A program made the position numbers and the translations under genes. DNA of 64,000 nt, from the NCBI GenBank assembly GCA_903856805.1, contig CAIOCZ010000090.1, positions 1-64,000 of the forward strand. Direction: 5' to 3'. Numbering within the stretch: position 1 is the stretch's first letter; each line of letters begins with the position of its first letter. The notes beneath the pieces are model-generated. The model saw nothing but the letters and a program-made list of their open reading frames with translations, searched no databases and was not told the origin of the DNA. The DNA comes from an uncultured cyanobacterium (GTDB lineage Bacteria; Cyanobacteriota; Cyanobacteriia; PCC-6307; Cyanobiaceae). Shown here in pieces: positions 1-64,000 of this stretch.

Positions 1-495
1 CGCACTCGGATGCTTCTGGGACTGAGCCCGTTGGGGAGTGGCGGTTTGAGTTGGCCTGACTTGCCCCCCCTGCAGCCTGTCACTCCCGGCCGTATTGGCG
101 GCGACCGGTTAGGAGGAGACTGGATTTGGCCGGCCCATGGAGTGCTCTCCTCGGGGTACGGTTGGCGCTGGGGCCGCATGCACAAAGGGATCGACGTGGC
201 GAATGCCGTAGGTACCCCGATTGTTGCTGCCCGTGCTGGACGAGTCACCGCCTCCGGTTGGAACGACGGGGGCTACGGATACTTGATTGAAATCACCCAT
301 CCAGACGGCACGATGAGCCGATACGGACACAACAGCGCCCTGATGGTCCGCGAAGGTGAGGAGGTGCGCCAGGGTCAGGTGATCAGCCAGATGGGGAGTA
401 CCGGCCGCAGCACCGGTCCCCACCTCCACTTTGAAATCCATCAAGCCGGACAGGGCGCTTCCAATCCCATGGAATTTCTGCCCCCGCGGGGCTGA
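1..495 (+). CDS. M23 family metallopeptidase (LytM/peptidoglycan endopeptidase), probably 5'-truncated by window edge
   Basis: HKGIDVANAVGTPIVAARAGRV ... YGHNS ... GSTGRSTGPHLHFEI motifs; reading frame open to the window edge upstream of the ATG at 10. Confidence 0.9.
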   Translation, partial: RTRMLLGLSPLGSGGLSWPDLPPLQPVTPGRIGGDRLGGDWIWPAHGVLSSGYGWRWGRMHKGIDVANAVGTPIVAARAGRVTASGWNDGGYGYLIEITHPDGTMSRYGHNSALMVREGEEVRQGQVISQMGSTGRSTGPHLHFEIHQAGQGASNPMEFLPPRG

Positions 496-535
496 GGTGT
501 CTCAGCGGGTGTCGATCGTCTATAATGCAGCCTCC

Positions 536-609
536 GGCTCGGTAGCTCAGCTGGTTAGAGCGTGGGATTCATAACCCCAAGGTCGGGAGTTCAAGTCTCC
601 CCCGAGCCA
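536..609 (+). tRNA. tRNA with CAT anticodon (elongator Met most likely; Ile2 not excluded)
   Basis: 7-bp acceptor GGCTCGG/CCGAGCC, D-arm TAGCTCAGCTGGTTAGAGC, anticodon loop TTCATAA, T-arm GGGAGTTCAAGTCTCCC; TATAAT-like box at ~521-526 upstream. Confidence 0.95.
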
Positions 610-619
610 TGACTCCATT

Positions 620-641
620 CCCCGCATTGCCGGGGTTTTTT
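620..641 (+). terminator. Rho-independent terminator after the tRNA
   Basis: CCCCG-CATTGC-CGGGG followed by TTTTTT. Confidence 0.75.
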
Positions 642-719
642 ATTGGCTAATTTTTAGAATTTATCAGACATTTTTGCCAAGGTCAAACTTTTTAATCCAG
701 GTATCGTTTTGGATATCTG

Positions 720-1697
720 TTATGAAATTAATGGAAAACGAAGGATAACCTCAGCGCCTCCGAGCTCTGCGGACCGGCGAATCGACATCGTGCCACGGTG
801 ATTTTCAACCGTGGCACCAACCAGATAGAGGCCAAGACCCATTCCGGTTGTTCGTGTTGATGTAAAAATCCTGTCCTCCATAGCGCCCTTGGCATCCCAC
901 TCCATGGGAAAACCAGGGCCACTATCAGCAATGGAAAATTCAACAAGATCGGAAATAGTTCGCAGAGAGATGTCAATGACTTTTATTTCAACAGAATCTT
1001 GACTTAGTGCAGCAATAGAATTCCTGATTAAATTTGTAATAGCAACTTGAAGTTGGGCTCCATCGCCATAAATCACCGAATGAGGATCTCCGGGTTTTAG
1101 ACCAGTGACATTCAAGTAGATCTGCTCACTAATAATCAGTCGATTAAGATAGGTAAGAACAGCTCCAATAACCTGAGGGAGATCGACTGGTCCCTGCTCA
1201 GTCTGAACGCTTTGTAAGAGCATGCGCATTTTCTCAATAAGCTCAACTAGTCGCTGGGATTCCGTTAACAAAACCTGTAACAAGGGCAAACTCTTACTGA
1301 GCTGGGGTAGTTCATCAGTTTGCTCAATCAAGCGCTGACTAATCAGACTCAGGCTGCTTAGAGGCTGATTAACTTCATGGGCAACGGCAGCTGCGGTCAG
1401 ACTGGTACGCAGCTTCTGACGCAGCTCTTGCTGTTGAATGCTCAGGGTTTGCTGAATCGTGGACAGCTGTTTGGTTCGATGCCTCAATCGATAGTCCGAC
1501 AGCAATATCAAGCCAAGACAGCTCCCTAGTGCAATAAGCTGGAGATGATCTCTTTGATCGCTCCGGACGAACAACTTAAGCGGGATAGTTGCAACACCAA
1601 GGCCTGTCAGGATAAGCAGTAATGCACGAGTCAGGCCAAGGGCCCAGAGTAGTCGTCTCCTGTTAGTTCCATAAGCAGTATCAGTGCTCATGCCCAT
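720..1697 (-). CDS. Sensor histidine kinase, HPK4/DctB-like, two predicted N-terminal TM helices and no large sensor domain
   Basis: H-box AHEVNQPLSSLSL, N-box NLIRNSIAAL, G-boxes DSGPGF and GMGLGL; hydrophobic N-terminus. Confidence 0.9.
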   Translation of the reverse strand: MGMSTDTAYGTNRRRLLWALGLTRALLLILTGLGVATIPLKLFVRSDQRDHLQLIALGSCLGLILLSDYRLRHRTKQLSTIQQTLSIQQQELRQKLRTSLTAAAVAHEVNQPLSSLSLISQRLIEQTDELPQLSKSLPLLQVLLTESQRLVELIEKMRMLLQSVQTEQGPVDLPQVIGAVLTYLNRLIISEQIYLNVTGLKPGDPHSVIYGDGAQLQVAITNLIRNSIAALSQDSVEIKVIDISLRTISDLVEFSIADSGPGFPMEWDAKGAMEDRIFTSTRTTGMGLGLYLVGATVENHRGTMSIRRSAELGGAEVILRFPLIS

Positions 1698-2283
1698 ACA
1701 TCACGGCATATCGGATGAGTTCCGACCCGGAAATCCCAAGTTTAGAACGCATGTTTCGACGATGTACCTCTACGGTGCCAACGGCCACCGAGAGGGTCTC
1801 GGCAATGGTTTTATTGCTGCAACCCTGTCCGACTAAAGCGAGGACTTCAAGCTCTCGACTCGTAAGAGCATCCGTGACATCTAAATTTTCAGGAAGCGAG
1901 GAAACATCAGAATTATCTCCAATGAATGACTTAATTTCATCCCTAAGAACATCAAAAGCTCTATTTTTATCAACAACAGCATGTAGCATGGGGCGGAGAT
2001 GAATTGGGCATATGAAACTGGTTGCCTGACCTGACAGAACAATGAAGCGAGCCAGGGCACTTTGATTGTGTAGAGCTTCAGCGACGTTGATTCCAGAAAA
2101 ATCTGGTAACGACAAGTCAAGAATTAGCAAATCAGGATTAAGATCAATCACATGCTGAATTCCTTCGGCACCTGTTTCCGCCGTAGCAGCAATGTTAAGA
2201 CCAGAAATTCTTTTGAGAACGGGCAAAAGTAGTTCTACAAACATCGACTGGTCTTCCACTAGCACACAATCAATCTGAGTCAT
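1681..2283 (-). CDS. NarL/FixJ-family response regulator with LuxR HTH
   Basis: Receiver: VEDQ, LLILDLSLPDFSG, VLSGQA, VVDKN; C-terminal LTSRELEVLALVGQGCSNKTIAETLSVAVGTVEVHRRNMRSKL. Start chosen at MTQIDCVLVED; the ORF extends to 2346. Confidence 0.9.
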   Translation of the reverse strand: MTQIDCVLVEDQSMFVELLLPVLKRISGLNIAATAETGAEGIQHVIDLNPDLLILDLSLPDFSGINVAEALHNQSALARFIVLSGQATSFICPIHLRPMLHAVVDKNRAFDVLRDEIKSFIGDNSDVSSLPENLDVTDALTSRELEVLALVGQGCSNKTIAETLSVAVGTVEVHRRNMRSKLGISGSELIRYAVMYGHEH

Positions 2284-2437
2284 GACAGAACCTCCCTCAT
2301 CATCTTGCCATGGATCGGCCAAAAACCAAAGCCGAACCAAGCGCATTCAATCCAATCGGACACCATGACATGAGTTCGCATTTTTGGATACGGTAGTATG
2401 ATCAAATACTTCCTCGTCGTTCAGCCACCATCAATTA

Positions 2438-3496
2438 ATGCTTAAGGCAAATATCTGGCCTCGAATATTTGTACTCTCTCTCGTTATGGGTATTTTTGGC
2501 TATGCTTGGCAGCAACTAAATGAACTCACTCTTTACGTTGTTGGGCAGCCCTCGAGCGTTGGTCCACTCCAAAGCAAGATGGAAGCACCATTCTTTACTG
2601 CCTTGCGACAAAAAAGTAAGCTGCCATTAGACATAACTTATAAGCCATTAAATGAAACTGGTTTGATCGATGCCTACCAACTACAAACTCTTCAAGACGG
2701 TGTCATTGATCTAGCATCGCTAAGATTTATTCAAAACAGTAAGGTTGAACCCGCCTTGGCCGGAATAGATTTGCCAGGCTTAATTCAAGATTTTGACACA
2801 GCAAGACGTGTCACCACCAACTATGGTCCAACTCTCGACCACTATCTCCAACGTCAACACAATATCAAACTGCTAGGATTATGGACCTTCGGCCCCCAGC
2901 AAATTTTTTGCAAAACGCGAATTAATAATATTAAAAGTTTCAGTGGCATGAAAATTCGGATACCCAGTTCCTTCATGTCGCCTTTAATCTCAAAACTTGG
3001 TGGGATTCCAGCAGTCATCTCCTTCGACGAGACGAAGCAAGCATTAGCTATCGGGCTTGTTGATTGCGCAATTACAAGTATTGCCTCAGCCAATAGTGCA
3101 GGATGGACAGAGTACACCCCTTATTATATTCCATTGGCCTTTGGCTTTGGAATTAATGGATATGCTATATCGATGAAAAAATGGAATGAGCTGTCTTCAT
3201 GGCAACAGGCAACCTTCCAAAAAAGTATAAATTCTTATCTCAATGATCATTGGAAATATTCCAGACAAATCTACATCAATGCCCGAGAGTGCTCAACTCG
3301 TAGACTTTGTCAAGATGGGAAATCATTCCCATTGATTGAGATCTCTCCATCAAAATCTGATATTACTTTTCTCCAAAATGTTTCTCGAGCTACTATTAAA
3401 AAAAGCTGGGCTTCGCAATGTGAACTCATTCATCATGGTTGTCTAAGTCAATGGGAGAAGGTCATTGGCTCAATACTCCAATCAAAAATGTTTTAA
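2438..3496 (+). CDS. TRAP/DctP-like extracytoplasmic solute-binding protein with N-terminal signal/anchor
   Basis: FSGMKIRIPSSFMSPLISKLGGIPAVISFDETKQALAIGLVDCAIT ... GFGINGYAISMKKWNELSSWQQ resembles the DctP signature; hydrophobic N-terminus. Confidence 0.75.
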   Translation: MLKANIWPRIFVLSLVMGIFGYAWQQLNELTLYVVGQPSSVGPLQSKMEAPFFTALRQKSKLPLDITYKPLNETGLIDAYQLQTLQDGVIDLASLRFIQNSKVEPALAGIDLPGLIQDFDTARRVTTNYGPTLDHYLQRQHNIKLLGLWTFGPQQIFCKTRINNIKSFSGMKIRIPSSFMSPLISKLGGIPAVISFDETKQALAIGLVDCAITSIASANSAGWTEYTPYYIPLAFGFGINGYAISMKKWNELSSWQQATFQKSINSYLNDHWKYSRQIYINARECSTRRLCQDGKSFPLIEISPSKSDITFLQNVSRATIKKSWASQCELIHHGCLSQWEKVIGSILQSKMF

Positions 3497-3506
3497 AACA
3501 AGTTAA

Positions 3507-4970
3507 ATGAATATTAAGCGCGCAAAACTGGTATCCGAGTATAGACTTGCACCCAAACTAGCTGTCCCGTTGCAAACAATTTCACTTTTGGCGGCGGTAG
3601 TTTTTGTTGCCTCCTTTACACACGAAGTTCTAGATACAAACAACTTATACGTTAATCAGCATTTTTTATTGACAATACTTCAATTACTTTTGACTCTTTG
3701 GGCTTTTATAGAGGTCAAGTCTGTGGCGTCAAAGATTACCTATACTCCACTGAAAAGTCTTGAAACAGTTTTAGTGGTTCAATTTATCGTTTTACTGATT
3801 CGTGGATTCACTGGGGATGGTGGGTTCATTGAACCATCTAGCACTTCAACATATATTTTTCACCCTAAATTCGAGGTGGCCCTTGCATTCACTCCCATTT
3901 ATTTGATTTTATTTTCGGGTATAATATATTTTATCATTAAATCGTTTGCCTATGCTGAGTTTATTAAAAAAAATCAACTCGGTCAAGAAATGATCAGTCT
4001 GAAGGAAGCCCAATCAGCTCTTGTTGACAGTGAGGAACGCTATCGAATAATTACCGAATGGGCCCATGATGTGATTTGGAGTCTAGATACTAATGGTAAC
4101 TTTGTTTTTGTAAGTCCATCGATCGAGACCTTTACTGGGATCAAACCCAATGAGCTCGTCCATCAGTCACCTTCTAGAATCCTGACAAAATTTTCCTTTC
4201 ATTTACTCGATTTAACCTTACAAACCATCGCTAGACAAGTCAAATTATCCAATCGTTTTCAACAATATTGCATAGAACTTGAATACATTCCTTTTTCTGA
4301 TAAAGTCATTACAGCAGAAGTTAACTTAAATTGTCTTTTTGACAGTTTCGGTGTCTTCACAGGTTTTGTTGCAATTAACCGAGATATTACAGAGCGAAAG
4401 AAGATGGAAATTGAACTCCGTCAAGCAAAAGAAATTGCGGAAGCTTCTAATCTTTCCCTGCTTGCCGCCAACGCAATTCTCCATGGTCATGCCACGACTG
4501 ATCAATTAACAGGAGTTGCCAACCGTCGACATTTTGAAAACTCTTTGGAATCTCAAATTTCTCATTGCCAATTGCTTGGCTCTGCGATTTCCTTGGTTGT
4601 TATCGATATTGATAATTTTAAAGCAATAAATGATTGTTATGGACATCAGGTTGGTGATATGGTACTAGTTGAATCGGCTAGGCTTCTGCAAAGTACTCTA
4701 CGAAAACGAGATCTCCTTGCCCGTTGGGGTGGGGATGAATTTATTATATTACTTTCCGGTTCAAGTGGAACTGAAGCCTTTGGCCTGGCTCAACATCTCT
4801 GCGATAAGTTTCAAGTTCATCGTTTTCCTGTCGTAGACCGCCTAACGGCAAGTTTTGGTGTGGCTGAGTTTCAAGAATCTGAAAGGATAGAAGATTGGTT
4901 TACTCGAGGTGATGAAGTTCTTTACGCTGCAAAATCAGCTGGGCGAAATTGTGTAAAATTTAGCGCATAA
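3507..4970 (+). CDS. Membrane PAS-GGDEF diguanylate cyclase
   Basis: Several N-terminal hydrophobic segments; PAS (SEERYRIITEWAHDVIWSLDTNGNFVFVSPS); DQLTGVANRRHFE; RKRDLLARWGGDEF (I-site RxxD plus GGDEF). Confidence 0.93.
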   Translation: MNIKRAKLVSEYRLAPKLAVPLQTISLLAAVVFVASFTHEVLDTNNLYVNQHFLLTILQLLLTLWAFIEVKSVASKITYTPLKSLETVLVVQFIVLLIRGFTGDGGFIEPSSTSTYIFHPKFEVALAFTPIYLILFSGIIYFIIKSFAYAEFIKKNQLGQEMISLKEAQSALVDSEERYRIITEWAHDVIWSLDTNGNFVFVSPSIETFTGIKPNELVHQSPSRILTKFSFHLLDLTLQTIARQVKLSNRFQQYCIELEYIPFSDKVITAEVNLNCLFDSFGVFTGFVAINRDITERKKMEIELRQAKEIAEASNLSLLAANAILHGHATTDQLTGVANRRHFENSLESQISHCQLLGSAISLVVIDIDNFKAINDCYGHQVGDMVLVESARLLQSTLRKRDLLARWGGDEFIILLSGSSGTEAFGLAQHLCDKFQVHRFPVVDRLTASFGVAEFQESERIEDWFTRGDEVLYAAKSAGRNCVKFSA

Positions 4971-5122
4971 TACTGCTTGGAGCGGGAAATTACTGGTCTT
5001 GATTGAATAACCTTCGTGCCTTACGAATTCGATTGAATAAATAGGTTCTTTGGGTTATGATGTGGTTACCTTGTTGGTTCCATGGCCAATGGGCCTAAGT
5101 ACGGAGCTGTTCGCCGAACCTG

Positions 5123-6070
5123 ATGTCACAGTCATCGATCAACTCCCCCCAGTTGCAGGCCGCCTCTCCTCCGATGGCCTACCTCATGGTCCCAGGTGTC
5201 GATGGGAGCAGTTCCTATCCTTGGGTAGGACGTGGCTGTATCCATTTGCTCGGAGTGGAGCCCGCTGAGCTCATGGCAAACAGTGGTAAATTTTGGTCCT
5301 TGGTGCATCCGTCCGATCGCACCCCTTTTAAGCTCGCAAAACTTAAGGCGATCCGTCAAGGAATTGCTTTTCGTGGCCGTTGTCGAATAGCAACAGAATT
5401 TGGCGAAGAGAAGCTGATCGAAGTTTCTGGTTATCCATTGCCATCAACAGTTCACGATTTTCCCAAGCTCTGGAGCCTCCAAGCTGTTGATGTGAGCTTT
5501 GAGAAACGGTTGATTGAGGAAATTAGAGAACTTAAAGAAGTAATTGGTCGGAATGAGAGCCAACTCAAATTTCAAATCAAATCTCTTGGTGAATCTCACG
5601 CTGCGATTGCCCGCCTCAGCGCCATAGATTCATTAACAGGAGTTGCTAATCGTCTCTCATTTCAACATTCTTTATGGAGGGAAGTTGCTGTGGCACAGCG
5701 CCATGGTAGCCCCCTTGGCTTGATTTCCATCAAACTGATGGGCCTGCGAGATCTCAATCGTGCCCAAGGCCTTTTGGCTGGTGATCAAGCTTTGACTCGC
5801 TTTGCTACGGTGCTATCCAATTTCCTTGCAAGCCATCACATTATCGGACGCCCCTCCGGAACGGTTTTCTGCGTACTGTTGCCTAGGGCTGATGATCAAA
5901 CAATTAATCTATTTCTACAAAGGCTGACTAGCATTATATCTAGTGATCAGAACCTGAGTGAAGGCGGGCTAACAGTCCATGCCGGAGCTACTTTTTGTAT
6001 GGTGGACGATAGTTGTGATTCATTTTACCAGCGGGCTGAATCTCAAATGCTGCAGAGTATTTTGGCATGA
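5123..6070 (+). CDS. PAS-like/GGDEF-like protein with degenerate GGDEF motif
   Basis: Retains IDSLTGVANRLSFQ and the GGDEF-domain scaffold, but the active-site loop reads GRPSGTVFCVLLPRA. Confidence 0.8.
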   Translation: MSQSSINSPQLQAASPPMAYLMVPGVDGSSSYPWVGRGCIHLLGVEPAELMANSGKFWSLVHPSDRTPFKLAKLKAIRQGIAFRGRCRIATEFGEEKLIEVSGYPLPSTVHDFPKLWSLQAVDVSFEKRLIEEIRELKEVIGRNESQLKFQIKSLGESHAAIARLSAIDSLTGVANRLSFQHSLWREVAVAQRHGSPLGLISIKLMGLRDLNRAQGLLAGDQALTRFATVLSNFLASHHIIGRPSGTVFCVLLPRADDQTINLFLQRLTSIISSDQNLSEGGLTVHAGATFCMVDDSCDSFYQRAESQMLQSILA

Positions 6071-6646
6071 TCTCTTGGTCCAATTTCATAACCTGTTGAA
6101 TAAGTCTACTTATTGTGATCAGCCGAGCACGATTCGCCAAGTGTTCAATAGAAACTACCTTGCCATGAATCGCCAATAGCTGAGTCGCTTCTTTCGGCTC
6201 TAATTTCCTTAAGTCGCTTTATAGCAGGCACGAGATAGTTGTTGACTGGTCTATTCTGTGGTGCTTTAATGCGATGATTTTACTAGCATCTTTGACTCGG
6301 TCGCTGACAACTTAAAATGGTTGTTTGTTTTTAAGCAGTAGATTTGGTTGATTTTGGCGCAATTTACCTTTGCCTTTCATGCTTTCTACCTGCTTTGTTG
6401 GTAATTCCCCGAGAAAACCTCTTCACGGTTGGTTGTCTGATGCGGGAGCACTTTCGGCAAAATAACGTGATGTGGGAGATCTTCAGGGTGGGTCTAGGCA
6501 ACGTCCTTGGCGCCCATCGTTGCTACAAGTCTGATTCTGCACAAATGGGTTTGCTCACTAGTCCATTGTGGAGCTATCGAGCCATCCTGATGACAGGGAA
6601 ATGGTTCAGCTCGATTTCTTGATCAGGTCTAGCGTTGGCAGAGGTC

Positions 6647-6982
6647 TCAACGCATGTCAATCGCGTTCAGTCGATCGCGAAACGTGTTTCCGCTGCCTTG
6701 ATCTTCATAGAGGTCGGAGGAGGGGTCAACCAGAGGCGTAATCACCGGCAATGTCTCCTGGTACTGAAGTTGTCGCCGGGGCTTGCTCTGGGCGCTGCCG
6801 AGATTGGGGCGTCCATCGAGGGCGCGAATCAGGCTCCTGCTGCGATTCACGGCTCCGATCGTTTCCCCGTCCTTAGGACGGATCAGGGGGTTGCCCTTCA
6901 GTTCGCTGCGAACCTGGTTGAGAAGGCGGAAATGCCCCGTGGTGTTGTATTTGCGCAGAACGCTTGGATCCCAGCCCATCAA
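6647..6982 (-). CDS. Conserved cyanobacterial hypothetical protein
   Basis: MMGWDPSVLRKYNTTGHFRLLNQVRSELKGNPLIR... recalls a conserved picocyanobacterial small protein. Confidence 0.65.
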   Translation of the reverse strand: MMGWDPSVLRKYNTTGHFRLLNQVRSELKGNPLIRPKDGETIGAVNRSRSLIRALDGRPNLGSAQSKPRRQLQYQETLPVITPLVDPSSDLYEDQGSGNTFRDRLNAIDMR

Positions 6983-7140
6983 CGATGCTCTTCTGGAGTC
7001 TTAACCCTAGGACGGCGCGGACACAGGGGAATCTGTGATAGGTTGTCATGGTCGCAACTGGTAGTCGGTACGACTTTGGCTTTGTTCAAGTCTTCCTGGC
7101 TGCCCTTGGCAACCGCTTCCTTCCTCGCCGCATCTGAACC

Positions 7141-7731
7141 ATGTCCAGGCTTGTCGGTCTCCCGGCTCCCGAGTTCACCGCCACGGCCGTGGTAGATCAG
7201 GAGTTCAAGGAGATTTCCCTTTCCAGCTACCGCGGCAAGTACGTGGTTCTGTTTTTCTATCCTCTCGACTTTACCTTCGTCTGCCCAACTGAAATCACCG
7301 CGTTTTCCGACAGATACGCTGATTTTTCCAGCCGCAATACTGAAGTCCTCGGAGTTTCAGTTGACAGCCAGTTTAGCCACCTTGCTTGGGTTCAAACCGA
7401 CCGTAAGGCTGGAGGTTTAGGCGATATCGCCTATCCCCTCGTCGCGGATCTGAAGAAAGACATCGCTCGCGCCTACAACGTTCTCGATGAGGAGGGTGGA
7501 ATTGCCTTGCGTGGGCTCTTCATCATCGACCCTGATGGCTTGATCATGCACAGCACCATTAATAACCTGCCGGTGGGACGGAGTGTTGACGAAACCCTCC
7601 GAGTGCTTCAGGCCTTCCAGTATGTCCAGTCCCATCCTGATGAGGTCTGCCCAGCCAACTGGACGCCTGGGGATAAAACCATGAATCCTGACCCTGTGAA
7701 GAGCAAGGACTTCTTTGCTTCCGTTAACTGA
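7141..7731 (+). CDS. 2-Cys peroxiredoxin (AhpC/TSA)
   Basis: [19 protein letters not shown] and resolving-Cys EVCPANW motifs. Confidence 0.97.
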
Positions 7732-7771
7732 AACGACCCGTTAGCCCCTTAGGGACAACCGGTTTTGTCGA

Positions 7772-7799
7772 GGGGGCCAATAGGGGCCCCTTTCTTTTT
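7772..7799 (+). terminator. Rho-independent terminator after peroxiredoxin
   Basis: GGGGCC-AATAGG-GGCCCC followed by TTTCTTTTT. Confidence 0.75.
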
Positions 7800-7840
7800 G
7801 TCTAACCTAATCAGCCATCAAGGCACCTTTGTGTGAGTTT

Positions 7841-8494
7841 TCAGCCCAAGGCTGCTGCCAGCAAACGACGACCATCGATGCCTCCGGAGACGTCATCGCA
7901 AGCCCGCTCCGGATGGGGCATCAACCCCAGCACATTGCCCGAGATATTCGTAATTCCCGCCACATTGGCCACTGATCCATTGGGGTTATTACGATAACGC
8001 AGCACCACCTGACCATTGTCCTCTAATCTTTTCATGTCTTCGCTATCGAGTTGATATCGACCTTCACCATGGGCTATGGGAAGGTTGATTTGTTCTCCAT
8101 CGTGGTAGTTGGCCAGCCACTGGCATCGACCAGGCTGCACCTCTAAAGGGGTCGATTCACAAAGAAAATGAAGACCCGCATTGCGAGTCAGCACACCAGG
8201 AAGAAGGCCCATTTCCGTGAGGATCTGAAAGCCATTGCAGATTCCCAGCACCGGACCACCACGGTCCGCAAAGGTTTTCACTTCTTCCAGGACCGGTGCA
8301 AAGCGCGCGATGGCACCACATCGCAAATAGTCCCCGTAACTAAAGCCCCCCGGCAGTACCACCGCCTCCAGTCCCTTCAGATCCCGTTCTTCATGCCAGA
8401 GAAAACGGGTGGAACGGCCCAGGCAACCTTGGAGGGCCCAGTGCACATCCCGGTCGCAGTTGGAGCCGGGGAAAATCACAATACCGATCGTCAT
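7841..8494 (-). CDS. purQ: Phosphoribosylformylglycinamidine synthase subunit PurQ
   Basis: [16 protein letters not shown] ... [16 protein letters not shown] ... GICNGFQIL ... MPHPER. Confidence 0.97.
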
Positions 8495-8508
8495 GACGTC
8501 GTCCTCCC

Positions 8509-8802
8509 TCAGTTGAGTTCCGCGAGTTCGAGGGACCAATCCTCAATGACCGGATTGGCCAGCAGGCGATCGCTGAGCAACGTCACCTGGGCTTCCGCCG
8601 TCGCCCTGTCAGCTGCTTCCAATTCCAACTCGATCGCCTTGCCGATCCTGAGGCGTTTGATCCCGGTGACCCCCAGGCGAGTAGCGGCTGCGCGGGTGGC
8701 CTCGCCGGCTGGATCCAGAACGGAGGGACGCAGGGAAATCTGTACGCGAGCGTTGTAGAGGGGCACCGTGGTTCGGGCTTTTGTTAAATCTTGCCAGGCC
8801 AT
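8509..8802 (-). CDS. purS: Phosphoribosylformylglycinamidine synthase subunit PurS
   Basis: [21 protein letters not shown]...[20 protein letters not shown]; immediately upstream of purQ. Confidence 0.92.
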
Positions 8803-8937
8803 GCCATCGCAGGGCTCCCGACTGAGCAATTTGGAAACAGCTCCTCCGCCAGCAGGGCCGTGTTGTCCGCCCTTCGATCGGTCCTCGTAACCAGTCTGCA
8901 GATTCTCTGGTTGCTCTCGGTTGTCAACGTCCCAACT

Positions 8938-9198
8938 ATGGCGGCACCCCTGTTGGTCCCGCTGCGGTGTCGCCTCAACCAGGGGGCCTGGCAAGAGTGC
9001 CAGATGCAGGTCGACCAGGTCGGCAGTCACTGGTGGTTGCTCGTTGGTACCCAAAAACTGGAATTCCGCCACGATGGCCTGGGCTCGGTGACGATGCAAC
9101 ACGGCGATGGGGACTGGCTTCCAGTGAGCAGCCGCTGGGAGGATCGGGACCTCTGTTGGAACGGTGTCTGCGCCCGAGGTGAGATCCCCCTGGACTGA
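8938..9198 (+). CDS. Conserved cyanobacterial hypothetical protein
   Basis: CRLNQGAWQECQMQVDQVGSHWWLLVGTQKLEFRHDGLGSVTMQHGDGDWLPVSSRWEDRDLCWNGVCARGEIPLD; the ORF can start as early as 8791. Confidence 0.6.
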   Translation: MAAPLLVPLRCRLNQGAWQECQMQVDQVGSHWWLLVGTQKLEFRHDGLGSVTMQHGDGDWLPVSSRWEDRDLCWNGVCARGEIPLD

Positions 9199-9216
9199 AC
9201 GTCGATCCTGCCTGCT

Positions 9217-10263
9217 TCAGAGGCTGGAAAGGGCCGCCTCCACAGCGGCAGCATCGGCCTGCGCAGCCAGGGCAACCAGTTCCATTCCTGGTTCGGCCCT
9301 AGAGCCTCCCGGTTCGTACCAGCATTCCAGGCGCGCACCCACGGCCTGGATCTGAAGGGGCCAGCGCTTGCCTTGTTGGTGCAGGCGACCCTTCAGGCGC
9401 AGCACGGGCTGATCGGCCAGCAGGCGGCGCAGGCTGGCCTCCAGGGCCTCCCGTTCCCAATGGCCCTGGCGTTGGATCACGACCGACTCCATTGCTGCGT
9501 GACCATGGTCATGGTGATGGTCCTCCTGGCCTGCGTCGTGGTCGGCTGGGTCCGGTCGGTTGAGCTGCAGAAGGACGTCCGGATCCACACCTCCCCGGGT
9601 CATGGGCAGTACGGCAGTGCCGGGGCGAAGCTTGCCCACCAACGCCGCCTCGACGCAGGCCAGTTCGCCATCTTTAAGACGATCAGCCCGGCTGATTAGA
9701 ACCAGATCCGCCACTTCGAGCTGCTCAGCAAACAAGTCCTCCAGGGCCGTGAGGTGATCCAGGCTTGGATCCGCCCGTCGCTGCGCTTCCAGGGCCGCCG
9801 AATCACCCACCACGTGTCCCGCCGCCAGGGCCTCCCCATCCACAACAGTCACCACCGCATGCACGCGGGTGTGGCGGCGGATCTCCGGCCAGCCAAAGGC
9901 ATCCACCAGGGGTTCCGGCAGGGCGAGTCCGCTGGTTTCCACGATGATGCCGTCCAGCTGATCGGCCCGCTCCAGCAGGCGCTTCATCGTGGGCAAAAAA
10001 TCCTCCTGCACGGTGCAGCACAGGCACCCATTGGTGAGCTCCACCAGACGACCGGCCTGCTCCTCTTCCGGGCAGAAGCCACAGGCTGCCAGCAGATCGC
10101 CATCGATGCCCACCTCCCCGAATTCATTGACGATTACGGCCAGGCGTTGACCACTGTTCAACAAAAGATGGCGCAGCAACGTGGTTTTGCCTGCCCCAAG
10201 AAATCCCGTCACCACCGTGACCGGCAAGCGGCGCGGCGGGGTGGATGCGGCCGATGAATTCAA
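9217..10263 (-). CDS. CobW/COG0523-family P-loop GTPase (metal chaperone-like)
   Basis: Walker A GFLGAGKTT, TNGCLCCTVQEDF (CxCC), His-rich linker DHDAGQEDHHHDHGH. Confidence 0.95.
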   Translation of the reverse strand: MNSSAASTPPRRLPVTVVTGFLGAGKTTLLRHLLLNSGQRLAVIVNEFGEVGIDGDLLAACGFCPEEEQAGRLVELTNGCLCCTVQEDFLPTMKRLLERADQLDGIIVETSGLALPEPLVDAFGWPEIRRHTRVHAVVTVVDGEALAAGHVVGDSAALEAQRRADPSLDHLTALEDLFAEQLEVADLVLISRADRLKDGELACVEAALVGKLRPGTAVLPMTRGGVDPDVLLQLNRPDPADHDAGQEDHHHDHGHAAMESVVIQRQGHWEREALEASLRRLLADQPVLRLKGRLHQQGKRWPLQIQAVGARLECWYEPGGSRAEPGMELVALAAQADAAAVEAALSSL

Positions 10264-10296
10264 GGCAGCGTTCCTGGCGATAACGGCAATTGAAAT

Positions 10297-10863
10297 CTAT
10301 CGGCACGCCAGGCTGTCGAACGTGCTCACACCGCTGGTGGGGTTGGTGCCACTGGCCCTGGCACAGAGCGCTTTGAGTTCGGGTTTGTCCAATACCGCAT
10401 CGGTGAAATCAGCCCCGTCGATGGTGGCGCCCTGAAAATGGCTCTGCAGCAACATCGCGTTGTGAAACAACGCTCCCCGCAGGTCGGCCCCATCAAAACG
10501 ACTGGCGTAGGCAACGACGTCCTCGAGATTGGCCCCCCTTAGATCAGCCGATCGCAGATTAGCTGTATTGAAGACGGCCCCCCGCAAATCGGCGTCATGG
10601 AGATCCACGTTCTCCAGGTTGGCCTTCAAAAATTCCTGCTGCTGAAGGTTGCGGCCGTGCATGTCCGGGCTGATGTCCTGGAGAGAGCGCTGTCCACGCA
10701 GCTCCGGTGCCGTGATCGCCAGGGCAGGAGCCCCAGCCCCAAACCCGCTCACCAACAGCACCAGCGCGGCCGCCACCAGGCTCAGGGCAGTCTGAAACGC
10801 TCGTTGACGGGGCGAAGGCGAAGGCCTGCCGCTGGCCATCCGGGGGGCTTGCCGTCGGGCCAT
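10297..10863 (-). CDS. Pentapeptide-repeat protein with N-terminal hydrophobic segment
   Basis: LENVDLHDADLRGAVFNTANLRSADLRGANLEDV... repeats. Start chosen at MARRQAPRM. Confidence 0.9.
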   Translation of the reverse strand: MARRQAPRMASGRPSPSPRQRAFQTALSLVAAALVLLVSGFGAGAPALAITAPELRGQRSLQDISPDMHGRNLQQQEFLKANLENVDLHDADLRGAVFNTANLRSADLRGANLEDVVAYASRFDGADLRGALFHNAMLLQSHFQGATIDGADFTDAVLDKPELKALCARASGTNPTSGVSTFDSLACR

Positions 10864-10893
10864 GGGCTCACGCGTACGCTTCAGCAACTAGTT

Positions 10894-11553
10894 ATGGCAG
10901 GCATGGGCATGTCCCTGCGGGTGGTGGTTCCCCCCCACCCCCTGATCGGTCACTGGCTCACCCTGCTGCGGGACCAGGAGACCCCACCCCCCCTCTTTGC
11001 CACCGCCATGGCGGAACTGGGGCGTTGGTTGACCTACGAGGCCCTCCGCGACTGGTTACCCCAGCGAAGGGTGACGGTCCAGACCCCCTTGGCCAGCGCC
11101 GAGGGTGTGGTGGTTGATCCGGAAGTTCCCCTGTTGGTGGTACCAGTTCTTCGAGGTGGCCTTGGCCTATGGCAGGGAGCCCAGGGGGTCATCCCCACCG
11201 CTCGGGTGGCCCATGTGGGTCTGGAAGTCCCCGGGGTGAATCGTCCTCCCCACTGGTACCTCGACGATCTGCCCGCCTCCCTATCGGAACGGAGCGGCGT
11301 CCTGGTGCTCCTGCCAGTGCTGGCCCGAGGGGCCACCCTGCTGACCCTGCTTGAGCGGTTGCGGGAGCTTGGGGTGGAGGGACAACGGTTGCGGATTATC
11401 ACCAGCGTTGCCTCGGCTCCCGGCCTGAAGGCGGTGGGTGACCGCATCGCCGATCTCACGATCTACTGCGCCTGCATCGATGCCGATCTGGACGCTGGCG
11501 GCCAGGTGGTGCCTGGGTTCGGGGATGCTGCCAAGCGCCTCTACGGCCCCTGA
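10894..11553 (+). CDS. upp: Uracil phosphoribosyltransferase family protein
   Basis: HPLIGHWLTLLRDQETPPPLFATAMAELGRWLTYEA ... VPVLRGGLGLWQGA; the diphosphate-binding loop looks diverged. Confidence 0.85.
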   Translation: MAGMGMSLRVVVPPHPLIGHWLTLLRDQETPPPLFATAMAELGRWLTYEALRDWLPQRRVTVQTPLASAEGVVVDPEVPLLVVPVLRGGLGLWQGAQGVIPTARVAHVGLEVPGVNRPPHWYLDDLPASLSERSGVLVLLPVLARGATLLTLLERLRELGVEGQRLRIITSVASAPGLKAVGDRIADLTIYCACIDADLDAGGQVVPGFGDAAKRLYGP

Positions 11554-11646
11554 TCGCTTTTTGCCTAGGGTGGATTGGGCTTCGCCAGGCGCGTGAACTC
11601 ACCGGCCCCCTTGTCGCTCAGCCTCCCCAACCTCCCTTTTTTTGCC

Positions 11647-11973
11647 ATGGCTGACTCCAGAGACCTCTCCGCCAACAGCGGCAGTGCGGTCCTTGTCAGT
11701 GCCATGGCTGGGGCTGTTCTCGGTGCCGCAGGGTTGGGCTGGTGGCTGTTGCGGCAAGCGGAACAGCGCCGCCTCCATGAACGCCATCAGCACATGCTGC
11801 GTATGACCCGATGGCAGGGAACAGCCGCCGATCCTGGCGAGTCCGGGAAGCGGGAGGCGGGCAGGCTCGATAGCCACCAACAGGATCGTCAGCTGCATGA
11901 ACGGGTGCATCAACTCAACCAAGCGATCGATGACGTGCGCCGGCAGCTTGAGCAGTTGCAACCTCTACCCTGA
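11647..11973 (+). CDS. Conserved hypothetical protein, one TM helix plus coiled coil
   Basis: AVLVSAMAGAVLGAAGLGWWLL then a heptad-like C-terminus. Confidence 0.55.
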   Translation: MADSRDLSANSGSAVLVSAMAGAVLGAAGLGWWLLRQAEQRRLHERHQHMLRMTRWQGTAADPGESGKREAGRLDSHQQDRQLHERVHQLNQAIDDVRRQLEQLQPLP

Positions 11974-12022
11974 GGGCTCCGCCCCTGGTTAGGTTGAACC
12001 GATCGACGTTGGTCTCCTAACC

Positions 12023-13693
12023 ATGCTTCGTTCCGCCGCCATCACCCAAGGCGTCCAACGCTCCCCTAATCGGGCCATGTTGCGCGCGGTTGGCTTCGGG
12101 GACGGGGATTTTGACAAGCCCATCATTGGCATCGCCAACGGCTACAGCACAATCACGCCCTGCAACGTGGGCCTGAACGACCTGACCCGTCGTGCCGAAC
12201 TCGCCGCCCATGACGCCGGCGCCATGCCCCAGACCTTCGGCACGATTACGGTCAGCGATGGAATTTCCATGGGCACCGAAGGGATGAAGTACTCCCTAGT
12301 GAGCCGTGAGGTGATTGCCGATGCCATCGAAACCGCCTGCAATGGGCAAAGCATGGATGGGGTGCTAGCCGTTGGCGGCTGTGACAAAAACATGCCCGGT
12401 GCCATGATTGCTATGGCGCGAATGAATATCCCTGGAGTTTTTGTTTACGGGGGCACGATCAAGCCCGGCAAACTTGGGGGCTGTGATCTCACCGTTGTAA
12501 GTGCATTTGAGGCTGTCGGACAGATCACGGCAGGGCGTATTAATGAGGAGCAGCTTACTGCGATTGAGAAAAATGCCTGTCCTGGAGCTGGGAGTTGTGG
12601 CGGCATGTTCACTGCCAATACGATGAGTTCAGCCATCGAAACCCTTGGACTCAGCTTGCCCTACAGCTCCACCATGGCCGCAGAGGATCCGGAAAAGGCC
12701 GACAGCGCTGCCCGTAGCGCCGAAGTGCTGGTGGACGCGATCCGAGCCAATATCCGCCCCAGCGATCTGCTGACCCGTGAAGCCTTTGAAAATGCGATCA
12801 GCGTGATCATGGCTGTGGGGGGATCCACCAACGCCGTGCTTCACCTGCTGGCGATTGCCCGCACCGTGGGGGTTGCTTTGACAATTGATGATTTCGAAGT
12901 GATTCGCCAGCGGGTTCCAGTGATCTGTGACCTCAAGCCCAGCGGCCGCTTCGTCACCGTGGACCTCCACAAAGCGGGTGGCATTCCCCAGGTGATGAAA
13001 CTTCTGCTCGATGCCGGCCTCTTGCATGGAGATTGTCGAACGATCGAGGGCAAAACCCTCCGGGATCTTCTGGCAGATATTCCCTCAATCCCCCCTGCGG
13101 ATCAAGAGGTGATTCGACCGCTGAGCAATCCGCTCTACCCGAAGGGACACCTGGCGGTTCTTAAGGGCAACCTGGCGGAGGAGGGCAGCGTCGCCAAGAT
13201 CAGCGGCGTGAAACTGCCGGTTCTCACGGGGCCGGCGCGGGTGTTCGAGAGCGAGGAATCTTGTCTGGCATCCATTCTGGCGGGGGCGATCCACGCTGGC
13301 GATGTGGTGGTGATCCGCAATGAAGGACCTGTTGGTGGGCCGGGGATGCGTGAAATGCTGGCTCCCACCGCCGCCATCGTGGGTCAGGGCTTGGGGGAAT
13401 CGGTGGCCTTGATCACCGATGGTCGGTTCAGTGGCGGCACCTATGGGTTGGTGGTCGGTCATGTGGCGCCAGAAGCGGCCGTGGGGGGCACGATTGCCCT
13501 AGTGCGGGAAGGGGACAGCATCACCGTGGATGCCCATCAACTGGTGATCCAACTCAACGTGGACACGGACGAACTCGAACGCCGCCGCGCCGCCTGGGTT
13601 CCGCCGCTTCCCCGCTACCGCACCGGTGTGCTCGGCAAATACGCACGACTGGTGAGCAGCAGCAGCCTCGGGGCGGTTACCGATCAGGATTGA
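12023..13693 (+). CDS. ilvD: Dihydroxy-acid dehydratase
   Basis: [84 protein letters not shown]. Confidence 0.99.
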
Positions 13694-14094
13694 CCCGCCA
13701 GGTGGGCCCGGAGCCGTCGTGCCAAGGCCTCCAGGGGGAGCCCCTCCTCAGGACGCTCACAGCGGCAGCCAGTGCTGTGGTTCATCCACACCGCATGGGT
13801 TCCATGCCAGAGCATCGGCCGTTCCTGCAGTGTTGTCCAGGCCAGGGTGAGGTTGAGCTCGGAACCACTGCGATAGATCTCAACCTCTAAATCTTGATCA
13901 TGCAGGCGCTCCCCCTGGTCGTTGCGGGTCTGCAGTTGCAGGGTGCAGTCGAGAAAACCGGCGCTCAGGTCGGTTTCACCCTGCGTAACCAACACGGCGT
14001 GACGCAAGGGTTTACGGCATAGATCCGCCGCCGCCGCCACCAATTGCATCAACTGGGTATTGGCGCCACCGTGATCCCAATCAGGGGAGCGCAT
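13684..14094 (-). CDS. Conserved hypothetical protein
   Basis: [22 protein letters not shown]... directly downstream of, and overlapping, the CIA30-like gene. Confidence 0.6.
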
Positions 14095-14635
14095 GGATAG
14101 CCAGAATCTCAAGCTCCAGGGGCCCTGCCCTAAAGCCGGGATTCGCACCACCGTCGTCACCGAAGCGGGAGTGGAGCACCTGGAGGCGGGTCACTCGGCC
14201 TGGATCAAAACTGGGTACCGGGAGGCCGAGGGGCAAGGTGCTGAGTGGCTTAGCCCGAACGGAAGGCCGCAACTCCTTCAAAGGGATCTGCACCGAACAG
14301 GGGCCAGAGGTGGTGGAAAACTCGAACACCCAACGAAGGCCCCCCGGGATCAGTTCCGTAAGGCCCCCAAGTCGATCGGCGCAGGCCACAGCGAGTTTGT
14401 AGCGACGCCCATCTCCCACCAGGTCAAGGTTCAGAGTCCCAAACCCGGACAAATCAAGAGGGGGGGAAAACAAGGGCGAACGACAACTGACAAAGCCTCC
14501 CCCCTCAGCAACCACCTCCGCCTCGAGCAGCAGGCCCCTGCTGGTCACCCGGCACTGACCAGAACTTCGTCCGCCCATGATCGTGTCATTGAGGGCATGC
14601 CAGCCACTGAATCCATCGCCAGCCACGATCTGCAT
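14081..14635 (-). CDS. CIA30-family protein
   Basis: WHALNDTIMGGRSSGQCRVTSRGLLLEAEVVAEGGGFVSCRSP ... DLSGFGTLNLDLVGDGRRYKL. Confidence 0.85.
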   Translation of the reverse strand: MQIVAGDGFSGWHALNDTIMGGRSSGQCRVTSRGLLLEAEVVAEGGGFVSCRSPLFSPPLDLSGFGTLNLDLVGDGRRYKLAVACADRLGGLTELIPGGLRWVFEFSTTSGPCSVQIPLKELRPSVRAKPLSTLPLGLPVPSFDPGRVTRLQVLHSRFGDDGGANPGFRAGPLELEILAIHALP

Positions 14636-14639
14636 CGGC

Positions 14640-15368
14640 TCAACTTCCGAAGGGGAGCGATGCGGTGGAGGCGGCCGCCACGTCAGCCAATATCAACACC
14701 TCCGCCTGAGGCGCCACCAGGCGAGCCGGGGTCCGATCTCCGGACTCGCTGGCGTCCATAAGACGACGCAGGGCCTCTGCCTTACCAGCCCCGCTGACGA
14801 GCATGATCACCTGTCGGGCCGCGGAAAGGACAGGAACCGTCAGGGTGATGCGGGGCAACCCTTTGCCCTCACCGATCGTGACCCAGCGGTCGCGCACTGC
14901 AGGGGCGGAGGTCCCTGGGAAGAGGGAAGCGGTGTGGCCGTCTTCTCCAAGTCCGAGCAAGATCAGATCGAAGCAGGGGGGGGCCCCAGGGCAGATCACC
15001 TGAAGGAGCTCTGCATAGGCGTTCGCACTGGCGACCGGACTCTCAAGCCCGGTAGGTACAGGATGAAAGCGGGCCTTGGCTCCGGGACCCTGGGCTAGAA
15101 GGGTTTCGCTCAGCATGCGGGCGTTACTGGCGGGATCATCGGCTGATACCCAACGCTCATCCCCTAACAACACATCCACCCGTTCCCAGGGCAAATGTTC
15201 GGCAGCAAGCCGTTGATAGGCGGCCCTAGGAGTCTCCCCACCGGCCAGGGCAATGTGAGCACGATCGCGCTGGGCCAAGGCCAGGTCAAGCGTTGCCGCC
15301 ACATGTTCCGCCGCTAGCTGTGCAAGTTCAGCGGCGGTGTCCACCACGATCAATCGATACGTCGTCAT
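14640..15368 (-). CDS. pgl: 6-phosphogluconolactonase
   Basis: ALAGGETPRAAYQRLA, VLLGDERWVSADDPASN, LLGLGEDGHTASLFPGT. Confidence 0.97.
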   Translation of the reverse strand: MTTYRLIVVDTAAELAQLAAEHVAATLDLALAQRDRAHIALAGGETPRAAYQRLAAEHLPWERVDVLLGDERWVSADDPASNARMLSETLLAQGPGAKARFHPVPTGLESPVASANAYAELLQVICPGAPPCFDLILLGLGEDGHTASLFPGTSAPAVRDRWVTIGEGKGLPRITLTVPVLSAARQVIMLVSGAGKAEALRRLMDASESGDRTPARLVAPQAEVLILADVAAASTASLPFGS

Positions 15369-16783
15369 ACCAGCCACTCCGTATGGAATGAGCCGGACTG
15401 ATCAACCCTTTCATAGGTGTGGGAACCAAAGCAGTCCCGCATCGCCTGAACCAGGTTCTGGGGAAGCCGGCCAGAAAAGTAGCTGGTGATGTAATCCAAG
15501 GTGCTGCTCAGGCATGGGACAGGAATTCCAGCCTGGGCCGCACCGGCCACAACCTGTTGAAGGTTGATCAGACGCGTCCGAATCTGTTCAAGGAACCATG
15601 GATCCATCATCAGATTCTCCAGGTTCGAATGTGTGCCATAGGCCTCCTGAATGCGTTGCAGCAAACGGGCACGAATGATGCATCCCCCCTTCCAGATCTG
15701 GGCAATGGCGGCGAGATCAAGGTTGTACTGATGGACATTGGAAGCTTCACGAAGCAGTTCCATGCCTTGGGCATAACTGGCAATGCAGGCCAGGATGCAG
15801 GCGTCCCGCAGGGGAGCCATCCCATCGGCCGGGGTGCCGAGGTTGAGGTTTGAGTTCACTGACAATTCCATCGCGGCAGCGGCCTTCAGTCGCTGATTGC
15901 GTAAAGAACTCATCACCCTTGCATTCAGAGCTGCGTAGATCGTTGGTACAGCAACACCCATTTGTAAAGCACTCTCGACTGTCCAGAGTCCCGTACCTTT
16001 CTGGCCGGCTGCATCAACGATCAGTTCCACCAAATCACCACCATCCTCTGGATTACGTGTACGTAGACAAACCTCAGTAATCTCAACCAAAAATGAACTC
16101 AACTCCTCGAGTTCATTCCATCCACGGAGCACATCGGCCATGGCGATGCCGCTCATACCGGCACCGCGCTTCATAAGATCATAGGCCTCTGCCAAGATTT
16201 GTTCAATTCCGTATTCAATACCGTTGTGAACAGTTTTGACGAAGTGACCCGCACCTCCAGGACCGATGTAAGTAACGCAGGGGCCATCTTCCACTTTCGC
16301 TGCCATCTTCCCAACTAACGCAGCAATAGCGTCGTATGCGGATCGGGTTCCCCCTGGCATCATGCTGGGACCCTCAAGGGCGCCCTTAGCACCACCAGAC
16401 ACTCCCATTCCAATGTAGCCAAAGCTTTTGCTTTCTAAATCGGCAACTCGGCGCTCTGTATCAGTATAAAGGGAGTTACCTCCATCGATCAATAAATCTC
16501 CATCCTCTAGTAGGGGAGAGATTGTTGCTATGAGATCATCGATTGGCTGACCAGCCTTGACCATCATCAAAATCCGACGTGGTCTTTCGAGGAGGGCTAC
16601 AAAATCCTCTAAGGTTTCGGCACCAACGATCTGCTTGCCCGCCCCGCGTCCCAAAAGGAATTCCGTGGTTTTGGCGTAGGTTCGATTGTAAACCGCACTG
16701 GAAAAACCGTTGCGCTCGGCGTTCAGTACAAGGTTTTCACCCATCACGCCTAAGCCGATCAGCCCGAAATGTGCGTTGCCCAT
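15365..16783 (-). CDS. gnd: 6-phosphogluconate dehydrogenase (decarboxylating)
   Basis: FGLIGLGVMGENLVLNAERNG, GGAGHFVKTVHNGIEYG, WKGGCIIRARLL. Confidence 0.99.
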   Translation of the reverse strand: MGNAHFGLIGLGVMGENLVLNAERNGFSSAVYNRTYAKTTEFLLGRGAGKQIVGAETLEDFVALLERPRRILMMVKAGQPIDDLIATISPLLEDGDLLIDGGNSLYTDTERRVADLESKSFGYIGMGVSGGAKGALEGPSMMPGGTRSAYDAIAALVGKMAAKVEDGPCVTYIGPGGAGHFVKTVHNGIEYGIEQILAEAYDLMKRGAGMSGIAMADVLRGWNELEELSSFLVEITEVCLRTRNPEDGGDLVELIVDAAGQKGTGLWTVESALQMGVAVPTIYAALNARVMSSLRNQRLKAAAAMELSVNSNLNLGTPADGMAPLRDACILACIASYAQGMELLREASNVHQYNLDLAAIAQIWKGGCIIRARLLQRIQEAYGTHSNLENLMMDPWFLEQIRTRLINLQQVVAGAAQAGIPVPCLSSTLDYITSYFSGRLPQNLVQAMRDCFGSHTYERVDQSGSFHTEWLV

Positions 16784-16929
16784 GGATCGGTCGAATTGGT
16801 GGATCTGGCTCCAGTGTGGCCCTTGATGGGCGCGATGGCAGGTGCTGAAGGCTCTGGTGTTTTCAAAAAGTGGGTTATGTCAGCAAATCCAGTTTAAAAG
16901 TAGGTTCATCAGGGCTTGCCTCAACGCCG

Positions 16930-16962
16930 AAAAAAGCCAACCCTGGGTGACCAAGACTGGCT
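16930..16962 (-). terminator. Rho-independent terminator downstream of glgC
   Basis: On - strand: AGCCA-g-TCTTGG-tcac-CCAGGG-t-TGGCT followed by a T run (stem includes G-U pairs). Confidence 0.7.
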
Positions 16963-16973
16963 GGGGAAAGAAA

Positions 16974-18269
16974 TTAGATCACCGAGCCATCAGCGATGGT
17001 TCCATTCTTAACAACAACGATGATACCATTACGAATATAGAAATTAAGTTCTGGGCGATCGGCCTCCTCGACCCGATCCTTATTGATAATAGTTACGTCT
17101 TGCCCAATTCGTGCGTTCTTGTCAAGGATTGCCCGCTTAACAGTGGTCCCTTTTCCTACACCAATTGGAATCCCTCCACGTTCACGAAGAACGAGGCGCT
17201 CTTCCATTGATTCGAAGTAGTCAGCCCCCATCACCAATGAATCTTGGAGAACCACCTCATCCTCAATACGGCTTCGCACTCCCAAGACGCAATGATGGAT
17301 ACTGCAGGCCTTAAGCAATGAACCTTCGCCAATGATTGATTCTGTGACCTGGGCGTCTTGCAATTTGCTTGGGGGCAGATAGCGTGGACGGGTATAAATT
17401 GGGAATTTCTCGTCGTAAAAAGAAAATGCTGGATTCGGTTGCTCAGTAAGTGCCAGGTTGGCCTCGTAAAAAGCGCCAATCGTTCCGATATCCTCCCAAT
17501 AATCATTGAATAGAAAACTCTGAAGTTTATCACCACGCTCCAGAGCAGCTGGTATGATCTCCTTACCAAAATCAGTGGCAGTGGGGTTTCCAGATAATAA
17601 ATTGAATAATGTTTCACGACTAAATACATAGATGCCCATGGAGGCTAAGTAGGGCCTTTGTGAGGCATCTTCAGGACTGAGTCCTAGGCCTTGGGTATCC
17701 ACCCACATAGCCTTCAAATCGGAACCCTTAGGCTTCTCCTTGAATTCCTGAATCTGTCCACCGCTGTTGGTCCGCATCAAACCGAAACCTTCAGCTTGGA
17801 GGGCGTCTACAGGCAATGCTCCGACAGTAAGATCGGCGCCATGATTAACATGATGCTGAACAAATTTACCATAATCCATGCGATAGAGTTGATCGCCTGA
17901 AAGAATTAGGTAATGATCGACATCCCACTCCTGGAACAGCCATTGATATTTGCGTACGGCATCAGCTGTGCCTTCGAACCAGCTTGGACTATCAGGAGTC
18001 TGCTGGGCAGCAAGCACCTCGACGAAACCCTGACCGAATCCAGCGGAAAGGTTATAGGTCATTGTCAGGTGACGATTCAACGATGCGCTGTTGAATTGTG
18101 TTAAGACATAAATCTTATTAATTTGAGAATTGATGCAATTACTGATCGGAATATCGATGAGTCGATACTTGCCAGCCAAGGGAACAGCTGGTTTGGCTCT
18201 GGTTTTGGTGAGGGGATAAAGGCGTGTCCCCGCTCCTCCGCCAAGAATGATTGCCAGAACGCGTTTCAT
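16974..18269 (-). CDS. glgC: Glucose-1-phosphate adenylyltransferase
   Basis: [48 protein letters not shown]. Confidence 0.99.
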
Positions 18270-18411
18270 CAGCTCTGTCCTCTCGTCTTGATGGTGAAGA
18301 CCGTACAGGACGGTCGGTAAGGCTTGGGAGTGGAAGCGACATATTGTTGCCAAAACTGGTGTTTCAGACAACCTTGGACTGTGTCAGTCGCCCTGGTGGG
18401 GGAATGTCACA

Positions 18412-19722
18412 TCATCGCTCCTGATCAGTTTCACTGAGGGCGAACAGCTCTTGCAGTACTCGCAGTGCTTGTTGGCGCTGTGGACGTGGCTGAGGGGCCC
18501 TGAGATTAGTTACAGGGGTATGGAGAATTTTATTGATAATTCCTTTGCTAAGAGCCTCAACCACTTTGCGTTCGCGCGGTGAGAGGTCTGGTCCCATTCG
18601 ACTCAGGGCTTTTTGGAGTTCCTGCTCTCGAATGTCCTCCAACTGATTACGTAGACGGTTGACCAATGGTACCGCTTCAAGTCCATCCCACCAATCCAGG
18701 AAAAGTTGAGCTTCGCCCTGTAACAAACCCTCGGCTTCTGCAGCTATTTCGCGACGGGCTTCATGATTACGAGCCACGACTTCCTGCAGGTCATCAACAT
18801 CAAAAGCATCTACCCCGGGAAGCTGACCTGCATCGTGACTAATGTTACGTGGAACGCCAATATCAATCAACATCAGACTCGATCGCCGATTTAGTCCTTC
18901 TAATCGGGTGCCAGTAATAATAGGTTCTTCTGCAGCCGTACTTGTAAACACCAAGGAACAGGTACTCAAACAATGGTCAAGATCACTCAAGGGACGGCAT
19001 TGGGCGGGCAGCTCGGGGAAGTCCGCCACCAAACTCTCGGCTCTGGCGACGGTGCGATTGAGCAGAACAACGCCGCGACAACCCTTGGACTGAAGATGTT
19101 GCAGAAGCAACCGGGCCATCCGCCCGGCGCCGACCACAGCCACCTGCTCCTGATCCAGGGAGACCAGCTCATCCACCCCGCGAGATTGACCCAGCTTGAG
19201 CTGGGCCAGTTCGACGGCGGCGGAACTAATTGAGACAGCACCTGTACCTAGATTGGTTTCGGTGCGAACTCGCTTTCCAGTGCTGACCGCTTGAGTGAGA
19301 AGGCGATTGAGGATTGGACCAATTGATCGATAGTCCTGTCCAAGGCGGACCATTTTCTTCACCTGGGAGAGAATTTGACCCTCTCCCAGTACCAAGCTGT
19401 CGAGACCGGAGGCTACCCTTAACAGGTGAGCTACGGCCTCAGCATGGTGATAAATGAAGAGATGGGGCTGGAGATCCTCAACATCGAGGCCTGAAACTTC
19501 ACTGAGAAAGGACGCCACCGCATCAATTCCCTGGTCGGGATGTCGAAGGAGGGTATAAATCTCCAGTCGGTTACAGGTACTGAGTATCGAGGCCTCAAGG
19601 ACCTGCTCATCAGAGCGCAACTGCTGGAGGGACGCCTCCATGGTTTGCTCAGGAATACTCAGCCGTTCTCGGATCTCAACGGGAGCCGTGTGATGACTGA
19701 GGCCGACGACGGCGATGTGCAT
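18412..19722 (-). CDS. hemA: Glutamyl-tRNA reductase
   Basis: MHIAVVGLSHHTAPVEIRERL, STCNRLEIY, LVLGEGQILSQVK, VGAGRMARLL. Confidence 0.98.
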   Translation of the reverse strand: MHIAVVGLSHHTAPVEIRERLSIPEQTMEASLQQLRSDEQVLEASILSTCNRLEIYTLLRHPDQGIDAVASFLSEVSGLDVEDLQPHLFIYHHAEAVAHLLRVASGLDSLVLGEGQILSQVKKMVRLGQDYRSIGPILNRLLTQAVSTGKRVRTETNLGTGAVSISSAAVELAQLKLGQSRGVDELVSLDQEQVAVVGAGRMARLLLQHLQSKGCRGVVLLNRTVARAESLVADFPELPAQCRPLSDLDHCLSTCSLVFTSTAAEEPIITGTRLEGLNRRSSLMLIDIGVPRNISHDAGQLPGVDAFDVDDLQEVVARNHEARREIAAEAEGLLQGEAQLFLDWWDGLEAVPLVNRLRNQLEDIREQELQKALSRMGPDLSPRERKVVEALSKGIINKILHTPVTNLRAPQPRPQRQQALRVLQELFALSETDQER

Positions 19723-19756
19723 GGAGACGGCCTACAGCCTGAAGGTCAGTCCTGGG

Positions 19757-20761
19757 TCAACGCAGGGCGATGCTCTGTGCGCCTGGCTTGATGTGCACCG
19801 TATTGGTGAAACGCGCAGTGTTATCGAGGGTGCTGATGACGAGGCTGCTGGTACGGGTGCAGTCTTTTTCGAACTTAACACCATGAAATAGCAGGCCATC
19901 GGTGATGCCACTGCCGGCAAAAACCACATTTTCCCCGGAGGCCAACTCATCCGCCTCGTAGATTTTGTCAGGATCGGTGATTCCCATCTCGGCAAGGCGA
20001 GCCAGATTGCCCTCTCTCGTGAGTCCCTCCCATTCCTTGGTCTGAGCCACGGCAGGGTCATACACCAGCTGACCCTGGAAATGGCCACCAAGGGCACGAA
20101 GAGCTGCTGCTGAGATCACTCCTTCGGGGGCAGCACCGATCCCCATCAAGCAGTGGGTTCCTGTGCCGGCGAAGCCACAGGCAATGGCGGCTTGGACGTC
20201 ACCGTCGGAGATAGGTTGGACGCGGGCGCCGGTGGCTCGGATTTCACTAATCAGATCCTTGTGCCGAGCGCGATCCATGACCACAATGACAAGCTCGGAA
20301 GCGGCAAGCCCTAGGCACTCGCTAAGGATGGAAATGTTTTCGGTCGCCGATTTACTAATATCCACTTTCCCCTTGGCCGCGGGGGGCGCCGCTAACTTCT
20401 TCATGTAGAAGTCCGGGGCGTTAAATAAGCCGCCCCGGTCCGAAGCGGCCAGTACTGCCATCGAGCCGCGCTGGCTGTTAGCACAGAGATTGGTCCCTTC
20501 GCAGGGATCCACGGCGAAATCAACTCCGGGGCCAGTGCCGCTCCCTACTTCCTCGCCGATGTAGAGCATGGGCGCCTCGTCACGTTCGCCTTCACCGATC
20601 ACGATGCGACCTTGCATCTGGATCTGGCCCATGCGCTTGCGCATGGCTTCCACAGCAGCAGCGTCGGCTTCATCCTTCAGACCAAGCCCAGTGAGCTCGG
20701 CCGAGGCGATGGCCGCTTGCTCGACGACCTCGAGTATTTCCTGAATGAGGGTGCGATCCAC
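19757..20761 (-). CDS. glpX: Class II fructose-1,6-/sedoheptulose-1,7-bisphosphatase (GlpX type)
   Basis: [25 protein letters not shown] (GTG start inferred; ORF open to 20914), [30 protein letters not shown]. Confidence 0.97.
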
Positions 20762-21042
20762 AGGGATGTTGGCAGGGGACGGGGCCTCAGCGAGGGAGCC
20801 AACAGCCCAGCTGCGGCAGGGCCTCTCAGGCTTGAAGCTGGGCCATCGTATCAGTGAGGTCCCCACGGTAGCGACAAGAGGCCGCCCGTACTGGACCCAG
20901 CGCAAACGGTTCAAGCTCTTTGGTCGTCCAAGGACAGGTCAGGGTTGACCCGGGCCCAAGGCGGTCCCGAGGACAGGGACCAGGGGCGGGTGGGGGGTAG
21001 GGTCCTTACAATTGTCCAGCTCTTCGCTCCGGTGGCCCGCCC

Positions 21043-21729
21043 ATGAGCACCAAGCCCCTGGTGGTCTCTCCATCCATCTTGTCTGCTGACTTCTCCCGCT
21101 TGGGAGAACAGGTCCGTGCGATTGATGAGGCCGGCGCCGACTGGATCCATGTGGATGTGATGGACGGACGGTTCGTTCCTAACATCACCATTGGCCCCCT
21201 GATTGTGGAGGCTCTTCGGCCGGTCACGGTCAAACCCCTGGACGTTCATCTGATGATCGTCGAACCAGAGAAGTTTGTTCCAGACTTTGCCAAGGCTGGA
21301 GCAGACATTATCTCGGTACAAGTGGAAGCATGCCCCCATTTGCACCGTAACCTTGGCCAGATCAAGGAGCTGGGTAAGCAGGCTGGCGCCGTGCTCAATC
21401 CCAGCACCCCGATCGATACCCTTGAATATTGCCTTGAACTCTGCGATCTGATCTTGATCATGAGTGTGAACCCTGGCTTTGGAGGGCAGAGTTTTATCGA
21501 GAATCAGGTTCAGAAAATTCGTGATCTGCGTCGTCTGTGTGACGAAAGGGGTTTGGACCCTTGGATTGAAGTTGACGGAGGGATCAAGCCAGCAAATGCC
21601 TGGAAGGTAATTGAAGCGGGTGCCAACGCCATCGTCAGCGGATCGGGTGTGTTTGGAGCGGCGGACTATGCTGAAGCGATTAACGGGATTCGTAACAGCT
21701 CACGTCCAGAACCAGCTTTCGTGGCCTGA
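21043..21729 (+). CDS. rpe: Ribulose-phosphate 3-epimerase
   Basis: [59 protein letters not shown]. Confidence 0.99.
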
Positions 21730-21767
21730 TTTCGATCCAATTGGGTTCTCTAAGAATGATCACAGTC

Positions 21768-21799
21768 GAACCGGATTTAAATCCGGTTCTTTTTTATTT
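21768..21799 (+). terminator. Rho-independent terminator after rpe
   Basis: GAACCGGAT-TTAA-ATCCGGTTC followed by TTTTTTATTT. Confidence 0.85.
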
Positions 21800-21815
21800 G
21801 TATTGACCTTAGCGA

Positions 21816-22430
21816 TCATGATCCTTTCATCACCTTTGCGTTGAGTCGCCGACGAAGTTGTCTGGCGTGGAAAAAACCCATAGCTAAACCCCCAAACGGC
21901 AGTGGGGAAGGAACTGCGGCTACGCTAACATTGTCCACATACCAATACGACGACGAATCGTATCCAGTAAATGACACAGTAGTGACTGGCGATGTCGCCA
22001 CAAACACGAAGCTGAAGGCATCCATTCCTTCCGTCTCAGGGGAGCTACCCGGAACACCAATCACTGAACCCCCAAAACCGACTAACAATGAATCGAACAA
22101 CGCTTGTGTATTGATCAAGTCAAAACGAAGCACATACGATCCACCTGCAATTGTCGAAACATCCTGCCAAAGAATCGCGGAAGATGGAGCTGCATTTCCA
22201 TTTCGATACATTTGATTACTACCGATGTAATAAAAGCCAGTATAGTTTGGGTCCGCTCCATCAAGACTCCAAGCGGGTAGACAATTATTTGAACCGAGAC
22301 ATTGATCAAAACCGGGATCGGTGATTAGGTTTTGTGCCTTGGCGCCATCGTGATGTGTGGCACACAGCAAAATAGGTGCCAACAGAGACGCGAAGACGGT
22401 TCTGAGGAGGGGCACGTCAAAGGAGGCCAA
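21816..22430 (-). CDS. Secreted protein with variant cyanobacterial PEP-CTERM-like sorting tail
   Basis: N-terminal signal-like segment; C-terminus WYVDNVSVAAVPSPLPFGGLAMGFFHARQLRRRL (VPxPLPxxG + hydrophobic + RxLRRR). Confidence 0.75.
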   Translation of the reverse strand: MASFDVPLLRTVFASLLAPILLCATHHDGAKAQNLITDPGFDQCLGSNNCLPAWSLDGADPNYTGFYYIGSNQMYRNGNAAPSSAILWQDVSTIAGGSYVLRFDLINTQALFDSLLVGFGGSVIGVPGSSPETEGMDAFSFVFVATSPVTTVSFTGYDSSSYWYVDNVSVAAVPSPLPFGGLAMGFFHARQLRRRLNAKVMKGS

Positions 22431-22527
22431 AAATCCTTGGAATCCTACTGCAGATCGCTGAGCAAATGGTGAAATTGGCCTGCAGGAGAAGAATCTAGTT
22501 CATAGTGGAAATCAGCCAATGATCTTT

Positions 22528-23487
22528 TCAATCAAAAAACCATCCGTAACTATGCAAACCAATACCTAGCAAATTGACACCGATATAGCAAATGGCAATC
22601 ACCACGAGACCAGCTGAAGCAACCAGCGCAGGCTTGCGCCCTTGCCAACCGCGGATCAGGCGAGTGTGGAGGTAAGCCGCGTACACAAGCCAGCAAATGA
22701 GCGCCCAGGTTTCCTTGGGATCCCAACTCCACCAACTTCCCCAAGCTTCATTGGCCCACACAGCACCGCTCACTAACCCCACGGACAAGAGCAAGAAGCC
22801 TACGGTGATGGTGCGATAACTGAGACTGTCGAGTTGCTCGCTGATCTGAAACTGGGAACTGGACAACCGCATGGTCTCCGACCCATCACCAGAGAGAAGG
22901 GCTTGGCGGAATCCGCCACTCCCAATTGAATTACTGCGCAATTCCAGGGCCGTGTCTCGATCGGTGAACAAGACCGCCACGCTCAGGAGTGAGCCCACCA
23001 GAAGCGCGGCATAGCTCACCATGATCACACTGACGTGCATCACAAGCCAGCTTGATCGCAGGGCCGGCACCAGCGGAGAAGCGTCCTGGAGCTGATTAGG
23101 CAAGGCGAAACTGGCGAAGGCCACACAGCCGAGGGCCATCGGCGTGGCAGCCGCTGGAACCAGGGGATTGGGCCAGGAACGCTCCACCAGCAATTGGGTC
23201 ATGGTGCAAGCCCAAGCCAGAAAACAGAGGGATTCGTAAAGATTGCTGATCGGGAAGTGTCCCGAATCCCACCATCGCAAGACCAACTGGGCTGTGAGGG
23301 CAAGATTGGCGGCGGCAATCAGCATGCGTACCACCCCACTGGATCGGCCTCCACTCAGAGACCAAAAGGCAAGGGGTAGCACCAACAACAGCAGGGCAAA
23401 GGCCGCAAGACCAAGGCCGAGCACAGGATCGTCAAGAAAGCCGTTCACCAGCAAGAAAAAAGGTGGATCTACAGTCTGACAAGTCAT
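22528..23487 (-). CDS. ccsA: Cytochrome c biogenesis protein CcsA (System II; also called CcsB in some annotations)
   Basis: [34 protein letters not shown] (WWD-type motif), multiple TM helices. Confidence 0.95.
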
Positions 23488-23510
23488 GGGCCCTTTCAGG
23501 GGCTCATGGG

Positions 23511-24665
23511 TCAGCGGCTGGCCTCTCGCAAGAGCCACAGGCCGCAGCTGAGTCCAATTATGACAGGTATCCAGGCTGCAAGAAATGGAACCAATGCTCC
23601 AGTGATTCCAAGGGAACTAAATATGAATGACATTAAATAGTAGCCGAAAATTAGTAATACACTAATACCAAAACCTTGACTTCGACTTGTGCGTGAATTG
23701 GGGCGAACACCGATGCTACTACCGATCAGCCCAAAAACAAGGCAAATGGCCGGAAAGGCAAATTTCTCCTGGATCCGTACTCTAAGTCGTCTTGCCTCTT
23801 TAGCGTTGCCTGATTGCTTAAGCAGGCGCTCGGCTCGTCGTGCTTGCCCTACCGTCATGATACTTGCATCCGTGGGCAGCTTCGCAACCTCCATCGGATC
23901 CTTTGTTAGCGGATACAAATAGCGATCAAAATTTGCCGATGTTGTTGTTCCAGTACTTTCATCAAGATTTACAATTCGACCATCGTTAAATTCCCACATG
24001 GCCTCTGCTTCGTTCCATCGCCCCTGCTTTGCATAAAGCATTTGGCGATTTCCATCACGAGAAAAATCCAAAAGAGTAACATCTATCATTTGCCCATTTC
24101 TGAATTTTCTTGCATAAAAAATATGGGTCAGCTGTTTAACATCCTCGCCATTCTCTTGCTTGACCCGACCAAACCTAGAGTAGAGCGTATTGTCTCCAGA
24201 TTCTGTAGAAATTGCTTTGCCAAGAGCCTGCTCAAGTGTTGTGGTAGCCATCAGATTGGCTCGGGGCACGATCACGTCATTAAATATGAATGTCACCAGA
24301 CTCATGGCGAGTGCCAAGATTAGGGCAGGATGCACCATGCGACGCGTCGTCACCCCCACGCTCCGCAATGCCGTCAACTCGCTGCTTCCAGAAAGCCGGC
24401 TATAGGCAAGCAGGGTGGCCATGAGCGTGGCCATCGGGAAGGACAGGACTAAAAAACCAGGCACTCGGAGCAGGAGGATTTGAAGTGCCACGATTAAAGG
24501 CAATCCTGATTCCGCAACACGCCGAACTAGTTCAAACACGACCCCAACGGAAAGAGAGACAGCGGTGAATGCCGCGATCCCAAAGAAAAGGGGGGCGAGC
24601 AATTCCTGTAAAAGCCATCGATCGATCAGCGGTACCTGCCGCCAACGCAACAATCGAAAGTTCAA
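23511..24665 (-). CDS. LptF/LptG-family lipopolysaccharide export permease
   Basis: [37 protein letters not shown]...[35 protein letters not shown]. Confidence 0.93.
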
Positions 24666-25390
24666 AGCTGAAAATCCTCGCCTAAATAATGACGACGAAC
24701 CAAAGGATCATTCGCCATCGCTTCGGAGCTGCCAGAGGCGAGAATTTTACCTTCAGTCAGGATGTAAGCGCGATTGGTAATCGCCAATGTCTCGCGGACA
24801 TTATGATCGGTAATTAATAGGCCCATGCCTCTTACGCGCAGACTTTCAATGAGTGCCTGCAGATCTGCTACCGCGAGTGGATCTACCCCTGCAAACGGTT
24901 CATCCAGAAGCAGATAGCGCGGTCCTTTCTCTCCTACCGCTAAGGCTCTGGCCACCTCACAACGCCGTCGTTCACCACCAGAAAGTTGAAATCCCTTACG
25001 ATTTTGAAAGGATACCAAGTGAAAATCAACAATCAATTGTTCAAGACGTTCCTTGCGAATCGCTACCGGAGTATCACTGACTTGCAGAGCCAGGCGCAGG
25101 TTGTCACGCACCGTGAGATTACGAAAAACACTGGCTTCCTGGGGAAGATATCCAATACCCAGTCGCGCTCTCCGTGGCATCGGCAAGTTCGCAACCGATC
25201 GGCCATCAAGTAGGACTTCACCTTGATCCGGTCGTAGGAGTCCCGTGACCAGATTGAACGTGGTAGTTTTCCCGGCACCATTGGGGCCAAGCAATCCGAC
25301 AACTTCCCCAGGGTGAAGCTCAAGACTGACTTCCTTGACTAAAGGTCGTCCAGCGATACTGATCGCGACTCGATCGAGAGCCAAGCTCAT
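24662..25390 (-). CDS. lptB: LPS export ABC transporter ATPase LptB
   Basis: LLGPNGAGKTTTFNLVTGLLRPDQGEV, LSGGERRRCEVARALA, LLLDEPFAGVDPLAV, ITDHNVRETL. Confidence 0.96.
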   Translation of the reverse strand: MSLALDRVAISIAGRPLVKEVSLELHPGEVVGLLGPNGAGKTTTFNLVTGLLRPDQGEVLLDGRSVANLPMPRRARLGIGYLPQEASVFRNLTVRDNLRLALQVSDTPVAIRKERLEQLIVDFHLVSFQNRKGFQLSGGERRRCEVARALAVGEKGPRYLLLDEPFAGVDPLAVADLQALIESLRVRGMGLLITDHNVRETLAITNRAYILTEGKILASGSSEAMANDPLVRRHYLGEDFQL

Positions 25391-25890
25391 GGCACCAGTG
25401 GTGCGACCGCCGCTCCAGAGGACTGTTGGGGCTTGAGCTTCAAGGTACTGATCACCTGGTTGCCTTGCGCCGGATCGGCCTGAACACGTTCACTATCGAG
25501 TCGATAGGTGAGTCGCTCAGCACGGATCCGTTGTCCATCTGCGTCGATCACATCCACGTCGCCGCTGAGCACAAGCCTGCCTTCCTTGCTGAAATACTGG
25601 GCTTGGCGAGACGTGGCGACCATTTTGCGGTCAGGATACACAATACGCACATTGCCTAGGGCGGTAACAATTCCGGTGCGATTGTCGGCCTGCTGGCGGT
25701 CAGCCTCGATCGTGACGAGCCCATTGGAGGCGTTGGAGGCTGGGGGAGAGGTGGGAGGCGTCTGCAGGGAGGCCCCCTCCGTCGACCCTTGCGACACTTG
25801 AGCCACGGCTCGACCAAGGGTCAACACCATGGCCACGACACTAAGGATGGCGAGCGGACGAACCGTCAAAGGCAAGGGAAGAAGGACCAA
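25387..25890 (-). CDS. lptA: LptA/OstA-like periplasmic LPS transport protein
   Basis: OstA-like: VTIEADRQQADNRTGIVTALGNVRIVYPDRKMVATSRQAQYFSKEGRLVLSGDVDVI; overlaps lptB start. Confidence 0.85.
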   Translation of the reverse strand: MVLLPLPLTVRPLAILSVVAMVLTLGRAVAQVSQGSTEGASLQTPPTSPPASNASNGLVTIEADRQQADNRTGIVTALGNVRIVYPDRKMVATSRQAQYFSKEGRLVLSGDVDVIDADGQRIRAERLTYRLDSERVQADPAQGNQVISTLKLKPQQSSGAAVAPLVP

Positions 25891-25904
25891 GGGAATGAAC
25901 CGAC

Positions 25905-26318
25905 CTAATGTACTGACCCTGGCACAGCATTTTGCAGCAGCTGGGGCAGCGGCAGAACTGACGGATCCCGCCCTGACTGGAGGGCTTTTAGACGTGCCAG
26001 AACCTGTAGACGTAAAGCGTTCAGATTCACTCCCAAGGTCGAGGGACCTAGGCCATCCAGCCGCCCAAGGCCTTCTCCCATCAGGATCATGGCACCGTTG
26101 ACGTTGCCCCGTTCAAGGTGAAGATGGGCAACCGCAATCTGCAAAAGTCCTTGAAGCGGTCGCCGAAGGGGATCCTGGGTCTCATGCCACAGATCCTCAA
26201 AGGAATCGTGGCATGCATACCAGGAAGCGGAATTGAACTGATCCAAGGCCAACTGGAAACGGGGGTCCGCCATCAGCCTTTGTTCAGTACCTTGCTCAGA
26301 CTCCGCCATTTCCAGCAA
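25905..26318 (-). CDS. DUF309-family protein
   Basis: FNSASWYACHDSFEDLWHETQDPLRRPLQGLLQIAVAHLHLERGN. Confidence 0.9.
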   Translation of the reverse strand: MLEMAESEQGTEQRLMADPRFQLALDQFNSASWYACHDSFEDLWHETQDPLRRPLQGLLQIAVAHLHLERGNVNGAMILMGEGLGRLDGLGPSTLGVNLNALRLQVLARLKALQSGRDPSVLPLPQLLQNAVPGSVH

Positions 26319-26323
26319 GGGAA

Positions 26324-28150
26324 TCAGCGTTTTGCTGGCTTCTTCATCGCCAACTTACGCAAGCGAATCGATTCCGGGGTCACCTCCAGCATTTCATCGG
26401 GGCCGATGTATTCCAGAGCCCGTTCTAGGGTCATTTGCATGGGGGCCTGTAGCGTGTCGAGTTCTTCTGCGCCAGCTGAGCGCATGTTGGTGAGTTGCTT
26501 GGCCTTGCAGATGTTGAGCTCCAGATCTTGGGGACGAGTATTTTCGCCCACAATCATACCCTTATAGACTTTAGTTCCAGGAGTGATAAAGAATTGACCA
26601 CGATCTTCAGCATTCTTAAGGGCGTAGAATGTCGCCGTTCCCTCTTCGAACGCAATCAGAACTCCATTGCGACGGGTTTCAAAATCACCTTGCATGGTGC
26701 GGTAATCAAGGAAGGAATGGCTCATGATTCCTTCGCCACGGGTGGCTCGGATGAATTCACCCCTAAATCCGATAAGACCGCGGGCCGGAACCACAAATTC
26801 TAGCTGGGTACGACCATCATTACTATTTTCCATATTTTGCATCTCGCCTTTTCTGATGCCAAGTTTCTCGATGCATGCTCCCACTGCTTCTTCGGGCACA
26901 TCCATGACCAGAGTTTCAAAGGGCTCATGGGGTGTGCCATCGATTGTGCGGAAGATCACCTGGGGCTGACTCACTTGAAATTCGAAGCCCTCGCGGCGCA
27001 TGGTTTCGATGAGAATTCCCAGGTGCAACTCACCCCTACCACTGACGGACCATCGATCCGGTGAATCGGTGTCCTCAACTCTTAGGGCAACGTTGGTGAG
27101 GAGTTCCTTTTGCAATCGATCACGAATCTGTCGGCTGGTGACGAACTTGCCCTCTTTGCCAGCAAAAGGTGAATCGTTAACAACAAATGTCATCTGTAAG
27201 GTTGGCTCATCAACCTTGATCAGAGGCAGGGCCTCGGGATTTTCGGGACAAGCAATCGTTTCACCGATATTGACCTCATCAAACCCTGCGACTGCGACGA
27301 GGTCCCCAGCGCTGGCCTCTTGAATCTCGATTCTCTGAAGTCCTTGGAAGCCCAGCAGCTTTGAAATACGACCGCGTTTAATACTGCCATCATCGCGGAT
27401 CAGCGCCGCTGGCTGACCGGCTTTAATGCGTCCGTTGTGGATTCGGCCGATCATGATTCGTCCAAGAAAGTCACTATAATCAAGCGTAGTGACTTGAAGT
27501 TGGAGGGGTTTTTCCGGATCACCAACCGGGGGTGGAACGTGGCGAAGTATGGCGTCAAACAAAGGCTTCATATTATCGCTCTCCGTAGCCATATCAGGCT
27601 TGGCATAACCGCTCATCCCACTACCAAAAAGATAGGGAAAATCACACTGATCATCATCAGCTCCCAACTCCAGAAATAGGTCGAGGACCTTATCTACAGC
27701 TTGCTCTGGATCGACGCGTGCCCGATCAATTTTATTGACAAAGACAATGGGTCTCAATCCTTTTTCAAGTGCTTTTTTAAGTACAAATCGGGTCTGGGGC
27801 ATGGGCCCTTCGTTGGCGTCGACAATTAGGAGACAGCCATCCACCATTCCTAGGACCCGTTCGACTTCTCCTCCAAAGTCAGCGTGGCCAGGGGTATCGA
27901 CGATATTAATGCGAATACCGTTGTAATCAACGGCGGTGTTTTTGGAGAGGATTGTGATGCCACGCTCCCGCTCTAAATCGTTAGAGTCAAGGATGCAGGT
28001 GGGAACCGCCTCCCCCTCCCGAAAGATCCCAGACTGGTTGAGCAGTGCGTCCACAAGCGTGGTCTTGCCGTGGTCGACGTGAGCAATGATCGCAATATTG
28101 CGAATCTTGGCGCCTTTGGCTTCGCCGCTCATGGAGCTGGTGTCCTGCAA
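26324..28150 (-). CDS. typA: Translational GTPase TypA/BipA
   Basis: [65 protein letters not shown]. Confidence 0.98.
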
Positions 28151-28189
28151 TGAAGGTGGATCGCTTGGCCGATCGTGAAGGGCCCTGCT

Positions 28190-28408
28190 CTAGGACCAGT
28201 CTGGATGACAGACACTCTGACGACGAAAATCTCTGCCCCAGGAAGGGGGAGTTTCGTCGGGCTCAGTTGCCAGCCGAAGCCGGCTAAGTCGGCGGGATGG
28301 GGCCGATGGGTCGTCTGTCATGGCTTTCCGCATGGTTGAGGCCCCCAACGGAAACCCTGGAATGGGTTCGCGTTCTCCCAAAAAAACCAAGCTGTTGCCC
28401 GGGATCAT
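28190..28408 (-). CDS. Hypothetical small ORF
   Basis: 72-aa ORF upstream of typA; no recognised motif. Confidence 0.25.
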   Translation of the reverse strand: MIPGNSLVFLGEREPIPGFPLGASTMRKAMTDDPSAPSRRLSRLRLATEPDETPPSWGRDFRRQSVCHPDWS

Positions 28409-28544
28409 CAGGACCGGCGCGTTGACCGCGCACAGAGGGGTAACGGGGGACGGAACCAGGTCGGGACTAGTGGCCCGAAATGAAACCGGCGAAAAGCAAT
28501 GATCTGCTGAAGCGATTCTTCATCCTATCCCAGTAGGGTCCCGC

Positions 28545-29270
28545 TTAACCGGCATCCAGACGCTGAGCTGGTTCAAACAGCTTCAAGGCATCGGTCGAGC
28601 CTTCGAAGCGCCAATGCCAAGGTTCGTAGCTCACCCCCTGGCGATTGCCCGGGGGGAAGGAGAGGACAAAGTGATATCGCGCTGCATTGGCCTCCAGCCA
28701 CTGGAAAGCGGCGGTTTGATCGAAGCTTGGCGAGAGGTTGGTCTGGGGAGCCCGGCCATCCCCCACGTCGATGGCAAACCCAGTGCTGTGCTCGGAAAAC
28801 CCTGGCGGAGCGCTGACCCTGGCCCGGTCCTTAGAGGTTTGATTCCTCGCTGCCATGACGTCGAAAAACAAACGGCGTTGAAGACTGACCGGACGGAACG
28901 CGCTCAGAACCACGAGATCGATGCCGTCAGCCGCAGCGGCGTGCTGCAGACGCTCCAAGGCACTCGCCGCCTCGGGCCTTAACCGCACTCCTGGAGCTAG
29001 ATTCACCAAATTCGAGGATTCAGCCTCCGGGTAAGGGAAATGGCCTAACAGGCGTCCATCGGCATCTAGTCGCTCATTGAGGCCCTCCACTGGAGGGGGC
29101 AGGATCAACTGACGCAACGGTCCCAAAATCAGAAGGGCAACTCCCAGACTGGCCAGGGCTGTGCCACCCACAAAACGGGTGAGGCGATAGGCCAGAGACC
29201 TGCGGGGAACGCCTGGGCGCAGGGTTCGCCGGGCCATAGGGATGTCTTGGCCGATCGCACGGGGCGCCAC
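28545..29270 (-). CDS. M15-family D-alanyl-D-alanine carboxypeptidase (VanY-like)
   Basis: LSAFRPVSLQRRLFFD, PGFSEHSTGFAIDVGDG, YEPWHWRFEG. Confidence 0.92.
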   Translation of the reverse strand: MAPRAIGQDIPMARRTLRPGVPRRSLAYRLTRFVGGTALASLGVALLILGPLRQLILPPPVEGLNERLDADGRLLGHFPYPEAESSNLVNLAPGVRLRPEAASALERLQHAAAADGIDLVVLSAFRPVSLQRRLFFDVMAARNQTSKDRARVSAPPGFSEHSTGFAIDVGDGRAPQTNLSPSFDQTAAFQWLEANAARYHFVLSFPPGNRQGVSYEPWHWRFEGSTDALKLFEPAQRLDAG

Positions 29271-29386
29271 GCCACCACATCCAAAGGTGAGCTGATGTTA
29301 GGTCCAAACCGATGACAAGCCGACAGCACCACGTCTTCCAGTGTTAGCTTCAAAGTGGATATCCCTTTGCTGGAGCAGGTTTCAAG

Positions 29387-30757
29387 ATGTTGCGAGTGGC
29401 GGTGGTGGGTGGCGGGCCCAGCGGATCCTGTGCCGCGGAAGTTCTCGCCAAGGCAGGCATCCAAACCTGGCTGTTCGAACGGAAGCTGGATAATGCCAAG
29501 CCCTGCGGGGGGGCCATCCCTCTTTGCATGGTCAATGAGTTTGATCTCCCCGAATCCATCATTGACCGCAAAGTTAGAAATATGAAGATGATTTCCCCCT
29601 CGAATCGGGAGGTGGATATACATTTGCCAAATCCGAATGAATATATTGGCATGTGTCGACGCGAGGTTATGGATGCCTATCTGCGAAATCGCGCCGCAGA
29701 TCTTGGCACTAATTTGATCAATGGACTTGTGCAAAGCATCGATACCGGAGTTAATCGCCAAGGACCCTACACAATTCATTACGCTGACTACGCCAGCGGT
29801 GGTCCGACGGGTGACCTTAAAACCTTGGAGGTCGACTTAATTGTAGGCGCAGATGGTGCCAACAGTCGTGTCGCCAAGGCCATGGATGCTGGTGATTACA
29901 ACGTAGCGATTGCCTTTCAAGAGCGCATTCGCTTGCCTCAAGAAGAAATGGCTTACTACGAAGATCTGGCTGAGATGTATGTAGGAACGGATGTTTCTCC
30001 CGATTTCTATGCCTGGGTTTTCCCCAAATACGACCATGTAGCTGTGGGCACCGGCACAATGCAACAAAATCAATCCCTCATCAAGGGCCTGCAAAAGGGT
30101 ATCCGCCTACGGGCCAGCAACCGCTTGCTGCAAGGTGAGGTGATCAAGGTAGAAGCCCACCCCATTCCCGAACATCCCCGTCCCAGGCGGGTTGTCGGCC
30201 GAATGGCCCTGGTTGGGGATGCGGCTGGTTACGTCACCAAAAGCTCTGGCGAAGGTATCTATTTCGCCGCCAAGAGTGGTCGGATGTGCGCAGAGCAAAT
30301 TGTGGCCGCGAGTGCCAACGGAACCCGCATCCCTACGGAAAAAGACCTCAAGGTCTACATCAAAAAGTGGGACAAAAAATACGGGGCAACCTATAAAGTT
30401 CTCGAGTTGCTGCAAAATGTTTTTTATCGCAACGATGCCGCTCGTGAAGCATTTGTAGAGATGTGCGATGACAAGGACGTTCAAAAATTGACTTTTGATA
30501 GTTATCTCTACAAGAGGGTTGTGGCCATGAACCCATGGCAGCAGCTCAAGCTCACCCTTCTCACCCTGGGCTCTGTCCTCCGCGGACAGGCACTTGCGCC
30601 CTCTGGATACAAGCCCGTGGCCAGTGCTGTGCGTAGTGATGATGAAGTTGCTGCCCTGGCCGGGCTAAGAACCCCCGCCCCACGTTCCGCCCCATCCTCT
30701 TCTGTTCCCTCGACAGAATCCAGTAAGGAAAGGGAGCCGATGCTGGCCCGTCCCTAG
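29387..30757 (+). CDS. chlP: Geranylgeranyl diphosphate/chlorophyllide reductase
   Basis: MLRVAVVGGGPSGSCAAEVLAKAGIQTWLFERKLDNAKPCGGAIPLCMV, VVGRMALVGDAAGYVTKSSGEGIYFAAKSGRM. Confidence 0.98.
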   Translation: MLRVAVVGGGPSGSCAAEVLAKAGIQTWLFERKLDNAKPCGGAIPLCMVNEFDLPESIIDRKVRNMKMISPSNREVDIHLPNPNEYIGMCRREVMDAYLRNRAADLGTNLINGLVQSIDTGVNRQGPYTIHYADYASGGPTGDLKTLEVDLIVGADGANSRVAKAMDAGDYNVAIAFQERIRLPQEEMAYYEDLAEMYVGTDVSPDFYAWVFPKYDHVAVGTGTMQQNQSLIKGLQKGIRLRASNRLLQGEVIKVEAHPIPEHPRPRRVVGRMALVGDAAGYVTKSSGEGIYFAAKSGRMCAEQIVAASANGTRIPTEKDLKVYIKKWDKKYGATYKVLELLQNVFYRNDAAREAFVEMCDDKDVQKLTFDSYLYKRVVAMNPWQQLKLTLLTLGSVLRGQALAPSGYKPVASAVRSDDEVAALAGLRTPAPRSAPSSSVPSTESSKEREPMLARP

Positions 30758-30843
30758 TTCTGCGGGGATCCCCCCATCCCAATTGGGTTGGCCTGGGGGG
30801 TGACCATCCTTAATCTAAGAAACTCATCATTCTGCGCAGGACG

Positions 30844-31563
30844 ATGGCCAGGGATCGCGACATGCAGCCGTGGGCCCAACAATTGGTGCAACGCCTTCTT
30901 TCTTGGGGTCTTGAGGGAGCCCCCCTCCCTATCCCCTGGCCCGGAGGGATCTCCCCCCTCCGCATTAAGTCGGCGCGGGAGCTGGCCGCCGAGTATCAAA
31001 GGGACCTCAAAGGTCGTGGTTTAGATGCGATCGTTTCAGCCTTCATCGAAGATCAAGCCCGTTGGAATGCCGGTACCGGTTTTGTTACTGGACTCGGTGG
31101 TTTCGCCTTCCTGCCGATCCAACTGCCTGCAGCCGTGACGGCTACCTGGGTCATCCAGACCCGCATGGTGGCAACAATCGCCATTCTCAATGGATTTGAT
31201 CTGGATCACGAAGCCGTACAAACCCAGATCCTTCTGACGTTGATTGGAGATGAGGCCGGGGAAGTTCTTAAACAAATCGGGGTGAAGTTTGGCCAGCATA
31301 TGGCACAAGCTCAGCTACGGCGCCTTCCGACTACTGCCTTGACGGCGATTAATCAGGCGGTGGGCTTCAGGCTGATCAGCCGTTTTGGATCAGGAGGCGT
31401 TGTCCGTCTGCACAAGGCTATCCCCTTGCTCGGCGGGGTTATTGGCGGTGGAGTTGACTACCTCATGACCCGTCAACTTGGCCAATTTGCCGCCATTGAA
31501 TTGGGACGGCGCTCCCCTGATCGCTCGCGCGAGGAAGTGATTGATATCGAGGTTGTCGATTGA
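30844..31563 (+). CDS. EcsC-family protein
   Basis: GLGGFAFLPIQLPAAVTATWVIQTRMVATIAILNGFDLDHEAVQTQILLTLIGDEAGEVLKQIG. Confidence 0.85.
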   Translation: MARDRDMQPWAQQLVQRLLSWGLEGAPLPIPWPGGISPLRIKSARELAAEYQRDLKGRGLDAIVSAFIEDQARWNAGTGFVTGLGGFAFLPIQLPAAVTATWVIQTRMVATIAILNGFDLDHEAVQTQILLTLIGDEAGEVLKQIGVKFGQHMAQAQLRRLPTTALTAINQAVGFRLISRFGSGGVVRLHKAIPLLGGVIGGGVDYLMTRQLGQFAAIELGRRSPDRSREEVIDIEVVD

Positions 31564-33729
31564 TCAGCTGCTCAAACGGCTGAAGTCGGCGAGGACACTG
31601 GCTTGGTTCCGTAAGACCGCCAAAAGTTGGAGTCGATTGGTTCGAACCGCTGGATCGTCGGCCATCACCATCACGCTTTGATCGCCGTCAAAAAAGGCCG
31701 CCAAGGTGGGTGCACTGGCGGCCAAGGCACTGGCCAAGGCGCCATAGCGGTCGCTCCCCTTGCCTGCAGCGAGGGGTTCCATTCGCATCAAAACCTCCAG
31801 CATGGCCTGCTCACTGGGCGATGTGAACAGGGCTGCATCCACCAGGGCGGCGGGACTCACCATTCCAGGATCTACCCTTGCTTTTTCCGCCAGTCGGGCT
31901 GCGCGAATCACGACGGCCTGGACCGCTGCCAGATCCCCAGATCTGCGCAAAGTCACCAGTAGTTCGGCGCGTTGGCGAGCATCGTCCGGATCCCGCAACA
32001 GGCGATCGAGCGGCGTGGAGACACCCGCCACCGCCTCGACCACATCGAAGTCGATCCCATCCTCTTCCAACAGGCTTACTAGCCGTTGGCGCAGGAACTC
32101 GGCCAACTCCTCAGCCAGGGATGTCGGCTCTAGCGCGTAAGCCGGGAACTGTTCCGCCCAATGGGCACAGCTGCGCTGCAGGAGCGCCAGCAGATCAAGG
32201 GTCCAGCCACGGCTCCAGAGAATCTGCAGCACCCCATTGCCGGCGCGGCGCAGGGCATACGGATCGGAGGAGCCTGTTGGGCGTTCGCCCTTGGCAAAGA
32301 TGCTGAGTAGCAGCTCCAACCGTTCCGCCATCGCCACCATGGCTCCCGGTGCTGAATCTGGCAGGGCATCACCAGCACCCCGAGGCCGGTAGTGCTCCTG
32401 GACGGCCAGGGCCACGGCGCGGGGTTCCCCCTCCGCCAGCAGGTATTTGCCCCCAATCACCCCTTGGAGTTCAGGAAATTCCCCCACCATCTGGCTCACC
32501 AGATCATGTTTGCAAAGGTGGGCGGCTCGTCGGGTGTGATCCGCACTCGGAGCGTCCATGGGCAGGGCCTCCAACAACACATCGGTGAGCCATTCCAGGC
32601 GCTCGACGCGATCCAACAGGCTGCCCAACCCCTCCGCGAAGGTGACTCGGGCGAGCTGGGAGCGTCGATCAATGCTGGCGATCCTGCGATCGGTTCGGAT
32701 GAAGAATTCAGCATCCGCCAGGCGGGCTTTCAGCACCCGTTCGTTGCCACGGCGAACGGTCGCGAGGGAGGCCGGTAAGCCATTGCCCACGCAGAGAAAC
32801 CTGGGCAGCAGACAGCCCCTGGCCTCAAGGGCTAGGGGATCGATGGCCCCATCCCGGCGATAGAGCGGCACGTAGCGCTGGTGGGAACGCATCACGGTGC
32901 TAAGGACTTCTGCGGGCAAGTTCAGATAGCCCGGCTCGATCTGTCCCTCCAACACCAAGGGGGCTTCCACCAGATCGGTGAGTTCGTCAAACAATTGCTC
33001 GGGTATGTCGGCCCGGGCATCGAGGGCGGCCGCTCGGCTTTCAATGGCGGTCCGAATCACTTCTGCACGATTCTGTCGGTTCACCTCGACCCCGGCAGCG
33101 GCCAGTTCCTTGGCATAGCTTTCGGCCGAGCTGATCGTCAGCTCTTGGCGATGGAGTCGATGACCACGGCTGCGGCGGCCAGCCGTTAATGGTGGATCAC
33201 TGCCTTCAAGCTGCACTGGGATCAGTTCGTGATCCAGTAGGGCCACAAGCCAACGCACGGGACGGGAAAAGCGCAGCTCGCCGTTTCCCCATCGCATCAA
33301 CCGTCGTCCCTGGAGCGCCGCGATCCAGGCCGGGATCAGATCTAGGAGCAGCGCAGTGGTGGCCCGTCCCTGCTCTCGACAGCGGGCAAACACAAAGGGA
33401 CCCTTGGCGGTCTCACGGACCTCCAGCGTTTCGACAGCCACGCCACATCGGCGCGCAAAACCCACGGCAGCCTCAGTCGGTTGACCATCGCGGAAGGCCT
33501 GCGCCCCTGGCGGTCCCTTGCGTTCCTCCTCAAGGTCGCTCTGGGAAACTGCCAGCCCATCCACCCGCACGATCAGCCGGCGGGGGGTGCTGCTGGTGTG
33601 GATGTCCCCATGGGAAAGCCGCTGGGTGTCCAGATCCTTACGCACCTGGTGCTCCAGTTGAGGCAGGGCCAGTCGAGCGAAATCAGCCGGCAACTCTTCA
33701 GTGCCGATTTCCAGTAAAAAGGTCGCCAT
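31564..33729 (-). CDS. glyS: Glycyl-tRNA synthetase beta subunit
   Basis: MATFLLEIGTEELPADFARLALPQLEHQV, RFSRPVRWLVALLD, LARVTFAEGLGSLLDRVERLEWL. Confidence 0.98.
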   Translation of the reverse strand: MATFLLEIGTEELPADFARLALPQLEHQVRKDLDTQRLSHGDIHTSSTPRRLIVRVDGLAVSQSDLEEERKGPPGAQAFRDGQPTEAAVGFARRCGVAVETLEVRETAKGPFVFARCREQGRATTALLLDLIPAWIAALQGRRLMRWGNGELRFSRPVRWLVALLDHELIPVQLEGSDPPLTAGRRSRGHRLHRQELTISSAESYAKELAAAGVEVNRQNRAEVIRTAIESRAAALDARADIPEQLFDELTDLVEAPLVLEGQIEPGYLNLPAEVLSTVMRSHQRYVPLYRRDGAIDPLALEARGCLLPRFLCVGNGLPASLATVRRGNERVLKARLADAEFFIRTDRRIASIDRRSQLARVTFAEGLGSLLDRVERLEWLTDVLLEALPMDAPSADHTRRAAHLCKHDLVSQMVGEFPELQGVIGGKYLLAEGEPRAVALAVQEHYRPRGAGDALPDSAPGAMVAMAERLELLLSIFAKGERPTGSSDPYALRRAGNGVLQILWSRGWTLDLLALLQRSCAHWAEQFPAYALEPTSLAEELAEFLRQRLVSLLEEDGIDFDVVEAVAGVSTPLDRLLRDPDDARQRAELLVTLRRSGDLAAVQAVVIRAARLAEKARVDPGMVSPAALVDAALFTSPSEQAMLEVLMRMEPLAAGKGSDRYGALASALAASAPTLAAFFDGDQSVMVMADDPAVRTNRLQLLAVLRNQASVLADFSRLSS

Positions 33730-33855
33730 TGGAGGTCGGCTGCTCTTCTGGACTGTATTGAACCCCCAGCCCCCATCCTCTCCCAGCTGCCGCTTCGATG
33801 ACCCCGCGGTCAGACCGTTCGCTAGTTTCGATGCATCCCCAGCACCTGCGTCCTG

Positions 33856-35691
33856 ATGGCACCGACGGCCCCGACGCCAACGCCGCCGGTGGCCGACGGC
33901 AGTCAGCGTCACCCAACCCCGGATCCTCAGCAGGGTGAGGCCCTAGTCGGTCGCACCAAGTTTGAAACCCTGAAGGCCGAAAGCGGTCATCTGCGCGAGC
34001 CCCTCGCGACGGAACTGCTCAATGACAGCCCCCGCTTCACTGAAGGGGCTGTTCAGATTCTGAAGTTTCACGGCAGTTATCAGCAGGACAACCGCGACAA
34101 TCGCCGCAAGGGTGAGGACAAGGACTGGCAGATGATGCTGCGGCTGCGCAGTCCGGCTGGTCGTATTCCAGCCGCCCTCTATCTGGCGATGGATGATTTG
34201 GCCGATCGCTTGGGGAACGGCAGCCTAAGGGTCACCACCCGACAGGCCTTCCAGATGCATGGCATCGCCAAGGCTGATCTCCGTGAGGTGATCGGCACGA
34301 TTGTGCGATCCATGGGCTCCACCCTGGCCGCCTGCGGAGACATCAATCGCAACGTGATGGCGCCGGCCGCACCCTTTGAGTCGGGGGGCTACCCCGCAGC
34401 TCGCCACTTGGCTGATGCCATCGCCGACCTGCTCACCGCTCAGGCCGCCGAAGGTTCTTACCTCGATCTCTGGGTCGATGGCGATCTCTCCTATCGGATC
34501 AAACCGAAGGCCTCGGTCCGCAGGGCCCGTGAACGTCAGTTCCAAGGATTGATGTTCAGCGGCGATCAAGAGGAACCGCTTTATGGCTCCACCTATCTAC
34601 CCCGCAAATTCAAGGTTGCTGTCACCGTGCCAGGGGACAACTCGGTGGATCTGCTCACGCAGGACATCGGACTGGTGCTGTTCAGCGATCGGAATGGCCG
34701 CCCCTTGGGCTGCAATGTTTATGTGGGGGGTGGGATGGGACGCACCCATAACAAGGAAGAAACCTTTGCCCGCATCGCCGATCCCCTCGGCTACGTGGAC
34801 TACGCCCATGTGCTCGATCTGGTGCAGGCCATCGCGGCATTACAGCGCGACCATGGCGATCGGGAGCAGCGTCGCCACGCCCGCATGAAGTATCTGGTCC
34901 ACGACCGCGGTGTCGACTGGTTCCGAACCGAACTGGGTCGCTATTTTCCCCATCCGATCCAGCCCCTACGCCGGGAGCCGAAATCCGTGCTCACCGACTA
35001 CCTGGGCTGGTATCGGCAGGCCAATGGCCTGTGGTTTGTCGGACTTCCGTTGCTCTGTGGACGCCTGGAGGGCGACCGCAAGCGGGGCCTGCGCCAGCTT
35101 GTTGAGACTTACCAGTTGGAGGTGCGCCTCACCCCCAATCAGGATCTGCTGCTCTGCAATATCGGCACCAGCCAACGCAGTGGCTTGAAGGCGGCCTTGG
35201 CTGAGCTGGGCTTTGCCACCCCTGAAACGCCCCCGCCGCTGGCACGCCATGCCATCGCCTGCCCCGCCCTACCCACCTGTGGTCTGGCCGTCACGGAATC
35301 GGAGCGGATCCTGCCGGCGGTTCTGGACCGTCTCGACGCGTTGCTGGATCGCTTGGCCATCACCAAGCCCCTGCTGGTGCGCATGACCGGTTGCCCCAAT
35401 GGCTGCGCCAGGCCCTACATGGCCGAACTTGGACTGGTGGGCAGTGGCGTCGATCAGTATCAGCTCTGGCTAGGGGGCAGTCCCGGCCTCACCCGCTTGG
35501 CGGAGCCCTATTTGGAGCGCATGCCCCTGGAGGATCTTGAACGTACCCTTGAGCCCCTGCTTACCTGTTGGCGGGACGAAGGTAGCGCCCGCAGCAGCTT
35601 TGGCGACTTTATCGAGCGGCTCGGCGGCGAGCGGGTGCGCTCGTTGCTGAAACACCACCCAAGCAGCACTGCCGTCAAACGCTCGAACTGA
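33856..35691 (+). CDS. sir: Ferredoxin-sulfite reductase
   Basis: MRLRSPAGRIPAALYLAMDDLADRLGNGSLRVTTRQAFQMHG; siroheme/4Fe4S CPALPTCGLAVTESE, RMTGCPNGCARPYMAELGLVG. Confidence 0.98.
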   Translation: MAPTAPTPTPPVADGSQRHPTPDPQQGEALVGRTKFETLKAESGHLREPLATELLNDSPRFTEGAVQILKFHGSYQQDNRDNRRKGEDKDWQMMLRLRSPAGRIPAALYLAMDDLADRLGNGSLRVTTRQAFQMHGIAKADLREVIGTIVRSMGSTLAACGDINRNVMAPAAPFESGGYPAARHLADAIADLLTAQAAEGSYLDLWVDGDLSYRIKPKASVRRARERQFQGLMFSGDQEEPLYGSTYLPRKFKVAVTVPGDNSVDLLTQDIGLVLFSDRNGRPLGCNVYVGGGMGRTHNKEETFARIADPLGYVDYAHVLDLVQAIAALQRDHGDREQRRHARMKYLVHDRGVDWFRTELGRYFPHPIQPLRREPKSVLTDYLGWYRQANGLWFVGLPLLCGRLEGDRKRGLRQLVETYQLEVRLTPNQDLLLCNIGTSQRSGLKAALAELGFATPETPPPLARHAIACPALPTCGLAVTESERILPAVLDRLDALLDRLAITKPLLVRMTGCPNGCARPYMAELGLVGSGVDQYQLWLGGSPGLTRLAEPYLERMPLEDLERTLEPLLTCWRDEGSARSSFGDFIERLGGERVRSLLKHHPSSTAVKRSN

Positions 35692-36412
35692 CCAGACCCT
35701 CCTCAATCACCCGGCCGTAAACCGCTTGGGGCTGGTTCGATCTCCAGGCCCAGAGCTGGTCGCCGTGGCTGAAATGCCACCATTCATTTGGATGCTGGGC
35801 AAAGCCGGCACCGGTCATGGCCTCCGCAAGCTGCCGTCGCCGATGGTGCCAGGTCGCCACTTCGCCGTTCGGATCGGCTGTTGCGGCCCCTTCCCAGTGA
35901 TCGGGCTCTGACATCGGACCGATGGCGTCGATGGCACCGCCCATGGCCAGCGGGGCCCCATCCGGCCCGGCCAGGGTGAGATCGACGGCGGCTCCGGTGC
36001 TGTGGGGCGGGGGTGTGGACGGATCGTCACTCGGAGGTGCCCAGAAACGTCCCACGTCCTCCTCCACAGCTTGCCGTTCTGGACCCTGGTGCGCCGGATC
36101 GATTCCACGAGCCCGACACTCTTCAGCGATGGCGTGCCGCACCATGAAGCGCTGCACCGCCACCGGTCGCCAGGCATCGAAAATCGCCAGCCGCCAGCTG
36201 GGCTGGCTCCGTTGCAGGGTCGCCTGGGCTTCGAGTAGTCGCCCAATCACGCCGGAGCGCAACCGGAAGGGGCTGGCCTCGGCGCCGTAGGGAGCGCCGA
36301 GCTGGGCATAGGGATGGGGTTCCAGGCGAAGCAAGGCCAGGGGGAGATCCAGCAACGGCTCGTTGTTCTCCCAAATCGGGAGGCCATTCCAGGGGCGCAT
36401 GGCTGCAGACAT
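35675..36412 (-). CDS. M15-family D-alanyl-D-alanine dipeptidase (VanX-like)
   Basis: IFDAWRPVAVQ, PHSTGAAVDLTLAGPDG, NEWWHFSHGDQLWAW. Confidence 0.9.
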   Translation of the reverse strand: MSAAMRPWNGLPIWENNEPLLDLPLALLRLEPHPYAQLGAPYGAEASPFRLRSGVIGRLLEAQATLQRSQPSWRLAIFDAWRPVAVQRFMVRHAIAEECRARGIDPAHQGPERQAVEEDVGRFWAPPSDDPSTPPPHSTGAAVDLTLAGPDGAPLAMGGAIDAIGPMSEPDHWEGAATADPNGEVATWHHRRRQLAEAMTGAGFAQHPNEWWHFSHGDQLWAWRSNQPQAVYGRVIEEGLVSSSV

Positions 36413-36419
36413 GAAGTCC

Positions 36420-38957
36420 TTAATTCAAGCGGGCCGCATCCAGCTGACGCTGCCGCTGCTCAGCAAGGGCCGCCTTCAGCCCGGGCTGCAGCTGCAGCTC
36501 CGGATCCTCGGCCAAGATCCGTTGTGCCACCGCCCTCGCTTGCTCCAACACCGCACCATCGTCATGGAGGCTGGCCAGGGCCAGATCTGGGAGGCCGGAC
36601 TGACGGGTGCCCAGCATCTGACCAGGGCCCCGCAGCCGCAGGTCCATCTCGGCGATCTCAAAGCCATCGCAACTATTCGCCAGCACCTCCAGCCTCTGGC
36701 GGGCAGCACTCTGGCGACCTTCATGGATCAGCAGGCAATGGGAGGCTGCCGCCCCACGGCCGACGCGGCCCCGCAGTTGGTGCAACTGGGCCAGTCCAAA
36801 ACGCTCGGCATGTTCGATCACCATGACACTGGCCTCGGGCACATCCACCCCCACCTCCACCACGGTGGTTGACACCAGCACCTGGGTGGCTCCGCTCGCA
36901 AAGGCATGGATCGCCGCCTGCTTGGCCTCGCTGCTCAACCGACCATGGAGCAGACCGACCCGCAGCTCAGGAAACACCTCCTCCTCCAAGTGGCGGTGGA
37001 CCTCTACCGCCGAGCGCAAATCGAGATGTTCGGACTCCTCCACCAGCGGCAACACCACATAGGCCCGTTGTCCAAGGGCCACTTGCTCGCGGATCAAGGC
37101 CCAGGCCCGCTCCCGATCGCTGGCCCCTAACAGGCTGGTGCGAACGGGGGTCCGCCCCGGGGGCAGGCCATCGATCTGACTGACATCCAGGTCCCCATGG
37201 ACAGCCAGCGCCAAGGTGCGGGGAATCGGCGTCGCCGTCATCGTCAGCAGGTGGGGTTGGAGTCCCTTGGCCATCAGACGGTTGCGCTGGCGCACGCCAA
37301 AGCGGTGCTGCTCATCCACCACCACCAATCCGAGCCGGTTGAACTGCACCGGATCCTCCAGCAAGGCGTGGGTCCCCACGAGCAGTTGCACTTGACCGTT
37401 GACCAGATCCTGGAGCAGCTGGCGCCGTCGTCGCAGGGACGTGGATCCAGTGAGCAGCTCCACCGACACATGCAGCTGGGGCAGCCAAAGGGCCAACTTG
37501 TGGAGATGTTGTTCAGCCAGAACTTCCGTTGGGGCCATCAGGGCCCCCTGGCACCCGGCTTCAATGGCCGTCAGCAAGGCGGCGACCGCCACCACGGTCT
37601 TGCCGCTGCCCACATCCCCCTGCACCAGCCGGGCCATCGGTTGGGGCCGGGCCAGATCCGTCCGGATTTCCGCCAGTACTCGCCGTTGGGCCTCGGTGAG
37701 CTCAAAGGGGAGGAGCGCGAGGAAGCGTGTTACCAGATCCGCCCCTCCGACCGGCAGGGTTAGCGGTTGGGCCGGTTGGCGCCGCAAGTGCTCCCGCCGC
37801 AGCCCCAGGGCGAGCTGCAAGAGCAGAAACTCATCGAACACCAAGCGATGGCGGCTGCGACGCAACAGGTCTTGATCCGCTGGCCGATGGATCTGTTCGA
37901 GGGCCTTGGCGCGGGGCAGCAACTGTTCTTGCTCCCTCAGGGCGGTGGGCAAGGGATCCATCCAGTGGCCCACCCCAGGCCATAGCCCCTGGATGGCCCG
38001 CCGCAACCGATCGGCACTCAAGCCGTCGGTGAGGCTGTAGACGGGGACCAACCGGCCGATCTGCTCGGACTTCACCGGCGCTGAGGGGCCATCGAGCACC
38101 TCGAGCAGCGGATCGGTGAACGCCAGGCCATGGGGACTGTCCTTGACCAGCCCACTGACGGCGACGGTGGCGCCGGGAGGGTAGAGGCGCTGCTGCTGGC
38201 GCAGGAACTGGGGGCTGGCGAAACGGCGCCCCGCAAAAAACTTGGTGACCCGCAGCTTGCCCGTGATGTCTTGAACCTGGAGCTCCAGGATCGCGAGGTT
38301 GGGATTTTTGGGACTCGCAAACCCATGGCAACGACGCACCGTGGCCACGATCGTGGCGCTGCGCCCTGGTTCCAAGGCAGCGATTCGTACCAGATGGGCA
38401 TAATCGAGGTAGTCCCGGGGATAGTGATGCAGCAGGTCGCGCACCACAAGTAACCCCAGGGCCGCCAGGCGAGTGGCGGTCTTGGGACCAATGCCCGAAA
38501 CTTCCGATAGGGGGGTTTCGGGCTCCAGGGGGCGCCTGGCACTCCCCCCCCCCTCCAGACCAGCGGTGCCCCTCTGGGACTCGCTCAATCGCAGCCGAGG
38601 TGGGGCCACCGGCAGACGGGGTTGGTAGTGGCAGCGCAGCTGATGGAGAAGCTGCCGCAACTGGCGTACCGCCTCCTGACGACCAGGGCCCGGGGCATCG
38701 GCATACCGCTGAAAGGTCGTGGCCAAGCGACTCAGGCTGGCCTGATCAGCGGCCGCCATCAGGTTGGGTGGGCCAAGCAGTTGGCGTTCAACGAAGGATG
38801 AAAACGTCTCCCGCCGTCCCAACAAATTGATGAAGCCCCGATCCACCTCCAGCTGACAGGCCTGCTGAAGGGGAGCGGCCCAGGCTTCCAGTTCCGAGAA
38901 GGACTGGGTGGTGGTCAGGGGCGATGCGGAGGGGTCTGGCGGATGTCCTGCAACCAC
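36420..38957 (-). CDS. recG: ATP-dependent DNA helicase RecG
   Basis: RLVQGDVGSGKTVVA, MAPTEVLAEQH, VVDEQHRFGVRQRNRL, TMTATPIPRTLAL, QLRGRVGRG. Confidence 0.98.
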   Translation of the reverse strand: MVAGHPPDPSASPLTTTQSFSELEAWAAPLQQACQLEVDRGFINLLGRRETFSSFVERQLLGPPNLMAAADQASLSRLATTFQRYADAPGPGRQEAVRQLRQLLHQLRCHYQPRLPVAPPRLRLSESQRGTAGLEGGGSARRPLEPETPLSEVSGIGPKTATRLAALGLLVVRDLLHHYPRDYLDYAHLVRIAALEPGRSATIVATVRRCHGFASPKNPNLAILELQVQDITGKLRVTKFFAGRRFASPQFLRQQQRLYPPGATVAVSGLVKDSPHGLAFTDPLLEVLDGPSAPVKSEQIGRLVPVYSLTDGLSADRLRRAIQGLWPGVGHWMDPLPTALREQEQLLPRAKALEQIHRPADQDLLRRSRHRLVFDEFLLLQLALGLRREHLRRQPAQPLTLPVGGADLVTRFLALLPFELTEAQRRVLAEIRTDLARPQPMARLVQGDVGSGKTVVAVAALLTAIEAGCQGALMAPTEVLAEQHLHKLALWLPQLHVSVELLTGSTSLRRRRQLLQDLVNGQVQLLVGTHALLEDPVQFNRLGLVVVDEQHRFGVRQRNRLMAKGLQPHLLTMTATPIPRTLALAVHGDLDVSQIDGLPPGRTPVRTSLLGASDRERAWALIREQVALGQRAYVVLPLVEESEHLDLRSAVEVHRHLEEEVFPELRVGLLHGRLSSEAKQAAIHAFASGATQVLVSTTVVEVGVDVPEASVMVIEHAERFGLAQLHQLRGRVGRGAAASHCLLIHEGRQSAARQRLEVLANSCDGFEIAEMDLRLRGPGQMLGTRQSGLPDLALASLHDDGAVLEQARAVAQRILAEDPELQLQPGLKAALAEQRQRQLDAARLN

Positions 38958-40030
38958 AACTGTTCCGCCGCATGGGCGTGGAGCCGCCGCTGAATTCGAC
39001 GGAACTGCTGGGCCATTCTGCGCACCTCCTGACGATGCTGGAGCATCCGGCGACGGCAGGTGCGCAGGCGGGGTTCCTCCATTTCCAGGTCCGCTATGCG
39101 CAGCAGCACGGCCAGGGTTTGCAGTGGATCACCCCCTGGCGCCGAAGGGGGCCCAAAGGGCAGTTGCAATCGCAGCAGGTTGGCAGGGGCGGCAAGCAGC
39201 TCCAGCTGGCCGGAAAGCACCGCATCCAACAGGCTGAGGGGCAACAGGGAACGGCTGAGGCCGGCCCGCAGTAACTCCACGTTGAGCGCGTGGGACAGGT
39301 TGCGCAACCGGCGGGCGATGGCCAGTTCCATTCCGTCCATCCAACGCAGTAACTGAACAGGATCGCGGGGCAATCGCCCCTGTTGCCAGGGGGAACTGGT
39401 CGGTTCCTCGCTGCGGGAGAGGGCGTCGTCCAGGCTGGCGTCCATGGCGGCGGCAAAGGCCTCTGCCATGCCTTCGACCCTGTCTTCGTCAGCATTCACC
39501 TCCGAACCTGGATCAAACCCAGGCTCGGGGGATTCGGGCTCCGACAAGCGTTGGTTCCCGGGGCCGTTCATGGCCGCAAAGCCGAAGAGGGATCCGGAAA
39601 GGGGCAGGGACAAGCCCAGATGGACGGATCCTTGCGGTGCCTCCGCAGCGAAGCTCCCCTCGGCGGAGGACTCAGGGTGGGAGTCCACCAGCTGATCAAG
39701 CAGCAGGCGCTGTTCCTGGCGGTCATGGCGCTGGCGTTCCCGGCTGATCTGATCCGCGAGACTGACCAGCTGCTCCACCGTCAGCAGGGTGGTGCAACGG
39801 CGGATCAGCACCTGCAGGCGTTGATGCAGGTGTTGGCGCCGTTCGAGGGACAGCTCCCCATACCGCTGGGGATGGACCTGGGTGGCCAGATGAAAACAAG
39901 CCTGCTCCACTCGGCCAGGCAGGCTCTGGCGCAACACCTGAAGGTAGAGGGCCAGATGACGATAAAACTCGGGGTTGGAGGCGTCCAATTGCTGGCGGAC
40001 CGCCTCCAATTGCCCCTGGAGATCACTCAC
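38915..40030 (-). CDS. Conserved cyanobacterial hypothetical protein, largely helical
   Basis: Long ORF MSDLQGQLEAVRQQLDASNPEFYRHLALYLQVLRQSLPGRVEQACFHLATQVHP..., start overlaps nothing; end overlaps recG start. Confidence 0.7.
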   Translation of the reverse strand: MSDLQGQLEAVRQQLDASNPEFYRHLALYLQVLRQSLPGRVEQACFHLATQVHPQRYGELSLERRQHLHQRLQVLIRRCTTLLTVEQLVSLADQISRERQRHDRQEQRLLLDQLVDSHPESSAEGSFAAEAPQGSVHLGLSLPLSGSLFGFAAMNGPGNQRLSEPESPEPGFDPGSEVNADEDRVEGMAEAFAAAMDASLDDALSRSEEPTSSPWQQGRLPRDPVQLLRWMDGMELAIARRLRNLSHALNVELLRAGLSRSLLPLSLLDAVLSGQLELLAAPANLLRLQLPFGPPSAPGGDPLQTLAVLLRIADLEMEEPRLRTCRRRMLQHRQEVRRMAQQFRRIQRRLHAHAAEQLWLQDIRQTPPHRP

Positions 40031-40040
40031 TCCAGCGGAC

Positions 40041-40700
40041 TCAGGAGACCTTACCCATGGCAGCGACTTCGGCGGCGAAATCGGTCTGCTGAACTTCGAT
40101 CCCTTCCCCGAGGGTGTAGCGGGTGAAGCGACGAACTTGAATGTTCTCCCCGGTTTTACCGGCGGTCTGCTTCACCATTTCTCCCAGGGTGAGGGCGCTG
40201 TCGCGGATGAAGGGTTGGTCGAGCAAGGCCAGCTCCTTGAGGCGCTTGCCGATGCGACCTTCGACAATCTTGGCCTTCATCGCTTCAGGTTTGCCATCCA
40301 GATCATCGCGCCCCATCTCGATGGTCTTTTCGCGCTCCACCACCGGCTCGGGAATCTGATCCGTGGTCACGTACTCCACGTTGGGGCAAGCGGCGATCTG
40401 CATGGCCACGTTGCGCACTAACTCCTGAAAAATTTCTCCACGGGCCACGAAATCCGTTTCGCAATTCACCTCCACCAACACCCCAACCCTGGCGCCGGTA
40501 TGGATGTAACTCCCCACGGCACCCTCTGCAGCGGTGCGACCCGCTTTCTTTTCAGCCGTAGCGATCCCCTTCTGGCGCAACCATTCGCTGGCTTTGGTGA
40601 GGTCCCCGTTGGACTCAGCCAGAGCCTTCTTGCAATCCATCATGCCGGCGCCAGTTTTGTCGCGCAGGTCCTTCACGAGCTTGGCGGAAATCTCAGCCAT
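40041..40700 (-). CDS. tsf: Translation elongation factor Ts
   Basis: [55 protein letters not shown]. Confidence 0.99.
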
Positions 40701-40873
40701 GGGAGAAGTGGAAAGGGGGAAAAATGGGAAAGAACAATCAAAGAGTGCCCGGGCGGCCAAGGGGGCCTCCCCCGGGATTGGATCCGGGGAACTCCTGAAC
40801 TCTCAGTGTGGTGGGCCAAGTACCGGCGCGCGCGTATCGCAGCGAACCGGTGAAACGGACGACTCAGGTCAGC

Positions 40874-41587
40874 TCAGCCCTCGTCGTCACCGCGTTGGTC
40901 CTGGGCACCATGGCGACCCTCATTGATGGCATCGGCAAGGCGGCCCAACACAAGCTGAACCGAACGCACCGCATCATCGTTACAGGGGATGGGCACGTCG
41001 CAGAGGTCGGGATCGCAATTGGTATCCAGCATCGACACCAGCGGGATGTCGAGTTTGCGAGCCTCGAGCACGGCGTTGGTTTCACGGCGCTGATCCACGA
41101 GCACCACCACGTCGGGGAGGCGGCGCATGTTCTTCAGGCCACCGAGGTATTTCTGAAGACGGTCAAGCTCACGCCGAAGCACGGCAGCTTCCTTCTTCGG
41201 TCGCATCGCTATGGCGCCGGAGGATTCCATCCGCTCCAGATCCTTGAGACGGTCGATGCGGGCCCGCATCGTGGTCCAGTTGGTGAGCATGCCGCCCAAC
41301 CAACGCTGGTTGACATAGGCGGCGCCGCAGCGGGTGGCCTCCTGGGCGATCACTTCCGAGGCCTGCTTTTTGGTACCAACGAACAGAAAGCGCTTGCCGC
41401 TGCGGGCTGCGCTGCGGGTCCACTTATACGCATTGTTCATGCAGACGGCCGTCTGCACGAGGTCAATGATGTGAACTCCGTTACGCGCGCAGTAGATGTA
41501 CCGAGACATCTTGGGGTTCCAGCGACGCGTTTGGTGCCCGAAGTGGGCACCGGCCTCCATCATTTCGGAGAGGGTGACAACAGCCAT
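40874..41587 (-). CDS. rpsB: 30S ribosomal protein S2
   Basis: [46 protein letters not shown]. Confidence 0.99.
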
Positions 41588-41747
41588 GGGTTGAGGGTTT
41601 CGGGTTGGCCTCCACCTGCCAGGGATCGCACTGCCGGGGATCAGGGCTGACGCCAAGAGCGTGGCCGAGAAACTCCCTTGGGCCGATCACCCGAAACGTG
41701 CAGGTGTGCGGAGTGGGGTTGAACCCATCGAATTTAACAAAGTGCCC

Positions 41748-42680
41748 TCAAGCCAGACCCTCCCGGCGGGCCTGAGCATAGAGCTCCCGTACGCCGAGGC
41801 GATTCAGGGGCAGACGCAGCAGCTCCATCGCCACCCCCGCATGGCCCTGGCGGATCAGCCAGGCCAGCAGGGGGCGCAAGCTGCGTTCGTTCACCAGGCC
41901 CCCCAGGGTCAGGAGCTCCCAGAGCAGGCGGTGCAGCCAGGTGTATTGAATGATGAACCGAACCCTGCGAGTGGGGTGCTTTCGGTAGAACACCAGACCC
42001 ATTTTGGCCCGCTCCCGTTCCACCCGGACCAGATCGGGAATCTGCTCCAGGCTCAGGGCCGGATGCCAGTGATACCCCACCGCAGCAGGGCAGCGAACCA
42101 GGAGAACGCCCAGCCGCCGCAACCGTTCTCCTAACTCCAGATCCTCCCAGCCGTACAGGCGGAACCCCGTATCGAACAGCCCGGCCTGTTCCAGCAGCTG
42201 ACGGTCGATGGCCACATTGCCGGTGGCGAAATAGGCCCAGGAAAGATCGTTGAGTTTGTGCGGTTCCCTGGTGGGATTCTCAAAATTGGCCGTGTTGATG
42301 ACCGCCCCATAGGTGAAGCAGAGCCGATTCCCCGAGCGGGACCATTGGGCCTGAAGGGCACGGGCGTGGTTGACCAGAAAGCTGGGGGTGACCACCAAGT
42401 CGCTGTCGATGAACACGATCACCTCCCCCTGGGCCTCCTCCACGCCCCGATTACGGCCCGCCGCCGGTCCGCCGTGCTGTTGGCGGAACAGGCGCAGGTG
42501 GGGGTAAGCAGGGGCGTTGTCCGCTAGCCAGCTCACCGTGGCATCGGTGGAGCCATCGTCCACCAGCACCACCTCGTAGCGCTCCAGCGGTTCGCCAAGC
42601 TCCTGGGCCTCCAGGGCATCGAGGCATTGACGCAGGATCGGCAACCGGTTGTAGGTGGGGATGACGACGCTGATGAACAT
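41748..42680 (-). CDS. Family 2 glycosyltransferase
   Basis: MFISVVIPTYNRLPILRQCLDALE ... VVLVDDGSTDATVSWL ... GRNRGVEEAQGEVIVFIDSDLVV ... GWEDLELGERL. Confidence 0.95.
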   Translation of the reverse strand: MFISVVIPTYNRLPILRQCLDALEAQELGEPLERYEVVLVDDGSTDATVSWLADNAPAYPHLRLFRQQHGGPAAGRNRGVEEAQGEVIVFIDSDLVVTPSFLVNHARALQAQWSRSGNRLCFTYGAVINTANFENPTREPHKLNDLSWAYFATGNVAIDRQLLEQAGLFDTGFRLYGWEDLELGERLRRLGVLLVRCPAAVGYHWHPALSLEQIPDLVRVERERAKMGLVFYRKHPTRRVRFIIQYTWLHRLLWELLTLGGLVNERSLRPLLAWLIRQGHAGVAMELLRLPLNRLGVRELYAQARREGLA

Positions 42681-42732
42681 GGCGGTGGGAGGTCCGCAGC
42701 TGGTGCCAGTGTGGGCGCAGGAGGTGGGCAAT

Positions 42733-42761
42733 AAAAAGGGGGGGATCCCGCGATCCCCCCC
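42733..42761 (-). terminator. Rho-independent terminator downstream of the small basic protein gene
   Basis: On - strand: GGGGGGATCGCGGGATCCCCCCC followed by TTTTTAT. Confidence 0.75.
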
Positions 42762-42795
42762 TGGCCAGGCTGCCGCCCTTAGGGCGGCTGGAGCG

Positions 42796-42951
42796 TCAAT
42801 CAGCGGCGCCGCCGTTGTTAGCTGTCCCGGTGACGCCGTTGCCGGCCCCTTCGCCACGGCCATCGTTGCGAAGCTTGCGCTTCTTGAATTTGCGGGCGTA
42901 GGCGCGATTGCGCTCCTGCTTTTCCTTCTTCAGATTCCTGCGCTTGGCCAT
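42796..42951 (-). CDS. 51-aa highly basic small protein, absent from the supplied ORF track (below length cutoff)
   Basis: Manual translation MAKRRNLKKEKQERNRAYARKFKKRKLRNDGRGEGAGNGVTGTANNGGAAD*, followed by the terminator at 42733-42761. Confidence 0.75.
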   Translation of the reverse strand: MAKRRNLKKEKQERNRAYARKFKKRKLRNDGRGEGAGNGVTGTANNGGAAD

Positions 42952-42987
42952 GCGAGCGGCGTTGGGGTGATTGGTCGAAGATCCACC

Positions 42988-43743
42988 CTACTGAATGGCG
43001 TCGGGACCGTTGGCCTCCGTGAGCTGGCCATCCTCCATGCACAGCAACCGATCGGCCACATCCAGGATGCGGGGGTCGTGGGTCACCATCAGAACCGCAC
43101 AGCCCTGATCCCGGGCCAGCCCCTTGAGCAGATCCACCACTTCCCGGCCGGTGCGGCTATCGAGGGCCGCGGTGGGCTCGTCGGCCAGCAGCAGCCTGGG
43201 GTTAGCCGCTAACGCCCGGGCGATCGCCACCCTCTGTTTCTGGCCTCCAGAGAGATCGTGGGGCAATTTGCCCAGGTGATCTCCCAGTCCGACAGCCCGC
43301 AACCAGTCCCGGGATTGATCGCGGCGCACCCGATAGCTGAGATTGGGAAGAAGATCCGCCCCCATCTGCACATTCTGTTCTGCCGTGAGACATCGCAACA
43401 GATTGTGGCCTTGGAAAATCATGCCGATCTGGCGGCGCAGAAGCTGGCGCTGGGCACGGCTGGATCCCTTCAGCTCCTCCCCCAGCACCCGTACCGAACC
43501 GGCCGTCACCTGCCGCAGGGCACCGATCAGGGTGAGCAAGGTGGTCTTGCCGCAACCGGAAGGACCGGTGAGCAAAACCACTTCGCCAGGCTGGATCTGC
43601 AATCCTACGTTCACCAACACCTGTCGTTGATTGGCACCACTCCCAAACCAGTGGTTCAGTCCTACCACCGCCACACTTGGAGAGGCCATCGGGGCTGCAG
43701 TAGGACCCGCAGTTGGAGCTAGCTCTTGAGTGCTTGGAGCCAT
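42988..43743 (-). CDS. devA: DevA/MacB-type ABC transporter ATPase
   Basis: [53 protein letters not shown]; adjacent DevC- and DevB-like genes. Confidence 0.92.
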
Positions 43744-43748
43744 CGAAG

Positions 43749-44918
43749 TCAGAAGATTTCAGCAGGATCGGCATCTGCCAGCTTGCGCATTGCCATGGCT
43801 GCCGATCCAAGACACATCAGTAAAATCATGGCAAATACGACAATTAAGCGCTGGGCGTCCATGTAGACCGGCAGCTTGGTTCCGGTTCGGACCAAAATAT
43901 AGAGGCCCTCCCCAGCAAGCCAGGCGGGCAGAAATCCGAGAATCGCCAACAAAAATCCCTCCCTAGCCACCACCGCAAGCAGGCCAGTCAACCGATACCC
44001 CATAGCCATCAGCGTTGCATACTCTGGCAAATGATCGCTAACATCTGAATATAAAATCTGGTAGACTATTACACATCCAACCACAAATCCCATGGCAGTG
44101 CCGAAGGTAAAAATGAAGCCAATCGCCGTACTTGTGCGCCAGTAATTTTTTTCGAATTCAATGAATTCTTGCTTATTCATCACCCTGACATCATTCGGCA
44201 GCATTCCCTTCAGCCGGGCTGTCACCTGCTCAGGATTGGTATCTGGCTTGAGGCGAATCAGACCCAGCTCGATGCTTCCGGCCGGGGTGTTCGGCTGAAG
44301 CATCAAATAGGTTTCCCTGCTGGTGAGCATGTTGCCATCAGCCCCGAAGGACGCCCCGATGGACACCAATCCCGCCACCCGCAGTCGCTTCCCAACCACT
44401 TCCGTTTCCACAATCCGACCCTCGCGAAACCACTTGGCAATCGGGCCAAATTCAGGTCTGGATTGTTCATCAAACAACACTCTCCCCAACTGGGAAAGGG
44501 CAAGGGACTGGCGACGGAGCGCAGGGTCGGTAAATAGGGGATCGGTGGGTTCGAATCCCAGGGTCAAGATGGAACGGTTGGCATGGGTCTGGGGATTGCG
44601 CCAGAGCAACAGATTCCAATGCACGGGGGAGGTGCCCGCCACCCCTGGATCCGCCATGACCTGCACTAAACGGCGACGGGGAAAACCAGCCATGCCAATG
44701 GAACTCACCGAGCGCGGGCTGATCAGCACCAGATCGGCATCAAACAATTTGTGGATGGTGACGCTGGCGTCATAAAGGCCATCCCTAAAGCCCAGCTGCA
44801 TGAACATCAAAATGCCCGCGAAGGCGATGCCCGCCAGCGCGATCGTCAACCGTGCCGGCTGACGGGTGAGCAGCAACCAGGCCAGGGGAATGCCACGGCC
44901 GCGCCACAACAGGCTCAT
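43749..44918 (-). CDS. devC: DevC-type ABC transporter permease
   Basis: RQPARLTIALAGIAFAGILMFMQLGFRDGLYDASVTIHKLFDADLVLISPRS; FtsX-like C-terminal TM region. Confidence 0.92.
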   Translation of the reverse strand: MSLLWRGRGIPLAWLLLTRQPARLTIALAGIAFAGILMFMQLGFRDGLYDASVTIHKLFDADLVLISPRSVSSIGMAGFPRRRLVQVMADPGVAGTSPVHWNLLLWRNPQTHANRSILTLGFEPTDPLFTDPALRRQSLALSQLGRVLFDEQSRPEFGPIAKWFREGRIVETEVVGKRLRVAGLVSIGASFGADGNMLTSRETYLMLQPNTPAGSIELGLIRLKPDTNPEQVTARLKGMLPNDVRVMNKQEFIEFEKNYWRTSTAIGFIFTFGTAMGFVVGCVIVYQILYSDVSDHLPEYATLMAMGYRLTGLLAVVAREGFLLAILGFLPAWLAGEGLYILVRTGTKLPVYMDAQRLIVVFAMILLMCLGSAAMAMRKLADADPAEIF

Positions 44919-45919
44919 GGTTGCAACCGACCGATCACCTTCAGGCCCGAAAGCGATCGCACCCTCTGGGCATCGTCAGGATCGAGGCGCACTCTCACCT
45001 CCACAATGCGTGCATCAGCATCCCCTGTGGGATCGGTGGCCAAGATCTGGCGTTGGCGCACCTGCGGGAAGATGAGCTGGACCGTGCCGTCCAGACTGCC
45101 ACTAAAACCGCCATTTTCACTGGTGAGCGTCGCCCGCTGGCCTACTCGCACCCTGCTGATATCGCTCTCATAAATCTCCAGCAGGGCCTCCATCTGGTCA
45201 ATCTGACCCAATTCGAGGATGCCCTGAGTGACAGGCCGCTCCCCGACCCGGCTATGGACCCGCAATACGGTGCCATCCATCGGAGCACGCAACTCGGTAT
45301 TGACCACATCCGTGCCGGATTTCACGTATTCCGCCCGGGCTTCCAGAAGCTGACCCTGAAGTTCGAGATAGGCCTGCTCACGGTTATCCAGTTCATTGGC
45401 CGCAATGGCCCCCTGGCCAGCCAGGGACCTGAAGCGGGCCAAATCTCGCCCTTGAACCACCAGCCGACGGGTCAGGGTCTGGATGCGAGCCCGCAACAAA
45501 GCCAGTTCTGCCAACTGGTTGGGGGCATTGTCAAAGCGGGCAAGCAGCTGACCGCGGCGCACCCGATCCCCTTCGCTCACCAGCAGCTGGGTGATCCGGG
45601 GCGTGGCACCCATGGATGTGGTGGGGGCCGCCAGCAGGCGGATGTCACCAGCCGGCTCGAGCCGGCCGAGGGCGGCCACCGCTTCCGGTGTGGGACGCGA
45701 CCGGGCAACGGGTACCGAGGGCCGTTCAACGGGCCGATGCCAGAGCGTCCGGGTGCCGTAGGCCACCGCCGCCAGGATGGATAGCAGGATCAGTCCACCG
45801 ACAACGGCGACGGGGGATCGTCGAACAGCAACTCCTCGATGTAGCGGTCCGCCCAGGTCGGGTTGAACGCCTTCTCCAAGACCCGTCTGGTCTTGTCGTT
45901 TTGCTTCTGCTGCTTGCAA
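44915..45919 (-). CDS. devB: DevB/HlyD-type membrane fusion protein (start uncertain)
   Basis: [81 protein letters not shown]; overlaps devC by 4 bp. Confidence 0.88.
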
Positions 45920-46515
45920 TAGTGAAGCTGTCCATGCCAGCGCCGCACCGTAGCCGGATCATCGTCGGCTTGGGGATCGCAAACCCGACACGCCTCGGCC
46001 AAAATGGCTAGGGCCGTCGTCACCTCCTCGACAAACCACTGCTGCTCCTGCTCGGTTTCAGGCCGAACAAACAGCACATGGGGTGAAAAAATGGAGCCCC
46101 AGGCCGGCAGTTCGCGCACCTGGCTGAAGGGGGGACGGGCCTGGTCCCGCAGGGCGCGACCGATCGGCTCGGGCAGGGTCTCCGTCACCGGAGAGAGATC
46201 CATGATTGCCGCCGAAACCACACCACGGCCCGCCACAATATCGGCCCCGAACACGGGCAAATCAAAGCGGGGGTCTGGGAAAAAGACGCAGTGGAGGATC
46301 TGAAGACCAGCCCCCAGTCGGGCCGTCTCCAGATGCAGTTTGCGGAACCCCCGGCAGCGATGCACCTCGTTGCGGATGAACAGCGCTTCGCCGTCAAGGC
46401 TGCCGCTAATGGCCTCCAGCTCGGCGCCGATGGCCAGGGGTTCAAGGTCCTGAAAAGTCAGGCGGCTGGCACGGATGCGCTCAGCCAGGGCATCCACCAA
46501 GGGGTGGATGCCCAT
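45790..46515 (-). CDS. pcyA: Phycocyanobilin:ferredoxin oxidoreductase
   Basis: [90 protein letters not shown]. Confidence 0.96.
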
Positions 46516-46617
46516 CGGGGTGCCGTGGGACCCCGGTGGATCGGGGGGAAAGGAGGGATGACTCACCTGGCTGATCAGGGCCTCAACCCAGCAGAATGCA
46601 GATCCTGACATTGCTGC

Positions 46618-47892
46618 GTGACCCTTTCTCCTTCCCGTAGCGGGCCGTTGCTGAACGGCCTGGCCGAACCCGACCAGCGGCAATTGAGCAATGGCGTCGA
46701 GCTGGTGAGTCTTGCCCTGCCGGAGGCGCCCCTGGTCTGTATCGACTTTTGGTGCCGGGCCGGCAGTGCCTTTGAACAAGCCACGGAAAGTGGGATGGCC
46801 CACTTCCTCGAACACATGGTGTTCAAGGGCAGCCAGCGCCTGGAGGCCGGCGAATTTGATCTCCGCGTCGAGGCCCTCGGCGGCAGCAGCAATGCGGCCA
46901 CCGGCTTCGACGATGTGCACTATCACGTGTTGATTCCACCCCAGGAGGCGGGCGAAGCCCTCGACCTGCTCCTGGATCTGGTGCTGCACCCCCGCCTTGA
47001 GGCGGAGGCCTTCGTGATGGAGCGTCAGGTGGTGTTGGAGGAACTGGCCCAGAGCGAAGACCAGCCGGAGGAAGTGGCCCTGCAACGCCTCCTGGAGCTG
47101 GCCTGCCCCGACCATCCCTATGGGCTGCCGATCCTGGGCCGCCGCGAGGCGCTCCTGGCCCATGATCCCGCCGCGATGGCCGCCTTCCATCGCCGCCTCT
47201 ATGGGGCCGAACGCTGTGTGCTGTCCCTCAGTGGTGCCCTGGAGGACGGGGACTTGCTGAGCCGTGCCGCCGCTGGCCCCCTGGCCTCGCTCAGCCCTAC
47301 CACCGAGCCGCCGCCACCGCCGGCCCTGCGGGTCAAGCCAGGTGAGCAACGGCTCGCCCTACCACGCCTGGAGGCGGGTCGGTTGCTGATGGCCTGGTGG
47401 CAACCGGCCGCCACCGATCTGGCCGCCGTGATGGGCGCCGACCTGGCGACCACCGTGCTGGCCGAAGGTCGCCGCAGTCGCCTGGTGGAGCGGCTGCGGG
47501 AGCAGCGGCAGATTGTGGAGAGCATCGATCTCGATCTGCATGCGATGGAATCCGGCAGCCTCGCCGTGCTGGAGGCGGTCTGCGACCCTGAGGCCCTGCC
47601 GGAGGTGCGGCGCGAAATCGAAGTGGTGTGGCAGGAAGTCATGGCCCACCCCCTCCCCGAGGCGGAGTGGCAACGGGCCCAGCGTTTGGTGGCCAACAGT
47701 TACCGCTTCGGCCTGGAGGCCGCCGGCGGCGTCGCCGCGCTGATCGGCAACAGCCACCTCTGGGGTCGCCGCCATGATCTGGCCACGCCGCTGCGGATGT
47801 TGGAGGAGTGGACTCCGCAGCGGCTGCAAGCCGAGGCCCTGCGCTCCCTCGATCCTGCCCTTGCCTACATGCTGGAGGTGGTCCCCGCATGA
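46618..47892 (+). CDS. M16-family zinc peptidase, catalytic-type subunit
   Basis: [18 protein letters not shown] (HxxEH) and downstream Glu region; M16 scaffold. Confidence 0.95.
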
Positions 47893-49163
47893 CAACACGC
47901 GATCAGCTCACCCTCACGGGGGGACTGCCGGTGAGGATTCAGCATCGACCGGGCCCGGCAATCCTGGCGGCCCGGTTGTCGATCCGTGGCGGCAGTGGCG
48001 ATGACCAGCCCGGCCAGCGCGGCGCCCACCAGTTGCTGGCAGGCTTGATGACCCGAGGCTGTGGTTCGCTTGATGCCGAGGCCCTCGCGGACCTGGTGGA
48101 AGGATCGGGAGCGGCCCTGCGAGCCGAGGCCCATGAGGATTCCCTGGTGGTGGGCCTCAAATGCGCCGCCGACGATGCCTCCACCCTGCTGCCGTTAATG
48201 CTGGAGATGGTGCGCCGCCCGCAGTTAGCCGCCGACCAGCTCAGCCTGGAACGCCAGCTCAACCTCCAGACCCTGCAGCGCCAGCGGGAGGACCCGTTCC
48301 AGCTGGCCCACGATCGGCTACGACATCAGATCTATGGCGCCGGCCCCTATGGCCACGATCCCCTGGGCATCGAGGCGGAACTAGCCGGGATCGACGGATC
48401 CCAACTACGGCCCCTCGTGGAACGGCTGGGTCAAGGCGGCTCCGTCCTGGTGCTCTGCGGTGAACCTCCAGCCCAGCTGGAAACCTTGCTGAATTCAGTC
48501 CTGGAGGAAGCCCCCTGGTCGACGCACCTCCCCCAAATCTCCGCCTATGCCGGTCCGCCCTCCCCAGGTGAGCGGATTGCGCTTCAGGAGGTGGACACCG
48601 AACAGCTGGTGGTGTTGCTGGGAACAGCCACCGTGCCCTTTGGCCATGCCGACAGCCTGCCCCTGCGCCTGCTGCAGTCCCACCTTGGAGTCGGCATGTC
48701 GGCCAGGCTGTTTGTGGAGCTTCGGGAGGAACGGGGGTTGGCCTACGACGTTGGCGTTCACCTGCCGGCCCGTTGCGGATCGACCCCCTTTGTCATGCAC
48801 CTCTCCAGTTCAGCCGAACGGGCCGAAGAAGCCACCGATTGCCTGCTGGACGAGTGGCAGCGGATTCTGGATCAGCCCCTGAGCCTGGAGGAATTGGTTC
48901 TCGCCCTAGCCAAATACCAGGGCCAGGAGGCCAGTGGTCGCCAGACCTGTTCCCAGATCGCCGACCGGCGGGCCCTGATGCTGAGCCATGGCCTCTCGGA
49001 GGATCTGGTGGAGCGCAACCTCCGCCGAGCCACCACCTTGACACCAGACGATCTGCTGCAGGCGGCGCGTCGTTGGTTGAGGAAGCCGTGCCTGAGCTTG
49101 GTGGGCCCCGCCTCTGCCCTCGCTGGGGCTGAACGGGCCTGGCTCCGCCATGGCCTCAGCTAG
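47889..49163 (+). CDS. M16-family peptidase-like protein lacking HxxEH
   Basis: QRGAHQLLAGLMTRG in place of HxxEH; LREERGLAYDVGV retained; ATGA overlap with the upstream M16 gene. Confidence 0.93.
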   Translation: MTTRDQLTLTGGLPVRIQHRPGPAILAARLSIRGGSGDDQPGQRGAHQLLAGLMTRGCGSLDAEALADLVEGSGAALRAEAHEDSLVVGLKCAADDASTLLPLMLEMVRRPQLAADQLSLERQLNLQTLQRQREDPFQLAHDRLRHQIYGAGPYGHDPLGIEAELAGIDGSQLRPLVERLGQGGSVLVLCGEPPAQLETLLNSVLEEAPWSTHLPQISAYAGPPSPGERIALQEVDTEQLVVLLGTATVPFGHADSLPLRLLQSHLGVGMSARLFVELREERGLAYDVGVHLPARCGSTPFVMHLSSSAERAEEATDCLLDEWQRILDQPLSLEELVLALAKYQGQEASGRQTCSQIADRRALMLSHGLSEDLVERNLRRATTLTPDDLLQAARRWLRKPCLSLVGPASALAGAERAWLRHGLS

Positions 49164-49485
49164 GGCGTTGTTCTGCCTTAGGGCTTTCAGGGTTCGCCAC
49201 GGCGGTAAGCGCGTTGGGGGCCAACAGAAAGGTGCCCCGTCGAAAGCGCACCGCCACCTGTCCGGCGGCACGCCACTCCACGATCTGTCCAGTTTCGCCG
49301 GGGTCCACCAGGTCGGGCGGACGCAGCATCGGCATCGGATCCGCGGTTTTCAGATACCGCTGACTGGCTATCAACTGGACGGTGGTGCCGATCGGCAGGA
49401 GCCCATCGATGGGCCATGCCGTCGCCAGGCTGGAAGCGGTGGATTCAGGTGGGACCGGCTCGGATCTGGCGGACTGGGGGGGCAT
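49156..49485 (-). CDS. SipA-like (DUF3148) regulatory protein
   Basis: LPIGTTVQLIASQRYLKTADPMPMLRPPDLVDPGETGQIVEWRAAGQVAVRFRRGTFLL, matches the recalled cyanobacterial SipA consensus (KTADPMPMLRPPDL). Confidence 0.8.
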   Translation of the reverse strand: MPPQSARSEPVPPESTASSLATAWPIDGLLPIGTTVQLIASQRYLKTADPMPMLRPPDLVDPGETGQIVEWRAAGQVAVRFRRGTFLLAPNALTAVANPESPKAEQRPS

Positions 49486-49584
49486 CCGTGGGCAGCAAGG
49501 GGGGGGCCCGGGGATCAGCTCCTGGACGGACCTTCTCAGCCGAACCTAGCTGCAGCAGGATGGCGCCAGAACCGGAAGGACCAG

Positions 49585-50154
49585 GTGCGAACCCTTGCAA
49601 CGTGGAGTGGTGCGATCGCTGGATTGTTGTTGATCGTCGTGGGCGGCATGGTGCCGGCGGCGATCCCCTTCCATGACAGCGGCGGCTGGATTCTGCGACC
49701 CTTGGGCATCACCCTGCAGGTGCCGGCTCTGCTGCTTACGGCCCTGATCTGTGGCCCCCGCAGCGCCATGCTGGCGGCAGTGGCCTACCTGAGTGTTGGC
49801 CTGTTTCAGTTGCCCGTGTTCTACGAAGGGGGCGGCATCAGCTATGTGCTCGATCCAGGCTTTGGTTATCTGGCCGGCTTCGTGCCAGCGGCCTGGGTGA
49901 GCGGGCGCTTGGCCCGCCAGCCCGGCATGGGCGATCCCCTGCCCCTGGCCGCCGCCGCCGCCGCTGGACTGGTGGTGATGCACCTGACGGGGCTGGTCAA
50001 CCTGCTGCTGGGTGGCCTGGCCGGCCGCTGGGGGGGGGCGCTGCTGCCCCTGGTGTTGAGTTACACCCTTGCCCTGGCGCCCCAACTTCTGCTCTGCTGC
50101 GCCATCGGCGTGTTGGCCTGGATGCTGCGTCGCTTGCTGCTGATGGATGCCTGA
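49585..50154 (+). CDS. bioY: BioY-type biotin transporter (GTG start inferred)
   Basis: GITLQVPALLLTALICGPRSAMLAAVAYLSVGLFQLPVFYEGGGISYVLDPGFGYLAGFVPAAWVSG. Confidence 0.92.
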   Translation: MRTLATWSGAIAGLLLIVVGGMVPAAIPFHDSGGWILRPLGITLQVPALLLTALICGPRSAMLAAVAYLSVGLFQLPVFYEGGGISYVLDPGFGYLAGFVPAAWVSGRLARQPGMGDPLPLAAAAAAGLVVMHLTGLVNLLLGGLAGRWGGALLPLVLSYTLALAPQLLLCCAIGVLAWMLRRLLLMDA

Positions 50155-50659
50155 TCCGATGTCCCCCATGCGTGGATGGGCCCTCTGGCGATTAAATCCA
50201 CTGCAGAGCCTGGCCCTGGCCCTGGCCCTGGTGGTGTTCCTCGCGGACCAGGCGAGCAAACACTGGGTGAGTCAGCACCTGATCGGAGGGTTGGAGCGCC
50301 CCCTGGTCCCCGGATTATTCCGCCTCCAGCTGGTCACCAACACCGGCGCGGCCTTCAGCCTGTTCAGCGGTTCCACCCGCCTCCTTGGGGTCGTCAGCCT
50401 GCTGGTGGCCGTGGGGATGCTGCTGTGGATCCTCAGCCGCAACCCCGCCGGCCGCGCCCAGGCCCTGGCTGCGGGTCTGCTGCTTGGCGGTGCGGCCGGG
50501 AATGGCTTGGATCGCTGGCGGCTTGGATCGGTGGTCGATTTCCTTGCCTTCCAGCCGATGGCCTTTCCCGTGTTCAACCTGGCGGATGTGGCGATCAACC
50601 TGGCTGTGCTCTGCTACGCCATCGCTCTGTTGCGCCCTCCTGGAGCCCGCCATGGTTGA
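50147..50659 (+). CDS. lspA: Lipoprotein signal peptidase
   Basis: FLADQASKHWV, LQLVTNTGAAFSLF, GNGLDRWRLGSVVDFLAF, FPVFNLADVAIN. Confidence 0.97.
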   Translation: MPDPMSPMRGWALWRLNPLQSLALALALVVFLADQASKHWVSQHLIGGLERPLVPGLFRLQLVTNTGAAFSLFSGSTRLLGVVSLLVAVGMLLWILSRNPAGRAQALAAGLLLGGAAGNGLDRWRLGSVVDFLAFQPMAFPVFNLADVAINLAVLCYAIALLRPPGARHG

Positions 50660-52835
50660 ACGGCTAGTGCGCCGCCTGGCAGGTTGGACTCAGGCCCTGC
50701 AGGACCGTGGCCCCGCCCGGCTCCTGATCCATGAACCCGGCCAGCCGCAACGGCAACAAACGTTGCTGGGCGGTTGCTACAGGGTCGGACGTGATCCCAT
50801 GGCCGAGATCCCTCTCACCCACACCGCCGTCAGCCGTCAGCATGCCCTGCTCGAGCAGCACGGGGTCCACTGGCTGCTCAGCGACAACGGCTCCACCAAC
50901 GGTCTGTGGTGGCAGGGGGGGCGGGTGAAACGGCTGCTGCTGCGCGACGGCGACAGTGTCCGCCTCGGACCCAGCCATCAGGGGGGCCTGCCGGAACTCA
51001 CCCTGGTGCTGGGTCGTCGCGCCCGCCTAGAGCCCTGGCTGAATGGGGTGGGTCTGGTCCTCGCCGCCACGGTGGTCGTGGGGGGCGGGCTGGTCGGGCT
51101 TTCGCTGGGGCAGGTGCCGATCCGCGGCAGCCTGGCAGCCGTTCGCGGCCCGCTTGTTCTCTACGACGGTGCGGATCGGCCCCTGGCCAGTGCGGACGAT
51201 CGCCACCACCATGAATTGCGCCGCCTCCAGGACTACCCGCCCGTTCTGGTGAACGCCCTCCTGGCCAGCGAAGACAGTCGGTTCTGGTGGCATCCAGGGG
51301 TGGATCCCATCGGCACCGGCCGTGCCCTGGTGGCCAACCTGCTCGGCGGTCGGGTACTGGAAGGGGGCAGCACCCTCACCCAGCAACTGGCCCGCAGCCT
51401 CTATCCCGACCAGGTGGGCCAGGGGGAAACCTTGGGCCGCAAGTGGCGGGAGCTGCTGGTGGCGATGCAATTGGAGGCCCGTTTCAGCAAACACGATCTC
51501 CTGCTCAGTTATCTCAACCGGGTCTATCTGGGGGCGGGCTGGGGCTTTGAGGATGCCTCCCGCCATTTCTTCGCCAAGCCCGCGCGCGGCCTGCAACTTG
51601 AGGAGGCGGCGCTGCTGGTGGGGCTCCTGCCCTCGCCCAATGGCTTTGATCCCTGTGTCGACCCCCAGGCTGCCTTGGCGGCCCGCAACCAGGTGCTGGC
51701 CAAAATGGCGGATAGCGGGCCCCTGAGCGCCGACCAGGCCCGTGCCGCCCGGCGGCTCCCGATTCGCCTCGCCCCGGAGGCCTGCCGCCGTGGGGGTCGG
51801 CGCATGGCCCCCTTTTACAGCGACCAGGTGCGCCGGGATCTGAATGCGCTGGTGGGTGCCGATGTGGCCGCTGAGGGCAACTTCCTGATCGGAACCCACC
51901 TGGATGGGAGCCTGCAGGAGCGGGTGGAACGGCTGCTGCGTGACCACCTGGCGGCTGTGCGCTCCGCCGGGGTGAGCGAAGGGGCGGTGGTGGTCCTTGA
52001 CAGCCGCAGCGGCGGTGTCCTGGCCGTGGCCGGGGGGCGTGACTACCGCCAGAGCCAGTTCAACCGCGCCACCCTGGCCCTGCGCCAGCCCGGCAGCACC
52101 TTCAAGCTGATGACCTACCTCACGGCCCTGGAGCGCGGCGCCCGCCCTGGAGACAGCGTGGGCTGTGGTCCCCTGCGCTGGCGGGGGCAGGTGTTTGCCA
52201 GCGGCTGTGGAGGCCAGGTGAGCCTGCAACAGGCCCTGGCCATGAGCAGCAACACCGCCGCCCTGCGCCTGGCCCAACGGGTGGGCCTGGAGGCGGTGGT
52301 TCAGACCGCACGGGATCTCGGCATCACCAGCCCGCTGGCGCCCGTCCCGGGGCTGGTGTTGGGTCAGAGCGAGGTCAGTCTGCAGGAGCTCACCGCCGCC
52401 TACGGGGCGGTGGCGAACAATGGGATCTGGCATGCCCCCAGCACCATCCGCCGGCTCACCGATGCGGAATCGTGCCAAAAAATCAACGATGGCGTTGAAG
52501 GGTCACGCTGCCGCTCCCAACGGGACGCCAGCCGCTCCACCGTCAGTCCAGGTCGGCGGGTGGTGCGACCCGCCACCGCCGCCGCGATGCGCCAGCTGTT
52601 GCAGGCAGTCGTGAGGAGTGGCACCGGCACGGCCGCCTACGTGGGCGGGGAGGCCGGCGGCAAAACCGGCACCACCAACGAAGGGCGGGATCTGTTGTTC
52701 ATCGGCTTCGAGCCCCAGCGGCATTGGGTGATGGGGATCTGGCTTGGCAACGACGACAACAGGCCCAGTCACGCCACCAGCGCCCTGGCCGCCGCCCTCT
52801 GGGGCCAGATCGTGCGCGCCTCCCCCAACAACTGA
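50652..52835 (+). CDS. FHA-domain class A penicillin-binding protein (transglycosylase/transpeptidase)
   Basis: FHA: YRVGRDPMAEIPLTHTAVSRQHALLEQ...DNGSTNGLWW; GT51: EDSRFWWHPGVDPIGTGRALVANLLGGRVLEGGSTLTQQLAR; transpeptidase SxxK QPGSTFKLMTYL, SSN, KTGTTNEG. Confidence 0.96.
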   Translation: MVERLVRRLAGWTQALQDRGPARLLIHEPGQPQRQQTLLGGCYRVGRDPMAEIPLTHTAVSRQHALLEQHGVHWLLSDNGSTNGLWWQGGRVKRLLLRDGDSVRLGPSHQGGLPELTLVLGRRARLEPWLNGVGLVLAATVVVGGGLVGLSLGQVPIRGSLAAVRGPLVLYDGADRPLASADDRHHHELRRLQDYPPVLVNALLASEDSRFWWHPGVDPIGTGRALVANLLGGRVLEGGSTLTQQLARSLYPDQVGQGETLGRKWRELLVAMQLEARFSKHDLLLSYLNRVYLGAGWGFEDASRHFFAKPARGLQLEEAALLVGLLPSPNGFDPCVDPQAALAARNQVLAKMADSGPLSADQARAARRLPIRLAPEACRRGGRRMAPFYSDQVRRDLNALVGADVAAEGNFLIGTHLDGSLQERVERLLRDHLAAVRSAGVSEGAVVVLDSRSGGVLAVAGGRDYRQSQFNRATLALRQPGSTFKLMTYLTALERGARPGDSVGCGPLRWRGQVFASGCGGQVSLQQALAMSSNTAALRLAQRVGLEAVVQTARDLGITSPLAPVPGLVLGQSEVSLQELTAAYGAVANNGIWHAPSTIRRLTDAESCQKINDGVEGSRCRSQRDASRSTVSPGRRVVRPATAAAMRQLLQAVVRSGTGTAAYVGGEAGGKTGTTNEGRDLLFIGFEPQRHWVMGIWLGNDDNRPSHATSALAAALWGQIVRASPNN

Positions 52836-52844
52836 GTCCAAACG

Positions 52845-54449
52845 ATGCTTCCGCCCCGACTCTGGCTGTGGATTGGCCTAGGCCTGCTCGGCCTGATCCT
52901 GCTGGGGGTGATTCTGCAGGCCTTTAATCAGTTGCTCTGGCAACTCAGCTACTGGCTGCCTGCCTGGTTGGTGGGGCCCCTGCTTTTGGTGCTGGTCGTC
53001 GCCCTGGGCCTGGCCTTTGCCCAGCTGGGCTGGCCCTGGCTGCAGGCCTGGCGCCGGCGCTCCTCCCAGGGCCCCCGCAAGCTCCCAGAGGAGGTGACGA
53101 TCCCGAGCAACCGTCGCGAGGCCGCCCAACGCAACCTGGAGGCGATCGACCGCACCCTGGAGCGGGTACGTGATGCGGTGGAACGGCAGGCCCTGGAGGC
53201 CGAACGACTGCGGATGCAGGCCGAACTGGAACGGGGGGATCTGCACATCGTGATTTTCGGCAGTGGCTCAGCGGGTAAAACCTCCCTGATCCGCGCCCTG
53301 CTGCGGCAGTTGGTCGGACAGGTCGGCGCCGCCATGGGATCCACCACGGAAACGCAGCGCTACCGCCTGCGACTGCAGGGCCTGGCGCGGGCGGTTGTCC
53401 TCGAGGACACCCCCGGCATCCTGGAGGGGGGCATGGCTGGCCAGCAACGCGAAGAGCTGGCGCGGCGTCAAGCCAGCCGCGCCGATCTACTGCTGTTGGT
53501 GGTGGATGGCGATCTTCGAGCCTCGGAAATGGCCGTGTTCGAGACCCTGGCCCAACTGGGCAAGCGACTGCTGCTGGTGTTGAACAAATGCGACCTCCGC
53601 GGCGAGGCGGAGGAGCAACGTCTACTGCAGCTGTTGCGACGTCGCTGCGGCGATCGCCTTGCGGCGCAGGATGTGGTGCCGGTCAGTGCCGCCCCCCAGA
53701 GCGTGCCGATGCCAGGGGGGCGTCCCCTCCAACCGCCGCCGGAGGTGGAGGCGCTGCTGCGGCGGATCGTCACGGTCTTGCACGCCGATGGCGAAGAGCT
53801 GATTGCGGACAACCTGCTGCTGCAATGCCGGGAACTGGGCGCCGCCAGCCGTGAGCTGCTGGATCAGCAGCGCCGTCGCGATGCGGAGGCGATCGTCGAT
53901 CGCTATGGGTGGATCGGGGCCGGCGTCATCGCGGTCACCCCACTGCCCGGTTTGGATCTCCTGGCTGCGGCAGCGGTGAATGCCCAGATGGTGGTGGAAA
54001 TCGGCCGTCTCTACGGGGTGAATCTCAACCGGGCAACGGCCCAGGACCTGGCCCTTTCCGTGGGCCGCACCCTGGCGGGACTCGGGCTGGTGAAAGGAGG
54101 GGTGAGTCTGCTGAGTACGGCGCTCAGCCTGAGCCTGCCGACCCTGCTGGCGGGCCGGGCCCTCCAGGCCGTCAGTGGCGCCTGGCTCACCCGGGTGGCG
54201 GGCCGCAGTTTCATCACCTACTTCCGCCAGGATCAGGACTGGGGGGATGGGGGCCTGCCCGAGGTCCTGCAGCGCGAATACGACCTCCACCGCCGGGAAG
54301 GGGCGCTGCGCCGTTTTCTGGAGGCGGCGCTTACCCGGGTGGTGGAACCCTTGCAGCGCCAGGGACGACTGCCCCCCCGACCAGAGGGGCGAACCCCAGG
54401 GCCTCCGGGGGAGGAGGCAGGAGGGGACCCCGCAGGTCCAACGCGGTGA
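52845..54449 (+). CDS. P-loop GTPase with C-terminal DUF697-like membrane domain
   Basis: Walker A FGSGSAGKTSLI, DTPG, LNKCDL; C-terminal YGWIGAGVIAVTPLPGLDLLAAAAVNAQMVVEIGRLYG. Confidence 0.92.
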   Translation: MLPPRLWLWIGLGLLGLILLGVILQAFNQLLWQLSYWLPAWLVGPLLLVLVVALGLAFAQLGWPWLQAWRRRSSQGPRKLPEEVTIPSNRREAAQRNLEAIDRTLERVRDAVERQALEAERLRMQAELERGDLHIVIFGSGSAGKTSLIRALLRQLVGQVGAAMGSTTETQRYRLRLQGLARAVVLEDTPGILEGGMAGQQREELARRQASRADLLLLVVDGDLRASEMAVFETLAQLGKRLLLVLNKCDLRGEAEEQRLLQLLRRRCGDRLAAQDVVPVSAAPQSVPMPGGRPLQPPPEVEALLRRIVTVLHADGEELIADNLLLQCRELGAASRELLDQQRRRDAEAIVDRYGWIGAGVIAVTPLPGLDLLAAAAVNAQMVVEIGRLYGVNLNRATAQDLALSVGRTLAGLGLVKGGVSLLSTALSLSLPTLLAGRALQAVSGAWLTRVAGRSFITYFRQDQDWGDGGLPEVLQREYDLHRREGALRRFLEAALTRVVEPLQRQGRLPPRPEGRTPGPPGEEAGGDPAGPTR

Positions 54450-54537
54450 TCAGAGCCAGGTAGAGCACGCCGATCAGGATCGAGAGGGCGCCGGTGATGA
54501 TCGCCACCCAGCGACCACGACGTTGAGGTTCAGCCAT
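54331..54537 (-). CDS. Small single-TM conserved protein
   Basis: MAEPQRRGRWVAIITGALSILIGVLYLALITALDLRGPLLPPPPEALG... recalls a conserved cyanobacterial small membrane protein. Confidence 0.7.
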   Translation of the reverse strand: MAEPQRRGRWVAIITGALSILIGVLYLALITALDLRGPLLPPPPEALGFAPLVGGAVVPGAARVPPPG

Positions 54538-55999
54538 CGGTGAGCGTGGTGTGAATGAGATGGGCAAGCGCTTCAAGATGCCGGGGCTGGGTATAGGGAT
54601 TGCCCAACACGGCTTTGAGATGGTGTTGGCCTTGATAAAGGGGACGGCTGAGCATCAGCTGCTGATCCAACAGAGTTTGGCGGGTTTGAAGGCTCCAGCG
54701 TTCACAGCCGCCGGGATCAAGTCCGTGGGGCCGAAAGGCCAGCAGATGCAGGTCCCCAGGGAGCAGGTTTAGGCGATCGTCCATGGCGAGAAGGGATCCG
54801 AGGCGCTGGCGCCGTTGGATCGCCCCATCCACCAAGGCGGCAATGCCGCTCAGGCCAAGCTGGCGCAGGCCAAGCCAAAGCTTGAGGATTTCAGCGGGTC
54901 GGCTGCCCTGCAGGCCAGCCTCGCCGCCATGGCTACCCCCCAAGCTGGGTTCCATGTAGGGCAAGCCCGTGGCAAACGTCATCGGCAACAATTCAGGCCG
55001 GGCCAGCACCAGCAGGGAGGAGGTCTTGGTGATCCCCAGCAACTTTTGGGGGTTAATCGTGAGCGAATCGGCCAGCCCGAGACCCTCCACCCGACCACAA
55101 TGCTGCGGACTGAGGGCGACGACGGCACCGATGGCTCCATCCACATGGAGCCAATGGCCCAGTCGCTGGCAGACCTCCGCCAGGGAGCTGAGCGGATCGA
55201 CGGCACCCCTCACCGTGGTGCCGGCGGTGGCCACCACCGCGATCACCGGGACGCCACGGCACTCCAGCTGCAGCAGGTTCTGTTCGAGTTGACCTGGATC
55301 AAGACGGCCCCGGCCATCAACGGGGAGGCATCGCAGGGCCGACGGGGGCAACCCCATCACCACCAGGGCCTTGGCTAAGGAGAGGTGGGCATCGGCACTG
55401 CAGAGCACCACCGCATCATTCCGCAGATTCAAACCACGGCTCTGCCGTGCAACAACGAGCGCCATCAGGTTGCTGAGACTGCCCCCACTGGCAGGAACCC
55501 CTGAGGCGCCGGCGGGAAAGCCCAGACTGCGGGCCAGCCAGCTGCAGAGGCTGCGCTCCAGGCGACTGAGACTGGGGGAAAGCTCCTCGGCGAGGAGATT
55601 GTTATTCAGCCCCGCGCAAATCAGATCGGCGGCGAGCGAACTGCTCAAGGCCGGCGGGTCCAGGTGGGCGAGGGCCCCGGGATGATTCGGTTGATAGGCC
55701 CCCTCCATCACCCGTTGCAGATCGGCCAGCAGGCGCTCCGCCGGCAAGCCAAGGGCTTCGGGTTCCACGGCCGGCAGCACGTTCAAGGCCGGCAGAGGGG
55801 AAGCAGAGCCGGCCCCGGCCAACCAGTGGCAGAGCTGATCGGAGGCCCGATCTAAAAACGCCGCGAGGGCGGGATCGAACTGATCGGCGAGGGGAAAGGG
55901 CTGAAGTTCAGTGACCGGAGCCACCAGGGGGATCGGGGGCGGCTGGGACCGCTGGGCAGTGGTGGGGCTGGCCAACGGCGATGCAGGCGATGGAATCAT
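54530..55999 (-). CDS. Group II PLP-dependent decarboxylase (diaminobutyrate/aspartate/aromatic amino-acid decarboxylase family; substrate unknown)
   Basis: GSLSNLMALVVARQ, VATAGTTVRGAVDPL, HVDGAIGA, DSLTINPQKLLGI. Confidence 0.9.
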   Translation of the reverse strand: MIPSPASPLASPTTAQRSQPPPIPLVAPVTELQPFPLADQFDPALAAFLDRASDQLCHWLAGAGSASPLPALNVLPAVEPEALGLPAERLLADLQRVMEGAYQPNHPGALAHLDPPALSSSLAADLICAGLNNNLLAEELSPSLSRLERSLCSWLARSLGFPAGASGVPASGGSLSNLMALVVARQSRGLNLRNDAVVLCSADAHLSLAKALVVMGLPPSALRCLPVDGRGRLDPGQLEQNLLQLECRGVPVIAVVATAGTTVRGAVDPLSSLAEVCQRLGHWLHVDGAIGAVVALSPQHCGRVEGLGLADSLTINPQKLLGITKTSSLLVLARPELLPMTFATGLPYMEPSLGGSHGGEAGLQGSRPAEILKLWLGLRQLGLSGIAALVDGAIQRRQRLGSLLAMDDRLNLLPGDLHLLAFRPHGLDPGGCERWSLQTRQTLLDQQLMLSRPLYQGQHHLKAVLGNPYTQPRHLEALAHLIHTTLTDG

Positions 56000-56069
56000 T
56001 CTGCCCCGACCCCCATCAGGTCCTACAAGGGGAGGGTTGTGCTCCGGACCGTCAGGTCCAGGCGTCCCG

Positions 56070-56600
56070 ATGGCCGGCCCGCGTTGCAGTCAAGAGGACG
56101 GGACCCTGCAGTTGTGGATGGCCCGCTTGCTGCGGCACGCGGAACGGGTGGGACAGAGTGGAGAAATCCCCGTAGCCGCCGTAATTCTGGACGGCCAGGG
56201 TCGATGCCTGGGCTGGGGGAGCAACCGCCGCCATCGGCAGCAGGACCCCCTGGGTCACGCGGAACTGGTGGCGCTTCGCCAGGCGGCCCAGGCGCGGCGG
56301 GACTGGCGCTTCAACGACTGCAGCCTGCTGGTCACCCTTGAACCCTGCCCGATGTGTGCAGGGGCGCTGATCCAGGCCCGGCTGGGTCGGGTGGTGTTTG
56401 CCGCCAGCGATTCCAAACGGGGTGCCCTGGGGGGGTGCCTCAATTTGGCCAGCGATGCCAGCGCCCATCACCACATGGTGGTGGAGGGAGGGCTGTTGGC
56501 GACGGAAGCCAGAAACCAGCTGGAGCGCTGGTTTCTGGCACGGAGAGCGGAACGCCGTCTACTCAGGCCACCGCCGCCACCACCGGGGCCGAAGACCTGA
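56070..56600 (+). CDS. tadA: tRNA(adenine34) deaminase
   Basis: GHAELVALRQA, LEPCPMCAGALIQARLGRVVFAASDSKRGA. Confidence 0.96.
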   Translation: MAGPRCSQEDGTLQLWMARLLRHAERVGQSGEIPVAAVILDGQGRCLGWGSNRRHRQQDPLGHAELVALRQAAQARRDWRFNDCSLLVTLEPCPMCAGALIQARLGRVVFAASDSKRGALGGCLNLASDASAHHHMVVEGGLLATEARNQLERWFLARRAERRLLRPPPPPPGPKT

Positions 56601-57756
56601 AGGCGGGAAGTTCGGTTTCGAACAGATTGAGCAGAGTTGTCACATTCTCCGGAGTGCTGTTGAACCCCATCAGGCCGATGCGCCACACCTGGCCGCCCAG
56701 GGCGCCGAGCCCTCCGCCCACTTCGATGCCGTGACGATTGAGCAGGTGTTGGGTAAAGGCCTTGCCATCCACTCCTTTGGGGATGCGCACGGTGGTGAGG
56801 GTGGGCAGGCGAAGTTCGGCTGGAACGTGCAGCTCAAGACCAAGGGCCTCAAGGCCGGCCCAGAGGGCTTCGGCATTGCGGCGATGGCGTGCCCAGGCCT
56901 GCTCGAGACCTTCCTCGGCCAGCAGTCTCAGGGCTTCCCGCATGCCGAAGTTCATGTTCACCGGTGCCGTGTGGTGATAAACCCGATCGCTGCCCCAGTA
57001 CTGGTTGAGCAGGGTGACGTCGAGATACCAGTTGGGGACTTTGCCCTGCCGGGCCATCATTTTGGCTTCGGCTCGGGGACCCATGCTGAACGGACCCAGA
57101 CCGGGGGGGCAGCTGAGGCCCTTTTGACTGCAGCTATAGGCCAGATCCACCTTCCAATCGTCGAGATAGAGAGGCACCGCGCCGAGGGAGGTGACCGTAT
57201 CCAGCAGCAACAGGCAGTTGTGCTGGCGGCAGAGGTCCCCGATCCCAGCCATGGGCTGGCAGACACCTGTGGAGGTTTCGGCATGGACCATCGCCAAAAT
57301 GGCGGGTTTGTGGCGGATCAGGGCCTGCTCCAGTTCGTCAAGGCTGAAGGCCTCGCCCCAGGGCCGCTCAACCGTGACAACCTCAGCTCGATAGCGGCCT
57401 GCCATATCGGCCAAGCGGAGCCCGAAGTATCCCTTGATCGCCACCAACACCTTGTCTCCCGGCTCAATGGTGTTGGCCAGGGTGGCCTCCATGGCCGCGC
57501 TGCCGGTGCCGCTCATCGGAATCGTGAGGCGGTTGTCCGTTTGCCAGACGTAGCGCAGCAGTTCCTGCACCTCGCCCATCAGCTCCACATACAGAGGATC
57601 GAGATGGCCGATGGGGGTGCGTGAAAGCGCCTGGAGAACGGTGGGATGGGCGTTGGACGGACCGGGGCCAAGCAGCAGACGACTCGGCGTTGCGATCGGT
57701 TGAAGCCCAACCCGGTGAGCAGTGTTGATCGGGGGCACGCCGTGAAGTTCAGCCAA
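56563..57756 (-). CDS. Alanine-glyoxylate/serine-type class V aminotransferase
   Basis: LLLGPGPSNAHPTVLQALSRTPIGHLDPLYVELM, MSGTGSAAMEATLAN, VHAETSTGV, CSQKGLSCPPGLGP. Confidence 0.95.
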   Translation of the reverse strand: MAELHGVPPINTAHRVGLQPIATPSRLLLGPGPSNAHPTVLQALSRTPIGHLDPLYVELMGEVQELLRYVWQTDNRLTIPMSGTGSAAMEATLANTIEPGDKVLVAIKGYFGLRLADMAGRYRAEVVTVERPWGEAFSLDELEQALIRHKPAILAMVHAETSTGVCQPMAGIGDLCRQHNCLLLLDTVTSLGAVPLYLDDWKVDLAYSCSQKGLSCPPGLGPFSMGPRAEAKMMARQGKVPNWYLDVTLLNQYWGSDRVYHHTAPVNMNFGMREALRLLAEEGLEQAWARHRRNAEALWAGLEALGLELHVPAELRLPTLTTVRIPKGVDGKAFTQHLLNRHGIEVGGGLGALGGQVWRIGLMGFNSTPENVTTLLNLFETELPAFRSSAPVVAAVA

Positions 57757-57913
57757 GACCTGATGAAGCGGGGGTTCGTGGTGGTGAGATTAGGGAACGG
57801 GAGGCACCCCGGTGGCATCGAACAATCCCAAGACGCCTGGCCATGGGGGGTTGATGCCCACAGGGCCCATCAAAACGAGATTTCAGCGCCACACCACCAA
57901 GACTTAACGGCCC

Positions 57914-58444
57914 TCAACGGGCGCGAACGTTGCTGGCGGCGAGACCACGGCAGAGGTGCTCGAAGGGAGCCCGCACGACACGGTTGGCCAGCGCGAGATC
58001 AGCGACCCCGGCTTCGCTGAGGAGTTCCGTCACCACATCGGCCAGGAGGGCAATCCCCCGAACCGTGGGGCCCGTGGGAACCCCAAGACTCTTGTAGGTG
58101 TCGTCCAAGCCGTTGAGCACCCGCTCGTTGAGCATGGTGAGATCGTCGGCCACCAGGGCATAGCTGGCGTAACGAAGGAAATAGTCGAGATCGCGCAGGC
58201 AGGCTGCCAGCCGACGGGTCGTGTAAGCATTGCCCCCGGGAAGGATCAACTCTGGATTGCCTTGCCAGAGACGCTGGGAAGCCTCGCGGACAATCGTGGC
58301 GGCTTCCCGATTGATGAGCTCAACCGCAGCCAGCCGAACACTGGCCTCGCTGTAATAGGTGCCGATGCGATCGATCGCGTCACGATCGAGGTATCGACCG
58401 AGCATGTCGTATCGGCCGATCAGACCGCTGATGGCATCGCGCAT
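57914..58444 (-). CDS. apcF: Allophycocyanin beta-18-type subunit
   Basis: MRDAISGLIGRYDMLGRYLDRDAIDRI ... PELILPGGNAYTTRRLAACLRDLDYFLRYASYALVADDLTMLNERVLNGL ... SLGVPTGPTVRGI. Confidence 0.92.
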   Translation of the reverse strand: MRDAISGLIGRYDMLGRYLDRDAIDRIGTYYSEASVRLAAVELINREAATIVREASQRLWQGNPELILPGGNAYTTRRLAACLRDLDYFLRYASYALVADDLTMLNERVLNGLDDTYKSLGVPTGPTVRGIALLADVVTELLSEAGVADLALANRVVRAPFEHLCRGLAASNVRAR

Positions 58445-58601
58445 GGACGGATTGGATCGACGCACCTGCAGCGGAAGCTAGCACTTGAAAACCGCCAGAT
58501 TGCTGTCCAGAGGCCGCATCTGGGCAAGTTGACAGAAACGGTTACGGTCCGCGCCCATGGGCCCAACCAAGGCGGCCTACGGGGAGCAAGGGGGCGCTTT
58601 G

Positions 58602-58615
58602 GTACATATGGATAC
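58602..58615 (+). promoter_or_regulatory. NtcA binding site upstream of glnA
   Basis: GTA-CATATGGA-TAC = exact GTAN8TAC. Confidence 0.85.
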
Positions 58616-58638
58616 ACGGCAAGGTCGGTAGCGCTCCG

Positions 58639-58644
58639 TACCTT
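58639..58644 (+). promoter_or_regulatory. -10 box of NtcA-activated glnA promoter
   Basis: TACCTT (TAN3T) 23 nt downstream of the GTAN8TAC site. Confidence 0.7.
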
Positions 58645-58692
58645 CTTTGCCTGCCGTGCCTAGGCCGGCCATCCTTCAGTACCCCCCCCGTC

Positions 58693-60111
58693 ATGGCCAA
58701 GACCGCCCAGGACGTCCTGCGTCAGATCAACGACGAAGGCATTGAACTGATTGACCTCAAGTTCGTGGACCTCCACGGCAAGTGGCAGCACCTCACGGTT
58801 TGCAGGGATCTGATCGATGAGGCGGCCTTCACCGAAGGCGTGGCCTTTGACGGCTCATCCATCCGCGGCTGGAAGGCGATCAACGAATCGGACATGGCGA
58901 TGGTGCCTGATCCGAACACGGCCTGGTTCGATCCGTTCTACAGCCACAAGACCCTCAGCCTGATCTGCTCCATTCAGGAGCCCCGCAGCGGCCAGCCCTA
59001 TGGACGCTGCCCTCGGGCCCTGGCCCAGAAGGCCGTCGATTATCTCGCTTCCACCGGACTGGCCGACACCGCCTTTTTCGGCCCCGAACCCGAGTTTTTT
59101 ATCTTCGACGACGTTCGTTACAAGAGCAGCAACGGCGGAAGTTTCTACCAGGTGGATTCCATTGAGGCCGCCTGGAATACGGATCGCATCGAGGAGGGCG
59201 GCAACTTAGGCTATAAAATATTGCTTAAAGATGGTTATTTCCCCGTCGCCCCCAATGACACCCTTCAAGACATCCGCAGTGAGATGCTGCTCACCATGGC
59301 GTCCCTCGGGGTTCCCGTCGAAAAGCAGCACCATGAAGTGGCAACGGCTCAGCATGAGCTGGGGATCAAGTTCGCCGAATTGATCAGCGCAGCAGATAAC
59401 GTTATGATCTACAAATACGTGGTTCGTAACATTGCCAAGAAATATGGCAAGACGGCAACATTTATGCCGAAGCCGGTGTTCGCTGACAACGGCAGTGGCA
59501 TGCACGTCCATCAGAGCCTTTGGAAAGCCGGCAATCCACTGTTTTTTGGCGAAGGCACCTACGCCAACCTCTCCCAAACGGCCCGCTGGTACATCGGTGG
59601 CCTGCTGAAGCATGCCCCGAGCTTCCTGGCCTTCACCAACCCCACCACCAATAGCTATAAGCGTTTGGTTCCAGGGTTTGAAGCCCCGGTCAACCTGGTG
59701 TACTCCCAAGGAAACCGCTCCGCGGCCGTCCGCATCCCCCTCACCGGTCCTAGCCCCAAGGCCAAGCGCCTTGAGTTCCGTTCCGGCGATGCCCTGGCCA
59801 ATCCCTACATCGCCTTCGCCGCCATGCTGATGGCTGGCCTGGATGGCATCAAGAACCAGATCGATCCCGGTGACGGTACCGATGTCGATCTGTTCGAGCT
59901 TTCCGCCGAGGAACTGGCCAAGATCTCCACCGTGCCGGCATCCCTGAACGGGGCTTTGGAAGCATTGGATGCGGACAAGGACTACCTGTTGGCCGGCGGA
60001 GTCTTCACGGAAGACTTCATCAGCAACTGGATTTCGATGAAATACGAGGAGGTGCAACAGCTGCGTCAGCGGCCCCACCCCCACGAATTCTCGATGTACT
60101 ACGACGCCTGA
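58693..60111 (+). CDS. glnA: Glutamine synthetase type I
   Basis: [57 protein letters not shown]. Confidence 0.99.
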
Positions 60112-60139
60112 GACTGCCCGATCCATCAGCAGTCCCTGC

Positions 60140-60165
60140 AGCCCCGCTCCGGCGGGGCTTTTTTT
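60140..60165 (+). terminator. Rho-independent terminator after glnA
   Basis: AGCCCCGC-TCCG-GCGGGGCT followed by T run. Confidence 0.9.
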
Positions 60166-60167
60166 GG

Positions 60168-60434
60168 TCAGACGATTCCATCCGGTTGCCCGGGGCGCTC
60201 CTGCGGGTCATGGCGAATCTGGGCAATGGCACTCTCGTGCAATCGCTTGGTGTGCTCTTGCTCCCGGGCCCAGGCCTGCTGCTGGGCCATGGCATCCTGC
60301 TCCCCATCGCCGGTGCCGTGCTCAGTGATCTGGGCGAGATCAGCCGCATGGCGCCGCTTTTCACGTTGATGCTCCTCTGCCCAAGCAAGAAACTCAGGAG
60401 CGGATTCAGCATTGGCAACGGGGTCGCTCATCAC
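60168..60434 (-). CDS. Hypothetical small protein
   Basis: ORF MMSDPVANAESAPEFLAWAEEHQREKRRHAADLAQITEHG...; helical, charged; convergent with glnA. Confidence 0.5.
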   Translation of the reverse strand: MMSDPVANAESAPEFLAWAEEHQREKRRHAADLAQITEHGTGDGEQDAMAQQQAWAREQEHTKRLHESAIAQIRHDPQERPGQPDGIV

Positions 60435-60605
60435 GCAACGTCAGCAAGGGGGCAAGGCACGGGGCCGTCAAGGGTGTCCAGCCGTCCCTCAGGGACGAGA
60501 AACTGACCGGCTCCTGATCAGTCTGATCGCCCTGGAGCGGTCGTAAGGAACGAACGAGGTCTCGGGAGCAACCATCGCCCAAGGCCCTGTGCCTGCCAGT
60601 GCTGA

Positions 60606-60869
60606 TCAGCGCGCCAGCCACCAAGCCAACAGCAGGCCCACCCCGCCCCAGCGCAGGGCTGTCCAAAAACGCTCAGGCCCGGTTTCCGTAGGCAACAGCC
60701 CCGAGGGCAGGGGATGGAGCAAGCGCCTGGCCACGGCCCGTTGCTGGCGCCGACGCCGGTCTCGACGGCCGCCGATGCGGGACTCCTGCTGGGCATCGGC
60801 CAGGCTGAACACCGCCTGAAGATGATGGAGCAACCGCACCCCAGCGGTGCCTGGCCGGTCCCGCCTCAT
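60606..60869 (-). CDS. Hypothetical basic protein with C-terminal TM helix
   Basis: ORF MRRDRPGTAGVRLLHHLQAVFSLADAQQESRIGGRRDRRRRQQRAVARRLLHPLPSG...FWTALRWGGVGLLLAWWLAR. Confidence 0.5.
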   Translation of the reverse strand: MRRDRPGTAGVRLLHHLQAVFSLADAQQESRIGGRRDRRRRQQRAVARRLLHPLPSGLLPTETGPERFWTALRWGGVGLLLAWWLAR

Positions 60870-60934
60870 GACACGAGCCTCTCCCAGGAGGGTCCAGGAC
60901 CGCCAGGATGGACAACCGCTAGCCCCTTGCCACC

Positions 60935-61273
60935 GTGCAGCTCCCCGTGCAGTCCCCCGATGCCACCCCACAAGCCAAGGAACGCCTGATCACCAGTCGT
61001 CAACGCTGGCCTGAGGACGCCCGCGACCTGGCCGAAGCGCTGCAACAGTGTCTGGCGATCGGTGACCGGGAGTGGCATGCCCTCAAGAGTCAACGGCCGC
61101 GGCGAGCCGCTGAACAGATCGCCGCGGCTCTGGTTCAGTTGATCGCCGCCGATCAACCGGCTCAGGCCGCCAGCACCCCAGCCAGGGAACAGGCCGTGAT
61201 GTTGCTGGAGCATGCTCTCGGCTGGCTCCGCGCTGAGCACAGTGACCCCGGATGTCCAGCTCATGGTCGCTGA
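60935..61273 (+). CDS. Conserved cyanobacterial hypothetical protein
   Basis: EDARDLAEALQQCLAIGDREWHALKSQRPRRAAEQIAAALVQLI... resembles a conserved cyanobacterial family. Confidence 0.65.
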   Translation: MQLPVQSPDATPQAKERLITSRQRWPEDARDLAEALQQCLAIGDREWHALKSQRPRRAAEQIAAALVQLIAADQPAQAASTPAREQAVMLLEHALGWLRAEHSDPGCPAHGR

Positions 61274-61671
61274 CGTCCGTTTCGTGAACGCCGAGCCGCC
61301 AGTTGCAGCCGATTGCCACGCTGGCTCCAGCGGACGTCGTCGAAACAGTGGTGGATCAGAAACAGACCCCGACCGGACACGGCTTCGACCAAGTCCGGCA
61401 AGCCATAGCTCCTGGCCTGACACGACAGGCCGGGCCCTTCATCTTGAACCTGCCAGATCACCCAACGGGGTGTGATGATCCGCCGTACTCGCAGGCACTT
61501 GAGCGGATCACAGCCATTGCCGTGGCGGACCGCATTGACCAGCGCTTCGTGGAGACCCAGTTGGAGCTGGGACTGTTGTTCAGAACAGTGGATGGGCTCC
61601 AATAACAACTCTAACAACGGCGCCAGATGTAGCGTCGACGGAGTGATGAAATCGGCCCAGCTCAGTGACAT
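61261..61671 (-). CDS. RsbW-like HATPase (anti-sigma/serine kinase type) protein
   Basis: LGLHEALVNAVRHGNGCDP, WQVQDEGPGL, SGRGLFLIHHCFDDVRWSQRGNRL. Confidence 0.88.
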   Translation of the reverse strand: MSLSWADFITPSTLHLAPLLELLLEPIHCSEQQSQLQLGLHEALVNAVRHGNGCDPLKCLRVRRIITPRWVIWQVQDEGPGLSCQARSYGLPDLVEAVSGRGLFLIHHCFDDVRWSQRGNRLQLAARRSRNGRQRP

Positions 61672-61706
61672 CCGTTCGGAGTCCGCGATCAACGCCTGAT
61701 CAAACC

Positions 61707-62453
61707 TTACCCCGCCCCCGGGCCCTCCGCCGAAGCGATACGGGAGCTCAAGGCCGGATGTTGAAGCAAGGCATCCATCAGGCGAACACCTCGAAGTTGA
61801 TTCACCAAGGGCATGTGACCTTCGGGAGCAGTAATCGACCAGGTGAAGGATCCGGGGTAACGGGTCCAGACACCCTCCTTTTTCCAACCTAAACGGGGCC
61901 AGAGTTGTTCCCACAGACCCTGACAGGAACGCAACAATCTTCCCTGCACGGAGAAGCCGAAGCGGCCGCGGGAATAGCACACCCAAAGACGATCCAAGCA
62001 CTCCAGATCGACACCAGGCATCGCTGACACCTCGCTGTAATAAACGTAACCCCGACGCACCGCCTCTGACCCTGCGAGCTGGCGCAGAATCTCACTGGTC
62101 TGCCGATCCGCCGCTTCGAATTCCTGCCGCATCAGGTGGCGCTGCAGCGGGGCGTAGTTCACCCCAGCACCGCTGGCCACGGCCAGCCACCCCTCGGGAT
62201 AACGCCGCCAAACCTGATCGACACAGGCCGTTCCCCCCCTCTCCAGCAACAGCTGAACCAGTAGACCTCCAGCCCAGTCATCACCCGTGGCATCCAGCCG
62301 ATCCAGCTGCTCGGGGATGAGAGGGAGAAGGGCTTCCGACTGCTGATCCACCTGGCGCAGCAAGCTGCGACGCTGGCGGCCATTGGCGCGGAGGAAGCGG
62401 TCGAGCAGCTCGTCGGCACGGGGACTGCTGGTGACCGGAGGACCGGAGAGCAT
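61707..62453 (-). CDS. gun4: GUN4-domain protein (Mg-chelatase regulator)
   Basis: FEAADRQTSEILRQLAG...EVSAMPGVDLECLDRLWVCYSRGRFGFSVQGRLLRSC...GWKKEGVWTRYPGSFTWSITAPEGHMP. Confidence 0.92.
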   Translation of the reverse strand: MLSGPPVTSSPRADELLDRFLRANGRQRRSLLRQVDQQSEALLPLIPEQLDRLDATGDDWAGGLLVQLLLERGGTACVDQVWRRYPEGWLAVASGAGVNYAPLQRHLMRQEFEAADRQTSEILRQLAGSEAVRRGYVYYSEVSAMPGVDLECLDRLWVCYSRGRFGFSVQGRLLRSCQGLWEQLWPRLGWKKEGVWTRYPGSFTWSITAPEGHMPLVNQLRGVRLMDALLQHPALSSRIASAEGPGAG

Positions 62454-62608
62454 CGAGAAGGACCCGCCGGGGGTCGTCGGCGTTGACCCACTATGTCAGG
62501 CGGGGGCTGGGTAAGCCTGAATTCCGAGTCGCAGGCAGGTCATCAACCGGGCGATCCCAGAGGAAGGGAGCCGCCGACATCCCTAGGATTGCCCTTTGAT
62601 CAGTTGCC

Positions 62609-62977
62609 ATGGGCGCCGCCATTCAGTTCTTCCGAGGGGTGGACGAGCCGGTCGTGCCCGACATCCGCCTCACCCGGTCCCGGGATGGTCGCACCGGCCA
62701 GGCTCTATTCGTGTTTGACGAACCAGATGCGCTGGCCCCGGAAACCATGGGTGACATCACCGGCATGTTCTTGGTTGATGAGGAGGGGGAGCTGGTCACC
62801 AGAGAAGTGAAGGCTCGTTTCGTGAATGGCAAGGCGAGTGCCCTGGAAGCCACCTTCACCTGGAAGAGCACCACGGACTTCGAGCGGTTCATGCGCTTTG
62901 CCCAGCGCTATGCCGAAACCCATGACCTGGGCTTCTCCGGCCAAGGGGAGCCCGAGCCCGGGCAGGACGACACTTGA
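62609..62977 (+). CDS. psb28: Photosystem II assembly protein Psb28
   Basis: [38 protein letters not shown]...[40 protein letters not shown]. Confidence 0.97.
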
Positions 62978-64000
62978 AATTTGGCCAGTGGCTAGGTCTG
63001 ATCTCCCTGGTGGCCGCGCTGCTGCTGTTGTGGAGCCTGCGCGAAACCGTGGTGCTGATCTTTGCGGCCGTGATCCTGGCGATGGCGGTCTGCACCCTGG
63101 TGGGAACGGTGCAACAGCGGTTGCAATGCCGCCGCTCGTTGGCTCTGGGGTTGAGTCTCCTGGCCCTTGTCCTGGTAGCGGTCATCGTTGCCACGGCGAT
63201 CATCCCTCCGTTCCTCGACCAGTTCGCTGAACTGCTCCATCAGGTGCCGCAGGCTGGAGAACGGGTGGCCCGGATGGTGCGCGGCGCCATCGAATCCGGA
63301 TCCCGGATGCTCTACGGCAACCGGGATGGTGGTCTCAGCTGGTTGCAACAGGAACTCACTGTGAGCCCCCAAGACCCTTCGGCCCTGACCTCCAGCCTTA
63401 GCCGTGGGATCCCTCGCCTGCTCGGCCTGGCCGGCAACGTGGGCAACGGCCTGCTCCAAACCCTGTTTGTGGTGGCGGTGGCGCTGATGGTGGCCGCCCA
63501 ACCGGCGGCCTATCGCGAGGCCCTACTGCTATTGGTGCCGTCGTTTTACCGCCGCCGCTTCCGCACGGTCCTGCTCCAGTGCGGCGAAGCCTTGAGCGCC
63601 TGGATGGTGGGCGTCCTTATCAGTTCAGTCTGCGTCGGCGGCTTAGCGGCAATCGGGCTATGGCTGCTTGGCGTGAAGCTGGTGGCGGCCTGTGCGGTTC
63701 TCGCCGGAGTCCTGAACGTGATCCCCAATGTGGGTCCCACCCTGAGCACCCTGTTTCCGATGTCGGTGGCGCTGTTGGATTCGCCCTGGAAAGCTGTAGC
63801 GGTGCTGGGGTTGTATGTAGTTGTGCAGAACCTGGAGAGCTACCTCATCACCCCGTCGGTGATGCACCACCAGTTGCGCTTACTTCCTGGACTCACTCTT
63901 TGCGCCCAATTGCTGTTCACAGTGTTGTTTGGCCCCATGGGCCTGGTCCTGGCCCTTCCCTTGGCGGTGTGCCTGCAGGTGCTGCTGAAGGAAGTTCTGA
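62974..64000 (+). CDS. AI-2E/PerM-family transporter, 3' end outside the window; missing from ORF track
   Basis: Frame from TTG at 62974 reads [50 protein letters not shown]... with multiple TM helices and [11 protein letters not shown]; open to the window end. Confidence 0.88.

Follow-up and report, generated by a model that had tools for sequence, protein, structure and literature searches.

An AT-rich insertion beside a tRNA gene carries five genes

The window, a stretch of 64,000 nt of cyanobacterial DNA, contains a tRNA-Met gene at 536..609 (+ strand, detected by ARAGORN) that forms the left flank of an AT-rich inserted segment with approximate boundaries at 610..6800. The segment was delimited by its GC contrast (genes with 36–50% GC, versus 58–67% beyond 8.5 kb) and by the empty site of relatives, whose tRNA-Met and right flank lie near each other, uninterrupted by a cluster. 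A search for a second copy of the tRNA 3′ end, as an attachment site would show, returned the tRNA itself only. The cluster is a horizontally acquired module.

The five open reading frames of the first-pass annotation were all confirmed, coordinates included, and Pfam domains could be assigned to each. A histidine kinase gene (720..1697; HisKA and HATPase_c) and a gene for a NarL/LuxR-type response regulator (1681..2346; Response_reg (REC) and GerE) lie on the - strand, share 17 nt (1681–1697) and diverge from the + strand gene of a TRAP-type receptor of the DctP family (2438..3496). The latter is separated by a 10-nt gap from the gene of a TM4-PAS-GGDEF diguanylate cyclase (3507..4970, + strand), which is followed by that of a PAS protein with a degenerate, non-catalytic GGDEF domain (5123..6070, + strand). 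A more probable start for the regulator is 2283, where an AGGGAGG Shine-Dalgarno sequence precedes MTQIDCVLVED; with that start, the divergent intergenic region measures about 154 bp (2284..2437). A promoter and terminator scan found nothing above chance, including no promoter-like site in this region.

The five genes also co-occur outside the window. The complete set was found in two other genomes, G015 (locus L038) and G016 (locus L039, where the regulator gene is relocated), and four of the five were present at a contig end in G017 (locus L041). This recurrence indicates that the arrangement is not due to chance.

The receptor is an orphan in a genome lacking TRAP transporters

Binding proteins of this kind ordinarily capture nutrients for a transporter. 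The receptor matched PF03480 (E=1e-23) and the NCBIfam model TRAP_S1, in both cases above the cut-off. Its AF2 model (pLDDT 90) has the two-lobe TRAP fold, with the TRAP substrate-binding proteins (SBPs) 4mev and 4n4u as best PDB matches; residues 6–27 form an N-terminal hydrophobic helix. An 18-sequence alignment gave a mean column identity of 60%. Arg174, invariant in these 18 relatives, aligns with R147 of SiaP, the conserved carboxylate-binding arginine. The ligand is probably a carboxylate. Gene context did not help to identify it, the neighbours at other loci being unrelated to one another. Gln154, at the position equivalent to SiaP R127, was considered as a mark of the orphan receptors and discarded, since Gln is also found there in cyanobacterial transporter DctPs and in CHAT fusions.

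Searches performed with the receptor alone collected 22 distinct loci, which span Cyanobacteria, Gamma- and Betaproteobacteria, Spirochaetota and Planctomycetota (at least four phyla). Many carriers are MAGs; named strains include Vulcanococcus limneticus LL, Synechococcus GreenBA-s and Cyanobium Cruz-8D1. Cyanobacterial sequences were interleaved with those of other phyla in the receptor tree, and the clade lay far from cyanobacterial transporter DctPs. No relatives of the receptor were found in viral contigs.

The lack of dctQ and dctM near the receptor gene, noted in the first-pass annotation, extends to the whole genome of the window (G000, 99.5% complete), which encodes one DctP, zero DctQ and zero DctM. 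DctM was likewise not found in G015, G017, G020, G040 and S. lacustris. Nor does dctQM accompany the receptor in all homologous genomes: most cyanobacterial carriers showed either no DctQ/DctM or weak partial matches. Proteobacterial and spirochaete carriers, on the other hand, encode many DctM proteins and, since the former own many TRAP transporters, the receptor of these carriers might additionally supply one in trans. This observation, the membership of the receptor in the DctP family, and its broken gene in two carriers of the genus (by a transposase ORF in G020, and by a frame shift that could be an assembly error in G040) would suit a receptor left over from a lost TRAP transporter, or one working with a transporter in trans, its neighbours being incidental. 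The absence of any DctM from most cyanobacterial carriers, the distance of the clade from transporter DctPs, and the conservation of both the receptor sequence and its neighbour, described below, make this explanation very improbable.

The receptor gene is paired with that of a membrane domain with exchangeable outputs

The gene downstream of the receptor encodes, as annotated initially, a membrane PAS-GGDEF cyclase. Pfam assigned its PAS (4035..4388, + strand) and GGDEF (4491..4949, + strand) domains with E=1e-43. The GGDEF motif (residues 408–412) and the RxxD inhibitory-site motif (R399, D402) are intact and invariant in six orthologues, as are the metal- and GTP-site residues, leaving the active site intact. 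The GGDEF-like protein that follows (PAS_3 and GGDEF, E=4e-20) was also confirmed, and proved to be catalytically dead by sequence: the GGDEF motif and the metal-site Asp are lost in the window, L038 and L039, where the motif position reads PSGTVF, GGVDV or GGVEF.

The N-terminal ~165 residues of the cyclase (3507..4016, + strand) constitute a four-helix membrane domain, here named TM4, recognised from its conservation in 19 sequences, its topology and its model. By charge, TM4 has an N-in/C-in topology, and both its outer loops are short. It could not be assigned to a known sensor domain: searches of Pfam and NCBIfam yielded scattered weak matches and no known family, while no PDB fold match was obtained at E≤0.001. 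TM4 might instead be a diverged DctQ subunit turned into a signalling input domain, considering that DctQ also has four transmembrane helices (PMC5812351), that TM4 is N-in/C-in and that both partner with the DctP family. However, hhalign gave a probability of 0.4% (E 0.13) against a DctQ profile made of nine cyanobacterial sequences only, none of the 19 TM4 members had a Pfam DctQ match, and SiaQM was absent among the best 50 PDB fold matches; a DctQ origin is thus quite improbable.

In 21 of the 22 receptor loci, the gene immediately downstream of the receptor starts with TM4; the exception, L049, has lost it. The start and stop codons of the two genes overlap or abut in several loci. What follows TM4 varies: PAS-GGDEF in 10 loci, several unrelated kinase types in nine, GGDEF-EAL in one, and an unread output in the last. 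The fusion partners comprise PAS-GGDEF, HisKA kinases of distant lineages, hybrid HK-REC, HisKA_2 and PAS-PAS-GGDEF-EAL. Divergence of DctP correlated with that of TM4 (r=0.85, permutation p=1e-4), a mirror-tree value that includes shared ancestry. The presence of one input pair with exchangeable outputs strongly argues for DctP signalling through TM4, although the two could also be inherited together with no physical contact. That the receptor is strongly conserved and so regularly adjacent to TM4 argues for selection on the pair. TM4 was missing from almost all sampled genomes of the phylum, and of the family or order of two proteobacterial carriers. The module is thus rare, with a patchy distribution; no TM4 was found in plasmids.

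These results suggest, with reasonable likelihood, that TM4 represents a novel class of transmembrane input domains that lack their own periplasmic domain. Through its short outer loops, TM4 would read a dedicated receptor of the TRAP type, and it would plug into cyclases, phosphodiesterases and several classes of kinase, forming with the receptor a mobile two-gene sensing cassette distributed across at least four phyla.

The histidine kinase and the response regulator are probably accessory

The H, N, G1 and G2 boxes of the kinase, and the phosphoacceptor His and Asp of the two-component pair, were recognised by eye, in addition to the HisKA/HATPase and REC-output domains detected by Pfam. 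At its N-terminus, the kinase shows a single clear hydrophobic helix, with a possible second one, and it has no periplasmic domain, as the first-pass annotation had described. Its domains do not fit the HPK4/DctB type: the H-box (HEVNQPL) is HPK4-like, but Pfam assigned HisKA (PF00512) and not HisKA_4, and a periplasmic sensor is missing.

Could this pair be the primary reader of the receptor, with the cyclase as a second output read in parallel? Within the genus, kinase orthologues (at least 53% identity) were found only in receptor-carrying genomes (four of seven carriers versus none of 35 others). The kinase and regulator genes diverge from the receptor gene in the window, L038 and L041. 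Regulator orthologues are present in L038, L039 and L041, and a 41% relative lies upstream of the receptor gene in L059, an operon with the order RR-receptor-TM4-kinase. Against these associations, the kinase is lacking from three of the seven carriers of the genus and from all Proteobacteria, and the window kinase has neither TM4 nor a periplasmic domain. The possibility that it is a split-off TM4 kinase was discarded, given that the kinase tree did not place it as a specific sister of TM4-kinases. A primary role for the kinase and regulator is therefore unlikely, if less so than the transporter and DctQ explanations considered above. A receptor wired to the kinase is plausible and, for the window, unproven, while direct receptor-kinase contact is not supported. 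The separate kinase and regulator are probably co-travelling accessories, found only in some cyanobacterial copies; the regulator may govern how the module is expressed, or provide a further, transcriptional output.

A proposed signalling mechanism

The proposal of the first-pass annotation, a binding protein acting as sensor with the kinase, regulator and cyclase as outputs, is retained for the receptor and the adjacent cyclase, on the basis of the TM4 pairing and the scarcity of dctQM among cyanobacterial carriers, and not for the kinase and regulator. Sensing would most likely fall to the orphan receptor, and output to the membrane cyclase encoded beside it. From the conserved pairing of the genes, the swapped outputs, the missing transporter and the signs of horizontal transfer, it is quite probable that the cluster is a ligand-sensing module gained from outside, with the receptor signalling via the TM4 of its partner to an exchangeable output; we infer that control runs from receptor to output. 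The receptor would be held against the periplasmic side of the inner membrane, bind a small ligand and close; the closed form would then dock onto the short periplasmic loops of TM4. The fourth TM4 helix, predicted to continue straight into the cytoplasmic linker and PAS domain, would relay the change to the output. In the window this is a diguanylate cyclase, which would produce c-di-GMP; its place is taken elsewhere by a histidine kinase or a GGDEF-EAL enzyme. The transducer would thus be the N-terminal domain of the cyclase and not the separate kinase; this kinase, the regulator and the dead GGDEF protein would be accessory parts of the same insertion.

Such an undescribed membrane domain, predicted to relay receptor state to several enzyme classes, makes it possible to test how receptors can signal by way of a domain with almost no outside surface. 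The partner in each cassette is obvious from gene order, and the natural output swaps provide built-in controls. Picocyanobacteria would gain environmental c-di-GMP sensing through insertion at tRNA genes, and the cassettes could supply modular parts for building carboxylate sensors.

Relation to known systems

MASE-type membrane input domains resemble TM4 in being multi-helix and fused interchangeably to GGDEF, EAL and kinases; TM4, however, had no match among them in Pfam and goes with a receptor gene of its own. In Rhodobacter capsulatus DctSR-DctPQM, kinase and regulator (FixJ/NarL-like) genes lie near a TRAP receptor gene, as here, but DctSR regulates a full transporter, which the window system lacks. 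MbaA of Vibrio cholerae has a periplasmic sensing domain, in contrast to the short loops of TM4, and DctB of Bacillus subtilis is a TRAP/DctP-type protein.

In the NspS-MbaA system (PMC8967002), a c-di-GMP enzyme of the inner membrane is controlled by a periplasmic binding protein that does not belong to a transporter, much as proposed here; the conservation of an SBP gene beside that of a signalling enzyme was likewise observed in the 21 loci. NspS differs in having polyamines as ligands and in falling outside the DctP family, and the MbaA output is not kinase-swapped in the present data. BctC-BctE of Bordetella (PMC5812351, PMC9602780) also relies on an SBP of a tripartite-transporter family, there activating a kinase, but BctC belongs to the TctC family, the transporter BctBA is present and the kinase has a periplasmic domain. 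In B. subtilis, the C4-dicarboxylate co-receptor DctB works with the sensor kinase DctS (Graf 2014, as related in PMC6978683); in that account DctS has its own sensing domain and requires the transporter DctA, and neither a TM4 nor a cyclase is part of the DctB-DctS-DctA system. Signalling roles of SBPs are thought to be widespread, with few characterised (PMC9602780). Since receptor-gated signalling is known from these three systems, the principle was already described, whereas the first-pass annotation had proposed a candidate undescribed system; what is new is TM4 itself and its pairing with the receptor, a variant of that principle.

Gene content of the cluster and absence of TRAP transporter subunits

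Inspection of the window sequence showed all five genes to lie exactly where the first-pass annotation had placed them: a kinase gene (HK, 720–1697, − strand; Pfam HisKA/HATPase_c) and a response regulator gene (RR, 1681–2346, − strand; Response_reg/GerE), confirmed to overlap by 17 nt, and on the + strand those for a TRAP-type receptor (2438–3496; DctP), a cyclase beginning 10 nt later, as had been noted (3507–4970; PAS/GGDEF), and a last protein (5123–6070; PAS_3/GGDEF). RR probably starts at 2283 rather than 2346, since a good Shine-Dalgarno sequence stands before MTQIDCVLVED. The cyclase retains its GGDEF motif and RxxD inhibitory site, both invariant in six orthologues. The GGDEF of the 5123–6070 protein is degenerate, as it is in both orthologues (L038 and L039), where this PAS protein has likewise been kept as a dead enzyme; it may pair with the active cyclase or antagonize it.

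TRAP membrane subunits had been reported missing near the receptor. This holds for the whole assembly (3.0 Mb, 99.5% complete), in which neither DctM nor DctQ was found and the window receptor is the sole DctP. DctM was also not found in the same-genus receptor carriers G015, G017, G020 and G040, nor in the carrier Synechococcus lacustris; G016, Vulcanococcus, GreenBA-s and the planctomycete carrier gave weak and partial matches only. In G032 a separate ordinary DctP adjoins, at the end of a contig, a DctM that is truncated. Carriers among the Proteobacteria and spirochaetes are themselves equipped with several TRAP transporters.

The receptor model (pLDDT 90) found its best fold matches among TRAP substrate-binding proteins (SBPs). 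An N-terminal helix (residues 6–27) may act either as a signal peptide or, uncleaved, as an anchor. The predicted ligand is likely a carboxylate, since R174 is invariant and aligns with the carboxylate-binding Arg of SiaP. In the receptor tree a long branch parts the receptor clade, the unity of which has moderate support (77/72, 80% of bootstraps), from cyanobacterial transporter DctPs. Five genomes of the genus encode single proteins in which a caspase-like CHAT domain at the N-terminus is followed by a hydrophobic stretch and, at the C-terminus, by a DctP domain (L043:918–3119, L044:8603–10765, L045:8317–10479, L046:8398–10719, L047:2716–4884), adjoined in L044, L045 and L046 by Band_7/SPFH genes; this fusion resembles a receptor-protease whose outer domain is of the TRAP type.

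Pairing of the receptor with a membrane domain

Searches with the receptor alone as query detected it in 7 of the 42 genomes of the genus, and, at 42–50% identity to that of the window, in other Synechococcales, Gammaproteobacteria (Thiosymbion, Chromatiaceae), Betaproteobacteria (Rhodoferax and others), one spirochaete and one planctomycete. The co-occurrence expected from the first-pass annotation was borne out by the neighbourhood survey: receptor and adjacent signalling gene occur together in several phyla, most cyanobacterial carriers having no DctM or a weak partial one. In 21 of 22 distinct loci, including L056, cut by a contig end but with the start of TM4 visible, the protein directly 3′ of the receptor begins with the ∼165-residue, four-helix membrane domain TM4 (3507–4016 in the window); the single exception, L049, has lost TM4 and kept part of the cyclase. 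Receptor and TM4 divergence were correlated (r = 0.85, p = 1e-4), to which shared history contributes.

L049:8912–10615, in Thiosymbion, is a degenerate second copy with an intact receptor and a remaining GGDEF, in a genome where a second locus (L052) is complete and has a hybrid kinase as its output. In G020, a transposase-like ORF interrupts the receptor gene (L042:9511–10503), the downstream TM4-PAS-kinase gene being intact. In G040, the receptor gene (L040:9329–10369) is frame-shifted near residue 286, giving two matches in different frames.

The TM4 alignment has few gaps, and its invariant residues include L22, L28, W65, E69, Q92, R99, P130, I144 and F147. Charge distribution indicates an N-in/C-in topology with two short outer loops; the AF2 model (pLDDT 79) has four helices, the last running on into a cytoplasmic linker.

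TM4 is followed by PAS-GGDEF (window, L037–L041, L050, L053, L062, L063), HisKA-HATPase (L051, L057, L059), PAS-kinase (L042, L060, L065), hybrid kinase-REC (L052, L064), HisKA_2 (L058) or PAS-PAS-GGDEF-EAL (L068). The constancy of receptor and TM4 while the outputs vary is the main argument for reading TM4 as the putative receiver of the receptor's signal. In the kinase tree, beta- and gammaproteobacterial TM4-kinase cores lie far from cyanobacterial ones; TM4 fusions therefore arose more than once. In the spirochaete, a gene some 2 kb downstream of the receptor-TM4 kinase encodes a protein that combines MCP signalling and hemerythrin domains (L058:5034–6947).

The separate kinase and regulator

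Judged from gene distribution, the HK/RR pair is linked to the receptor-TM4 module, because HK orthologues (at least 53% identity) are confined within the genus to four receptor carriers (the window genome G000 together with G015, G016 and G017; Fisher p = 3e-4, without correction for relatedness) and because in L059 an RR (41% identity to that of the window) stands upstream of receptor and TM4-kinase, all on one strand. The earlier proposal that the receptor is wired to the kinase is plausible. The HK of the window, however, has no TM4 and showed no specific grouping with TM4-kinases in the kinase tree; a direct receptor–kinase link is putative.

Location of the cluster in an AT-rich insertion

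The cluster starts directly after tRNA-Met (536–609), in an AT-rich insertion (roughly 610–6800); its genes have 36–50% GC, compared with 58–67% beyond 8.5 kb. In relatives the site is empty, and the distance from tRNA-Met to the flank on the peroxiredoxin side is some hundreds of bases (for example, 288 bp in G032 and 221 bp in G016; about 6.2 kb in the window). G016 and G032 carry the module at another place, in G016 adjoining tRNA-Thr. Phyla are intermixed in the receptor tree. Neither an integrase nor an attachment repeat was found within 610–6800. A short ORF (6647–6982, − strand), possibly a real small gene, overlaps part of the interval from tRNA-Met to the peroxiredoxin gene that is conserved in relatives.

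Comparison with known systems

TM4, at the centre of the system, is a genuinely undescribed membrane domain. A TRAP-type receptor paired with a cyclase was not described in the literature searched, outside which most subscription papers lie. The principle of SBP-regulated receptors is already documented: by NspS-MbaA for c-di-GMP (PMC8967002), by BctC-BctE (PMC5812351, PMC9602780) and, according to PMC6978683, citing Graf 2014, by DctB-DctS of B. subtilis.
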